From the NCBI GenBank assembly GCA_018806915.1, contig JAGKQI010000064.1, positions 1,302,001 through 1,366,000 of the forward strand: DNA of 64,000 nt. The letters are read 5' to 3'. Every line of letters starts with the position of its first letter. Position 1 is the stretch's first letter. The position numbers and the translations under genes are program-made. Under the pieces are notes generated by a model, which saw nothing but the letters and a program-made list of their open reading frames with translations, searched no databases and was not told the origin of the DNA. Below, piece after piece: positions 1 through 64,000 of this stretch. Source of the stretch: Phytophthora colocasiae (lineage: Eukaryota > Oomycota > Peronosporomycetes > Peronosporales > Peronosporaceae).

Positions 1-1277
1 CGGCCAACTCTACGTTGCACTATCAAGAGTTACATCCAGAAAGGCGATCAAGATAGCCATCGATCCGAGAGCAATCGATGATAGTGGTGCAGCGCACACC
101 AAAAACATTGTATATCGAGAGATTTTTCAGTAGTAAACTGTATTTCATAATAACAGGATAATTTGCTGCTAATACGTCTTCCTATTCGGCTAATTTCTAA
201 ATAAAAACCGCGCCCGCGTAGCGGGCGCCACCAGCCCTAGTATTAACAGTATGGGAAAGTCACGTCCCTGACATTTGGGGGTAGTGTATTTTTTGTATGG
301 GTTTTTAACCCAGGGGCGTGTCGGTTTAGGAACCCTAAACCCTAGGCCTAAACCCTAGGCCAATCCGCCGCAACCTGTTTGTTGCTTTCTTGCTTTTTTG
401 TTTTTCTGCTATACAGCTTTTTATACCGTACGAACAGAATGCTGTCAAAATTGCTCGAGTATATATTGTTAGCTGAGCTTCGAAGCCAACCTTAAAGAGG
501 CGCCCTGTGCGTTGTAGTTGGTGTTAGTCGGGAAGTCGCTGTGCAAATCGTATCTACAGATCGAGACGGATCGATTGATGGTGGTGGCAGGCCCCCTAGC
601 CGCAAAAAAGTGTCGTGCCGTCATGTAATGTTTTGTGGATAGACACCCAGGCGCGGGCGGCACGTGCCGAGCTGCTATTTACTTGAACTCGGTAAAGTAC
701 GCATCTGCGCCCATTGGTCACTTCCCATATGTTGATGGCATGGTGCAACCAGATAGATGCTTGCCACTCCGTCGCATTTTGGCGCATACATCATTTCACT
801 GGTAGTGTATGTTTTATCAGCATTATGCTTTATAAAGATCTCTGATTGGCTATAAAGTGATGCTAAAACATATGTATATACTCTCTAATAAAGGCAATTC
901 GATCAAATGTGCACCCTTGCGAAATTTCAGGTCCATCAGAGGACGATGTGGTGAGTTATGGATATCGATAAATGTACATGCAAAATGTCCTTTTTATACA
1001 TATTCGACTGCGAAACGCATGCTACATACAAATCACTGATGTGTGTCTGTTTTTTTTCTTGGAAACAACGACTTTTGGCTTCGCTACAGGCCGAAATGTG
1101 TGTGTTCTTGCATCTGGTCAGGGCGCGGAAACGCTCAAAGTTAATTTACAGAGGTACCGAATATTAACTTTGGATTTTCTGAACCTTTCAATAGAGGGAA
1201 AAGTGCACCCGCGACGCCTAAACTAAGGGGCGGAAATGCGCCCGAGAACCCTGGCGATAGATTCTTATCGCCGAGAT
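1..1277. other. Non-coding stretch, no gene recognised
   Basis: No open reading frame here resembles a protein family. The stretch is a mixture of AT-rich and GC-rich segments with a telomere-like block near 331-362, and it ends at an AT/AG microsatellite. It may hold the 5' flank or LTR of the decayed Ty3/gypsy element that follows, but no matching LTR partner was found downstream. Confidence 0.5.
331..362. repeat. Short interstitial telomere-like repeat
   Basis: Two CCCTAAA units occur in close succession, separated by CCTAGG-type joints. CCCTAAA is the complement of TTTAGGG, the repeat type reported for Phytophthora telomeres. The block is only about 32 bp and lies inside the contig, so it is an interstitial remnant or chance match and not a chromosome end. 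Confidence 0.4.
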
Positions 1278-1278
1278 C

Positions 1279-1312
<34 letters not shown>
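1279..1312. repeat. (AT)n(AG)n microsatellite
   Basis: A run of AT dinucleotides passes directly into a run of AG dinucleotides. It lies immediately upstream of the first gag-like reading frame of the decayed Ty3/gypsy element. Confidence 0.9.
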
Positions 1313-2146
1313 GCTGGGGCGCTCGAGCTGCCACCAGGTGATACAGCACTGCCGCCATCACCACCTCGCGGTGTTACGGATGCCGAAGCGGGTTCAGTGC
1401 CCGAGGTGCCGCGAGTAGTAGAAGCCGGGAGAGCCCGTGGTTGTTGAATCTTCTTCCGACATACTCGTCAGAAAGGAAATCGGGATGTGGCCGTTTGTTG
1501 GGAGCACCGTTGGCTACTTCTGAGTCTGACGGAATCAGCGTGAAGCTGTGACTCTACAAAATTTCAATGGACTGCCGTTTCCCAGAGCCAGAGCGGCGTT
1601 GAGGATATTATTCGTCCACGTGATTTCAGGGTTAAGGCTCAGCTGTGGGTGCTAAGGGACAAGGGCAAGCCTGTGAAGGGTCGCCAGATCCAAAAGACAA
1701 AACCGACTCCAAAGGATCCTGACATCCTCCGGATGATGCACTCCAGATGATTCGTATGCTGAAACCAAGTGACTTTTCGGAAGTGCCACGACCAAGGGGT
1801 TATATTTCTGGAGTATCTGCGAGATTCAAGTTATCAGTCGAAGGTTCGAGGTGGATATTTATGGTTGGGCTTTCGGAGAGGCTGTCTGATTTGTACTCTG
1901 TGTCCTGGTAGAGTTTCGGGCATACTCAAGGCCATATATTTCCGACCGACCAAGACGACCGACGATGATGTGTCCGATGATGTGTGTGGAGCCACCTCGA
2001 ATTCTCCCATGTTCTTCGACTCTATGGTATTCTACTGAAACGCAAGCCTCTTCCTGATGAGACGCCCCTACAGTTTAGTGAAACCAAGTATATTTCTGCA
2101 TGTTTAGCTAGTGCTAGCTATTATACAGTAAAGAGACTGTAACAAG

Positions 2147-2413
2147 TTCTGCGAGAAGTGTCGTCGTTCTGGTCATTCTGAGGAAGACTGCTGGTGGGAT
2201 ATTGTCTGCGACTGGTGTCAGGAGAAGGATCACCAGAGCCGAATGTGCCGAGTACCTCCATGCGAGGTTTGCGGAAAGGTGCACTTCGGAAGCCCATGCG
2301 AAGACATCAAGACTCTGGAATCCCTCAAGAAATTAGCCCGTCAAGGTGCACTGAAGGACATGCCGGATCACCTGCTGGAGAAACTCCTTGGTGACGAGGC
2401 GCCGTTAAACTAG
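2147..2413 (+). pseudogene. Gag C-terminus with three zinc knuckles (element A)
   Basis: This frame, ending in TAG at 2411-2413, has three consecutive CCHC-like knuckles: CEKCRRSGHSEEDC, CDWCQEKDHQSRMC and CEVCGKVHFGSPC. Zinc knuckles in retroelement Gag bind the element RNA during particle assembly. Upstream gag is broken by stops and shifts, so only the nucleocapsid-like end is readable. About 290 bp separate it from the protease frame. Confidence 0.65.
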
Positions 2414-2704
2414 CAATCCCGTCGGATGGGGATCCGAAACGCGCCGAGCAAGGCACTCCCTTAGAGTTATGTGTTCTACGTAGGACCGGAGCTGAAAACA
2501 ACTCAAACTAAAAATCAACAATGCATCACCGCTTTAGCTTAAGAATCAGCCATGTCTTCAGAAAATCCGCGCCTGAGAGACAGTTCATCGGAGTTTCCGA
2601 GAGACAATGAGCCGCCTCCGGACGACACGATTTAGTTTCGTCTGAAAGACGGCGAATGTTATGGCTGGTGGGAAGATCATTATCTTGATTCTCTTAAGCG
2701 TGAT

Positions 2705-4632
2705 GTGGTGATGGTACATGGCGCCGTCAATGATCATCGGACCAAGATTCTCCTGGACACCGGTGCGTCTATTAATATCCTGAGTTACGACTTTGCGCGC
2801 AAGCTCGGACTCAGGCTTAAGTCACACAAACAAACTAGAGTGTCTGGGATGGGAGGAGTTCCGACGTACATTGGTGCCAGTGCAGAGATCAAGCTGACTC
2901 TCGGACCGAGAGTGGTTTACATTGTTGATGTCTGGGTTGCCAATATCGGCGAAGGTATAAACGTGTTATTGGGAATGGAATTCATGTTCGCTGCTGGCCT
3001 GAGGATCAGCGTTCGTGAGGGACTGGTATCTATGCCAGATGAAGTCGTGGTGATGATGTGCAGCTGGGAGCCTGGTGATCATATCGGCAGGAACAGGTCC
3101 ATCAGACCAAGTGAAGCTGTATTCCTGAGGCCGGGTGAAGAATTTGTTGTTCGGATTGACTATGGACCGACGAACCCACAGCGAGAAGTTGTGTGTGCGG
3201 GACGTGGGGACCACTGGGTGACCCAGTTGATTTATGCAGCCCGGTCGTGGCCTGTAGCGGTGCGCGTGGTGAACATCTCTGACAAGAATACGTGGGTGAA
3301 CGAATTTTCTGATGTTGCAAGGACTGTGGGGTATGATTTTTTCCCACGACATGGTCGTTTCGTACGGCCAGGCTCTGCAGCCTACCGTGACTGGGAAGTT
3401 TTGATTCTGGAGAACACTCCGTCACCAGAGACGAAGAGGCGTCTGAAGACAGAGGCTGATCTGGAGGCTCTGATACCTCAACCTCCATGCGTGGATCACC
3501 CGGTATATCCATGGCCAACTAAGATCTTACAGCGCCCAAAGCTAGACAATGCTCGAGTATAGTTTGTGAGGCCCACTTCGGTCCCACGAACAAAACGAGT
3601 TCGCTTTGCTTTAGATGTGGCTACGCAGACAGACGATGGGATGTATGCTGGAGAAGGAGAGATCCGAGATACCAGTGTGAATACCAGATATCTGGAAGTG
3701 TCACCATAGAGAACGACTCCGAAAGACTCTGGAACCATATCTTGAAATTCGAGTACCATTGTCGAGGATGAAGTCGCCCTGAGTGACCTTGAGATATCCG
3801 GTGAACTGTCTATGGGAGATGAAGATCCGATGGACAACTCGTGGGACATCCCTATCCAGAGTATGCCAGGCACCCCTGTGGAAAAGCTTCGAGTGGAGTA
3901 CAAACGGTGCATGCGAGTCACGGATGAGGAGCTAGACCTGGAACCCGATGTCTATATACGGGAAGGAATCGAATTGCTCTATCAACTACGTGATCAGCTG
4001 GTTATGTTACCCGAGTTAGAAGAACCGACTCCGGAATGTGACATTGATAAGGCTGACTTTGGAGTACCTGGGAAAACGACGCCGGAGATGGAGCAGAAAC
4101 TCCGAGACATCTTCGGGTATCACCGGAAGATTTTTCTAGGAGACGGTAATGCTGCACCCGCCCCGGCAAGGGGCGTGGTCTGTGACTTGGACGTGGGAGA
4201 CGCTAAACCTGTTGCCCAACGTCCGGGGTCCGTTGCCCCTCACCTGATGAAGAAACACCTGGAGACCGGACTCATCGAGTACTCGACTTCGCCCTGGGCA
4301 TCGCCAATTGTGATCGTTCTCAATAAGAATGGCGTGGACATACGCATGGGCATCGATGATCGAGTGGTGAATGGTTTTATCCAGTTATCGCGTTACCCGT
4401 TGCCACTGATAGACGATTTGTCGATTGGTTTTGAGACAGCATTGTGGTTTATGAGTTTGGATACGGCGAGTGGTTTTTGGGCTATCTGAATGAAGGAGCG
4501 TGCAAGGCTGATTTCAGCGTTCATCTGTCCATTTGGGCATTTCCAGTGGGTAAGAATGCCTTTCGATCTGAAGAACAACTGCCTTTGGGGGTTCGTTCGG
4601 TTGTCACCTGAAGAAGAGGCCGACGTTGATCC
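2705..4632 (+). pseudogene. Protease and reverse transcriptase remnant (element A)
   Basis: The frame opens with a retropepsin-like segment carrying the LLDTGAS active-site motif about 18 residues in, and an LLGMEF motif farther on. It continues in the same frame to a Ty3-type RT N-terminus with the motifs SPWASPIV and DTASGFWAI, then FGHFQWVRMPF. In-frame stops lie near 3560, 3706 and 4487. At the last one the family usually has Arg (WAIRM), so a CGA-to-TGA change is likely. The frame ends where the MULE is inserted at 4633. The protein cannot be functional. Confidence 0.75.
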
Positions 4633-4742
4633 GGGAAAATCTGGAGCTCGAGGTTACGGAACTCGAGGTACCAAAAAACCATATGTATCGACCAAAATAA
4701 AAATAGTCAACACAAAATTTTATTTTATCGCAAATGAATTAA
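4633..4742. repeat. Left terminal inverted repeat of the MULE
   Basis: About 110 bp match the reverse complement of 7002-7106 with a few substitutions and small indels. The TIR contains an internal direct repeat of a CTCGAGGT core (near 4648 and 4662). Confidence 0.85.
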
Positions 4743-5678
4743 CTCCGACAGTTGTTTTCAAAGGGTTAATACGATATTTAATTCGGAGAAAGGAGCGAAC
4801 CAGAGGAAGCTTAGTATTTCGCGTGAACTCCATTAATATGTATAATACTGTAGCGCGAAGAAGAATACTAATCACAGTCAGTTTTGTCAACAACTCACAG
4901 GATCATTTCTCGGTTGCTTGCAAGGCTAATTAGGGCTGTTAACGATACTTTTGAATTATCGGGTTGCTTTGGATAGGTGAGCACAGGGCCGAAGAACTGT
5001 GAAAAATGTGCATAAACATCGCCGACTGTACTCATTTGAGTATAATCCATTGTAGTGTGAGTTATTCGCTAAGCTTCGGCTGTGTGCGCTATAAGGCTGG
5101 CTACTTGTAGTAGATTTCTGCTTTTTTTGCAATGAAAACTAAACATTACCCACCTTGGTTCACGGAGATTAACTACAACTACTGGCAATCTGAAAGAAAC
5201 GATAAACAAAAGAGAGGGCCGAATAAAATTGGAAACGTTGAACAAACCGTAACGTAGGACAAATATGTCAGTCAATTTTTATGTTTTCTTTCAACAATAT
5301 AGCAAATTCGTAATGCAATGTTATAAAATTGTGAAACTTTACAGCATAATCTGTTTTCTGTAAAGTCTTCTGTAAAGCTTAGAAATGCCCACGGCTAGCG
5401 TATGCCCATGTCCGAGGTGGCGGATAATCCGGAAAGTAAGACGTATTTGAACCGTTGCCTTCATCGCTCTGCCCTTGAGTTAAAGCAACTCTCAACGACG
5501 AGAGTTGAGGAACTTGTCCAATGGCACTTTCGAAGGACTCGTTTCTTGACGTGAGCAGATTCGTAAAACTTGGCTGTGTAGTTGGTGGGGTCGCTGGATG
5601 ATTAAGGTCGACTCGTTCGCTGAAAGTTGCATCTCTGGCCGTGCCTGAACTGCCGTGATTTTTTTGTGAGATTTGGTC

Positions 5679-6636
5679 TTACGTTTCTTGGACGTATTGG
5701 ACTGTAATGGGGCTGATTTCAGCACTCTTGCTCTCGAGCCATCTGCCACGACGAGTCAGCCAGTGAGCATGGAAGTCTTGAATCTGTAGCTTTTTTTGTC
5801 GATTACATTTTACTATCTCGATGAGGTCATGCACACAGGGTCTTCCATTTGAACGGCGAAAAGTACCGGTACAGGGTTTTATCAAGGTTTTCTTCGTAAC
5901 AATTTGCACAGTCTGTTTCCACAAGTTTGCGGTTTCGTTCAAAGCGTATCTGCTGACGAACATCACTCGATCATCTTGTAAGATGTGCGAAATTTTCCCA
6001 ACATCTCGCTCGATATCTAAACTTGTGTTCTTGATACAAGTTTGCCACCATGGCAGGAGTTTCTCGAAAGCAGTCAGCAAATTTCCTTTAGACGACTCCA
6101 GCCATCTCTTGCACTTCGAGTGTGTACCTTCGACTGGAGACGTGTCACGATAGCCGAAAAGCAAATATTGCGAAGTCCAGCAGCGCACAACTTTTGTCTT
6201 GCATTTTTCTTGTTCGACACATCCTTCACGATAATTGCTGTACCCGTATCAGCACTTCTAATCGTAGCAACAACCACTTGAGGTGACACACCCGACAGCT
6301 GTCTGCGCAGCAACTAAGTCTGTGTGACGACGTCAAACGTTCCATGTCTCGACGGCGATGTTCGGTGTGAAAGCTCGCGTCGTGAGAGGCAGGGTGGTTG
6401 TGGCTGTTGGATCCATTAAGGTGGACTATTTTCCAACTTCCGGTCACATTGTTCGCATCAATTGCTTCAATACGAATCTTCATCTTGCACCCAATTTTGC
6501 TTGTTCCCCGTTGCGTACGAACTCGATCTTCCTCTCGTAGGTGACGTGCGTTCTTGGTTTTGCCGTAGTGGTCGCATTGGAAATCACGTTGTCGAATTTC
6601 TTTTGCCTTGTTTTTCTTGTTGTGGGCCTTGGTCAC
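5679..6636 (-). pseudogene. Deleted MULE transposase, FAR1 domain joined to C-terminus
   Basis: Read on the minus strand, 6636-6226 encodes a FAR1-type zinc region (FQCDHYGK, then CKMKIRIEA and SHNHPAS, matching the C..C..HxH pattern). A helical segment with the usual SGVSPQVVVATIR pattern follows. At 6188-5679 the frame jumps straight to the family's C-terminal region (LFGYRDTSPVEGTHSKCKRWL). The DDE catalytic core, usually some 250 residues between these parts, is missing. FAR1-MULE transposases cut and paste the element, so this copy could only move with help from another copy. Confidence 0.75.
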
Positions 6637-7001
6637 GTCAATAACTTACGTCGGTTCCAAGAGTGAAGGGCAGTCTCTGCCGCTTCATAAGACTCAAAGA
6701 CTTGTTCGGGATGTGGCGGAATAAGGTAACGTGAGATTTTTGCTGCCTGTGGTGCTGATGTTGGTGTTTAAGCCACAGTCAAAGAATGAATGGACTAAAA
6801 AAGAGCAAAACTCAAAGGCAAATGTAGGTTTCGCATCTAGTTTTACAGGACACGTGGGTTTCATAACCGAATAGCACAACATCTCATGAGTATGCGATGC
6901 AGACTAATGACTCCATAATAAGCACCAGAGTAACTCATAGAATAACCACTACTCATTGAATAACCGCTAGAATATCCACTATAATAACCGCTATGAGATA
7001 A

Positions 7002-7106
7002 TTAATTCATTTGCGATAAAAATTTTGTTGACTATTTTTTTTGGTCGACACATATGATTTTTTTGGTACCTCGAGCTCCGTAACCTCGAGCTCCATAGAT
7101 TTTCCC
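7002..7106. repeat. Right terminal inverted repeat of the MULE
   Basis: About 105 bp, inverted relative to 4633-4742, followed directly by the second copy of the 8-bp target duplication. Confidence 0.85.
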
Positions 7107-7930
7107 GTTGATCCCGATGTGCTGGAATTCCTGAAGTTAGAACCCCAGAACTCTGATGTACATGGTCTGATTTCTGGTGAACAACTTCAGAACTCTGACG
7201 AACACGTGCCAGAGATTCCGGTCCTCACCGACCAAATGACCGTCTTTCAGAGGAACATCCCTGTCCCGTCCTTCATGGGACCAGTACTAGGTCGAAGTTC
7301 CTACATCGACGACATTGCTCACCGTACACCCACCTGGGATCAACTCTGCGACTTAAATGCCTTGCTTTTTTAGGCTCAGATACTGGAACATTTCAGATCA
7401 GTGCTGAAAGACTGAGAGCTACGCCGAAGATCGTCAAGGGGGTGGAAGAATTGCCGTTCCTGTCGACCCTCAAAGGAGTACAGAGCTTTGATAAAAAAAT
7501 TACAAATCCAAATAGAATAGAAATTAAAAATTCAATGGAATCTTTAATTCATCATTTTAAATATTATTCTGATTATGAGAAGTCTAAACTACTACAACAA
7601 GTTTATTGAGGATTTACCGGTGATCGCTGCTGTGCTCTACGAGTTGTCCGATGAACAGATCTGTGCCGGTCGAGCTTTGTCTCGCGCGCAGGAAGCCTTT
7701 GGGATCCTGAAGCGCAAGATTGTCTTGTCACCGCTCCTCAGACACCCAGATCGCACCAGACCTTTCGTCATTATACCTCATGCGAACCCGCGGGCTGCCT
7801 CAGCCATCTTGGGACAAGAGTAGGATGGAGTGATACATCCCGTACGGTTCACTGGACGTGTGCTAAACGAGGCAGAACTCCGGTATCACATCGCAGAGAA
7901 GTTTTTCGTGTGGGTATCACCTGCCTCGGT
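7107..7930 (+). pseudogene. Element A reverse transcriptase/RNase H remainder
   Basis: Downstream of the MULE the retroelement resumes with DPDVLEFLKLEP, broken by a stop near 7372. It continues to a connection region ending GVQSF, is cut by the nad7-like insert (7491-7578), then reads GSLNYYNKFIEDLP and an RNase H start (RTRPFVIIPHANPRAASAILGQ, then VRFTGRVLNEAELRYHIAEK). It decays after about 7930. No integrase follows. Confidence 0.65.
7491..7578 (+). other. nad7: NUMT-like insert: fragment of mitochondrial nad7
   Basis: This AT-rich 88-bp block interrupts element A. Taken with the preceding G it reads without stops as a piece of the 49-kDa complex I subunit (Nad7/NuoD/NDUFS2), with KITNPNRIEIKNSMESL followed by IHHFKYYSDY. 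The family carries SMESLIHHFK at this place. Removing 7491-7578 restores the retroelement reading QSFGSLNYYN, so the segment was inserted. It is about 29 codons, far too short for function. Confidence 0.75.
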
Positions 7931-8049
7931 CTCATCAAAATGTACGTTGAAATTCAGAAACGCACATATTCACCACCATGCTGCACTTAGACACGGACGG
8001 TGTTTGCGTTTGGATATTCAGATCAGAGCTTCATTTTCCATCTCCTCGC

Positions 8050-8278
8050 GTATTTTTGCACATCTCAAACGACAAAGCTAGACATCAGGTGGTGTATTCA
8101 ATTTATGAAGCGTGTTGTGACGGAAACTAGCCATGTACAGTTTCCCCCTCGGTTCGTGATGATGGATACTGATGTAGCTCAATTCAACGCGTCTGTCAAA
8201 GAGCTCCCGCATTACATCGTTCTTATGTGCTGGTTCCATGTCACACAGAACGTTTGGAAGGATTCTTGCGCTCGTTAA
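8050..8278 (+). pseudogene. MULE transposase fragment
   Basis: The plus strand reads MKRVVTETSHVQ, then PPRFVMMDTDVAQFNAS and HYIVLMCWFHVTQNVWK. This is the second catalytic Asp region and following helix of SWIM-type MULE transposases (consensus MxDxDxAQxNA...CWFH). Nothing before or after in this frame belongs to a transposase, so it is an orphan fragment adjoining the end of element A. Confidence 0.6.
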
Positions 8279-9696
8279 GTTGGTTTTCGGGCTCGGCATG
8301 AACGTCGAACGGCCTGACACTTTTCCCTGGTAGAATCACCGAGAGTTTTACCTTCAGAACCCAGATCATTAGGGCCTTGCAGTGGCTCAAGCTGTGCGCG
8401 ATAAATACTGTGGGTTGTTTGTTCTCTCTGCGTAGGGCGCACCAACACCTCATGGCCTAGTGAAAATTGAGAGCATGGGTGCTCCGCTGGACTAATCATT
8501 TCTGTGCCACCACTCCCATTGTAATCTTCGTCTGAGCATTGATCAGTAATAAATCAGGATCGGCGATACTATCGCGTAAAGACGCGTCACTTTGATTAGA
8601 TTCCTCGCCTCGGAGACCAAGCCCGGCATCTAAATCGGCAATTACAGTATCCAGCGGATTCATAGGCGAGTTCGATATAGTTGAAGAAGCCCGGCTCTGA
8701 GTATCGGCATTCTCTTCATCAGGTTCGACAGCGTTGTTTCGATGCCGAGGGTGCACAAACTGTCTGAAGTTATTACCTACACCGTGAAAAAAATACCGGC
8801 ATGAACACACGTAGCGACAAGATGGCAGCGAACACCGTCCTTGAGGTAGTACAGACACAGGCAAACTTTGCTTCTGGTGAAAAAAATACCGGCATGAACA
8901 CACGTAGCGACAAGATGGCAGCGAACACCGTCCTTGAGGTAGTACAGACACAGGCAAACTTTGCTTCTGGCAATCCATCCATGTTTTTCGAGTAGTTTTC
9001 GCCGCGAGTTAGCAGAATTTATCGACGTCCTCATTGATTTCATCTCTGTTGCTGTTAGATTCAAAGAGCGTTGGTAAACCGATACATGTCAGTGGGAAGA
9101 ATACCCAAGCGAGGCAAACACTCCACTGAAAGGCAGTTCCGTCTGTTCAGTAGTCGATACAGCTCCATTAAACGTTCCGACGCAGTTGAGAAAGAGCAAA
9201 ACGTAACATTGCGGTTCAAAAAGGCGTGTCGCGAAGAGTCCAAACTTTTTATAAGCTCGTCTGGTTTTGCGGCACATAACCGTACAGTCTCCAGCCCCCC
9301 CCCCCCATACTGCCACGTGCGCAGCACAGCGGAAATCGGTCCCACCATGGAGGCGCCTCTGTAGCCTTGCGAGGCATTCGTCGGAACCCTCAGTCGAGGC
9401 ATGTGCCTCCCCAGGTCAAGCAGCTCTGTGAACGTCAATAAAAAGTGCGTCAGAACCAGCAGAGCGATGTCAGGTTGCTCGTCGAGGTTCAAAACTGACC
9501 GCTGCAAACGTCAACTTGAGCTAATTCTTTACGTGTTTAGACTGTAGACACCGCCGTTGTGCTGTCCTGTTAGTAAGATCTTGCTTTACTGTTGTTTGTA
9601 TGCTAACCTTACGTTCGCTCTAACGCTCTACTGTTGTTTGCAGACCTTCCACTCGCGAGCCACTAGCAGCTGGACGCTTGTTGTTCACACCTCTGT
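8279..9696. other. Unassigned repeat-rich stretch
   Basis: I recognise no gene. It contains an exact 93-bp tandem duplication (8784-8969) and a 12-C homopolymer at 9295-9306. Several ORFs of 60-160 codons exist on both strands, but none resembles a known family. Base 9696 is the last base of the TCTGT target duplication used by the LTR element that begins at 9697. Confidence 0.5.
8784..8969. repeat. Exact 93-bp tandem duplication
   Basis: Positions 8784-8876 and 8877-8969 have the same sequence by eye. The period is divisible by three, so all six frames keep open across the join, which creates several internally repeated ORFs (31-residue units) on the minus strand. There are only two copies and no spacer, so it is not a CRISPR-type array. 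Confidence 0.9.
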
Positions 9697-10103
9697 TGCA
9701 GCGGGGCTGCGTAGGTGTGCACAGAGGAAGTTTGGTTGACTCGTAGAGTCCTGCTTGCAAGGCACTAGCCTTCGGTTCTATACAAGAACCAAGTAGTCCA
9801 CTAAATACGGGACTCTCACAATCAGTGTCCCTATAATAAAGGAACTAACACTAATTATGTAAAATGCAAACTGATTTTTATTTATTTTATTGCCCTAATC
9901 CTGAATGTAACGGATTTAGTATCTAACATACTAAATCCTAATCAAATGCAATGTGTGGCTCTGAGCTACCTGCCAGCAACTGGCTACATATGTGACGTGT
10001 GAGAAACACTATGTGTCGTACACGGATCTGTGACTTGTGACCTGGATGGTGTATACCACACCTATTGTAGCCAAGGCGCGCAGCGCCGTGTAACCCCGTT
10101 ACA
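9697..10103 (-). repeat. 3' LTR of element B
   Basis: 407 bp, same as 17078-17484. In element orientation it begins TGTAACGGGG and ends GCTGCA, so it has the usual TG...CA ends. Confidence 0.93.
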
Positions 10104-10398
10104 CCCTCCCCCACCAAACCGTGGATACGGAGTATCTACAACTGTAGACATAACTGCCTTGTCAAGGCCTGTCACCGGCAACTTTCCGATAAAAGAAATC
10201 TCTCAACGAGAGTGCGCGTGCGCGCTGGCTCAACGAGCACATTCTCCAATTCTCCCCAGCGAGCCAACCGCTCCTGAGGTGTCCCGTGACCAGGCGTCTA
10301 CGCCTCAGCGCCTCAGCGCTTTCCGGTCTGAGCCCTCGGCTCCTCTCACGCTCTCCGTTTCGGAGTATTTCGCGGCGTCTCGCCTTCGCTACGGAGCG

Positions 10399-11388
10399 AT
10401 GTTCAAGGCCAGCCCGACGTCAAGTGGTAGCGGTGGCTCACCCTTCGAGTACACGACAGCGTCGCCGACACGCGACCCACGTCGCTCTCCTACAGAGGAA
10501 GGCGAGGTCGAAGTGGACTACGAGGAGTCCGAACAGGGCGATGCCCATGCGTCTCCTGCTCCTGCGAGCCCTCGGACGACCCGATCTGAGCTGCGCTCTC
10601 CACGCGATCCGCGTCGGTACTCAATTCCTCGGCAGCTGCGGCAGCCCAATCCGTTCCCGGAGGGACCTTCGAGCCTCGTGCTCAACGCGTTGCGCAACGC
10701 ACCACCGCTTCCTGCTCGCGATGAGCCAGAGCCACTCAAGGGAGTCGAAGACGCGATCACCAACCCTCTGGATGAGGCACAGGAGGCTTCCATGAGCGGT
10801 GCTTCAGAGTCACGTCGACCGGTCCAACGGGACATCGTGAGGACTTCGTCGCGGCGCGACTACGGCTTCGAGCCTCGCGACCCTGCCGAGCAGGTGAAGC
10901 AGTTGATGGCGCAGCCAAACCTGCATGGTTACGCCATAGGCGATCCTCCACGTACGGTGGCTGAGACTCAGCAGCGACAGGGGCTCCATGAGCGTTTCCT
11001 GACCCCGCAGGTGTGCACACTCGCCGAGTATCGGCAACGCTTAGATAAGCAACGACGACGGGAGTCTGTGCCTCAGATGAGGACTTATCCACTCCTGCTC
11101 CAAACCGGAGAGACCACCCGGGACTACATGGTCCATGTGGCCACCTGGGCCGAGGCTTCACGGAAGCTCGCGTCGTTTGACCGGCTCATGGAGAGCTGCG
11201 CCGAGGTGGACGTCCGCCTCGCCCGAGGTCTACTCTTCCAGTACGCGAAGATACGCGTGCGGTCCGGCCGCTTTCCTCGTCACACGACGGCAGTGGCTCC
11301 CGCCTCTCAGGCCACTATCCCTGCTTCGCAGGATGCTCCTTCAGTCTCCGAGGGCAGCCACGGACCAGAGCCTGAGCTCGGCTGCTAG
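10399..11388 (+). CDS. Antisense ORF A inside element B, unknown function
   Basis: An open frame runs from inside the 3' LTR (open from 10030) to TAG at 11386-11388. The first likely ATG is at 10399 (MFKASPTSSG), giving about 329 residues. The N-terminal half is rich in Ser, Pro, Arg and acidic residues (EEGEVEVDYEESEQ) and looks disordered. The C-terminal third looks folded (EYRQRLDKQRRRES, YMVHVATWAEASRKLASFDR). It matches no family I know and lies opposite to pol, between pol and the 3' LTR. Extra antisense ORFs at this place are known from some plant Ty3/gypsy lineages. It could also be a captured host gene piece. Confidence 0.45.
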   Translation: MFKASPTSSGSGGSPFEYTTASPTRDPRRSPTEEGEVEVDYEESEQGDAHASPAPASPRTTRSELRSPRDPRRYSIPRQLRQPNPFPEGPSSLVLNALRNAPPLPARDEPEPLKGVEDAITNPLDEAQEASMSGASESRRPVQRDIVRTSSRRDYGFEPRDPAEQVKQLMAQPNLHGYAIGDPPRTVAETQQRQGLHERFLTPQVCTLAEYRQRLDKQRRRESVPQMRTYPLLLQTGETTRDYMVHVATWAEASRKLASFDRLMESCAEVDVRLARGLLFQYAKIRVRSGRFPRHTTAVAPASQATIPASQDAPSVSEGSHGPEPELGC

Positions 11389-12022
11389 TCCGTCAGCTTC
11401 TCACACTAGTGGTGAGAAGCGGGTGTCGACCGAGTGGTCGACCTCGAGCCCTTCGGGCGCCCCCGATCTTCGCGATCAAAAGCGTCCACGACGTCAGGGC
11501 AGTCCTGCCTCAGGGACCCTTCAAACTCCCACGAGTTTTGGGAATGAGGATATCCACGCCACTTCACCAGATACTGGTTTTGACTACGGTGGCGACGCCG
11601 CGCCATCAGGCGCTCCACGTGGTAGTGGGGAGTCCCCTGCTCATCGAGCAACGGCGGAGGAGGCCGATTCGCTGCGGAACGCAATACTCGACGAGTGTGA
11701 TGAGCGCTATTTGTCGCGGCGCGCTTGGTATCAACTCGATCACTCGATCGGTACTCTCAGAGTCAGACTCAGTCTCTTCAGGAACCTGGAGAGCGTTTGG
11801 CATTCGCATGCCCCTCTCGCTCATGACATGGAGGAGATTGAAAGCCGGATGGCTTGGCTCGAAGGTCCTCAGTCCCTGACTGCTCGCCTGCACCAGCAGG
11901 AGCTTCAGCTCGCTGAGTTGCGGAGTCAGGTGACGTTGCTGCTGCAGATGACGCAGCCTGGGCACGTGTCGTCGGTGCCAGCGCCTCCGCGCTCACCCCC
12001 GCGGGGTCCCGATATGGCTTAA
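11389..12022 (+). CDS. Antisense ORF B inside element B, coiled-coil C-terminus
   Basis: The frame is open from 11135 but becomes protein-like after about 11370, just where ORF A stops in the neighbouring frame. The two may therefore be one gene joined by a frameshift or intron. The C-terminal half is strongly heptad-like ([13 protein letters not shown], then [20 protein letters not shown]) and ends at TAA near 12020. It overlaps the end of pol and the chromodomain frame on the other strand. The opposite pol strand is low-complexity Ala/Ser/Pro here, so the plus strand may be the real coding strand at 11690-12020. Function unknown. Confidence 0.4.
11406..11684 (-). pseudogene. Detached chromodomain of element B pol
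   Basis: This minus-strand frame contains a clear chromodomain: YHVERLMARRRH, QYLVKWRGYPHSQNSWE and DVVDAFDRE. In chromoviruses this domain ends pol and helps target integration to modified histones. It lies in the same frame as pol but is separated by about 95 bp with several TGA stops (from 11780 down). It would be made only by splicing, shifting or readthrough, or it is lost from this copy. The piece is preceded by PPPPLLDEQGTPH, the usual linker before such domains. Confidence 0.7.
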
Positions 12023-15000
12023 GCAAGCCGACGTAGAACACCGGGTGTGTTCGCATCCGCTTTGGCAAGTCAAGCGTGTATGCCAGGCCCTTCTTGGCCA
12101 CGACCGTAAATGGTCCGATGAAACGCGGACGCAACTTCGTCTTAAAGACACTTGACACTGCATGTGTAGGTAGGTTCTTAGCGTTTAATAAAACCTGGTC
12201 ACCGACCTTAAATTCCCATACATTGCCTCTGCCTTTTGCATCAGCCTGTTCTTTCTGAACGTCTTGGCTTTCGGCCATCGCGTCACGCACACGGCGTAAT
12301 ACGCTCAATCTCACCGAGAGGAAGTCATCGACTTGTTTACGCACAGCAGAAGGGCTGATATCAGCAAGCTCGGAGTCGAGCGACGGCACAGCCTCTCCCC
12401 CACCAAGCCCAAGGCTACCGCGTGGCGGAGTGAGCGGGACGCGCGGATGCGCAAGGCCGTTCACGTAGAACGGGGTGAAGCCTGTCGAGGCATGCACCGC
12501 ATTGTTCATGGAGAACTCAACGAGAGGGAGCATAGCGCTCCAACGCTTCGGCGTTTCAGCGCATACGCTGCGGAGGATGTCCTCCAGAACGCGGTTCACG
12601 CGTTCGGTCTGACCGTCGGTCTGCGGATGGTCCGCCGTGGACATGTCCAGTCGAGTGCCCAGCACCTTGAAGACGGACGTCCAGAAGTGACCCGTGAAAC
12701 GGGGATCTCGATCCGAGACAATGGTCTCAGGCAGCCCATGCTGGCGGAAGACCCGATCGATGAAGATCGTCGCTGTACCAGCGCCATCGACGGTGTCCGG
12801 CACAGCCGCTAGGTGAGCCATCTTGCTCAGACGGTCAACAAAGACCACAACGCCCGTGTTGCCTGCCGTATCCTTCGGCAGGCCAAACACGAAGTCCATA
12901 CTCATGGACTGCCAACACCCAGAGGGTACAGGCAAGCTCGCCAAAGGCGCTGCCGCATGTGGCGAGGGTTTAACCCGCTGACACGTCTCGCACGTGTGCA
13001 CATATGTGCTGACCCACTTGTACATCTTCGGCCACCAGTACATGGAGCTCACCGAGCCGTAGGTCTTCTCGCGACCGAGGTGGCCGCTTGTGGGCGTGTC
13101 GTGGGCCTCATAGAGGATACGATACTTCAGGTCCTCATCGTGAGGAACCACCACACGTGGTGAGTCATCCTGACCCGTGCTGTAGTACAGCAGACCGCCT
13201 CCCAGGCTATAGCGTTGGAGTCTCGCCTTTAGGCGTCGTGACAGAGTCACCTTTGAGTCCTTAAACTCATCGCTTCCTAGAGCTTGAAGCAGCGCGACAC
13301 AAGAGTCGTCCTGAGCGTACGCTGCTCGAACCATGTCCGTCACGGACGACGTCACCGAGGTGACATGAGATAACACATAGTCCGGGCGACGTAATAACGC
13401 GTCAGCGAGGACGTTCTGCCTTCCAGGCTTGTACTTCACCTCGAAGTTATACTCCGCAAAGAAGGAGAGCCATCGGGCCATCCTCTGCGAGAGGTGAGGC
13501 GACTGCGTCGCTGTGCGTAGTGACGCATGATCCGTGTAGATCACAAACGGCTTGGAGCCGAGCAGGTGAACCCTGAATTTGACGAGAGCGTACTTCATCG
13601 CAAGTAGCTCCTTGTCATGAACTGGATAGTTCTTCTCAGCAGCCTTGAGCTGCCGAGACTCAAACGCAATGACGCGTTCGCGCCCTTCGGCGTCCGCTTG
13701 TAGCAAAGCACTGCCGATGGCAAAGTCCGAGGCGTCACAGACGACGATAAACGGACGAGCGGGGTCTGGCAACGCCAGTATCGGTGCCTGAAGCAGGCTA
13801 TCCTTGATACAAGTGAACGCATTCTCGTGCTCGGCACGCCATACCCACTCGGCATCCTTCTTAAGGAGATCCGTCAGTGGCCGAGCCAACTCAGCGTAGT
13901 TCTCGCTATACTTGTGCAAGTAGTTGGCCAAGCCCAGCCACTTACGCAAGTCCTTCTGGTTCAAGGGAACCGGCCAATCCACAATGGCCTTGACCTTTGC
14001 TGGATCAGCACGAAGGCCATGCTTCCCAATGAAGCACCCTAGGAAGGGGATTTCTTCCGCGCCAAAGACGCACTTGTCCGCGTTGGCGTACAATTTGTTC
14101 GTGCGCATGCACTCGAGCACAGCTCTCACGTGTTCCACGTGCACCTCAACGTCAGTCTTGCCGTGTTCGGCCTGGCTGTGAACGAACACGTCGTCAAAGT
14201 ACGTCTGTGCGAATGCCCGCAGGGGCCTGAACAGCTGCGTCACTAGACGATTGAACGTTGCAGGCGCGTTCGAGAGCCCTTGGGGCATGACGAGCCACTC
14301 CCAGAGCATACCGCTCGGGGTGCTCACCGCTGTAAGCGGAATATCACTGGCTCGCATGAGCAGCTGATAGTACCCATCGACTAAATCGAGCGCACTGTAC
14401 ATGGTGCAACCCACCATGTTGTTCTGAAGAACATCCTTCCTAGGATTCGGCGTCTGCGCCGGAATCGTGGCAGCGTTGAGCTTGTTAAAAGCGTGAACGA
14501 TACGCCACTTGCCATTCGGCTTTCTGACACAGAACGTTGGCGCGGAGTGCGGAGACTTGCTCTCGCGCACGAGACCCGCCGCGTGCTTCGCACGGAAGAA
14601 GGCGTCAATGACGTCGCATTGCTCTTTAGGAAGAGGCCACTGCCGGGTCACGCAGTATTTAGTTCCGGGAACTAAGTCGATCTCATGACGAACGCCTCGG
14701 TCGGGAGGCAGGCCACTCGGTGGTTCCTTCGAGACAACGTCTCCATATTCCTTCAACAAGGAGTAGAAGGGATCCGAGGGATTCTTGAGGATCTCCGATC
14801 CACTCCTGGCGTTCAACGCCTTCTTGACTTCGGCCAAGACGGACTCGTCAACGAGGGACGACGAGTTTAACTCCTCCTCAGGTCGAACGATGACCACCTC
14901 GGCGAGTTCGCCAGCCTTCAAGGCATCGCCAAAGTTGGCGAAGGACATCTCCTCTAGCTCAAGGAGCTTGTCAACACTTGGCAAGTCGTCCAGCAGGACA

Positions 15001-16070
15001 CTGCCTTCGGCACTACCGCCCACTCCATCAACCAGAGTGTATAGCTGCCCACAGCCCTCCGGTGCGTCGGCACTTGACGTCACGGATGACTCAGACGCAG
15101 AACGTCTCGCCCGAAGGGCCTTACGACGCCTTCGCCTAGCCGAAGAGCGTCTACTCGACGGAGTACGTGCCGTCGCACAAGTTTCGGCCTCTCTCGGCCC
15201 AGTGTCAGAGACACTCAGCGATCCACTCGGTCGGCGACCGATGCCGCTCAGCGGAGTACGTGCCGCTGCACAATCAATGACCGTAACAGGTCCAGTGTCA
15301 GAGACACTCAGCGATCGACTTGGTCCACGACCAGTATCACTCGACGGAGTACGTGCCGCCCCACAGGGGTTACGTGAGCTTTGCCCACACGTTGACTCAC
15401 TGTCAACCAGCGCTACGCGCTCAACAGGACTGCGGTCCTCGCTATCGGTGCTGTCCACTAACTCGGACACACCGACTTCCAGCATCATAGCCGACTCGGC
15501 TCGATGCTCGCGCCAATAGCGCTTCTGCTTCCTAGCAGAGGTGGGTTCATGACTCGCCAAAGCTCCACTAGGAGAGAAGTGCGTAGCACCTAAGGTCTTC
15601 GACCTCCAATCGATCCATGGCTCGTGGCGCTCCAGCCACGCCATACCAAGGATGAGGTCGTACCTCGAATCCAGGTTTAAGACCAAGCAGCGTTCTACGC
15701 TGTCGAAGTCCAGGAACCTCAGCCGTAGGTCCATGGGGACCTTGGCTGCCGTGACACGGACGCCCGTCGCTAGACGGACAGTGACGGTGTCACCTCTTCG
15801 CGCTCGAAGCGCCTCAGCATATTGCTGACTACCCTCAACGGTGGAGCGTCTGACGTAGTTGCCAGACGCTCCTGAATCGATCAACACGATCCACGGCTTC
15901 TCGAAGCCCTTCACGTCCACATGGACGACCAGCAAGCCCTGCTTGCTCACACGTTCCGTGTTCAAGAGCACGGAGCTCTTCGGGGCTGAGCCCCAGTGCC
16001 TCTCACGCACTGCAGAACTCAGTTCTTTCCCAGTAGACCGTCCCGCGTCTACTGGGAGCCGTCGTTTCCC
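11778..16070 (-). CDS. pol: Pol polyprotein of element B (PR-RT-RH-IN)
   Basis: The frame is open from 16184 but should be entered by -1 frameshifting at 16064-16070, because there is no ATG at its start. Domains in order are an aspartic protease ([12 protein letters not shown]), a linker with 31-residue repeats, reverse transcriptase ([26 protein letters not shown], catalytic [10 protein letters not shown]), RNase H ([23 protein letters not shown]), integrase (GHLGREKTY with CETCQRVK, then [16 protein letters not shown] and [12 protein letters not shown] for the DDE set) and a GPY/F module ([13 protein letters not shown]). There are no inactivating changes through the GPY/F module. The stop is TGA at 11778-11780, and the chromodomain lies beyond it. 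Neighbouring Phytophthora elements usually end in a fused chromodomain. Confidence 0.92.
15160..15440 (-). repeat. 31-residue repeats in pol linker
   Basis: Imperfect 93-bp units begin at about 15160, 15253 and 15346, marked by GGAGTACGTGCC on the plus strand. On the pol strand each encodes a Ser/Thr-rich unit with ARTPSS and SLSVSDTGP. They lie between protease and reverse transcriptase and keep the pol frame. Confidence 0.75.
16029..16070 (-). promoter_or_regulatory. -1 programmed ribosomal frameshift signal
   Basis: On the minus strand a slippery heptamer GGGAAAC (16070-16064) sits in the gag frame as G GGA AAC, which is the canonical X XXY YYZ arrangement. After a 7-nt spacer (16063-16057) comes a perfect 10-bp hairpin, CCCAGTAGAC pairing with GTCTACTGGG around an 8-nt loop (16056-16029). 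A -1 slip lands exactly in the pol frame (codon starts congruent to 2 modulo 3). The gag stop lies in the 5' arm of the stem. Heptamer, spacing, stem and frame all agree, so this is a strong prediction from sequence alone. Confidence 0.9.
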
Positions 16071-17020
16071 TGGGCAGAGCCCGAAGCGGGACCCGCGGCA
16101 GGGTTGCGACCAGTCTGGCCGGCGCGCTCTTTGCGCAGAGGGCAGTTGGGCCTCAGGTGTGTGGGAATACCACACGTGTAGCACCGACGAGTGCTCATAC
16201 GCTGCACCGCAGCTCGTAGCTCGGCTACTTCATCTTCAGCATAGCTGAGGTCCATGGGCTCGGGTCCCCCGGACCCTGTGCTGTTAGCACCGACCCTCGA
16301 CAACTTAAAGTTGTGTTCAGCATTCAATGCCACGCTAACAGCGTCCTCGAAGGTGCGAGGATTCTGACGGAATGCCTCCGTCCTGGCCACGCCAGCTCTC
16401 AGACCTTCCATGAAGATAGTCACAGTGACCACCTCAGGTAGAGGATCGGCAGCCATGCCGGCAATAACCGTGCGCAGCTCTTGGACATAGTCCACCAGGT
16501 CCTTCATGCCCTGTCGGCAAGCAAGGAAGCGTGACCGCACGCGATACGCCTGGTTAGGTGGAGCAAACACTTGCTTAAGCTTGGCCTTAAGCTCACCCCA
16601 AGTGGGGAAGGCCATTTCTACCGACGTCCCAGACGTCAAGGCCCATTCTCGTGCTCGACCTTCGAGCTTAGAGATGGCGAACGCCACGCTTTGGCCTTCC
16701 AACTGGAGCATAGCGGCCCCCATGGCCATTTCGACCTCTCGGGTCCACAATAGGAGGTTCTCTCCTTCGTGCCCGTGAAAGGTCTTCACGCTGAGCGTTA
16801 CGGGCTTAGCTCTCGGAGCGGGGTTAACTCCTTTTACATTCCGCTGAATGTGCTCAACGAGAGCGTTCTCGTACGAGGCAAATGCCTCCAGGCGCGCGTT
16901 GACGGCCTCCGGCCCTTGAGACGCAAGGTGCGCCATACCTTCAGGGCCCAGCAAGGACGTAAGCTTGTTAAGCGTGTCCCGCTGACTCGGAGTCAAGTGA
17001 GCGTATGCTTCTGGCTCCAT
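16049..17020 (-). CDS. gag: Gag protein of element B
   Basis: A protein of 323 residues starts at ATG 17020 (MEPEAYAHL); the frame also opens six bases earlier at a GTG. It contains a Ty3-type capsid region ([55 protein letters not shown]) and one CCHC knuckle ([14 protein letters not shown]). Gag builds the virus-like particle. The TAG stop at 16049-16051 lies within the hairpin of the frameshift signal, so most ribosomes would release Gag and a minority would make Gag-Pol. Overlap with the pol frame is 136 bp. Confidence 0.92.
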
Positions 17021-17077
17021 TCTCACAGAGAAACAGTCTTGAACTCAGGAGTTGGATTGACTACAAGTGCTACCAGA

Positions 17078-17484
17078 TGCAGCGGGGCTGCGTAGGTGTG
17101 CACAGAGGAAGTTTGGTTGACTCGTAGAGTCCTGCTTGCAAGGCACTAGCCTTCGGTTCTATACAAGAACCAAGTAGTCCACTAAATACGGGACTCTCAC
17201 AATCAGTGTCCCTATAATAAAGGAACTAACACTAATTATGTAAAATGCAAACTGATTTTTATTTATTTTATTGCCCTAATCCTGAATGTAACGGATTTAG
17301 TATCTAACATACTAAATCCTAATCAAATGCAATGTGTGGCTCTGAGCTACCTGCCAGCAACTGGCTACATATGTGACGTGTGAGAAACACTATGTGTCGT
17401 ACACGGATCTGTGACTTGTGACCTGGATGGTGTATACCACACCTATTGTAGCCAAGGCGCGCAGCGCCGTGTAACCCCGTTACA
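17078..17484 (-). repeat. 5' LTR of element B
   Basis: 407 bp, identical by eye to 9697-10103. The promoter for the gag-pol transcript is expected here, since the element is read on the minus strand. Confidence 0.93.
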
Positions 17485-17534
17485 TCTGTAGACAAGCTTT
17501 CGTCTCCCGTACAGCTCCAGGTCTCCTCTGAAGG

Positions 17535-19335
17535 CTAATGCATACACGAGATGAACACAGCATCTACTTTTATGGAAGATGGAGCACTCGCACGTGCACT
17601 TGTCGTGTCAACTAGCCAGCCACTATGTGGCATCCCGTGGTATCCATCCATCCGTGCAGCGTTCGCGTTCTTCTGAGCGCTGACGCTGAGGTCTTCGTGC
17701 ATGGGCTGAGAGTCTTCATCATCAACACGAGGGCATGGCTTCGACACAATAAGCATGCCGCGGGCTGGTGGAGGCTGGTAATCCAGAAGGAATGCCTTTG
17801 AGGTGCGTGCTGGGACGAGTTTCATGCAGAACGCCAAGCTCAACGAGCTCTCTCGTCCGGCGTTTGAGGTCATCGGTTGGGGATACCGTTTCGTTGAAAG
17901 GCTTAGAGGACAAACTCTCATCAGTACAACACGAGAGTGTAGTCGCGCTTAATTGCGTTGTTGTAGGTTTCCATAGGGTTATTAGTCGTTGCCATCCCGC
18001 GAGGAGTCCTAAAGCAGTGTCACTTCGAAAAGCAATCCGCCAACCATGTCTTTTTGAAGTAAGCCGTGAACACGGTCAGCTCCAGCCTGATCTCCCACTC
18101 CGATAGCACACGCTGCTTAACGACATCAAATTTATTCGCAGTCATGGTGTAGTGCAGGTAACGAATGCATTTCATCACGTACGCTTTCACGGAAGGGTCA
18201 AGCTCCCCAAGCTTGTCTCTAACAGCTTTCACTACGTAAACACGCTGCTAAACCGCAGCTTCGAGCGTGGAGAGCCCCTCACGCTCGGAGAAGGAACATT
18301 CATCTGTCTGCAGAAAACAAACAAACCTCGCGGCGACGTCTTAAGTCTCCGCCCGATTGTTCTCCTCAACACGATTCGCAAGGCCGTCTCAGGATCTCGC
18401 TAGAAGTACATAATGTACTTGTAGTCACAATCCATCCCAAATGCAAGGCGAAAAGCATTAAACTGTACGGGCTCCGCATTTACCATAACATGCAGCTCTT
18501 CAAGCGACTGGCTCCCCGTCGTGAACATGAACTCATGCCGCAGTAATTGCAGAGCTTCCGTGTAGTGCGCATCTTTTGGAAACAAAAAGCGACACGGGGT
18601 GAAATGAGTTCATGCAATCACTGATGCCGACAACAAACGTCGGGTACTCCACTTGGTTCAATTCGAACGTTGCATCCATATGGAGTACGTAGCTGTTGGG
18701 ATCACGATCCATCCGAAGCAAGAGCCTGTTCGAGCTCAGTCCTACCAAAAACGGATCCTCGTCCAAGCCGATTATAACAACAACCTAGTCATCGCGATCT
18801 ACTCTCCACGTAAACATGTATGCGGAAGCGTCATTCGAGGCGTTGCTGTAGCCAGATCTGCGAACTTTGTCTAGTATCTCGTCGTAGAATTCGTTGCAGC
18901 CTAGTTTCGAGCTCGCATAATGATTCACAAATCGCTGCACCTTCACTAGCGAAGGCAAGCTCTGTTCATCAAGATCGAATCTACGGCGTTTTCCGAACAG
19001 TTATTATCGTCACTTTGATCCCGGTTGCGAAATGAGCTACAACGTGTGATCTGAACTCGTATTTCGTGCACAGCACTTGCAAGAGCATAGTCTTGATCCT
19101 CTAGATAGTCAATAGTGCACGTGGAAAGGTCGCTTTTAGTAATTCGGTGCTTTGACAAGGTCTTACAGTAGATTTTGAGATTTTCAGTCCGAGTAGATCG
19201 GAAGATTCTCGTCCAGGTTGGCCTGCTGTCTGCTTCAACATCATCGGAACTGTCAGAATCGGGCGTAGGTTCGTCGTTGTCGTTCCTTGCCTCCATGTCA
19301 ATTGTAGAAGTGAAAGTGACCATGCCACCTAACAT
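17535..19335 (-). pseudogene. Decayed SWIM-type MULE transposase (MULE 2)
   Basis: Minus-strand pieces in family order are an N-terminal acidic region and a DNA-binding-like part (19335-18946), and a catalytic region with NSYVLHMDATFELNQVEYP and VVGISDCMNSFHP (18766-18533). These are followed by ALQLLRHEF (18585-18400), KRVLSEWE-type helices (18232-18020), the MATTNNPMETYNNAIKRD signature (about 17990-17940) and a damaged SWIM motif at 17580-17535 where only the last Cys and His remain. Several frameshifts and an inserted LINE piece (18236-18400) make it non-functional. Its target-side end was cut by element B at 17485. Confidence 0.7.
18236..18400 (+). pseudogene. LINE reverse transcriptase fragment within MULE 2
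   Basis: The plus strand reads LGEGTFICLQKTNKPRGDV, then LRPIVLLNTIRKAVS. This is the RT segment in which non-LTR retrotransposons carry PLxKPxKP and LRPIxLLxxxxKxxS. It is in the opposite orientation to the surrounding transposase. It is about 165 bp with no other LINE parts attached. Confidence 0.6.
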
Positions 19336-19392
19336 ATCAAAGCACTAGAATGGTTTCTCTTTTGGTTTTAGTAATGATATATCTTTTTAGCT

Positions 19393-21560
19393 GTGTGTGA
19401 TGATGATGATTTACGTGTTCGCGTATCCAAGTTATGCCTACGCTAGACTCAGTTTAGCTAGTCGGTGGCAAAGCGTGGTGTCCGCATACGTCGAGTCTTT
19501 GGCTGGCAGTGCATCCGCGATGAGTGCCATTAGTGTGTTCCATTTCCGCCTGTTTTGGACCAGTTGCCGTAATTTCTCTAGGTCGTCCGCCGTCCGAAGC
19601 TGGTATCCGCTGCCACTGGCCTTGAGGTCGTTAGCGAGAAGACCGGGTAGCGTTGTCCTTGGTCTGCCACGCCATTTTCCGCTGATCGAGTCTGCGTAGT
19701 ACGCCTTCATCTGTGTATATGCCGGAATGTCCCTTGGTCGTCTGAGGATACGTCCGAGGAGCCCCCATCTTGCTCTCACGATGCGATGACGCAGTGGATG
19801 CTCCTCACACGCGTCGTAGAGTTCTGTGTTCAAGATATGTTGCGGGTAATTCACGTTGAGGACGGATTGGGTGATGAAAACTTTCGAGGCGCAGTACTGC
19901 TGGCGGATTGAGCGCCCATGTTCCGCAGTTGTAGAGAAGAATAGGCAGCACGTAGCAGGTGTACAGTCGGATCCTAGTCTTGTCAGCAGCTCGATTGGGC
20001 CAGATTCACACGGTCCAGAGGCGGCGAAGCGCAACGGCCGCTAGTGCTTTACGGCGCGAGACGTCGGCAGAGTCTCCTAGCAATGATCCGAGCTTTCGGA
20101 TGGACTGCCAGGAGTCTTCTTGAGCGCGGGCCCGGCGATCGACACGAATGTGTGGGGTGCAACGGGAAATCGTAGTGAGCTCTGTCTTGGACGCGTTCAT
20201 TTGTAAGCCCACCGCTTGAGTACCTCCGGTGCGTGTGTCATGACCAGTTGGACGAGGCTTGGATCTCTGCAGACGAAATCGGCATCATCCGCGTACACAA
20301 TCATCTGCTTCAGTAGATCCGAAGGCATTGCTGGGTGACTAGCTAAGTCTCTAAACGCTGCTTCTAAGTAGATGACAAATAAACCGGTGAGAGTGCGTCT
20401 TATGGGGTACCTGTGTTGCTGTCGAAGGCATGAAGCTGTTGTCCCCCGACCCGTAGCGACAGGGTCGTGTCGGAAACAGGAGCCTGATGAGTCGAATGAA
20501 ATCGTCTGGGAGGGACGTTTGCAGCACTTGGAGCAATTTTGCGCGGTTTTTGCGGAAGCCGCTCTGGTGCGCGGAGAGAAACTTGTCCACGGCAGGTGAA
20601 ATGCGCTGCGCTAGACGTGGCGCAAGTTCTCCTGTGGCGTTCTTGAGCAATTCGGCGGGTATGTTGTCCAGTCCTGATGCTAGGCCATTGTTGAGCTTGC
20701 GTAGTGCGATTTTGAATTCTTCCGGTGTCACCGGGTTGTCGAGAGCTTGAGCTGTGCGGTCGGGTGCAATTGGGTCCACAGACAGGCTGTGAAATTAGTC
20801 CTGAAAGTACTCATGAACAATGCGGTTAGTGTGCTTCCGGTTGAGGATCAACTTACCAGTTTCGTCGCGAAGGAGAAGCTGCTGGGGCGGAGTTCTGTAC
20901 ATATCACGTACCGCGGCATACATGCGGCGTGACTCGCTGGCGGCCTCGATTCGGGAAATCCTCTCGTCGAGGTCCGCGTCGGCGATGTCATGGCACCTGT
21001 TCCGGATCTGGTGGAAGATGTGTCGGCGGCATTGTTGTTGTAGATACGTAGGCGTAGACGGCGCTGTTGTTCGGAGAGTGTCTGCAGAGCCGGGTCGTCA
21101 TATTTTCTGGCGGGAGTCCTGTCAGGTGATTGTACTCCGATGGTTTGTACCGCGGCTTCGTGGGTAGTCTCGAGAATCTTGGTCCAGGCCTCCGATACTG
21201 GGGCGTCGTCACGCGAAGTAGCGTCCTCGAGGAGTGCTCTGAGGACAGCGACGTAGTTTTCTCTGGTATTTTCGTTATGGACGCCTGAATCACGAGTTTG
21301 TGTTTGGAGGGGATCAAATCTGGATACCTCTGACGTAGTCTGGATCGATCAAGTGTCATTGCGCGGCCCGGTGGAGAGCACGCAGGATATCTAAGCAGCG
21401 CCGGGCCTCCTAGAAGGAAGTCCGCTTTAACGATCTTGTGCAGTGAGAGCGCTGCCCCATGACTGGGCATCGAGGCAGAACCGGCGGCATTTCTGTGCAT
21501 AGGAGCTAGTCGATTTGGTTGTAGACGCAATAGTCATGCCTCCGTTGGCTCTATGTTGTC
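19393..21560 (-). pseudogene. Decayed non-LTR retrotransposon (LINE)
   Basis: Minus-strand pieces in order are an EN-RT linker (AWTKILETTHEAAVQT, LSEQQRRLRLRIYNN; 21250-21000), an RT start (TPEEFKIALRKLNNG, GLDNIPAELLKN; 20779-20600) joined to HQSGFRKNR, and an RT core with the catalytic MIVYADDADFVCRD (about 20320-20260). Then come NASKTELTTI (20212-20180) and a C-terminal region with NYPQHILNTELYDACEEHPL and ARWGLLGRILRRPRDIP (19890-19690). Frameshifts and an internal deletion of RT inactivate it. It ends in a (ATC)n-type tail, seen on the plus strand as repeated TGA/GAT at 19393-19410. The endonuclease was not found, so it is probably 5'-truncated. Confidence 0.7.
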
Positions 21561-23508
21561 TTGTGTTTCTGGAAATTTGTGTTGGTGGCAAAAAAACGGT
21601 AAGTATCACAAAATTCGGCAAGGATATGTAGCTGTGTGTGTTCCTACTTTTACCTTCGGTGCTACATGTACAACACCTCATACTGTAGGGGTCATCTATG
21701 ACATCAAGTATAGATACGGAATATCTCCACTCCTATTTAGGTCGCATTACTACAGTAAATAGGGTGAACGGTGTATTAATGCCACGTACCTCCCTGATCG
21801 GGGTCGGCACCTGTGGCTGTTAAAGCGAGTGTAGTCCTGAGTGGGGGTCTAGAGTTCGGGTAAGTAGAAAAAGTGTAAGCTCTTGAGTAAATGTGGTAAA
21901 CGTAGATTATTGTTCTTCTGCATTTGACTAGGGAATTCGTAACTAACTTAAAAAAAATGAAAAGCGCAGCATAGTACCACGCCCTTAAGGATGACACCTC
22001 ACCTTTCGCACTAACCACAGCATGCCACCCGTCCTTGCCGTTCCCGTCCCACCAGGGGCTCAGCTTCATTCATCTTCTGCTACCTCCCATCTTGGACCTC
22101 CACGTCGTCACTTCTAGCGCCATCAGCATTTCACTAGAGATACTGTACCACTGGAACGGTACCCGGACGGATCCACCCAGATGCCGAGGCCGCTTGGGTC
22201 CTTTCGACACGTCCTACACTGCTGGAATGACCCATTAGTCCTCCAAAACAGATATCGATCACTACCGCAGAAGATGCTTCTATGTCGAGGTCTCATGTGC
22301 GACATGGCCAGGTACTCAACGTTTGCCCAATAGCTAGCCAATATTGAAGCATGGACCTTGCTGAGTAATTGCGGTCTACTGTGTAATCAACCACCTCGCG
22401 GTTTGGCAGTCTTTCAGCAGGCAGCTCGGCTTATTGATGGGTCTCTATAGCTAATTGTTGAAAATCTCATCTCGCAAAGAATACTCATGCCTCGCTCCGT
22501 TTCAAGCAGCCGCTCCGCTTCCTCATCAGCCCGTTCTGCTTCCCGGACGTCTTCCTCGAGCCCCACGCCCAATGCTACTGCTTCGTCGGGCCTGAACCGT
22601 ACCCGACGAGGCACTTTGCACCTCTTAGAAGGCAATTGTTTAAATACCGTGCTTCTGCTTAGTTCACGACCCACACACGCAGAACCTCAAGTTCCTCGCG
22701 ATTTGTGGCGTATCCCACCAAAGCAAAGATTCCGCAAGCGTGAATGCTATCTTTCAAGCACAATAGGACGGATTTGGAGAGGCAGGCCCTAAATCTACAG
22801 CAGTGGACTAACCATAGAAATGATCAGATTCTAACCTCGAGGACTATCCATTCCCGGGTACGGGGAGAAAATATTAATTTCACCAATGAATCCGTGAATT
22901 GTACTGCAGACCTGTGAAATGTACACGCACAAGAGACAGTCTCTATACGGCAAAGACCACCGTGTGGTCCACATGTACATGTATCCAGTCAGTCGATGTG
23001 TGGCCCACATTCACAAATCTGTGCATCCGCACAAGCACACGCGGCGACATGGGGCGGCAGGATGCGTTTTGCCTCAGCATCCAGGACACAGGACAGCTAA
23101 TCATGCTGCAGTACCTGTAGCGTCTCGCTCAAGATGACATGCTGAAGGAGTGCCAAAGCTGCGCGCATGGAGACTGTCTTGTTTGATGTAACTTAACCCG
23201 AAAGGGCAGCCGGCAGGCTGCTGCTTTGTTCGTCTAGAGAGTACAACTCGCGTGATCAACACTGCACGTGCAGCTCCGGAGGAACGTGGGAGCCTCGACA
23301 CCAACAAAGATGGTCCTGAGATATTGCGTTGGAAGAGTTAATGGAAGCGAAGCCTAACTAATGACATTTCGGTATTTACGCTGTCGAACAAGAGTCACAT
23401 GTTGCTGGGCAGAGCGGTATACCGGTGGCTCTTTACGAACTAGAACTGTAAGCTCATGAGGATACGTACGTGTTGTTCATTGATACTGACGTTTACTTAT
23501 TGCTGTGT
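21561..23508. other. Unassigned stretch between LINE and MULE 3
   Basis: No convincing coding region. A Ser/Arg-rich ORF of about 100 codons at 22487-22792 (plus) is low-complexity and matches nothing known. A short poly-A run lies near 21950. Confidence 0.4.
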
Positions 23509-23549
23509 TTATAGGTAGATCTGTCTGAACGACCGGCGGTCCAGACATC

Positions 23550-25331
23550 TTACTCCCGCAGCAATGCATGACCAGCAAGAGGTAGCCGACCTGTGGTCTG
23601 GGGAGCGGGTCCAACGGTGCTTCTCTTTCGCTTGATCGTACGCCGATTCACTAAGACTTCGTCGCCATTGCTGTTGATGCGATCGCGAACTTGCATGGCG
23701 AAAAGGCGGTGAACGCAGATCGCGTATTTGAAATGGTAAGCACATGGACATGTTTGCGTTGACATGTTAACCGGCCAGCCTGTTTCGGGCTGGTTCTTAT
23801 GCTCCATACGCGCAGTGTTGACTCCGACTTGAGCCGAGACTTGTAGAGTTTCCTGCATGCAGTTCGTCGCCGTATTGTATTGTCGTGGAGGAGGTGTGTA
23901 CAGGACATGTACTGTGTCGGGACCCAGAAGAAGGTAGCTAATACTCAATCGAGGCGCAACATATTCTTGCAGCAGGAACTGGCAGCGAAGAGACTTAGTA
24001 CGAGCCAGCAACTCCTTCGAGGCTATTGGAAATAGTGCGAACGAGTGAATATCAATTGACCTCTGCCGGCAGCATGACGCAAGTTGCTGGAGAAGCTCGC
24101 CCATTTTCAGCAGTCGATGCGAGGTGAAGTCGCGCTTCAGAGCCCAGTTGAATTGCTTAACCGGGTTGTTCGTGGTGGCGTATCCAGGAGGTGTTAAGTA
24201 GCACTGCCAGTTCGAAAACGACTGTTCAACCAGACTCTTGTGAAGTACGGAAGAAAAGGATGGAGCAGAGGCTCACCTTGCCAACGTTGCTCAGCTGCAT
24301 CACGCGTTGCAACCATTTCAGTACGGCATGCGCTATAGTGCATATCGTAGATGTCTCGAAGCACAGCATCTCCAATCTCTTTCGGCAAACTTTTCGTACG
24401 CTCCACTACTTTTGCTATCAGATGATAGTAGCACATTAAATGCGTGTACGTACAGTCACCTCCGAATACCGTTGCCAGCGCGTTATACTGCGCCCCATCC
24501 GCGTCCCCCATGACGAACGCGACACGAAGCGGTTGCCCCAATATTTGGTGATAAATCCAACGCAGAGCTGCCAGCGCCTTAGCGTAATGAGATTCCTTCT
24601 GCTGTGAAGTGACGAACAGCGCTAGTAAGTGGAACTTTCGCGCAGCGTCGGTAATACCGACAACCAGAACGGGATAACCGACCTGGTTTGTCTTGTATGT
24701 TGCATCTACATGAAACACAAATGTGCTTGGATCACGAGCCGCCGTACGAAGCAGCGCCTTAGTGGTTACACCAACGAGGAATGGTTTAGCGTCCGAACCA
24801 TTACCCACCACCAAATTGCCCTTCTCGTCGATATCCCAGCCAAAGCTGAAAGGCTGGCGCTCGTCTTCGGATCCGGTAAAAGCGATTTCTCGAACAGCAC
24901 TCACTATTGAGGCAGTCGTGTCACTACCGCCCAGTGCGGCGCTAGTAGCACACGACATTCTGTACTTGCGACAGCGCAGGAAACTCGTTTGGTTGCAGCG
25001 AAAAGTGCACCAGCATTGCCGTGCGGATGCGCGCGGGTTTCATGCCTGCACGAGCCATCTGCTTGGCGAAATCCTTCTGCGCGATGGTGAGGGTGGGGAA
25101 ATGTTGAGGCTTGACACTTGTCACGTGCTCACCACGCTCAAACAGCGAAACTACCTTTCGTTCCTGGCAGACAAGCATCTTGCCCCTCCATGGACAAGTC
25201 ACGTACGGGGCATTTCTTTTGCACTGCTTGCAACTGCACGTCAGCAACTTGTAGCGCATTAAATGCGGGGTAGGTAGAGCACAGAGTGTGCAGAAGAGAG
25301 CTTGACTTTTTGAAATCCTAAACGCCTTCAT
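23550..25331 (-). pseudogene. SWIM-type MULE transposase, frameshifted (MULE 3)
   Basis: Minus-strand segments cover nearly the whole transposase. There is a Cys-rich N-terminus (25331-24942, CSCKQCKRNAPYVTCPW) and a DDE core (24958-24194) with the first Asp in FVFHVDATYKTNQ and the second in VMGDADGAQYNA, then LMCYYHLIAKVVERTK. The signature PPGYATTNNPVKQFNWALKR follows at about 24190-24130. The C-terminus (24104-23550) has a complete SWIM finger, TCPCAYHFKYAICVH (CxC...CxH). At least two frame changes and a stop separate these parts, so this copy is dead or needs a corrected assembly. TIRs were not identified. Confidence 0.75.
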
Positions 25332-25826
25332 GCACTGGATCAGAACTAGCGTGTCGCTAGCTCGTTACACATGGGGCGCCAGGCGATGGTTTCCGGCATC
25401 GTTGTCGGCAGTGAGGAGGGAGGGAAGTTGGGGTGGTGAGGGTGTCTACTTGGAGCATATCTTTGGCTGGTAGCTAGTGTGAGGTGACCAATTTTATTGG
25501 CTAAAATGAAACTCAGAACAAGTTTTGATTTGATAAAATTATTTGCGCTCATTGTCTTCCTGAATTTTGTTGTGTGGTCCACAGTGGGAATGTGGTTGTG
25601 CCGTTCATGCGTTGTTGTACAATTCACACGTAAAATGTGTTCTGTCGGGTACGGGACAGTACTAGCGAAAATAGACGGGGTGCAAAGTTCGGTCCGTATT
25701 TCAAGCGACCAGATGATCGGCTACAAATTGTAGTTAAACTTTATGACTTCATTGCAAGCATCCAACGTACAGTATTCATTGAATACTATTCAATAACGTG
25801 CATTTCCAAATGACAACCCACCAGCC

Positions 25827-27398
25827 TTAGTTACCAGCAGCCGCACGACGCTTCTTTTGACGGATAGCACGGAACTCATCCTGGATCTCATCGTTCGTCT
25901 TGCCCGACGTCTCCGGTAGCAGCAAGAACACGAACACGAACGAGATAGCCAGCAGCACCACGAACGGAACGTACGCCAAGTCGTCTAGAGCGCTTGAAAT
26001 ATACGGGTAGCCAACACCCACGATCAGGTTAGCCGTCCAAGCAACCATCACACCGATCGACGTCACCGTAGCTCGAGCATAGTCAGGGAAGATATCGGCG
26101 ATAACCACGTACATCAGTGGACCAAGACTCACACCGAACGAACCGACGTACGTCGCAATGAAGAGAATTGACAGAGCTGACCAACTGAACGACAGCGACA
26201 GCGTCACACCAATGGCACTGACGAACATACCAGCGAGACCCCAGAGCAGCATGTTGCGGTTACCAAAACGAGCGGCAAAGAATCCCGACACCAGAGTCGG
26301 CAGCATGTTCACGATGTCAATGATGATGGTGCTCACATGAGCATTGCTCAAACCAGCCTGGCTGAACAGATCAGACGAGTAGTAAAACACCGTGTTGATG
26401 CCCGTGATCTTCTGCATGCATGCAACACCAATAGCAATGATGAACTGACGGCGAAGAGCGGGAGCAATCAGCTCTGAAAATGGCACTCCCTTGCCGCTGC
26501 GAACAACCTCGTTGCCATTTTCACTGAATGTACTCGACTGCATCTCCATGTCATGTTTGCGTTTTGACTCGATCCACTCTAGAGCCACAGGAACATTGTC
26601 GGCGCCAAACAGACGAGCGAGCACGGCCTCAGCCTCAGGGCGACGGCCCTTCAACAGTAGCCACACCGGTGACTCCACCATTAGGAACGGAGACATACTC
26701 AAGAAGATGGCAGCAAGGACGATCGGAAACCCAGCAATGTAACGCCAACCGTTCTCGAAATCCATGTAGAAATGCGTTGTTGCAACCAACAAAATGCCAA
26801 CCGTGATGCCACTGTGGAGAACAGCGCCGAGCAGCGAGCGCTTGTGGGGCGGCGAGATCTCGTTGATGTAGCCACCGACATTGCCAGTCGTAGCTCCTGA
26901 GGCAATACCAGCAAGAAGACGACCCACAGCGAAGATCCACAGGTTTGACACCGAAGCCATAATGACAGCACCCGCGACAATAAAGCCGCAGTTGTAGATC
27001 AGGACCTGCTTGCGGCCAAAACGGTCAGCAAATTTGCCGACGAAAAAGGCTCCGATCATGCCGCCGAAAATCCACGCGTTCACGACGATAGTCCACTGGA
27101 ACTTGGTGTGTCCCGGAAACATGATGCACGTGCCCTCTACGACAGGACGGGCATTGCAATCGTCCACGTTGTTGAATTTGCGCAGGTTGAGCTGTGACGT
27201 TGACCAACCAAATTGCAGTGGTAGAACGAAAGCAAGCATGGCGCTCGTGTACAGGATATAGGTGGGTTGGACGTGCTTGCGAGTCTCGATAGCTTCCTGG
27301 TCGGCAAGTGCAAGCTCGGCATCAGGTGTCGTGACTGCCACGTAGGCGGAGTCTTCGGCGAGTGGCGAGGCGGTAGGGTGCTTCGTTTTGAGCGCCAT
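25827..27398 (-). CDS. MFS sugar transporter, copy 1
   Basis: A protein of 523 residues with 12 predicted membrane helices, of the sugar porter family (SLC2/GLUT-like). Visible motifs are GKFADRFGRK in the loop after helix 2, VGRLLAG, VESPVWLL, MQKITGINTVFYYS in helix 7, PLMYVVIADIFPDYARA and the C-terminal PETSGK. It should carry hexose or a related sugar or polyol across the plasma membrane; the substrate cannot be read from sequence. The start at 27398 (MALKTKHP) is chosen because it aligns with the start of copy 2; the frame stays open to an ATG at 27533. It is intronless. Copy 2 lies at 33625-35190 and is nearly identical from residue 40 onward. Confidence 0.9.
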   Translation of the reverse strand: MALKTKHPTASPLAEDSAYVAVTTPDAELALADQEAIETRKHVQPTYILYTSAMLAFVLPLQFGWSTSQLNLRKFNNVDDCNARPVVEGTCIMFPGHTKFQWTIVVNAWIFGGMIGAFFVGKFADRFGRKQVLIYNCGFIVAGAVIMASVSNLWIFAVGRLLAGIASGATTGNVGGYINEISPPHKRSLLGAVLHSGITVGILLVATTHFYMDFENGWRYIAGFPIVLAAIFLSMSPFLMVESPVWLLLKGRRPEAEAVLARLFGADNVPVALEWIESKRKHDMEMQSSTFSENGNEVVRSGKGVPFSELIAPALRRQFIIAIGVACMQKITGINTVFYYSSDLFSQAGLSNAHVSTIIIDIVNMLPTLVSGFFAARFGNRNMLLWGLAGMFVSAIGVTLSLSFSWSALSILFIATYVGSFGVSLGPLMYVVIADIFPDYARATVTSIGVMVAWTANLIVGVGYPYISSALDDLAYVPFVVLLAISFVFVFLLLPETSGKTNDEIQDEFRAIRQKKRRAAAGN

Positions 27399-27449
27399 AG
27401 CGTTCGAGGTACGACTTCGTGTGGACGGTTGGAGTGCTCTTGAGAAGGC

Positions 27450-27470
27450 CAATTGGAGGATGGAATGGAG
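27450..27470 (-). promoter_or_regulatory. Likely core promoter of sugar transporter copy 1
   Basis: The minus strand reads CCATTCC, then CCAATTGGCC a few bases on. This resembles the oomycete initiator (YCAYTYY) followed by the flanking FPR motif (CAATTT). It is about 50 bp upstream of the chosen ATG, and copy 2 has a similar site. Confidence 0.45.
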
Positions 27471-27703
27471 ACTGCTGCGCCAATATCCCAGGGTGCTTGG
27501 TCCGATTGCGTTGGAGCGACACCGACCTTGCATGGATGTGCATTCAACAAGCGAGATAGGACATTCTCTCCTCCATTATCGTCGATGAGCGGGTCTGCAG
27601 CAGTGATATGCACGAGGGCTAGCCTCGGCGCCCATCGATTGGCGTGTATACCGTCGGTGCGGCATGTACACGCGCTGAGACGTGACATCGCGGCACGCAC
27701 CAA

Positions 27704-27744
27704 GTTCACGAAGGTAGACTGGCCGCCAGTCTACCTTCGTGAAC
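27704..27744. repeat. 41-bp near-perfect palindrome
   Basis: Two 20-bp arms (27704-27723 and 27725-27744) are exact reverse complements around a single base. A second short palindrome, CGCCAGT-C-ACTGGCG, follows at 27744-27758. It lies about 300 bp upstream of sugar transporter copy 1. It may be a fold-back DNA structure, a regulatory dyad or a repair footprint. Confidence 0.9.
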
Positions 27745-28121
27745 GCCAGTCACTGGCGTGGTGTGCTTCACATCGAGCAGGATAACGAAATTCGTAGCTC
27801 CGAGTTTGAGTACTCAAGACAAGGCTGAACTTCGAGTCTACATACATACAATGCATGTAGTGTATGACTATTTTGCAAATTTCTCGAATGCAGGCATCAC
27901 AACAAATGTACATGTTATTAAGCGAATGCTGTATTATAGCGATGGAACAGTAGCTCCATACGCTACTAGCGAAAGTAGGCGGGGTGTCTACAATACTACA
28001 TCATGTAATAGTCTACATGTAGATCCAAGCAGACATGTATTTTCTATTCGCGTGTTCGTCCACCATCCTGAACAATCGTTGCATGAAGTTGCCGGTAAAG
28101 CCACAGAAATCGACGTACAGT

Positions 28122-28345
28122 TGTGGACAGTCAAATCGGACTTCCGCGATCGGCAGTGGACAATGCAACCTTCGAGAGGATCGAAGGTCAGATCGGCAGA
28201 CCAAGGGCGTGCTGACTGGAGAGGACGAACTCGACAGGAACGGTTGGTTAGGAGGGGGACAACAGGATAACGAGTTACAGACAGCGTTTCTAATCAACAG
28301 AATTCAATTTACCATTTAGCTAGCACAACTACCTGGTTGACCACA
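28122..28345 (+). repeat. 5' LTR of element C
   Basis: 224 bp, identical by eye to 33016-33239. It begins TGTGGACAGT and ends GACCACA. Confidence 0.93.
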
Positions 28346-28451
28346 AAGTATACTTTCTGGAACTCACCAGAAGAAGTGCAAACGCCGCGGCAATAAGGGG
28401 CCGACCCTATCAAGTCAAGTCGACCCACTACACGCTTGTCATCAAGTCAAG

Positions 28452-31400
28452 ATGGCCAGCACTGCCCGTGACCAAGACGGAGATGTGGAAATGACGGTTC
28501 CACAGCCAGTGTTTGAGTTCGTTCGAGCGCCACGTCTCAACGCGTGGGACCAAGCTTCACTGATCTCTTGGGTCCGGCAGCGAAAGCAATATGAAGAGAA
28601 GATCCGTGCGCGATGTGCTGTCACCGGCGAGATTTACGAAAATGTCATCATGTCTATCCGAAGCTCGATCGAGCCCCGCATTCTGGAACACCTCGCACGA
28701 TTCGTGCTGCGCAGAAACTCCGCGGATGTGACCGATGAAGACCTCGGCCATGCCATTACCCGACGCTGTTCATCACTGAGAAACGACCACATCCCAGACA
28801 TCCATGCACTTTTCAAGAGCAAACTAGTGATGGATCTTCGCGAGGATGACACCGAGGCCCGGATCATGAACTACTTCGTCCTTTTCGAGCAAATTGTCGA
28901 GGAGCAAGGACTTGAGAGTGTTCTCGGCGCTACCGACGAAGCCGCACCGGGTGTGGGAGAACGGATGAAGCTTCGGTGCAAGATTTTGATGGACAACATA
29001 GCACCTGAAATGTTGAGGGTCGAGATCGAGCGACTGGCAATTGCAAAGCCATTGCTAAAGAAGAGTGATCTGTTTCTATACGAGACTTTGGTGAAGCGCG
29101 CTAGTGAGCAACAACACTACCACCAGTTAACAATGGAGTTACAGCGTACTGACAAAGGACGGCAACCATCTAAAGATGCTAAATCCAGCAAGAAAAACGG
29201 CCACGACACGAAGCCAGCAACGAAGACGGACAACGCAAAGAAGATAAATCCCGCCCCGCAGAATGGACTGAAACCCCGGCAGCCGCCACGAGACGGGTGC
29301 CTTGTGTGCAAAGGCACACACTGGCTAATCGATTGCCCAACCGCTACAGAGGACGAAAAGGCTGCAGCGCTTCAGAAGATGCAGGAGCGTAAGAACGACC
29401 GTACCAGAGCCAAGATGGCTAAGACGTTAGTGCACAGCGGGGACAAATCGGCCGTTCTGAATGGCGTACTCGAGGTTCCGTTCAGGGCAGACACTGGTGC
29501 AGACCGCAACGTGATTTCACGCTCTATTGTGAGTGAGCTGCAAGACCTGCGTTGTGGCGTTGAAGTGTTGACACTGGAGCAGCCGATGCGCGTCGAGATG
29601 GCGGACGGACGCATTTTGGAGTGTCAAGAAGAGTGTGAAGTTGATGTACAGCTTATCACTGCCGCTGGTCCCTTACACCTGAGTAAGGTGTCATGCCTCG
29701 TGATCGAAGGTGATGCGGACGAGTTTCTGCTGGGTGATCAGACTCTCAAGTCTCTGGGAATTAATGTGGACCAACTGCTTGAGCAGCTCGCAAGCCGATC
29801 GGGCCTAGATGAGGCGTCTGACGACATTCCTGACGAGGACATCGTGGGGATTTCACGAACGGATGAAGTGATGGAGCGTCTCGATATCATGTTGGGTGAA
29901 GCTCAGCAAGCGGGTTTTCCGGAGGCGTTTATGGAGGACCTGCGCACGGTGGTTCGTGAACATGCTGATCTGTGGCGGACTAAGTTAGGCTCAGATCCAC
30001 CTGCTAAGTTGGAACCACTGCGTGTTGTTCTCATGGATGACTCCCTACCTCACCGCACTAAACCTCGCCAATACTCCGAAGTCAAGACAAAGTTTCTCAG
30101 GGATTATGGAGCTCAACTAGAAGAATTCGGTCTCGTGGAGCGCAACACGCAGAGTCGGTGGGCATGTGCTGCCATTCCAGTTCGGAAGAAGGGCGCGGCG
30201 GAAGAATTTCGTGCGGCTACCGACTATCGCCCGGTGAACAAGCGTACCATTCCGATCGCCGGCGCGATGCCTAACTTACTGGTGGTGATAGCGAAGGTTA
30301 AGGGTGCTGTTTTCTTCGCCACGTTCGACCTTTTCAAAGGGTTTTGGCAGCTCTTACTACATCCCGATTGCAGAGAATTCTTCAGCTTTATCACGAGTGA
30401 TACGGTCTACACACCAAACCGGGTGCCTCAGGGTGCCACCGATTCTCCGATCCATTTCCAAAACCAGATGCAGTTGGTTTTTGCGGATATGCTCTACAAG
30501 AATGTCTTGATTTGGGTGGATGACATCGTGATTTTTGCGAAGACTGCAGCGGAGTTTGTGGAGGTTCTTCGAAAGTTTTTCACTCGGCTTCGTGAGTACG
30601 GTCTTAAGTTGAACGCGATCAAGAGCTGTCTCTACGCGACGGAAGTACTCTGGTGCGGGCGATGCATTGATGGCTCTGGTGTCCGCCATGATCCAGACCG
30701 CGTCTCCACTCTCCGGTCGCTGCCACTCCCGTCGACCGCTGCTGACCTCCAAAAACTGCTGTGCGCAGCAAATTGGCTTCATGAGTCCATTGTGGACTAT
30801 GCCAGTTTTGCTGCTCCGTTGCACGACAAACTTGAATTGGCATTTGCTGGTCGCAGTCGCAAACAGCGTTTTGCTGAGAGTCTAACGCTGGATTGGACGT
30901 CCGTGGAGCAGGATCACTTTCGTGCATTTCTGGACTGTTTGGCTCGGTCTACCAAGCTGAGTTTCCCGGATGAGTCCGCAACCGTGTGTTTGTGTACCGA
31001 TGCTTCGGACCAAGGCTGGTCGTTGGTTATTACACAAGTGGAGACCTGGGATGAATCGAAGTCGTTAACGGAGCAGGCCCACGAGTTGCTTCTATGCAAG
31101 GGCAGTCGTTTTAAGGGCCCGCAGCTGCACTGGAGTATTGCAGAGAAAGAAGGCTACCCCATCATTAAAGCTGCGAAGGACTTGGAGTATCTCCTTCATC
31201 GTACCCAGGGTTTCAAGCTGTTCTGTGACCATGCCAATTTGATCCAGATTTTCTGTCCAGCGACTGAGATCCGCAAGCATGTACGTGGAAAGCTCCAGCG
31301 TTGGGCATTGATGTTGTGTGACTACCGCTATACGATCGAGCATGTCAAGGGCACCGACAATATTTGGGCTGATTTAGTTTCGCGGTGGCTCGAACCGAGT

Positions 31401-32957
31401 GTGGAGATACTCACTGCAGTCAAAGCGGTTCGTACACGCTCAGCCGGCGTGTCTTCTCGGCTTCGTCCACTACTTGACGATCATTTCGTCTGGCCGACTG
31501 TGGATCACGTGATTGAGCAACAGCAGCGTTATCGTCGACATGCTTCGAACGCTGCTTACCGATCGTCGGAGGGGCTCTTGCTGGTGGAGGGGAAGGTGTG
31601 GATACCGACGTCTGCCAAGGAGCTGTTGCTGCGTATTCTGGTTGTGGCTCATTGTGGTGTGAATGCTCACCGTGGAGCGGACGTGATGATTGACCAATTG
31701 AAGAGCAAATACTCCATCAAGTCTCTTGCATCGGTAGTGAAGACTTTCGTGTTTCAGTGCCTACTATGTAAGCATGTCAAAGGTGGCTTATTGATCCAAC
31801 GGCCATGGAGTGAACATCGCCAAGTCGCTGCGCGAAACGAAGTCCTGCATTTCGACTTTCTCTTTATGGGCGAGTCGTACGGAACTACACGTTACCTCTT
31901 GGTGGCTAAAGACGAGCTAACGCATTTTTGCGAGCTCACCGCCTGTGATTCACCTACGAGTCTGGTTGCAGCTGCAGCCGTGCTAGACTGGGCCAAACGC
32001 TTTGGGATGCCGTCGCACTGGGTGTCAGATTGCGGAAGCCATTTCAAGAATATGCTGATGACTGAACTAAGAGAGCGTGCCAAGGTGAAGCACACGTTCA
32101 CACCCGTCTACACCCCATGGGTGAACGGCACTGTTGAACGCCTCAACAGAGACGTGCTGCAAGTGATCCGTGTGCTGCTGCTGGAGTATCAATTGGACAC
32201 GAAGAGCTGGGAGTATCTACTTCCCGTGGTGCAAAGCAACCTAAATCAGACACCGGTGCGGTCTTTAGGGGGGAAAGCTCCGGTTGAACTGTTCACTGGC
32301 CTCGAGGTGGCTACGGTACTGGACGCAGCTATTCTACCTGAAGACCACCGCAGCAAGAGCACAGTGATGACGATCGACATGGATACAGTGGAGGAGGGAC
32401 TATCGGCTTTAAGAACAAGTCTGCAGGAGATGCATCAGGAGGTTACAGACCGCAAAGAAAAAACACGTCTGTACCAGCGTATGGCCAAGCAAGGCAAGAG
32501 CGAGAACTTCACCGTGGGCGACTACGTTCTGTGGTCTCGAGCCGACGAAAGGCTCAGAGGCAATAAGCTTATGGTCAGGTGGGTCGGCCCGTTCCGGGTA
32601 ACGGAGGCTTTGCCCTACTCGTTCATGGTGGAGCACCTGGTGACAGGTGACACCTATGAGGTTCATGGTTCCCGTTTAAAGTTCTACGACGATGCCAGCT
32701 TAGAGGTCACGGAGGAGATATTAGAACATGTGGGTCAGCAAGGGATCGTTCTAAGCGTTTCAAGCATCCGTGAGCACCGTTTCAACAACACGAGCAAGCA
32801 GTGGGAGCTGTTGATTTCATGGCGTGGCCTCGAGGAGATCGAAGACTCCTGGGAGCCCCTAGCGACGATGTTGGGCGACATCCCCATGATGGTGCAGGAC
32901 TATGCCTCGCGGCACGACGACGAAGAGTTTCGTGCCCAAGTCGCCAACTCCGCCTAG
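28452..32957 (+). CDS. Gag-Pol polyprotein of element C
   Basis: A protein of 1501 residues in one frame from ATG 28452. Residues 1-280 are Gag-like, with one knuckle CLVCKGTHWLIDC near 283 (CX2CX3HX4C, one residue shorter than usual). The protease motif FRADTGADRN is near 345. Reverse transcriptase is about 560-760, with FFATFDLFKGFWQL and the catalytic WVDDIVIF. RNase H follows (CLCTDASDQGWSL), then integrase about 1080-1290 (H..H..CLLCKH zinc region, HFDFLFMG, VSDCGSHFKN, TPWVNGTVERLN). A C-terminal chromodomain runs from about 1430 (WELLISWRGLEEIEDSWEP). Gag and Pol are fused without a frameshift, unlike element B. Confidence 0.93.
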   Translation: MASTARDQDGDVEMTVPQPVFEFVRAPRLNAWDQASLISWVRQRKQYEEKIRARCAVTGEIYENVIMSIRSSIEPRILEHLARFVLRRNSADVTDEDLGHAITRRCSSLRNDHIPDIHALFKSKLVMDLREDDTEARIMNYFVLFEQIVEEQGLESVLGATDEAAPGVGERMKLRCKILMDNIAPEMLRVEIERLAIAKPLLKKSDLFLYETLVKRASEQQHYHQLTMELQRTDKGRQPSKDAKSSKKNGHDTKPATKTDNAKKINPAPQNGLKPRQPPRDGCLVCKGTHWLIDCPTATEDEKAAALQKMQERKNDRTRAKMAKTLVHSGDKSAVLNGVLEVPFRADTGADRNVISRSIVSELQDLRCGVEVLTLEQPMRVEMADGRILECQEECEVDVQLITAAGPLHLSKVSCLVIEGDADEFLLGDQTLKSLGINVDQLLEQLASRSGLDEASDDIPDEDIVGISRTDEVMERLDIMLGEAQQAGFPEAFMEDLRTVVREHADLWRTKLGSDPPAKLEPLRVVLMDDSLPHRTKPRQYSEVKTKFLRDYGAQLEEFGLVERNTQSRWACAAIPVRKKGAAEEFRAATDYRPVNKRTIPIAGAMPNLLVVIAKVKGAVFFATFDLFKGFWQLLLHPDCREFFSFITSDTVYTPNRVPQGATDSPIHFQNQMQLVFADMLYKNVLIWVDDIVIFAKTAAEFVEVLRKFFTRLREYGLKLNAIKSCLYATEVLWCGRCIDGSGVRHDPDRVSTLRSLPLPSTAADLQKLLCAANWLHESIVDYASFAAPLHDKLELAFAGRSRKQRFAESLTLDWTSVEQDHFRAFLDCLARSTKLSFPDESATVCLCTDASDQGWSLVITQVETWDESKSLTEQAHELLLCKGSRFKGPQLHWSIAEKEGYPIIKAAKDLEYLLHRTQGFKLFCDHANLIQIFCPATEIRKHVRGKLQRWALMLCDYRYTIEHVKGTDNIWADLVSRWLEPSVEILTAVKAVRTRSAGVSSRLRPLLDDHFVWPTVDHVIEQQQRYRRHASNAAYRSSEGLLLVEGKVWIPTSAKELLLRILVVAHCGVNAHRGADVMIDQLKSKYSIKSLASVVKTFVFQCLLCKHVKGGLLIQRPWSEHRQVAARNEVLHFDFLFMGESYGTTRYLLVAKDELTHFCELTACDSPTSLVAAAAVLDWAKRFGMPSHWVSDCGSHFKNMLMTELRERAKVKHTFTPVYTPWVNGTVERLNRDVLQVIRVLLLEYQLDTKSWEYLLPVVQSNLNQTPVRSLGGKAPVELFTGLEVATVLDAAILPEDHRSKSTVMTIDMDTVEEGLSALRTSLQEMHQEVTDRKEKTRLYQRMAKQGKSENFTVGDYVLWSRADERLRGNKLMVRWVGPFRVTEALPYSFMVEHLVTGDTYEVHGSRLKFYDDASLEVTEEILEHVGQQGIVLSVSSIREHRFNNTSKQWELLISWRGLEEIEDSWEPLATMLGDIPMMVQDYASRHDDEEFRAQVANSA

Positions 32958-33015
32958 AGGAAGTTTCTACACACTACATATGCATTTTACTTGTGCGAAA
33001 GTCCTGGAGAGGTAA

Positions 33016-33239
33016 TGTGGACAGTCAAATCGGACTTCCGCGATCGGCAGTGGACAATGCAACCTTCGAGAGGATCGAAGGTCAGATCGGCAGACCAAGG
33101 GCGTGCTGACTGGAGAGGACGAACTCGACAGGAACGGTTGGTTAGGAGGGGGACAACAGGATAACGAGTTACAGACAGCGTTTCTAATCAACAGAATTCA
33201 ATTTACCATTTAGCTAGCACAACTACCTGGTTGACCACA
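33016..33239 (+). repeat. 3' LTR of element C
   Basis: 224 bp, preceded by the purine-rich GGAGAGGTAA that may serve as polypurine tract, and followed by the ACAGT target duplication. Confidence 0.93.
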
Positions 33240-33624
33240 ACAGTACAGTACATGTACAGGAATGAGCTGCCGGCAAATAGAGAAATCTGTTTGTACGTAC
33301 AATTGTAATGTATTGCTCGAATAGATGCTCGTCTTCCTTCTCTCCGGACAAAGTTACGGCCGTGCACCCGATAAGTATACTTATACTCATTACGCCCAGA
33401 GTCTACATGTAGAGCAGATATCCTCGCGGGAGAAACTACCAAAGTTCGCACGATGCTACAACACAGGGGGACCAACTTGTCTATATCGTTCCAAGATCGG
33501 CTTCAAAGTTCTAACCAAAGTTTATGAATTTATCGCAAGGTATTGAAACGAACTAAGTAACCGTACAGTATTCAATAAACGTGTAGTATTTGAAAACGAC
33601 ACCTATCTTTTGACAACACCGGCC

Positions 33625-35190
33625 TTAGTTGCCGGCTGCTGCACGGCGCTTCTTTTGACGGATAGCTCGGAACTCATCCTGAATCTCATCGTTCGTCTTG
33701 CCCGACGTCTCCGGTAGCAGGAAGAACACGAACACGAACGAGATAGCCAGCAGCACCACGAACGGAACGTACGCCAGGTCATCTAGAGCGCTTGAAATAT
33801 ACGGGTAGCCAACACCCACGATCAGGTTAGCCGTCCAAGCAACCATCACACCGATCGACGTCACCGTAGCACGAGCGTAGTCAGGGAAGATATCGGCGAT
33901 AACCACGTACATCAGTGGACCAAGACTCACACCGAACGAACCGACGTACGTCGCAATGAAGAGAATTGACAGAGCTGACCAACTGAACGACAGCGACAGC
34001 GTCACACCAATGGCACTGACGAACATACCAGCGAGACCCCAGAGCAGCATGTTGCGGTTACCAAAACGAGCGGCAAAGAATCCCGACACCAGAGTCGGCA
34101 GCATGTTCACGATGTCAATGATGATGGTGCTCACACGAGCATTGCTCAAACCAGCCTGACTGAACAGATCAGACGAGTAGTAAAACACCGTGTTGATGCC
34201 TGTGATCTTCTGCATGCAGGCGACGCCAATAGCAATGATAAGCTGTCGGCGAAGAGCGGGAGCAATCAGCTCTGAAAATGGCACGCCCTTACCGCTGCGA
34301 ACGACCTCGTTGCCAGTTTCACTGAATGTACTCGACTGCATCTCCATGTCGTGTTTGCGTTTCGACTCGATCCACTCCAGAGCCACAGGCACATTGTCGG
34401 CACCAAACAGACGCGCGAGAACAGCCTCAGCCTCAGGGCGACGGCCCTTTAACAGCAGCCACACCGGTGACTCCACCATCAGGAATGGAGACATGCTCAA
34501 GAAGATGGCAGCAAGGACGATCGGAAACCCAGCAATGTAACGCCAACCGTTCTCGAAATCCATGTAAAAGAACGTCGTTGCGACCAACAAAATGCCTACC
34601 GTGATACCACTGTGAAGAACCGCACCGAGCAACGAACGAAGGTGGGGTGGCGAGATCTCGTTGATGTAGCCACCGACATTGCCAGTCGTAGCACCCGAGG
34701 CAATACCAGCAAGAAGACGACCCACAGCGAAGATCCACAGGTTTGACACTGAAGCCATAATGACAGCACCCGCGACAATAAAGCCGCAGTTGTAGATCAG
34801 GACCTGCTTGCGGCCAAAGCGGTCAGCAAATTTACCAACGAAAAAGGCTCCGATCATACCGCCGAAAATCCATGCATTCACGACGATAGTCCATTGGAAC
34901 TTAGTGTGCCCCGGAAACATGATGCACGTGCCCTCAGCAACTGGGCGAGCATTGCACTCCTCCACGTTGTTAAACTTGTGCAGATTGAGCTGTGAAGTCG
35001 ACCAACCGTACTGCAAAGGTAGCACGAAGGCAAGCATGGCACTTGTGTACAGGATGTAAGTAGGCTGGACGCGCAAGCGGGCCGCCATATCTTCCGGTTC
35101 AAGCATCGTGTTGTTGATCTCAGGCGTCGTTACCTCCGCGTAGGCGGGGTCTACTGGGGAAACCGGCACAGACTTGTTCTCGGCAGGCAT
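33625..35190 (-). CDS. MFS sugar transporter, copy 2
   Basis: A protein of 521 residues and 12 helices, start ATG 35190 (MPAENKSVPVSP). It carries the same motifs as copy 1: GKFADRFGRK, MQKITGINTVFYYS, PLMYVVIADIFP and PETSGK. Only the N-terminal 35 or so residues and scattered positions differ. The strong similarity reaches into the 3' flank (shared GTACAGTATTCA), so the pair arose by tandem duplication of a gene with its downstream region. Both copies are transcribed on the minus strand, with element C between them. The likely role is uptake of hexose or a related sugar. Confidence 0.9.
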   Translation of the reverse strand: MPAENKSVPVSPVDPAYAEVTTPEINNTMLEPEDMAARLRVQPTYILYTSAMLAFVLPLQYGWSTSQLNLHKFNNVEECNARPVAEGTCIMFPGHTKFQWTIVVNAWIFGGMIGAFFVGKFADRFGRKQVLIYNCGFIVAGAVIMASVSNLWIFAVGRLLAGIASGATTGNVGGYINEISPPHLRSLLGAVLHSGITVGILLVATTFFYMDFENGWRYIAGFPIVLAAIFLSMSPFLMVESPVWLLLKGRRPEAEAVLARLFGADNVPVALEWIESKRKHDMEMQSSTFSETGNEVVRSGKGVPFSELIAPALRRQLIIAIGVACMQKITGINTVFYYSSDLFSQAGLSNARVSTIIIDIVNMLPTLVSGFFAARFGNRNMLLWGLAGMFVSAIGVTLSLSFSWSALSILFIATYVGSFGVSLGPLMYVVIADIFPDYARATVTSIGVMVAWTANLIVGVGYPYISSALDDLAYVPFVVLLAISFVFVFFLLPETSGKTNDEIQDEFRAIRQKKRRAAAGN

Positions 35191-35234
35191 TGTCGCAGGA
35201 ATTGAGGCAGTTTAACTGTGTACGCTCGACCTAG

Positions 35235-35251
35235 CCAATTGGGGAATGAAA
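35235..35251 (-). promoter_or_regulatory. Oomycete Inr-FPR core promoter, sugar transporter copy 2
   Basis: The minus strand reads TTTCATTCCCCAATTGG, about 45-60 bp upstream of the ATG. TCATTCC fits the oomycete initiator and CAATT the adjoining FPR element. Confidence 0.6.
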
Positions 35252-36456
35252 GGCATCTTGCACCACACGGAACGCGACGAAGGGTGCCAGCGAGTAGGAG
35301 AGCGGGAGGCATCGATCAGAGCATCCTGGTTGAACAACCGCAAGCTGAAGGAGCCGGCGAGCCTTGCGACGATCGCGTAAGTCTCCGATTGTGAGCGTAG
35401 AACGTGGCATCAAGGACGAGTGGGTGAAGCTGAAGACGTTACCGGAGTCACAGCAGCATCACCGCGTTTATGCTAGTTTTCTGCAAATTTCATTTCGGCG
35501 ATGCTTGTACGCCAAGCAAGCGCAGCATCTGCCAAGAATGCTAAATTCGGAAGACATTTTCGTAAGTTCGGAGGACAAACCCAGCACCCTGTTGGTCTGT
35601 GCTTCAACCACGGCGCTTTACGATCGCCGATCCTGTAAATTCGGACGGTTTCTGCATCGACTAATAAACTAACAGAACGAGCAAACGCCTTAGTCGACAG
35701 AAGCAGCGACGGAAATTATACTATTTGGGTAGTTCCCTGTATTGAAAGCACTGGAATTGCAGGCTTCGTGCAACAGATGCAAGCAAGTTCGCGGCGTTTC
35801 CAGAGGAAAAGTAGTAGCTGCAAAACTGAGCGGGTACACGCCTGCAGCTAACAAAATAGAGACGGGCGCTTCAGAAATCCCATCTTCCAAGTTGCACATT
35901 TGTATGGCCTTTCTCAACCTGCGCTTCAGAAACGGCACGAAGCACCATGGCTCCTCTACTTCATTCGCTGCAAACCTGGATACTCGTCGTGCAGGCAACT
36001 CAGTCACGTTGGTGCTTCACAAATATGGTGTATGTGTTCTTAATCGCCTTTCGACCGTAGCAGCGCAAGTACATGTACAAGGGTGGCGGCCCTCTATAGC
36101 TATGGTACACTGTACATTTACAACAACAGCATGCTGTGAGCGCGGCCACAGATCGCAAATCGAGATGTGTCAGCTGTAACCACGTGTGCCTTCAACCCAG
36201 AGATTTCGGAGCGTTGGTTGCATGTTTTGAGTTGTCTGGGCATAATTAGACATTCAGTCAATGTCGGACATTGCATCGGTATAACGCAAGAAGGAGAAGA
36301 GTTTACACACGCCACTACGAGCTCCAAGCGAGGACAACCCTCTATCATGCCGAGTCGACACACTATAGACCGGCGTTGAACCATTGAGCAGTAACTGTGC
36401 ACCGCTGTACACGCTTGATGTTTCGCGGTGTCCGCCAGGCGTCGTATACGTACGTA
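35252..36456. other. Intergenic stretch, no gene recognised
   Basis: Only short ORFs without family resemblance are present, up to 145 codons at 35742-36179 plus. The palindrome GTACATGTAC occurs at 36069-36078. Confidence 0.5.
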
Positions 36457-36986
36457 CCGTAATATCGGTGTCAAGTGTCACCCCCTGGTGCCAACAAATC
36501 CAATGATAGGGATAAACTCAAGGTGCAGTGTAGAGATAAGAGAAACCCGCCGCAGCTGTCTGCAAGTCGTACAACGATGCAACTTCCAACTCCAGCATTG
36601 TATTGTACTCTGCAGAAGTGAAGACACCGGTAGTTTATTACTAGGAATATTAAAGCTACCAGAGATAGAAAATAGGACATGGTAATAACGACGCGCATGG
36701 CAGGTTTCATACATGCAAAGCGCAGCAGCCTTGAATGCAAAAGTCTCAGACTTTAGCCTTGGTTTCCAACCGTCTCCTCACCACCATTTCACCCTGTTCA
36801 GTGAACAGTGTTCACTTCTCTGCTCTTCGGTTGTTCGGACTATGCGACTGGCTTCAAAAATACTGAGGGGTGACACTTGACAAAGCGGAGCAAATCCTAC
36901 TTGGCTGTTGCGCTATCAGGTCTGTGATTGGCTAGAATAGGGGGGTGACAGTTAACAAAAGCGGACACTTGACACCGATATTACGG
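36457..36986. mobile_element. 530-bp MITE-like element with 23-bp TIRs
   Basis: Both ends show the same 23-bp inverted repeat, starting CCGTAATATCGGTGTCAAGT, and both are flanked by TA (36455-36456 and 36987-36988). A TA target duplication is typical of the Tc1/mariner superfamily. The interior has no transposase. A subterminal motif GGGTGACAnTTrACAAA occurs twice near the right end (36867 and 36945). A second copy of the left end lies at 62838-62906. Confidence 0.75.
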
Positions 36987-37210
36987 TACACGCGTAACTG
37001 TAGCACCGATCCGGTGCTCAATGCCTGAATGCAGCAACACATCCAAGTTCGAAGCGTTGTTTGGATAGCCTTAATGGATGGGAACACCGGACCTCTAGCC
37101 TGGAGACAAGAAGTTACGGTCAAACAGCACTGTTTTAGCAAGACAAAGTGTTGATATTCACGCACAAAATGCAGCTTCGATCCATTAATTCGTTGTTGCA
37201 GTGACCCGGC

Positions 37211-38819
37211 TCAACCTTGCTTGGAAGTCTTGTCATGCTCCGCATCGTTGTGCAGGATCTTCTCCAGGTCCTCCTGGTTCACATTCGCGGCCTCCTCCAA
37301 GTCGCGATCGTGAGCGACGTCAAACTCCTTGCCGCGAGCCTCAGGGCCAAGGAAAGTGAGCAGCACTAAGTACGCGTACACAACGGCCATGAAGATGCAG
37401 ATCACCTTTCCGTACTCGTAGCGGCTCACTCCCTCCTCGGTCGGTGGCAGCGGGTAGTTCTCACCCAGGCGCGCCTCGATGGTCGACGACGCCGAGGAGA
37501 TCAGATTACCCAGCTGGTATGAAGTTCCGACGATAAGTGTGCTGTACGACGGGGGTGAAAGCTCCATAAGGTGGATCGGCACGACGCCCCAAGCCCCCTG
37601 TACGCAGAACTGCTGGAAGAAGGCAGCGATCATAACCTTGAGGTCACTGGTGTAGCTGTATGGGTACAGCAGCGCCGCACCGATGATCGCCACGACGATA
37701 ATGCTTAGACGTCGACCGAAGACCTGCGAGTAGAAACCGACCAAGGTTCCGCCGGTAATGGCACCAAGGTTAGCAACCACCTGTGTGACGGTGACTTCGT
37801 CGGCCGTGAATGAGAACTGGTTCTTGAGCATCGTCGGGTACAGATCCTGGGATCCGTGGGACTGTTTTCAATAGCAACGGATATGTTAGAGCAATGGCAT
37901 GAGAGGGAGTAATATGTTCCGGTGGTGCACTTACCATGAAGTTGAATCCGGCCATAAGCAAGACCAGGTAGGTCAACAGCATCCAGTGGCGCTTGAACGC
38001 GACCTTACCCTCAGCGAGGAAAGTCTTAGTGGCATTGGGTGTAGCCTCTCGCACGGCCTGACGCTCCTGGTATACCTTAGTCTCAGGCAGGTACAGACGA
38101 GCAATGATAATCAAAACTGGCGGACACGCGCCGAACCAGAAGAGCGGGCGCCAGCCGTGGGGAGTAGTGTCGACGAGTGCGCGCGCGAACACCACAGCCA
38201 GGAGGTAACCGAAGGCGTAACCCTGCTGCATCATACCCGAGATAATACCGCGAGCAGCAGGAGGGCAGTCCTCGAGAGCCGTCGCCGCCACGTTTCCGTA
38301 CAGACCGCCCATTGCAATGCCGAAGAATGCACGAACCCAGAGGAACTGGGTGTACGTGTTGCAAAAGCCTGTGAGCAGCTCCAGCACGATGAAGAGGATG
38401 TTGTTCACCACAAACGGCCACTTGCGACCCCAGCGGTCCGAAGCGATTCCGAACGTGATGGAGCCGACAGAACGCAGCATAAGTACCAGTGTAATGCCCC
38501 ACGTGATGTCCGTCTTGCTCTTGCCAAACTCCTCAGCTAGCTCCTCGATCGTCATCGAAACGGTGAAGAAATCGAACGCGTCCCAGGACCAAGCGATGAA
38601 GGCAACCAGAAACTGCATCCACTGCAGGCGGTTGAGCAGGCGAAGAGTCTTGAATGGATTCTCCACTTTCTGCATCGGCGGCTTCAACGTGGTCACACGC
38701 GACTTGAGGTACTCGCCGACGCTCATTTTCTCTTCAGGGGCTGGCGAGGGCGTGCCGGAGACGCTGGGCGTCAGAGCTGGCACGTAGCCATTGCCCGGTG
38801 ACTGAGGAACCGGAGCCAT
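37211..38819 (-). CDS. JEN-type monocarboxylate/proton symporter
   Basis: Two exons, 38819-37935 and 37861-37211, give 511 residues. The 73-bp intron (GTAAGT...AACAG, phase 0) is supported because joining it creates NFMSHGSQDLYPT, an exact match to the JEN family signature NXX[S/T]HX[S/T]QDXXXT. Other family motifs are WSWDAFDFFTVS, GIASDRWGRKWPF and GNVAATALEDCP, followed by a QQGYAFGYLLA helix. Fungal JEN1 imports lactate, pyruvate or dicarboxylates with protons at the plasma membrane; the exact substrate here is unknown. The acidic C-terminal tail is cytosolic. The start is ATG 38819, about 50 bp below a strong Inr-FPR promoter. Confidence 0.92.
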
Positions 38820-38868
38820 TGCTGTTTGGTGGAACTGTGAAGTAGCTTGAGCTCTTAACTCGAGGTCT

Positions 38869-38884
38869 CAAATTGGAGAATGAG
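38869..38884 (-). promoter_or_regulatory. Oomycete Inr-FPR core promoter of the JEN gene
   Basis: The minus strand reads CTCATTCTCCAATTTG, an almost perfect match to the oomycete consensus GCTCATTYYNCAWTTT. It lies 50 bp upstream of the ATG. Confidence 0.75.
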
Positions 38885-41030
38885 GATAACTGGGTCGGGG
38901 GTTGGTGCTCCCGATCTGCTCCTCGAATGGAGGGGGCAACCGGAACCAGCGGGCCCTGTTGCAGCTGGTGAAGCTAATGTACGTTGCGGGGATTTAATGG
39001 GCCCTCAGCGCTTCAAGCACCTAGGCGGGGCGTCAAACGTGGTGGGAAGTCCATCCTCGTTGAAGCGCGTTGTCCGGTTCAACGGCGGTGGTCCAGTTAT
39101 TGGAGACTTTTAGTCGAAGGAACGATGACAATAAACCGGTGAGTTTGCTGGTCGTGACATCAAATCAACCGGAAGCGGAAGCATACCGCTATCTCTGTAC
39201 TACAGAGTCTGCAGTGGTGGGCGTTCATGAAGCGCCGCCATCGAGCACTCTCGCGGTGCTGCCAAAGCGAGTTAAAGCGCTTAAGATTGTTGCATTCAGC
39301 TTCAAGGTACCGCCGGTAAACGCATGGTTTTTGAACGAGGGCAAAAAACTAAAAACTTACTAAAATTGCGACTAAAAGTTCAACGCGTTCCCCTGCCTTT
39401 CCGGACAAGCAGACAGCCAAACAAGCATGTCGTGGGTCACGACTCGTGACACATTGAAGCACTGCTCCGAGCGCACAACGATATTAAATTCTTCAATGAT
39501 TGGCGCGTGACGCAGGACCGTTGACAAGTGACCGTCGTGCAAACTGCACGGCGCAGCACAGGCCCGCGCTCCCCCTGTAAGACTTTCCACTCAACGTTTG
39601 TACACTGCACAATGTACAGTACAGTACTCAGTGCATCCCATTGTTTCCCGCGGCAACCCGACTCAGACAACACCGGCGGTACAATACATTTCAAAGCATA
39701 CTAGCAAAAACTGAGAACATCCGAAGTGTGAACCCTCTCATTGCCGATGCAAAGCATCCCCAAAATTCCTGAACATTTCTGCCGAAGCAGCATGATCTGC
39801 CGGCGAGACAATTATGGTATTCGCAGATTCAATTGAGAACTTCTATGCATGACTTGTACTTTGGAAAGTTCCGGAAGTACCGGTACATGTATGATACTTT
39901 AGCATGCATCCTGAGTCAGCTAGCCTCCCTTGAAGGGGGCAGATTGCGTTCGAAAAAGTCATCGAAGGGCTAGATAATGCACGACCGCGAAGTGTGCTTG
40001 CGATCCGCAAGAAACCAGCAGGTCCAGTTCGCAGATGCAATCTAGCAGGTGGCTGCCAGTGGCATCGCCGTACAGTACGCGTTCTAAGTGCCCGTATTAA
40101 CTTCAGCCGACCGGGATGCGCGCTCAGACAGGGGCGAGGGGGCACCGGGCGCAGATCAGCGCTGATCGGCTCGTAAGAGCTCGTGGTTGAAGTGGTGCTG
40201 TGTGGTGGTGGTAAGTTCAACCGTGCAAGAATGAGCCTAGCTTCAAATCAATATAAGTTTGCGCGCGTCAAGGCGAACTTGTCAATCGAAATGGAGAAGG
40301 GTCTGCCACGCACTTTGCCAGCCCAACAACTTGCCTGCGTTGTACATGCATTTTAAACGCATGTACCTGTACTGCATCGATATGTAGCGGCCATCGTTAA
40401 TATCGTTGTGTCGTTTCAGTAACCATTCACACTGTGAATCACAGTACCGCTACGTCGAAACGGATGCTAGCGTGTGTAAGGACAGAACTCGTTACGCGAA
40501 CCGAGTAGCTCGTAAAATTCATTCGCATCACTAATGGAAAGGTCCACCAGTAATACACAAATCCCCCACTAGTGTTGACTCCTGACCTCTTCACGCAGTG
40601 ATAACGCATCTTCTTGTATAGGCTCCCAGGACGTTCGCTCACGATGAGCTCAGCTTGGGAAATTCACGAATGCTCCTCTAATATCGGGGCGTCAGTCCTC
40701 GTGCAGCACGATGAGCTGCATAAAGCTTAGACGCATACCGTCAGGTCATGGTCTTCTGCACAATTGGGAAAGGTTGCTCACCAGAATTGAATAACGACGC
40801 CGGTGAACAGACTGGCAGTCGAGATGCTGTAAATTTATGCCAAATTGTGCTGTACAACTTGTCTATAATAATGCTTCAAGAAAAAAATTAGGATCGAATG
40901 ATGTTGTTCGAAGGTTGATTCAACCACACTGAACGTAGTTGGAATTTTCACCAATGATATCTCGATACCTTATTCCACTTGTTTTCACTATGCGCTCCTT
41001 ATTTCCCCTCACTCTCCGCACGTGTTGGTC
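38885..41030. other. 2.1-kb intergenic region, no gene recognised
   Basis: ORFs are short and without family resemblance. The region separates the divergently transcribed JEN gene and the HDAC fusion gene. GTACATGTA occurs at 39883-39891, and an imperfect fold-back around GTACATGC...GCATGTAC occurs near 40342-40366. Confidence 0.5.
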
Positions 41031-44000
41031 ATGTTCTACGGTGGTGGAGGCGACAAGAGCTCCTCAAAGCGCGACAAGGCACTGACAGTCGTGCGTTACC
41101 ATTGTAGTATCTGCAGAATGAAGGTCTTTTCATTTCACTAACTTCTCCCTCGCAGGTAGCAGGCCCCCACGCCCAGAGCAATGGCTGCGTCGTGTGCGGC
41201 TCTGACCAGAACGGAGACAGCATCCTTCTCTGCGACGGATGTGACGGCGAGTACCACATCTACTGCCTCGTTCCACCGCTCACTGAGATCCCAGCTGGAG
41301 ATTTCTACTGCAAGAAATGCACAGACGCCAATTTGGCCAAGCGCAAGGCTGCGGCTGAAGGAGCTGCAATGGCCACACCAGCCGTAACAGGACCAGCTTC
41401 ATCCCCAGCCTCCAGTCATTCAATGACAGCCCATCCTGCACCTCCAGTCGCTGCTGCCTCTGCTGCTGCTGTCCCAGCCAAACCTACTATCCTCATGAAG
41501 GAGTCCAAGTACAGGGGAGTGTCCAAAGTCTCTATGAAAGGAGTCAAGAAGCCGTTCATGGCGAAGCTATGGCAGGGCTCCAAGTACTTGCAATTGGGAA
41601 CCTTCAGTAGCGAGATTGAGGCAGCCCACGCCTACGACAAGGCCGCACTCGTGCACTATGGAGAGAGCGCGCAGCTAAACTTTCCGCACTTGCACAGCAG
41701 CTTCGTCCGTCCAGAGGTGGCTCTTAGTGTACGAGCTCAAGCTCCGAGCGTTCCAGCATTGCCTGGCGCTGTGCCGCTCCCTGCTCGCCCTGCATCTGCT
41801 GATATGTATACGTCTCCTGGGCGGGGTCGAGGCAGAGGCCGTGGACGTGGTCGAGGTCGCGGACGTGGTAAACGCTCTCAAGATTCCTCTCCTGATACTC
41901 AGACAGCTGCTACTCCCGTAGATACAAAACGCCGCAAGATGGAAAACACAACAGTAGCGGCAGGTTCGTTCAAGCTGAAGACACCTAGCGTTCCGGCAAA
42001 GAAATATCTCGGCGTCCAGGTGCATCGCGTGTATGCGCACGCCCAAATTCACGTGAACGGTCAAGTCGTCAATTTGGGCACTTTTGCTACGGCTAAGGAT
42101 GCAGCTATGGCGTATGACAAGGCGGCATTAAGATCCTTCGGAGGAACGTCTGGTTCCAGTACTGATGAAATCGTTCTCAATTTTCCAGAGAAACGTGACG
42201 AGTTGCTAAAACAGTTGATGGAGGAGGAGAACCAGAAAATGGCGCGGCAGACGAGCGTGTCGAGTTATGCCAGCCGCAGTGCCCAGAACGCCAAGTACAA
42301 TTTGTCCATTATGAAGCTCAACTCGTGGATGTCAAAGCTTCAGCGATCGGTGAAGATGGTGGAAGCATCTCAGAGAGTGCAGTGGGGTTTGCACCCGAAA
42401 ACCGAGGAGGATCAAGAAGAAAAGCAGGAAGAGGATACTTCTGGCTTGTCTGCGTTGGTGAAGACTGAAATATTTGGCTCTGGACCGACTATCAAAACCG
42501 ATTTCACGACGCGGGACCAGAAACTCAGACAGAGTAAACGAGAAATCCAAGAAGCTATCGCGCTGATGATCGAAGAGCTAAAGATTTACGCAGCAGACGC
42601 GCCGGTGGACCCGCTTTTCCAACCGCCGCCTCGCTCCGCACCAGTGCTCGATTTAATGTCCACTTCCCGGCATTTGAAGTTGATCAGCGCTATTAACGAC
42701 CTCGCCCACTTGAAGGTCAAGGTGGATGGAAAAGATTCAAGAGCTGTGGTTGATGGACTTTTCGAAAAGAAGTTGCAAACAGTTGTGGATTATCGTGCTC
42801 GTCTTCAGATGTCGAGTAATAACGAGAAGCAAAAGCTGGCGAATTTCTTGCACGACTTGGAGACTGCATCATCAATTAGCCCGAGCAGCTCAGCAACTGT
42901 ACCTCCCGGTAATGTGGGTTTGGCAAAGCAGGTGACTGAAAGCTCCAAGAAGTCTGCTATTTTGAAAAACGCAAAGTACGTCAAGCGGAAAATTCTGGTT
43001 TCGAGGCCTCAGAAAGCAGCAGAATGCGCCAAGCCCGATGAAACGCACAAGGAGCCGTCGAAGCAAACTAGCGGAATGGACCAGGAGATGAAAGAGGAAC
43101 TTCCCGTGGTCACAGACAAAGCAGACTCGAGTTCTTCAGCTGCTGTGAAGGTGGAAGTGGTTGCTCTTGATAATCAAACCGTTTCAGAGGACTCGACAGG
43201 TGCACTGGACAAAAGAATTGCGGACGCGTCAGCAGCATCTACTCAAAAAGAATCTTCCATTGTGGCGGCGGCCGAGAAAAATGCAAGTAATGCTGAGGCA
43301 CCTCCAGTTTCGCAAGATGTGATTAGCGACAATGAATCAGCACGCGTGGAAACGAACAATGTGGTAGATTCTACTGAGCCAGCAGGCAGTGAAAGCAATC
43401 CTGAACAGGAATCTAAGGAGAGTAGCGAGGAGGACAAGACTGAACAGAAGGCTTCCGTAAGCCAGATTGAAGCTGGTCAATCTGACAAGACAGACACGGA
43501 GAAGCGTGACGGTGAGAACCCTGCTGACCCACTGACAACCAAGTCTCAAGAGGAAACATCATCCGAAAGCAAGGCAGCTAGTATTGAGAATGAGCCTGAC
43601 GCTCCCAAGAATGATGATGATGTTGCCATGAAAGATGTTGGCGAGGCTTCTTCACCTACAGCAGTAGTAGCCCCCAAGGAAGATTTTGACTGGCAAGTTT
43701 GTCTGGCAGTTCAAGTGCCTGCAGTTCAGGGCAGCCCCACAGCAACTGGAGACTTGTGGCGGCTTCTTCCACTATCAAGCGACACTCAGATGGGAGAATT
43801 CATCGAAGATGTGTTTTTGACGGATCAAGAAGTTTCCGAAATTGAAATTTCGGAGGAGGAAGTTTGCTCGTCTTCTGCTGCTTCCGAAGGGAAGACTGCA
43901 TGGATGCAGCATTTACGCCAGTTGCACGATGAAGAAAACCAAGTGCGACAGCAGATTCAGCGAGAAACGAATCACCAGCATGCACTGCAAGGGATTATGA

Positions 44001-46834
44001 AAATTGAGCAAGACCGGCTGATTGATTTATCGGGGGTTTACCGTGAAGCTATGGACAAGCTCAACACGAAAACGACTTCGGCGTTAAAGAATCACGCGCG
44101 CGTGAGCCAGGACGCGCAATTGGTGAAGTTGATGCAGCATTCTTTCAACCCGATTCTTGGCGACCTTCTCGACAAATGCGAAGAAGCATTGTTGAACTGC
44201 TTCCAGAAACTTTCACTTCGCTTCGAGGACTTCTCTCAGGAATTTGAATACTACCGAAATGCGCTGCTCAGTTTGACTAGAGCTTCAGGAAAGGAGATTA
44301 CTACGGAGGATGGTCGTTCCAGCCCTGTCGATGCTTCGGACCTGGTTCTGGATGACAATAGTGTTACAATTAAGCGTGAGAATATCGAGAAAGTCACGGG
44401 TGAAGCCACAAACCCCACACTAACGTCGTCAAGTGACGTAGTGGAGCTTGTGGACGACAGTGAAGCTATTACAGTGGATGAGAGTGGCGAATTTGACGAT
44501 TTGGGCGACAGTTCTGGATTACGAGAGGCCTACATCTCCTTTTACATGGGCGAAATGGAGAGTCTATGGAAAGAGAGAAGCTCTTCACTTGAAATGGTGC
44601 AAGCCATCCAGCGCTCACTCCTGCACAATTCACTTGAAATGAACAACGTGTCCACGGCGAAGCCAGTGGAGGAGCAGAAGACAGTGGGCGTGACATCGTC
44701 TGAAGATGCTGAAATGAAGGTGGAGGAACCGGCGGACGCCGAGAACAAGACGAACGATTCTGAAGCTAAGGCAGTCGGGTCTGATGCAAATTTGCAAGTA
44801 ACGTCTGCAGATGCGACAGTGGTGGCTACAGAACCATCAGGTGAGAGTGCTGATGCAGATAAGGCGAAAGAAAAGCCCGTGGAAGCAACTTCCCCAGTTG
44901 TTGTGTCGTCCAGAACTGAGAGCAGCGAGGTAGTTGTGAAAACAGAACCGCAGGAGGAGACTTCTGGTAAATTCCGGCGGGAGCAGGAATTGCGGGAGGC
45001 AGTTCACTCATGTCTAGCTCAATGGCAGCGCATCCAGTGGCCGGTGGAGCTGAACTCGACGTTCCTCGCCCCCACAGCTCATTCCTCGAGTGAGTCTTCT
45101 TCGATCAAGATTGAACTTCCGACAGATGGAGTAAGAACTGATCTTGAGTCGCCGTACAGCGTGATGGACGAGTTGAAACGTGTGATGATCGACTTGACAC
45201 AAGACCAGGTGATCCCGACCCCGGTGCCAGTTGAGCCGACGACGTTGGTGATGTATCACCCTGTGTTTATCAACCACCAGACTCCAAAGAACCACCCGGA
45301 GTGCCCTGAGCGCATGGATGTGAGTGCCGTTTCTTGTCTTGTTGTTTATATGAGGTACTGGTTTCTGACTGTGCTTTGTCTTATTTTCCTGAAGCGCGTC
45401 GTGAACATTTTGAATTCGCTGGTCAAAAAACACCAAGAAACGCTAAAGCTAGACCGTTTGTCAATGTCACCAGAAGAGTTGTGTCCACCAGAGACGACAC
45501 TGCTGATGGTACATTCGCCGACGTACTTGCGGCAACTGAAGGAGCGGTCGATGGAAGCTGGTTCGCAGTCAACGTCGTCGCCCACCGCTTCGTCGCCTTC
45601 ATCTCGTGCTCTTGTGTTTGAATCTGACTCTGGTATCCGGGAAGAAACTCCCAAGCGTGGTGGCAGGAAGAAAAATGGGCGCCCGCCGCTTGTTGGAGCT
45701 TTCGGCGCTGCTAGTCTGGAGCAGAATGGCGTTGAGCTGGACACTTTTGTGAGCAGCAAGTCATGGGATGTGGCTCGCGCAGCCGCTGGAACTGTTTGCC
45801 TTGCAGTTGATCGCGTTGTGCGCAAGGAATTCCACAACGCGGTGTGTTTGGTACGTCCCCCGGGACACCACGTTGGGCGTCACGGCCGAACAGAGACTGC
45901 TCCGTCCTCCGGCTTTTGCTTGTTGAACAACGTGGTGATCGGCGCGACACATGCGAGACTGTACCCGTGGATCCGTAAGGTGGCAGTGCTGGACTGGGAC
46001 ATCCACCATGGGAATGGCACGGAGGAGCTGCTGAAGGATGACCCAGACGCATTCTTTGCGTCCATCCACCTCTACTCGTCCGGGAAGTACTTCCCTGGCA
46101 CAGGCAAATCTTGCCAGACGGGTAACCGAGTCAACGTTGCGCTGGAGAACACGGGTGCTGGAAGCGGCTCCCAGGCTTTCCGAGCGGCTCTGCAGTTGAA
46201 GGTTCTACCGGCCATGCGTGCTTTCCAGCCCGACATCATCTTCATCTCGGCAGGCTTCGATGGTCACCGCGACGACATCTTGGGCGGTGTGGCGGCTGTG
46301 AACAACCCGAACGTGCCCGCTGGATACGTGGAAGAGGACTACGCGTGGGCTACGCTAGAAGTGCTCAAGCTGGCTGCGGAGGTGTGCGACGGCCGCGTGG
46401 TTTCGGTGCTCGAGGGTGGCTACGATGTGCGGCAAGAGACAAACTCACTGGCCAAATCTGTGGCGGCGCATGTGGCCGCTATCTCTGCGTATGAAGCTGC
46501 TCGGAGAAAGACAGGGGACAATATCACTGGGGACGTGGAGATGAAGGAGGAGGAGACAGCTATTGCTCCCAGTTCTACCGTCAAGACGGAGGAGCATCCA
46601 GTCAAGAAGGAGCCCACAGGTCTGCTAGAGAAGCTGCTGGACACCAATTTGGACAGCGGTGACGTGATCATCATTGAGATCCACAATGCTGAAGTTGACG
46701 ACGTGGAGGATGAAGACACAGGTGAAGAAGATGACGATGGCGACGTGGCCATGGAAGACGCCGAACCCGAGAGTGAGGAGCCTCAACACGATAAGGACTC
46801 GCACTCGATGGAGATTGATGACAGTCATAGTTGA
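41031..46834 (+). CDS. PHD-AP2-AP2-histone deacetylase fusion protein
   Basis: Three exons are proposed, 41031-41090, 41156-45319 and 45395-46834, giving about 1887 residues. The PHD finger (C31, C34, C46, C49, H54, C57, C72, C75) should read histone tails. Two AP2-like domains follow at about 138-200 (SKYRGVSKVS, LGTFSSEIEAAHAYDKAA) and 302-370 (KKYLGVQVHR, NLGTFATAKDAAMAYDKAA), with an RG-repeat tract between them (41818-41872). A long acidic, Ser-rich middle follows. The class II HDAC domain is about 1386-1766, with RPPGHHVGRHG, LDWDIHHGNGT, SAGFDGHRDD and LEGGYDV, so the catalytic His pair and zinc ligands are kept. The 75-bp second intron (GTGAGT...GAAG) is in frame without stops; splicing restores CPERMDRVVNIL. 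The tail is highly acidic. It is probably nuclear. Confidence 0.88.
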
Positions 46835-46950
46835 AGTGGCCTTGCCGTTGTTTCTTATTGGACATAAATTGATTTTTGTTGTAGCCAATCCCAATCTGTA
46901 AAATTTGCAAAACTACCTCTTCAGTCACGAACCTACCGTCCCCGTTGACA

Positions 46951-48264
46951 ATGAGCGACCCGTTCTACCTAGCGGACATCCTCTTGGGGCGTGTGGGCGT
47001 ACTGCGCTCCACAGCTGAGAGCATCATTCTGGAGCTATGTGAGGCACAGGCCAAGCTGGAGCCTGGTCAGGCCTCAGATGATGCACTGCGTCTGGCCATT
47101 AAGAATAAGCTGGAGCGTGTGCAGACCAACCTTAAGTTGTTGCGCAAGCTCGTCCCTGAGTTCGGTACTACCCCCTCATTCGTTCTACCCTGATTAAGTA
47201 AGAACACACTCTAATTGTCCTAAAAATGCACTACAGATGGCAAGACGAAACCCATTGAGACTGTCAACCAGGCGCACCGCAACCTCATGCTCGAGTACCA
47301 CTGGAAGAACCTGGTACAGGACATGGGCTCCAAGGCTCAGGCTGTGTATCTGGAGCAACTGGGCGGTACATTCCCCCGTCTCGAGATGCTGGGGGACGTA
47401 CGCTGTCCACCTACCCCCAGTAGCCTTTTCGTGCCTAAGTCCCACAAACGCGGCCGAGTCTTCGACCCGTACGGTGAGAAGCAGCCAGCCACGCTCAACG
47501 AGATGATGGACTACATGATGGCCAAAAACCGCAAACTCAAGTTCTTCAAACACGCCGAGACCACACGTGGTGGACGCCGAGTCATCAAGTCGATCAAGTG
47601 CGAGATCAACAAGGAGGTGACGGTGCATCTGAGCTTTTGTCCGCCAATTCCGGAGAACGGACCTAGTGGCGAATCAGGTGTGGCTGCCAGCCCCATGACC
47701 CCGTCAACACCTACTTCTCCTGCCTTTGCCGGTGGTCGACTACGTAGTACACGCAACAAACACAAAAAGCAGCAACAACAGCTCGTGAAGAAGAAAAAAG
47801 GAGACATGCTCACGAAGGCCAAGCTCGCAGCAGAGGAAGCCACCAAAATGGAGATGGAAGAGCTGAAAGTGCGCATTACAGAGGCGCGTGAAGCCATTAA
47901 GGAACAGGAGCAAGCTCGAGCTGCTGGCTTACAGGTTACCAAGTACATCCAGCGGATGTCCATCTTCCCGTACAATGAAGACGCTCCGCTTGGCGCGTGG
48001 TCCGAGTCATCGCACAACCTTTTCCGTCTCGTCACGCTTCATGGTCGCAAAGCTCTGGACCATTTCCGTAAGCAGCACCCGGAGACGTGTTTCTATCATC
48101 TCTTCGCATGGCTTGGTTACTACGACAAGATCTACCAGACGCCATGCTCATTCTGCAAGAAGCTGCTAGCTAAGGAGAGCGAGGAATGGGCCTATGTGCC
48201 TCCGTCCTTCCGCGACTATGCTAACGGACAAGCTTTCCACTCCAAGTGTCTACCCATCGAGTAG
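46951..48264 (+). CDS. MED27: Mediator complex subunit 27-like protein
   Basis: Two exons, 46951-47164 and 47237-48264, give 413 residues. The 72-bp intron (GTACTA...CTACAG) is phase 1, and joining gives VPEFDGKTKPIE. The N-terminal helical part (ILLGRVGVLRSTAESIILEL) and the C-terminal Med27 module fit the family. The module runs through FYHLFAWLGYYDKIY, PCSFCKKLL, YVPPSFRDYAN and AFHSKC, giving a CX2C...HX3C zinc-like set. Med27 sits in the Mediator tail and links activators to RNA polymerase II. A Lys/Glu-rich coiled coil interrupts the middle. It begins 116 bp after the HDAC gene on the same strand. The chosen ATG is the first in frame. Confidence 0.75.
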
Positions 48265-48327
48265 TGGTAGATAAGTAGGTGATATCAACTGCAATGGAGA
48301 GATCACCTCTTGTGTATTGTCGTCTAC

Positions 48328-49221
48328 TTACTCGAGTCTGATAGGGAGCAAGCGACCGAAAGCTGGAGACTTCGCTTCATCGAATTGTTTCTCTGGTGGG
48401 ACCTGTAGTTCAATCCTAGTCGCTGCCAAATCTCGTGGAGTGACAGTAGCAGTAGACAGCGATGGTTGGTTCTTGGTGAGTTGGTTCTTGTTCACTAGCC
48501 CCATTGCATCGTACGCTTCAGCTACAAAAGCTGCATCATAATGAATTTTCTAGTTAAATCAACAAATCTCATCCAACGTAGAATTCTACCGCAACCCACC
48601 TGCACACGGGAACGAAGGTGCTGCATCAGACTTCGGCTTACGCATTTCTTCCGGGTTAATCAGCGCCAAGACCGTGTGACGCAATGAGATTCGACTAGTT
48701 CGACCCACATTCTCGGCGATGAAGGCATTGGCTGCTTCCTGCATCTCCTTAGAACGCTACAGCATATTATCAATGACAAAACTCCCACTACCTTTACCAA
48801 CTTCTCCTACCTCCATTTTCAGCGTCAACACTGAGATTTCCGTAGCTTCTGATGTCAACAGACGAGCGCTGTACGGTCGACACTGAACCTTGTCCAGCGT
48901 CTCCTCCACGATGAATTTGCGGCCCAAACGATCCACGTAGACCCATCCACAATGGTCGAAGCGTGGGCGAAGCTGCTGTCGAGTGATCCAAGTGTGCAGC
49001 GCTGCTAGAGGCTGCAACGCCGTCAATTTGCGCTGGAAGAAGACGAGATCCCCAGTCTCGAGCGTCTCCATGATGGTGTCGTCCATTGACCCAGGAATGA
49101 AATCGAGCGCCTCACCCCCAGGAGGTGCACGCACTTGGTGGCTCATGCGCGTGAGTGTCGCGTTGCCACTCCAAGCCGCTACGCCGACCAGCGGCAACAG
49201 CGCCAACGTCCGGGCAGCCAT
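48328..49221 (-). CDS. Permuted papain-like (NlpC/P60, YiiX-type) enzyme
   Basis: Three exons, 49221-48811, 48756-48600 and 48530-48328, give 256 residues; introns are 54 and 69 bp and all phases agree. An N-terminal hydrophobic stretch (LALLPLVGVAAW) may be a signal or anchor. The pattern is TGDLVFFQRK, then RFDHCGWVYVD with a candidate catalytic His, then a C-terminal FPCAAFVAEAYDAMGL with the candidate Cys created by splicing. This His-before-Cys order is that of permuted papain-fold enzymes such as YiiX/C92. The substrate could be a lipid, peptide or amide; I cannot say which. It is convergent with MED27, with 63 bp between stops. Confidence 0.5.
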
Positions 49222-49396
49222 GATTAACAGGGTAAAATGTGCGGTGAACGAATGAAAAATGCACGTCTATGAGCTGAAGTCTAGGATGGGATTTGCAACG
49301 GTCTCGAGGAATGACAAGTTGAGGATCGATTCATATTCACATTAAATCCACTGATAGACTGAGAACTACATGCTCTCTCGGTCGCCCGTCGGTACG

Positions 49397-50662
49397 TTAC
49401 TGTGTGACTGCATCGTCATCAAGGCCAGCGATCGTCTCCATCAACCGTTGCTTCTCCCCGCGGAAGAATGCGATGTCGCGTAGAACGTCTTGGTCCAGTT
49501 GGGGGCAGGTAGTTCCTGTCCGTGCAGCTAAAGCTGCAGAAGCCACGCCATTCCACGCGAGTTGCTGAGCCAGTTGCGAGATTGTCGTCACGACACCACG
49601 GAGTTCCGCCAGAAGCTTCAGACGACGATCTTCCTGAAGTGTCTGCGTTCGGAGACGGATGTATTCGTTCGCCACTTCACGGTCGCATTCGATCCGTGGG
49701 AGCTCCAGATCGTCCCTGGTGTCTTCAATCGTGACGATCACACTGTCAGATGTCGATGACTGAACCAGTGGCCTTACTTGCGGACTGGGTCTCTGCACCC
49801 CATTTCCAGTCGCTTGACTACTCTTCCAGCTCAATGGCTGAGGGTACCGCAGTGTTGACACTTGTTCACTAGTGATAACACCCACTTTGGCTGGCTGGAA
49901 TCGGCTGCTCGACTGGAGCAGCAGTTCTTCGTCCTCATTCGAATCCGCTGTATCGGACTCGTCACTAGACGTCGAAGAACTGTACTCGGGTTCTTCCAAA
50001 GCTCCGATACCGTCAACGCGACGTCGTTTGCGTGCATCTCCCTCTCCATTCACTCTGCATTGCTCTAACAATGTCTCAATGAACCTTGGATTGGATCGTA
50101 AAACGTCGTAGCAATGGTGGAAGTGGAACGACTCAAACTTGAGTTTAGGACGAGTTGAGTCCGTCTCCGAGCCGCCCGTGGGCGAGGGCGGACGCATGCG
50201 ACCCATGACGTACTGACGCACAGCAACTGCATTAATCTCGCTCCTCTCCTCCCGAAAGAGCTTTACCGCCTCTTTAATGGCCTTGGCAGGTTTCTTACCA
50301 CTCTTCTGTAGCTGCTCGTATTAAAAAGGTAACACAAGTACGTCAGCAAAAGTAAAGTGTACCCTACACCCAATTCCCCACCAGACCTTGTCAACAATCG
50401 ACGCAAACAGGACCATATCGGGGCGGATGCTTCGAGCCCAGCGCGTGTGCAACGAGCGAGCACTACGTCCAGCCACTATGAAGCCAGGTAGAATAGCCTG
50501 TTCAGCCGCCGCGAGCGCTTGGTAGCGCTGTTGCACACTCTTCCAGAGCGAACAGTTATCACTGAGCACGACGATTTCCCCTTGGTTGGCGAACACATCG
50601 AGCAACGCGTGGGCCAGACGCTTATCGTCTCCGTGCGTCCAGCGCTCTTTGCCTCGCCGCAT
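49397..50662 (-). CDS. SANT/Myb-like and NAM-associated-type protein, copy A
   Basis: Exon 1, 50662-50387, begins MRRGKERWTHGDDKRLAHALLD and contains a Myb/SANT-like trihelix (LHTRWARSIRPDMVLFASIVDK). Exon 2, about 50311-49397, continues KSGKKPAKAIKEAVKLFREE, then the FESFHFHHCYDVLRSNPRF region of plant-type NAM-associated proteins. A KRRR nuclear-localisation-like stretch, an acidic Ser-rich patch and a C-terminal helix (RLKLLAELRGVVTTISQLAQQL) follow. The intron acceptor is uncertain and the donor GTCTGG is unusual. It is a likely DNA-binding nuclear protein of transposase origin. A paralogue is next door with the same C-terminal block. Confidence 0.6.
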
Positions 50663-50939
50663 CTCTTTTTCTCTCCTCTTTTTCTCTCTCTTGAAGTATA
50701 AAAACCTATTCTGACGACAAGGAAACGATTGAAAATAGAAGAGGGACTAATACAAAAAACAAGACATCCATCCCTACTGTAGATGCAAAAGCTAGGCAGA
50801 AAATGTTGTGAACCCGCTCCATACTTTTCCCACACGTGTCTACCTAATACTTCTTACTTGACTTACATACAAACGGAAGTTTTGATGCCCTACATATCCT
50901 TATAGCAACTTGAAAAAAAAACACTACCGTACTTCCTCC

Positions 50940-52137
50940 TTAAGCCTGACCTTCGCTTGCGTCGAGTGCGCTAAGCTCCTGCATAAGTCGACGTTTCTGC
51001 TCGCGAAAAAAGCGTAGATCGTGTTGCACATCCTCCCTCAGTGTTGGATCCAGTCGGCTGCCTGCAGTCATCCCCATGGACGCCGCAGCACCGTTGTCGA
51101 GCTGGTTGGTGAGTTGCGAGATCGTTTCCACAATGCCACGCAACTCGGCCAGCAGTTTCAGACGGTAGTTGGCCTTCTGCTGCGACCGCTGCGTTCGAAT
51201 CACTTGGGCTGGGGCCGGGTGCACTCCGTTCGAGCGCTCTTGTGCAATTGGTTGTTGAACACCTCGTGATACAGGAGCAGCTGGGAAGACAACGCCCTTG
51301 GGGCCCAAGTTAGGCATTGGCACTCCTTCGTCGCTCGAGTCGTCACTTGGAGAACTTGAAGACGACGACGCAGATGCAGACGCCGAAGCGCGAGACGATA
51401 CGTCACTGCTTTTGCGACGTTTTGGGGTAGGCCCAGCACTCCCATCCGAAACTTCTGATCCATCGACCATCTCGATGTCAACAGCGCTCTTTGGCCGAGG
51501 GCCTCGGCGCTTCTGCGTTGACACCGCACGCGGCTTCTTCTCCGACAGAGCTGCTCGCATGAAGCGATTACTCGTTTTCAGCACTGGGATGCAGTGGGGA
51601 TAGCGGAATGTCGTGGGCTTGGTTCGTGGCTTCGGAGGCGGCTCTGTGTTCCCCAGATCGGCTTGGTGCTTTGCGTCGTTGTACACACGGAAGGCTTCGG
51701 CTTCTTCTTCCTGGCGGGTAACTTCAAAGCGGAGATTAGCCTCCCGCATGAAATCTTCCTCTTTCCATCCTTCATGTTCCTCTTTCTCCACCTGCAGTAG
51801 CAAGACAAGAAATTGTCCTATCAATCCCAATTTCCAGTAGTAAGACACATCCACGCACCTTCGCAAGGATCGATATGAAAAAAGCAGCTTCCGGACGGAT
51901 AAACGACGACCAATGGGTCTGTAGAGCGCCACCAGCACGTGGAGCCGCCGTGGGGTCTTCTTCCGCCGCCAGGTCCGCGTAGTACGTGAACACACGAGTC
52001 CACATATTCTTGACGTGCTCCATGCCATTGTCATCCTGTGTAGCCATCACGAAGGCGCGGCACAGACGGATATCGTCCTCATTGGACCATGCAGCTTTGC
52101 TCTTGCGGCGGTTGTTTGACGTAGGCGACGACGACAT
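50940..52137 (-). CDS. SANT/Myb-like and NAM-associated-type protein, copy B
   Basis: Exons 52137-51859 and 51791-50940 give 376 residues; the 67-bp intron (GTGCGT...CTGCAG) is phase 0. The trihelix part reads WSNEDDIRLCRAFVMATQD, NMWTRVFTYYADLA and LQTHWSSFIRPEAAFF, ending SILAK and then VEKEEHEGWKEEDF. The middle has FRYPHCIPVLKTSNRF, a KRRK basic patch and a long Ser/Ala run. The C-terminal block RLKLLAELRGIVETISQL and RFFREQKRRLMQEL nearly repeats that of copy A, so the two are tandem duplicates. Family role: DNA binding, target unknown. Confidence 0.65.
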
Positions 52138-53460
52138 TCGCTCCGGTAGCTTTTACGTCGAGAAGGAATGATGCGGAAATGGAATCTTCAAAAACGTACT
52201 TTCATCAAGCATACAAAAATCAAGAGAACCGATTAGAGGTAATAGAGAGATCTGTACAGATTCTACACATACACAGGATGTGTGTGTTCAGGTACCGTAC
52301 CGTAACGACGTGCCGTAGGAATCTGTTGACGAGTTACAGCTTATTGCATTTTTTTCTGTGATGATGCTAGGAAGTTGTGGGTGAAGTACATGTACTTCGA
52401 AGTGTATTCGAAGTACAGAAACACAGACGCAACGCACTCAGCGCCAAAGCGTTTGACATAACCGAAACATGCATAGAAATCGGTCTGAGCCGAAAATCAA
52501 GAGCTAACGTAACGATACCTATGGAAAATCTCAAACAACCACGGAGCCACTACAATACAATGTACATGCAGCAACGTAGAACAGCAGAAAACCTGTTTTC
52601 GAAGATAAACAACAACCCCACGAAGGCTTTGATGTTGTAAAATCGAACCACGAAATAGTGAGCTACACAAACCAATGCTGGTTGTCAGCGATCAATTGAG
52701 CGGTACGTAGTTGTTGAGACTGCCGTGGCCACATGTCGGGGGTCTAAAGACTGCGGACTGGAATTGTTGATACGTGGATTGGTGAGTAACCTTCGGTTCC
52801 CACTGATGAAAGGTGATTGCAAAAGTGTTCACCTTCTTATAATGCCTCCCCTCCAATTATACCGCGACTTCGACGAATGTCAGCTTACCACCTTGTACAC
52901 AGCCGCACTTGTCGATTCTAATTGTACAGCGACAAACTACAGCTCATGGTACACTGTAAAAGGACTACAGTGTACTTAAGTATCACAGTCTAGGAGAGCT
53001 GCGGCTATCCAAAGAAAATTACCAGTTGAGGCACGCGCTTGATTCAGGAAATGAGATCTTGATTTTCTGCCACACTCGCACTGCGTCATTTCAAGCGACG
53101 GCGGAGATTACATGAACCGGTGATACCGGTCCGATGTACACTGGCAAAGTGTGGCACTGCACCGTCGCATGTTATTAAGCACTGAAAGCTCTCACTGAGA
53201 GCCTCTCACTACACGGCCGTTGAGAACCATCTTCGACTACGTGTCTTCGACTACGTGTTCCATGCCTTACGTGTTCGTCTTGTTTGTCTGTAAAGACTAC
53301 CTCTACCGCTCTCGCGCATGCTGCACTGGGCCCGCATGTTGGCTTGGATCCGATCGATAGGATATCGCCTGCTGTCTGGTTCAACAAAATGGCTTCGAAT
53401 GAGCTGTTCCATAAAAAAAGCAGATTAGATTAGATTTGCTTCCGTTACAGAAATCCTAAC
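52138..53460. other. Intergenic region, no gene recognised
   Basis: No coding potential seen. A 16-bp palindrome, GAAGTACATGTACTTC, lies at 52383-52398. The end nearest the Fanzor gene is AT-rich with short T/A runs and may include the outer end of that element. Confidence 0.5.
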
Positions 53461-53530
53461 AAAAAGCTAGCTAGCTAGCTTCTGTCGCTTCCACGCTGTA
53501 ACCCGTGGTGTTCAAGCTGTCCCTGTCGTT
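53461..53530 (-). ncRNA. Candidate guide-RNA scaffold 3' of the Fanzor ORF
   Basis: Directly downstream of the Fanzor stop, the minus strand folds into nested stems. An outer AGCTT...AAGCT encloses an inner CCACG (53508-53504) paired with CGTGG (53495-53491) around an 8-nt loop. GCTAGCTAGCT follows. TnpB and Fanzor systems take their omega RNA from the 3' end of the ORF and the adjoining non-coding sequence, with the guide at the outer end. Position and strand fit; the fold is short and unproven. Confidence 0.35.
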
Positions 53531-55619
53531 AATGATCCGTCGATAATGATCCAGCACAGACAAACCTGAGAATGTTGAAGGCAGCGTTGACATCTCTCCC
53601 CGCAACGTGATCACAATGGGGGCAATGAAAGACATCTCTGCTGCCGAGTTTGAGGTGGAGTCTGGAGCACCGCCCACATGTCTGACTCGTGTACATCTCC
53701 GAGCAGACGATAAGGCTTTTCCCCATCAACTCGCACTTGGCCTTCAGAATCTGCCTAAACTGGAAATGCTTGAGGCCCAGCAGCAACCGGTTGAAGGTGT
53801 GGTTCCGAGCAGTACTTTTCTTCACCATATCCTTTGAACTGAAGACAGGGAGGATAATAACGTCGTACGTCTTCGTCAGGTAAGCTGCCGCCTGGTAATG
53901 CATCTCCTTCACGGCTTGTTTCAGTTTTGCCGTAGCGCAGTGGAATGCACGCTTGGCTCTCGCGAACACTCGCCACTGCCGCCCGGACCGATGTCCCTTG
54001 AAGTTTTTAATGAGCGCCATCTCTCTTTGGGCATCGATGATCCTGGATCGATATCCGTCTAGATGCTCTCTCGTTCCACGGCCGACGTGAAGGACATTTC
54101 CATTTAGATCCACTCCAGTCATGAACGCCTTCACCCCTGGGTCTAGTGCGATCACTCTGCCGTGGTAGGAGTACTCATTCGGGCAGTACGCTTGCGGAAT
54201 AACGGCGTACCAGAAGCCGTTCGTGTTGGTGATCTGGATCTCGTTGGTGATAACGACACTAGGATCGCAGCGGATCGGGATACCCTTCAGCTTCGAGATG
54301 GATAGTAAAGCTCGCTGACCCCTTCTGTGTTGAATTGTTGCGTGTGATGCATCCTCACAAAAGGTAAAGTAGCGTCCGTCTCTCTTTCGACTCTTGAATC
54401 GAACTTTGAACTTCTTGATGTTCCCAGCAGACAGGTTGCTAAACGCGCTCTTCACATTGCTCTCAAACTTGCGCAGCGCATTGAATCGTAAACTCTTTGG
54501 CGTTTCAAAAGCCCATTGCGGTGGCGGCTCCATCCCCTCGGGGTACACACGCTGTTTATTCGATGCTTGGGTTACATAGAGGTCCCTCAGAGTGGCTGCT
54601 TTAGACACATTCGTCGCTCGGAAGTGAGCCACCGCTTGATTGTAGGTCCAGCGACACGTCCCCATATAGCGTATGAGCTGTTGGCGCTGTTTGGTAGTAG
54701 GGAAAAGTCGGTATTTGCGCATGCGTGTTACCACGAGTTTATCTTGGGCTTTCAGCTCACGTCGTATGGCCGATGCAGCCTCGATGTCGTCTGCATGGTC
54801 CGTTGCGTTGCATTTGAGGACGTTGATAGTTGCTGTGTACCTCGAAACTTCAGCTGTCCTTTCAGTCTTGGATTCAAACGCGACTCGCTTGCTCTCCTGC
54901 TTTTCTCGATCGCACGGCCACCTTGCTGTATTGTCAAAATATTCTACGGAGAACAAGGACTGCGTCTGCTAATCGATTTTCTGTTGTCTCTGGAACGCGA
55001 ACCACGGTTTCGGCTCCAAGATGTCCTCTGCAGGTAGTAAGTCGTTTAGCCTCTGCGAATCAAAGAAGCTATCCAGACGGTCGATACGGTCGACCGGGAC
55101 TTTGGCAAGGAGCGGTCTAAATTCTCGCACATGACCGAGAATCACGTGAGCAGCAACACGACCAAGCAGTTTATCTACGCGACCGTTCATATCGCGTATC
55201 TGCAGCGCCCGCGCCTCCGGGTCTGCTTCGTCCTTTATGTCCTCTTGGGTGTACACCTTCAATGCGTCTAACGTATTCTCGAGGTCGCCCTCGCTAGTGG
55301 TAGCGCACTGGCGTAACGCCAACCACCCGATAGTCCGCCACCTAAGAATGGCTCTCATCCGGACAGCTAAACACAGCTTAGCATCACTCACGTGAACGAA
55401 GATTAGGACGCGCACTTGTTGCATGATATCGCGAATGTGTCTGCGCAGGTCTGACCAGCCTGCTCTGCGTCGTGGAACCTTGCGTGGAAGAGCATCTAGC
55501 GTGTCACCCATCGGCCGAGTTCGGCGGGTGAGTGCTTGACTTTCTTTATCGGGAGGACTGCACTCAGAACAAGTTTCGTCGGGAGGGCGGTGGCAGGTGC
55601 TTGAGGGTGGTGATCCCAT
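53529..55619 (-). pseudogene. Fanzor (eukaryotic TnpB-like RNA-guided nuclease), one in-frame stop
   Basis: One minus-strand frame runs from ATG 55619 to TGA at 53529-53531 (about 696 codons) with a single TAG at 54971-54969. The C-terminal 475 codons are TnpB-like. They have an N-terminal MRKYRLFPTTKQRQQLIRY plus CRWTYNQAV, RuvC-I ALDPGVKAFMTGVD, RuvC-II, a zinc ribbon CGRC...CPHC and RuvC-III GRDVNAAFNILR. The usual RuvC-II Glu is replaced (IILPVF), but a Glu 49 residues on (VCSEMYTSQTC) is present; this is the rearranged active site reported for Fanzors. The first 216 codons (with RRHIRDIMQQVRVLIF and a helical ENTLDALKVYTQED) are an N-terminal extension of unknown role. The stop may be a true mutation or a sequencing error, or be avoided by splicing or internal initiation. 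Confidence 0.85.
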
Positions 55620-55973
55620 GGAGGAGAATTGAAGACTGAGACATTCTCAGCTCCTGCCCATTAGTCCTTGGTCCAGAGTTCAATGATGCTCACCACTTTG
55701 GTCTAGCGTCATCAAGAATGTTCCACGGCCTATGTTCTCACCAATGGAGACTGTGTCGATGCACGTGACTGTAACGAAGGAAATCGAAGTGGGTAATGGT
55801 CATCAACTCAAGAAGCTCATCCCAACGTTGGTGGTACATGTACATGTTCACATCGACGACGTATTAACTGAGCTGCACGACTGGAGCCACTCACGTTGCA
55901 AGACGAGAGTTGGCACGTAAGAGGCGATGTAGCTCCGCATGTACAGTACATCGCAGGAAAAAAAACCGTGATC

Positions 55974-57407
55974 ATGATTTACAATCTGGAAATGCTCGAC
56001 GCTCATTGGCTGACGCATGTAGCAGCCGTTAGATCTCTCCGAATCGAGGGGCGGACGTACGCGCCGCCCTTCGGAGCCATTCCTCCTTCCTCCTCGTCGA
56101 GCTCAAGCAAGAAGCAACTGGAACCAATGGTTATGGGTATCATCTCCGCCGGAATGGGCGCAACCAAGGCGCTGCTGAGTTTCTATGGCTCTCTGCTGCA
56201 CTACTGGGTGCGTCGCGGCAGCTACGCCGAATGCCCCTTCTTCTCAGACGACCTGCACGCCAAGACGTACGTGTACTCGATCGCGCTGCTCAACCCGCTG
56301 TGGAGCCAGCCGCACTACCGTCATCCGAGCTTCTACAAGGACCTGGTCACTAACCTGCGCAACGTGGCGATCCCTGGCACGGGTGTGCCGCTCTCGATCG
56401 TGAGCTACTCGCGCCTCATCCTCTTCCCCTTCTTGGTCTTCGTGTACCCCTGGCTGTGCGCCATTGGCGCCTTCTTCGAGCTGCCTAAGGAATACTCGAA
56501 CAAACAAGGCTGCATCATTGAGCGCTTCCTGCGCACGTTCACGCAGATCTTCGTGTGCCCGCAGAACTGGTTCGCCTTCTGGCGCGTCAACTGCCACGTG
56601 GTGAGTCTGCACAGCCTCAAGACCAACTCGCCCGGATACATCATGGAGAACAAGTGGGACTTTCTTATTGAGTCCGAGAAGAACGGCATCGCTGTGTCGC
56701 CCTACCTCAAGACGCCTGGCTCGCTGGTCATTAAGGACCGCAACGAGGAAGGCGGAATGGGCATTTTCATCTTCAAGAACGCCGTGGACGGTGGCGACTG
56801 GATCATCCAGGAGAAGCTCGACAACTCGCCATTTCTCAAGAAGCTGCTTCCGGAGGTGTCGCCTCTGTCGACCTTCCGTATCATCACTGCCTCGCGTCAC
56901 GGCCTGGGAGAAGCGGAGGCGCTCAAGGACGGTGGCAACGGTGTCAAGTCGCTCAGCTGTGTGTTCCGTGCCGGTTTGGCGGGCGCTGCTACGGACCACA
57001 AGTCGATCATGTTCGACGTAGACATGGAGTCGGGCAAGATCCTCAAGGGCTCCACCACTACGCACTGGTACCGCGTCGGCCCGCACCACATGTTCCGCGG
57101 CAACCTCAGCGTGGGCCATGACATCACCAACCACCCCGACACGGGCGTCCCCATTACCGGCAACGTGATCAAGGACATTAAGCAGATGAAGGAGCTCGCC
57201 GAGGAGGCCCACTTCAAGCTCATGAAGGACGTGCCGCTGTGTGGCTGGGATGTGGCCATCACGAACCTGGGTGTGCTACTGCTGGAGGTCAACATTTCGT
57301 GTAACTTCTTCCGCGGCACGTTCGACCAGCCCTGGTACTTCCAGTTCCTGGACGACTACTTCCGCCACCTCGAGAAGCTTCCCACGCCCGCGAAGAAGAC
57401 CAACTAA
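55974..57407 (+). CDS. Sugar-transfer-associated ATP-grasp domain protein
   Basis: About 477 residues from ATG 55974; a TTG 78 bp upstream keeps the frame open and later Met codons are also possible. The first half has hydrophobic stretches (RLILFPFLVFVYPWLCAIGAFF), suggesting membrane attachment. The second half is ATP-grasp-like: DWIIQEKLDNSPFLKKLLP, STFRIITA, a glycine-rich GTSTT-like strand (ILKGSTTTHWYRVG) and GWDVAITNLGVLLLEVN, which carries the terminal magnesium-binding E and N. These features fit the sugar-transfer-associated ATP-grasp family, whose members sit with glycan-modifying enzymes; the substrate is unknown. High GC at third positions suggests strong expression. Confidence 0.7.
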   Translation: MIYNLEMLDAHWLTHVAAVRSLRIEGRTYAPPFGAIPPSSSSSSSKKQLEPMVMGIISAGMGATKALLSFYGSLLHYWVRRGSYAECPFFSDDLHAKTYVYSIALLNPLWSQPHYRHPSFYKDLVTNLRNVAIPGTGVPLSIVSYSRLILFPFLVFVYPWLCAIGAFFELPKEYSNKQGCIIERFLRTFTQIFVCPQNWFAFWRVNCHVVSLHSLKTNSPGYIMENKWDFLIESEKNGIAVSPYLKTPGSLVIKDRNEEGGMGIFIFKNAVDGGDWIIQEKLDNSPFLKKLLPEVSPLSTFRIITASRHGLGEAEALKDGGNGVKSLSCVFRAGLAGAATDHKSIMFDVDMESGKILKGSTTTHWYRVGPHHMFRGNLSVGHDITNHPDTGVPITGNVIKDIKQMKELAEEAHFKLMKDVPLCGWDVAITNLGVLLLEVNISCNFFRGTFDQPWYFQFLDDYFRHLEKLPTPAKKTN

Positions 57408-57721
57408 GTGCAGTGTAAAGTGGAGTGCACTGCTTTTGCAGCGCACTGCTAGCTGAGCTGGTGGCTTCTGCCCTGGTTTTCGTATTTGCACTTGAAGTGC
57501 TTTGTCGTAAGAGCTTGCGCAAATGTTAAACAAAATCTTCCCAGTCACAATATGGCTACATTTTGAAAAGGTAATTGTAGCCATGTCGATGTGGCCGTAT
57601 GTTTCGCTGTGGTTGGTCATTCGAGACTCGCCAATCATGCCGAGGCCAGAGTGCACGTGGGCACCTCTTCCTACATGCACTACAGTGGTGCCATATTGAA
57701 GCTGCAGCAGCGGAACGAACG

Positions 57722-58804
57722 ATGACTACCGACGCTGCCACTTTGTCGGATGCTGTCCTGAGCGAGCTCCTCGCCTTCCTCACAGTGGACGACCTTTTGG
57801 CGCTGGAGCGGACGAGTCGTGCGTGGAGACAAACATTGGCGTCTGGCCGCTTCTGGAGCCACGTGCAGCTTATCCACGAATGGAACGACAGCGAAATGGC
57901 GTCTGCAGTTGTAGGACTCGTAGCAAAGTGTCACGGCTCACAAGTCAAGCAATTGACGCTCGTCGGCTGCGTCGTGCCGAACGGAACGCTGCTGAAGGTG
58001 ACCAAGCTCTTCACAGGATTAACCCACCTGACAGTAAATGGATGCCAAACAATCGAGGATGCCGACTTCACTGCGCTTGTTGGAGCTTCGCGTGAACAAC
58101 TAGTGGAGGTTCGAGCGGTCAAGTGCTTGCGACTGACTGATGCTGCGCTCGAAGGGATCGGGAGATGCCATTCACAGTCGCTGCAGCGGATCAATTTCAG
58201 CTACTGCAGGCAGATTTCAGAGACTGGAGTGGAAAGACTTGTCCAGCGCTGCTGCAATCTCCGTTCGATCAAGCTGAAGGGATCCCCAGCAGTCACTTCC
58301 TCTGTAGTTGCCTGTATATCACAGAGCTGCCCCATGCTTGACACACTTCTGGTTGGAGGCGCGAAGAACCTGACAGACTACTGCCTTCTGGCTCTTGGAG
58401 ATCATTGTCCACACTTAACGTCTCTGGACATCTCAAGAAGCAACCCCTTTGGGTTTGGTCGCGGAGGAATCACGGATAACGCACTGAAGTACCTTGTTTC
58501 GCGATGCCCTCGACTGGAGCACCTCACGCTGTGTGGGCAAGGCCGACTGACACTTCAAGTGCTGAGCTCGCTCGCTTTCTCATGCCCCAGACTCGATACG
58601 CTTGATATTGGCGGATGTCACGGGATAATCTCAGAGCCAATTGCATTAGGTGCCGAGCTAAAGCGTATGCGAGGGCTTCACGAGCTCAGTGTGGCGTTCA
58701 CGCGCGGCTTGAAAGGAGAGCAAATTAATTTCATCGCATCTCAGTGCCCACAGCTGAAGGCTTTTCGCGTCGATGGCGACAATATTGCTGCGGCCCACGC
58801 CTAG
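57722..58804 (+). CDS. F-box/leucine-rich-repeat protein
   Basis: 360 residues from ATG 57722 (MTTDAATLSD). An F-box lies at about residues 7-48 (LSDAVLSELLAFLTVDDLLA, then RTSRAWRQTL). About eight cysteine-containing leucine-rich repeats follow (for example LVQRCCNLRSIKLKG, ISQSCPMLDTLLVGG, LVSRCPRLEHLTLCG, LAFSCPRLDTLDIGG). Such proteins are substrate receptors of SCF ubiquitin ligases: the F-box binds Skp1 and the repeats pick the target. The target cannot be inferred. No intron is seen. It lies 314 bp after the ATP-grasp gene, same strand. Confidence 0.85.
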   Translation: MTTDAATLSDAVLSELLAFLTVDDLLALERTSRAWRQTLASGRFWSHVQLIHEWNDSEMASAVVGLVAKCHGSQVKQLTLVGCVVPNGTLLKVTKLFTGLTHLTVNGCQTIEDADFTALVGASREQLVEVRAVKCLRLTDAALEGIGRCHSQSLQRINFSYCRQISETGVERLVQRCCNLRSIKLKGSPAVTSSVVACISQSCPMLDTLLVGGAKNLTDYCLLALGDHCPHLTSLDISRSNPFGFGRGGITDNALKYLVSRCPRLEHLTLCGQGRLTLQVLSSLAFSCPRLDTLDIGGCHGIISEPIALGAELKRMRGLHELSVAFTRGLKGEQINFIASQCPQLKAFRVDGDNIAAAHA

Positions 58805-58895
58805 GAATTGACCGTGTATACATGTTTGCCATGCTGTGCAATGATATTAAGTTGTGTGTGTGTGTTTTTCATGGAAAAACGTCCACATTGATCAC

Positions 58896-60100
58896 TCACT
58901 CCACCACATACTCAGTTTTGAAGAACTCCTCGATTGCCCGAGCTGCAGATGTGCTCAGCACAGTCTCATCGAGCAGCTTTTCGGCTCCAGCTCTCGCAAT
59001 CGAAGCAATGCTACCTGTTGGCAATGGCGTTGAGGGCACTGACATTCTTTTTGCATGAATTCATGCCTTACCAAAAATATCGAGCAGCATATCACATTCA
59101 TCCACACTGAGGAATGGGAAATTCAAGTGCAGTATATGAAGGGCATGTGTGCGTGTGAGGAGTTCATCGTTCATCTGGCACCAACGGTTAGTTATCAGGA
59201 ATACATACATGAAGTGCGACAACGAACCCGATGGACGAGGTGATCAGCCTTCTCAGAGATTCGGAAGGCGAGTTTCTCGTGGACAGATACCTTCACCTCG
59301 TCAGACTACAGAAGCCTAACCTAGGGATTCAACGTACCATGAGTTTGACAGCACTTGGCAGACTAAAAACTATAAAGAGGACACATTGATACTGTACATC
59401 AGCTGAAGCTATAGAGGAAGAGCATATTTTGTTGGTACCTGTGAAAATGTTGATTGGTACGGAATTGGTAATGGCGAGTTGCTGCAGTTCTGAGAACCGC
59501 GGAATCGGAGATACAGCAATGGCAAACGCATTATCAAATGCTTTTCCAGCCTTTAGCAATCTGTAAAAAAAAGCTTCTCAGAAAGAAACATAATTTCCAG
59601 TAAGACAGCTATCTCTCGTTCCTGTCGATCGTGCTTTCAAATGAGAACGATGGTGTATCCTTGTGGATCAACTGCATTCTTTGTCATTAATGCAGCAATA
59701 CATGTTGAACGATGGAATGCACTCCGTACCATGAATGCTACAGGAGGAAACTCGCTCTTTCGCTGCGAGATCATGACGTCTGCATTCAATTTGTATCGAG
59801 CACTCGCAATCGCACTGGACCAAGGTTCACGTACCAGCAAGACAACCGGCCGCTTCTGTTGTGATAGTTAGTTGTTAGATCACTCGCCTTGTACTTCGCA
59901 GCAGGATATTCAGTTGATAATCTTGCCTTTTGGCTGAAACCCGTAGGCTGTGTCCAGCTCTTGAGCCACTGCATCCCAAGAGTTAGAACTTCTAACATTT
60001 GCACTTGCCCTTACGTACCTTCGCTTGGTATTATGTGCGGGTTGTAGAGCACTAGTTGGCCCCTGGCGCCTCGGCAGCGCGTGATCTTCCTGTTCGCCAT
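58896..60100 (-). CDS. Multi-exon (HhH)2-domain protein, ERCC1/FAAP24-like
   Basis: Several small exons are visible on the minus strand. A possible first exon (60100-60019) starts MANRKITRCRG. A later exon reads KRPVVLLVREPWSSAIASARYK (about 59850-59640), then FDNAFAIAVSPIPRFSELQQ (about 59550-59440). The best part is the 3' end: an exon starting MNDELLTRTHALHILHLNFP joins (GTAAGG...AACAG, phase 1) to the last exon, 59014-58896. The join gives CDMLLDIFGSIASIARAG, AEKLL and AARAIEEFFKTEYVVE. This is the double helix-hairpin-helix pattern of the XPF/ERCC1/FAAP24 family, which binds branched DNA in repair. The frame between exons 1 and 3 does not resolve cleanly; a GC-AG intron is possible. It ends 92 bp from the F-box gene stop. 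Confidence 0.45.
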
Positions 60101-60109
60101 GAATGCGGA

Positions 60110-61263
60110 ATGCGAGCTGCAACTTCAACATTGGGACCATCACTCTGCCACATCATGTTTACACAACGTGTTGGTCCACACAAAATTGTCATGGGCAGCT
60201 TCTGGCGGGGTCTGGCGCGGCCGCTGTACTGCGTCGCGCCCATGGCAAACGTGACAGACGCAGCCTTCCGCCACCTCATCAGTGAAATCGCTAAGCCGTC
60301 GGTCATGTGGACCGAATTTGTCAGTTGTGAGGCGCTAACGCACGACCCAGACTCACGCCGCCGGATGATGACCACGCTTAAGTACGCGGAGCAGGAACGG
60401 CCCGTGGTGGCGCAGCTATTTGGCTCTAAGCCGGAGCAGTTCTACGAGGTGAGCTTAAGTGTTATGTCAAGCTTTATAGGGTTTCTAACGTCAACTCTTT
60501 TCGTTGTTGCTAGTCGGCTATGATCGTACGGGACTTAGGCTTTGACGGCATCGACATCAACATGGGCTGTCCCGAGACCAATGTGAACAACCAAGGTAGC
60601 GGCGCCTCTTTGATCCTACAACCAGACTTAGCTGTGGAAATTGTGGCTGCTTGCAAACGTGGTGCTGGGGACCTTCCAGTGTCCGTCAAGACGCGCATCG
60701 GTTTCCACCACATTGACTACAAAGACTGGGTGCTACGGTTGCTTGGGACAGAGCCAGAGGTACTCACCATTCATGGCCGGACACGTGATGAAATGTCCAA
60801 GGTTCCAGCACATTGGGATGTGATCGGTGACATTGTAACTTTGGCTAAGTCAGCAGGATCCCCGGCGCTCATTCTCGGGAATGGTGACGTTGAAAGTCTC
60901 GTTGATGCCCAACAAAAGGTTGACGAGTACGGAGTCGACGGAGTTATGCTTGGTCGCGCATTATTTGGCAACCCTTGGCTTTTTCAGGGTTACCCGGATA
61001 CATCTCATGTGCCTGTGAAAGAGAAACTGGAGGTTATCCGGCGTCACACACAGCTCTTTCAAGAACTCTTGGCTGACCCAGGTCTCGTAGGATTTCCACG
61101 CATGAAGAAGTTCTACGGGTCATACTTGAAAGGCGTACCTAACGCACGTCAACTCCGAGATCGATTGGCGCGTTCTCAATCGCCCCAAGACGTGTACGTT
61201 ATCATTGACGAATCTCTTGACTATTTGGCCACTCAGGAACAGGAGCAAGTCACAGCAGGGTAG
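60110..61263 (+). CDS. tRNA-dihydrouridine synthase (DusB-like)
   Basis: Two exons, 60110-60448 and 60514-61263, about 362 residues; the intron (GTGAGC...TGCTAG, 65 bp) is phase 0. An alternative start is ATG 60155. FMN-binding TIM-barrel motifs are LYCVAPMANVTDAAFR, VVAQLFGS, DINMGCPETNVNNQGSG with the catalytic Cys after NMG, VSVKTRIG, TIHGRTRDEMSK, LGNGDV and DGVMLGRALFGNPW. Family members reduce specific uridines in tRNA to dihydrouridine with NADPH. The N-terminal extension (MRAATSTLGPSLCHIMFTQR) could be an organelle signal. Its 5' end adjoins the divergent HhH gene, and its 3' end faces a DusA-type gene. Confidence 0.88.
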
Positions 61264-61328
61264 TTTCAAGAAAAAATGCAATGCTGATTCTCTATGATAT
61301 TGTATGCCGGTATGTGTACGGCGCTATT

Positions 61329-62753
61329 CTAGCTGCAACTTGTTGCTTCCTCCTGCTGGATAAGCTCATCCTCAATGCGCGCGTCAAGAACCTCGTCTGG
61401 TAAAACCTTCATTGCGTTCTCAATCATCTCACGTAGTTCAGGTCGTGGACCCTTTCTCGCCCACTGCGCTGAAATCTCCCGCTTGAATGCCTTGCCGCCG
61501 AATTCACCACTGAGATACAGAAGTGTTACGTTAGTGTTAATTAATTCAAACGCGAGCAACAACAACGATCGGCATACTTAAAGAGAGCCAACAAAGGTTT
61601 CATCAACGCGGAGGTGGCCATCGTGTAAGGAGAGTCACTCAGCGGCTCAGTCGATCCCCACTTTGCTTGCAGATCTTCTGCATATTCCAGATATCGCTCG
61701 ATAATCTCTCGTCGCGACAGGTTCGGGTTCCGCTCGGCATTGAAGATCAGCCGGTCAGCATCTCGGAAGTTCCAAGGAGTGTTATATGCAGCCCGACCGA
61801 TCATGACACCGTCAATATTCGTGGTGTCAAGAAGCTCTCGCGCGTGCTGGATGCTCCGTACTCCGCCGTTAAGAGTGAAAGACAATTCAGGGAAATCTTG
61901 CTTCAGCCGGTAGACGACCTCATAGCGCAGCGGCGGGATGGTACGGTTGTCCTTGGTGCTCAGACCCTTGAGCAAGCACTTTCGCGCGTGCACGATGATA
62001 TGGCGTACACCAGCACTAGCAACAGCGTCCACGTAGTGGTGTAGTTCCTCATAGCTGTCACAGTCGTCAACGCCGATGCGGCATTTCACCGTTACTTCGG
62101 CCGCGGGGTGACCTGGATTCTCTTCCGCTGCTAGCACGACGTTGCGCTGCATGCTGGCGCAAATATCCCGCACCCGTTCAGGCTCCAGCATAAGACGGGC
62201 TCCAAAACAGCGGCTGGACACCAGCGCGCTGGGGCAACCCGTATTCAGGTTGATTTCACAAAAGCCGCCGTAGGACTGGCTAAGATGCGCTGCGGCTGCG
62301 TATGAGCACAAAAGTGTTAAATAAAATTGCTATATGCTCGGAATGGAGTAGCCTACCACCGAGGTCCTCGATGCTATTGCCACCAAGCTGCAGCGCGAGC
62401 GGGGCTTCCACAGAGGTGTGGCCCAGGAAGTAGTCGAGATTCTTCTTCTGGTGGAGCAACTATCTCCAGCAAAAACACTCAGGTGAATGGTCAACACATC
62501 AGTACGGGACCTTACGTAGACTTACGGTCTGATCCACCACCATCTCGGTGAACAGTAGCGTCTCCTTGGTGATCATGCGCATCATAAAGCGGTAGTGGCG
62601 GTCTGTCCAGTCCATCTACGACAAAGCATATTTGCCACCATTAGCATCACCACCAACCACAGGATAATTGCTAGTTGATAAGAGGCGATGTACCATTGGC
62701 GCGATGGATAAGCGAGCTACGGGTGGAAGAGCAGCCATGGTTCTCCTCAACAT
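61329..62753 (-). CDS. tRNA-dihydrouridine(20/20a) synthase (DusA-like)
   Basis: Five exons can be read: 62753-62694, 62615-62526, 62459-62360, 62295-61578 and 61509-61329, for 382 residues. Introns are 78, 66, 64 and 67 bp and all phases agree. Joined, they give [66 protein letters not shown] with the catalytic Cys, [32 protein letters not shown] and [14 protein letters not shown], then [13 protein letters not shown]. These are DusA signatures. The enzyme reduces U20/U20a in the tRNA D-loop. It is tail to tail with the DusB-like gene, 65 bp apart. It ends in a basic-acidic tail ([16 protein letters not shown]). Confidence 0.9.
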
Positions 62754-62837
62754 GCTCCGCACCCACTGGTTTTTTAAACTCGTGAAAACCGGTACTGGTA
62801 GTAATATAGTAATCTTAGTACTAGTACTACATACGTA

Positions 62838-62906
62838 CCGTGATATCGGTGTCAAGTGTCACCCCCCTGGTGCCAACAAATCCAATGATATGTAGGGATA
62901 AACTCG
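62838..62906. repeat. Second copy of the MITE left end
   Basis: About 70 bp match the left end of the element at 36457, starting CCGTGATATCGGTGTCAAGT after a TA and continuing through CTGGTGCCAACAAATCCAAT. No inverted partner end is visible before the end of the window, so the copy is truncated or its partner lies outside. Confidence 0.75.
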
Positions 62907-64000
62907 AGATAGGGTTGTTATTTAGGAGTTTAATAGAAATTATTAAATATTTGGCCTCTCAATTAGGGGTTAATTGGAGCGAGATAAAATACGTCACGCT
63001 GAAATATTTCCAGTCCATCTTGGCCTATAAATGGCGGTTTTACAAAACTAGACAAGGCTGAGCCGCCTCACAATTCTGGCAACTCCACGGTCGTGTCGAC
63101 CGTGGACAAGACCCTCGATCGCTGCCTGCTGGAACCCAGTGTGCGCAATCTCTATCATCAAGTTCAGCGCCCGATGAAGCCACCGCGATCATGAACGAGA
63201 AGAAGGACGCCACCGCAAACCCGGCAAGTTAAAGAAGGTGACTGCAAGCAGGTACAGAAGTCTGCAGCTAGCGATGGATTTTGCTAAGCGCTGACATATT
63301 GCGGCGCCTTCAGGGCGCTAGGAGTTTCGACCAAGTCGCTGGAACGCATGGCGGTGTACCGACTGCGCAACAGGTCTCCTCCAAAGCTTAGCACCCCCTG
63401 CAGACACAAAACGCACGAAACTCGTCCGCGACTTGAGTCAACGGCGCTGACCAACCTCCTATCAAACCGCTACGAACTGGTAAGACGGTCATGTGTAAAC
63501 GCAGTTTTGGACGTTAAGTACCCGCAGCAGCAACCGAGTAGATTGCTTTGCTGGGGTTTTCAAGGAGGAAGCAGAAAGACAATGGAGTCAGAATACGCCC
63601 ATGGCGCTACGGGAGCTGCTGGTGGTCACAGCCACAGAAGTTCGCGTGGTCCTCATGGCACAGGATGCATCCGCCGCTGCAGAAATGCAGGCCTAAATGG
63701 AAATTATTTATGAATGCTCAAGCTTCCTGGTAATAATCCGACTCATTACCACAATGTTACATTGGAACACACATGCAATGCCGTCAGTAGATTCGGCGGA
63801 GCTGTTAGCAGATAAGATGTTGTACGCCTATAATTTTGCGTTCACCGTAAAGCACTAGGCAGGACACCCACGAACAAACTCGTGCCGAACCTTCAGCCAC
63901 CAGGGCCAACCTCTAGTAAACGGACACCTTCTACATCCAAAGTGAGGACAACGTGTTACTACGGTGATGGGGACTACGACGAAAACGCGGCAGGAAAAGA
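62907..64000. other. Unassigned terminal stretch
   Basis: No recognisable gene. An AT-rich block (62910-63000) passes into GC-richer sequence. A perfect 8-bp-stem hairpin, CCACGGTC...GACCGTGG, lies at 63085-63105. An ORF of 121 codons at 63348-63713 (plus) matches no family. Confidence 0.4.

Follow-up and report, generated by a model that had tools for sequence, protein, structure and literature searches.

A probable Fanzor2 element copy with a predicted pseudoknotted guide-RNA end in Phytophthora colocasiae

A nuclease core and an upstream frame parted by one stop codon

The window (the whole stretch of 64,000 nucleotides analysed here) carries on its minus strand an open reading frame (ORF) of 475 amino acids from a TTG (53529-54956), which contains ALDPG, ILPVF, SEMYTSQTC, a C4 zinc ribbon and GRDVNAAFNI. 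An upstream minus-strand ORF of 216 amino acids from an ATG (54969-55619) lies in the same frame. Pfam matched the 475-amino-acid ORF with PF07282 (5.1e-19) and PF12323, HTH_OrfB_IS605 (1.9e-10), far beyond chance; the RuvC-I, zinc-ribbon and RuvC-III motifs of the TnpB/Fanzor superfamily announced in the preliminary description are indeed present on this strand. The same description treated 53529..55619 as one protein and mentioned neither the stop codon nor the right end with its predicted guide RNA (below). The two parts do share a frame, but the whole is not a single open frame because an in-frame TAG parts the upstream frame from the core (Table 1); the core itself has neither stop nor frameshift. 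A neighbouring plus-strand ORF (55896-57407) matches the sugar-transfer ATP-grasp domain PF14397, and, with its start placed mechanically at a TTG, it overlaps the element's left end.

Table 1. Features of the locus, in window coordinates
Feature	Position	Strand	Basis
Fanzor2 mobile element, from the right end at 53442 to a left end placed approximately at 55,920-55,939	53442..55920	-	Copy ends, collinearity with copy C56
N-terminal extension: the 216 codons that open the Fanzor2 gene, counted from the ATG	54972..55619	-	Paralogs, dN/dS, profile matches
In-frame TAG interrupting the frame of the window copy; five paralogs open here	54969..54971	-	Paralog alignment
Fanzor2/TnpB core, 397 amino acids from in-frame ATG 54720-54722 (MRKYRLF...); stop codon 53529-53531	53532..54722	-	ORF, Pfam, AlphaFold2 mean pLDDT 87.2
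HTH_OrfB_IS605 segment (PF12323)	54627..54728	-	Residues 77-110 of the 475-amino-acid frame
RuvC-I Asp (ALDPG)	54141..54143	-	Alignment
Pro in the place of the canonical RuvC-II Glu (ILPVF)	53847..53849	-	Alignment
Alternative RuvC-II Glu (SEMY)	53697..53699	-	Alignment
C4 zinc ribbon (CGRC ... CPHC)	53613..53678	-	PF07282; position counted on the translation
RuvC-III Asp (GRDVN)	53592..53594	-	Alignment
Conserved right end, predicted guide-RNA (reRNA/omegaRNA) scaffold	53442..53516	-	Copy alignment
Hairpin CCACG-GGTTACAG-CGTGG; loop GTTACAG (53496-53502) complementary to the 3' end	53491..53508	-	Complementarity
Predicted pseudoknot 3' strand CTGTAAC, followed by GG (53442-53443)	53444..53450	-	Complementarity
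Flank just beyond the right end, predicted guide start of the window copy	53422..53441	-	Right-end position and IS607/Fanzor2 precedent (PMC10711439, excerpt)

The protein carries the Fanzor fingerprint

Fanzors, eukaryotic kin of the CRISPR nucleases, are recognised by a DPG motif at RuvC-I together with a RuvC-II Glu moved from its canonical place to six residues before the zinc finger (PMC10711439; this and later statements from PMC10711439, PMC3627910 and PMC10432273 refer to excerpts of those papers). In the window protein RuvC-I reads ALDPG, and the zinc ribbon is followed by the RD of RuvC-III, the Asp of which is found in 29/29 aligned sequences. As first described, the canonical RuvC-II column holds a Pro (ILPVF), and the Glu of SEMY aligns with that of the mimivirus Fanzor2 9b0l. 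This Glu is relocated as proposed, although the aligned distance from the Pro is 50 residues and not 49; six residues separate it from the first zinc-ribbon Cys, which matches the alternative Glu position (Ealt) of Fanzors. Glu occupies this column in 65 of 72 aligned relatives, the other seven being truncated or aberrant frames, and in 68/68 sequences of the chosen tree set; D, E and D are invariant in 29/29 (alignment A5). In the predicted core model the candidate residues lie at strand ends and at a helix start, and the RuvC site would be formed by the D of ALDPG, the alternative E of SEMY and the D of GRDVN. Because DPG plus the alternative Glu defines Fanzors and the Glu column is conserved, the relocation is, from the aligned sequences, the rule in this group, already known and not new. 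The published precedent invoked in the preliminary description exists (PMC10711439), but it deserved less weight than it was given there, since the trait defines Fanzors.

The window family is Fanzor2-like

When the family profile (A2) was searched against the PDB, 9b0l was the best of 29 sequences (6.6e-62); a designed TnpB-like nuclease came next at 1.9e-34, and natural TnpBs also ranked behind 9b0l. With the single window protein as query, the designed nuclease 9yyg stood slightly above 9b0l (2.3e-13 vs 1.1e-12). The predicted core model matches the TnpB/Fanzor2 fold, a match that does not separate TnpB from Fanzor2.

The tree (68 sequences, 458 columns, LG+F+R5) took four Fanzor1s from this genome as an arbitrary root, with no canonical-Glu outgroup, and sampled 22/32 relative proteins, 16/34 distinct viral and 20/80 cyanobacterial ones, incomplete proteins being left out. 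The window family grouped with sequences of P. nicotianae, P. citrophthora, P. oleae and Nothophytophthora (support 100) and next joined two unnamed proteins (support 100), apart from the four Fanzor1s. Among named proteins, the closest relatives come from P. citrophthora (88% identity across 344 residues) and P. nicotianae (69% across 545), together with Nothophytophthora. Further afield, cyanobacterial and viral relatives also share the fingerprint; the viral and cyanobacterial tree sequences were fetched by the ALDPG pattern, therefore their DPG is not independent evidence, and their Glu is. A viral-contig scan with P0015 gave one locus, with a match limited to 68 residues.

A TDG motif in the WED domain is a Fanzor1 feature (PMC10711439). 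It is absent from the window core and from five full-length paralogs, and was seen by eye in this genome's four Fanzor1 frames. Fanzor1 chains were found neither among the 29 PDB profile matches nor among the 50 fold-comparison rows listed, which is no argument against kinship. The window family is thus Fanzor2-like on sequence grounds, and the Fanzor identity first proposed is borne out by DPG, the alternative Glu, the zinc ribbon and the placement by profile and tree. In one P. citrophthora gene model, P0004, Pfam shows a fragment of a Fanzor2 core fused with a protein kinase domain, probably an annotation artefact.

The N-terminal extension belongs to the same gene

Over 2,091 bases the window copy is 97.4% identical to copy C56, with no indels and one in-frame stop, at codon 217. 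C56 and four further copies read open across the join between the N-terminal part and the core, and the N-terminal dN/dS is 0.24-0.45 in the 6/15 paralog pairs without saturation. Because five paralogs are open through it, and given these dN/dS values, the upstream 216-codon frame is, as the paralog sequences indicate, part of the same Fanzor2 gene and under purifying selection. That it could instead be an unrelated neighbour gene or a chance frame is suggested by the stop that parts both ORFs in the window copy, by the absence of a Pfam match in the upstream ORF and by several database gene models that start further downstream. We regard this as very improbable: five paralogs hold both parts in one open frame, the N-terminal dN/dS points to constraint, and a Nothophytophthora protein of 709 amino acids (P0008) contains the N-terminal part as well as the core. 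The paralogs refute a chance or neighbouring gene, barring transcripts that splice the upstream part away. An intron excising the stop, also considered, is unneeded in the open copies.

The stop has consequences for the window copy, the product of which is therefore either absent or, at most, the 397-residue core begun at the internal ATG. A shortened, core-only Fanzor2 made from this ATG might still work. TnpBs of about 400 residues act alone, the ATG sits where TnpBs usually begin (8h1j, from residue 6 on, aligns with residues 1-391 of the core model), and the core is open throughout, with just 3 non-synonymous and 6 synonymous changes relative to C56. However, the divergence between the window copy and C56 is too small to reveal selection on the core alone, and several related copies are plainly decayed; we consider a living core-only gene improbable. 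The best reading is that the window copy is disabled or reduced to its core.

The extension was said to be unlike any known domain and possibly lineage-specific. The former agrees with the Pfam search of the 216-amino-acid ORF, which gave no match; two longer N-terminal stretches had best E-values of 0.15 and 0.12, below the cut-off. Lineage specificity fits only part of it. All 12 matches to an N-terminal profile came from Phytophthora or Nothophytophthora, some covering the later part alone, and the unnamed protein P0011 aligns with the extension from residue 46. In the predicted model of a full-length paralog, residues ~202-298 fit structurally onto the N-terminal part of the mimivirus Fanzor2; residues 1-200 are modelled with low to middling confidence and were barely probed by the fold comparison. 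Residues ~148-254 weakly resemble two unnamed proteins, with hhalign probabilities of 67 and 48, and hhalign found no N-terminal similarity to a second Fanzor2 family of this genome (family B, below). Among the literature matches listed, all open-licence papers, none described a guide RNA or an N-terminal domain for an oomycete Fanzor2. Residues ~1-200 thus look lineage-specific in sequence, and intact relatives of 661-696 residues consist of these ~200 N-terminal residues, ~100 shared with mimivirus Fanzor2, and the TnpB-like core.

Copies and derivatives in the genome

The assembly from which the window comes (G000) has 92.5 Mb in 105 contigs. The 475-amino-acid query matched at least 72 stretches of it, some of them decayed or split copies and some distantly related ones. 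The N-terminal part and the core form one open frame in five copies: C56 (696 amino acids), one on C42 at 186.6-188.6 kb (683, or 714 if an upstream ATG is used) and three C100 copies of 661 each. The right-end pattern GTTACAGCG-N(32-60)-CTGTAACGG occurs 25 times in the genome, and the reversed pattern not at all. Fourteen of the 25 right ends adjoin whole genes or larger gene remains; the other 11 are short derivatives without a full gene, with ~0.3-0.6 kb common to each other. A protein search at these 11 found a core fragment alone at nine and nothing at two, and the longest stop-free frame within ~1.5 kb upstream of any derivative was 344 codons.

Some copies lie close together: several within about 105 kb at C36:374-477 kb, seven within about 330 kb at C100:2.06-2.39 Mb, and an inverted pair 10 kb apart at C42:186-200 kb. 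The C56 copy is collinear with the window copy from 55920 to 53442, with 59 substitutions. Of these, 44 crowd into 600 bp (about 55,320-54,720), and synonymous sites diverge by 0.103 in the N-terminal part vs 0.023 in the core; the sequences suggest gene conversion, that is, a mosaic. A donor for the 55,320-54,720 patch was sought and could not be told.

The right end resembles a pseudoknotted guide RNA

In 14/14 distinct copies aligned (17 rows), homology stops sharply after CTGTAACGG and is followed by divergence; two further C36 copies match only the first 74 and 79 of 105 end bases. The loop GTTACAG of the hairpin is the reverse complement of the terminal CTGTAAC, and this is retained in both subfamilies and in the derivatives. 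The pseudoknot was tested on 20 distinct right ends (22 entered, 23 located), the structure having been drawn from those same sequences. Each of the seven pairs of the pseudoknot is preserved in 100% of cells, and six of the seven never vary. Two pairs outside the pseudoknot change on both sides, a number reached by 140/500 shuffles, and the number of pair types was equalled by 390/500; the covariation score and the percentage paired were reached by 0/500. Slid structures pair 25-40% of cells vs 95.2% for the structure drawn from these sequences. The folding energy of the right end is no better than that of shuffles (z -0.33), and Rfam gave no match to it. In 6/7 family B loci the layout is the same but the letters differ, with GCCTT in the loop and AAGGC as the terminal strand. 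At L017:3013-3058 the right end and its flank are tandemly duplicated, with two CTGTAACGG ends 45 bp apart.

Such a pseudoknot is present in the reRNA of IS607 TnpB and of Fanzor2, and the activity of ISXfa1 TnpB requires it (PMC10711439). By analogy, we infer that the right end would be transcribed into a pseudoknotted guide-RNA scaffold, the 5' start of which may lie inside the gene, with the guide coming from the flanking DNA. The protein would use this RNA to cut matching DNA beside a short motif. TnpB and Fanzor nucleases are proposed to cut the empty site so that repair restores the element, and cutting by the present protein would let repair act in this way.

Element ends and mobility

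Left ends are poorly conserved among copies. Direct repeats of 10-12 bp starting with GG flank 4/24 copies (C56, C6, C57 and C10b), compared with 0.13 expected when flanks were swapped; two duplicate copies were left out of this count, and GG is counted in the repeat length. The repeats of C56 and C10b overlap sequence that is also found at other left ends, and the left end in Table 1 is therefore approximate. In the window copy the longest match between the right flank and the left side is 5 bases. Terminal inverted repeats were sought between the outer 80 bases of each end, in C56 and in the window copy, where the longest exact match was 5 bp, the left end being uncertain. The recombinase search covered the PF00239 family: no resolvase-type TnpA was matched in 92.5 Mb, and the same search was positive in 10/14 control genomes.

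These observations bear on whether the locus is a classical IS607-type Fanzor2 element, inserted at GG by a TnpA serine recombinase without target duplication, with TnpA supplied externally or recently lost. Bao and Jurka place Fanzor2 in IS607-type elements (PMC3627910), the right ends here finish in GG, and the cyanobacterial and viral relatives that share the fingerprint belong to proteins tied to IS607 in PMC10711439. Against this stand the absence of PF00239 matches from a search that succeeded in most control genomes, and the direct repeats, since serine-recombinase elements create no such duplication according to the excerpt of PMC3627910. We hold the classical arrangement to be unlikely and do not file the element as IS607; it is best read as a Fanzor2 element outside the classical IS607 setting, though its poorly conserved left ends make any assignment of element type tentative. 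More speculatively, and with little confidence, the lineage may have lost the IS607 recombinase yet still spread: the N-terminal domain would aid DNA entry or target choice, and RNA-guided cuts at GG with staggered repair would make the 10-12 bp repeats and move derivatives in trans.

Interpretation and comparison with known systems

The locus is probably (about 0.8) a ~2.5 kb copy of an oomycete Fanzor2 element with a predicted pseudoknotted guide-RNA end, the intact relatives of which would perform RNA-guided cutting. Phytophthora Fanzor2s were already recorded in 2013 (PMC3627910), and a relocated Glu is to be expected in any Fanzor. What is added is a family with five open full-length genes, many decayed copies and a well-defined right end; its short derivatives retain the predicted guide-RNA end, its proteins bear an additional conserved domain at the N-terminus, and an IS607-type recombinase was not detected. 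With these features combined, two questions can therefore be addressed in one organism, namely how Fanzor2s persist outside IS607 elements and what role the variable N-terminal regions of Fanzors play.

Mimivirus Fanzor2 (L79, PDB 9b0l) has the same core fold, DPG, alternative Glu and zinc ribbon, and superposes from residue 202 of the paralog model with 18% structural identity, whereas the first ~200 residues of the oomycete protein have no aligned counterpart. Some mimivirus Fanzor2 elements bear TnpA (PMC3627910), in contrast to the oomycete genome with its lack of PF00239 matches. Fanzor2 of P. sojae, P. capsici and P. ramorum, one family each, comes from the same group of organisms (PMC3627910, Table 1); compared by description only, the excerpt of that paper describes no N-terminal domain, guide RNA or ghost copies for them.

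The Fanzor2* of Chloropicon and Mercenaria are Fanzor2s captured by non-IS607 transposons (PMC10711439). They resemble the present family as Fanzor2 lineages outside a TnpA-bearing IS607 element, in the reRNA pseudoknot (predicted here) and perhaps in a target duplication within the scaffold (PMC10711439); unlike it, they have terminal inverted repeats together with target duplications, compared here with an inverted match of at most 5 bp and direct repeats at 4/24 copies. Spu-1 of Spizellomyces is likewise multicopy, with a transposase not found in the element and ~0.55 kb ghost loci keeping the omegaRNA end (PMC10432273), which the 11 derivatives recall; it differs in being a Fanzor1 with 30-nt inverted repeats and an RNA without a pseudoknot (PMC10432273).

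Within the same genome, family B (L001-L007) is a second Fanzor2 family with its own right end (...AAGGCG) and four loci with open frames of 517-669 residues. Its members (L004, L007 and others) share the alternative Glu, the zinc ribbon and the right-end layout, but are 23% identical to the C56 protein, form a separate low-support branch and have an N-terminus that is not alignable. Fanzor1 genes with TDG and open frames of 711-780 residues lie at L110-L113, and the genome therefore has Fanzor1 and two Fanzor2 families.
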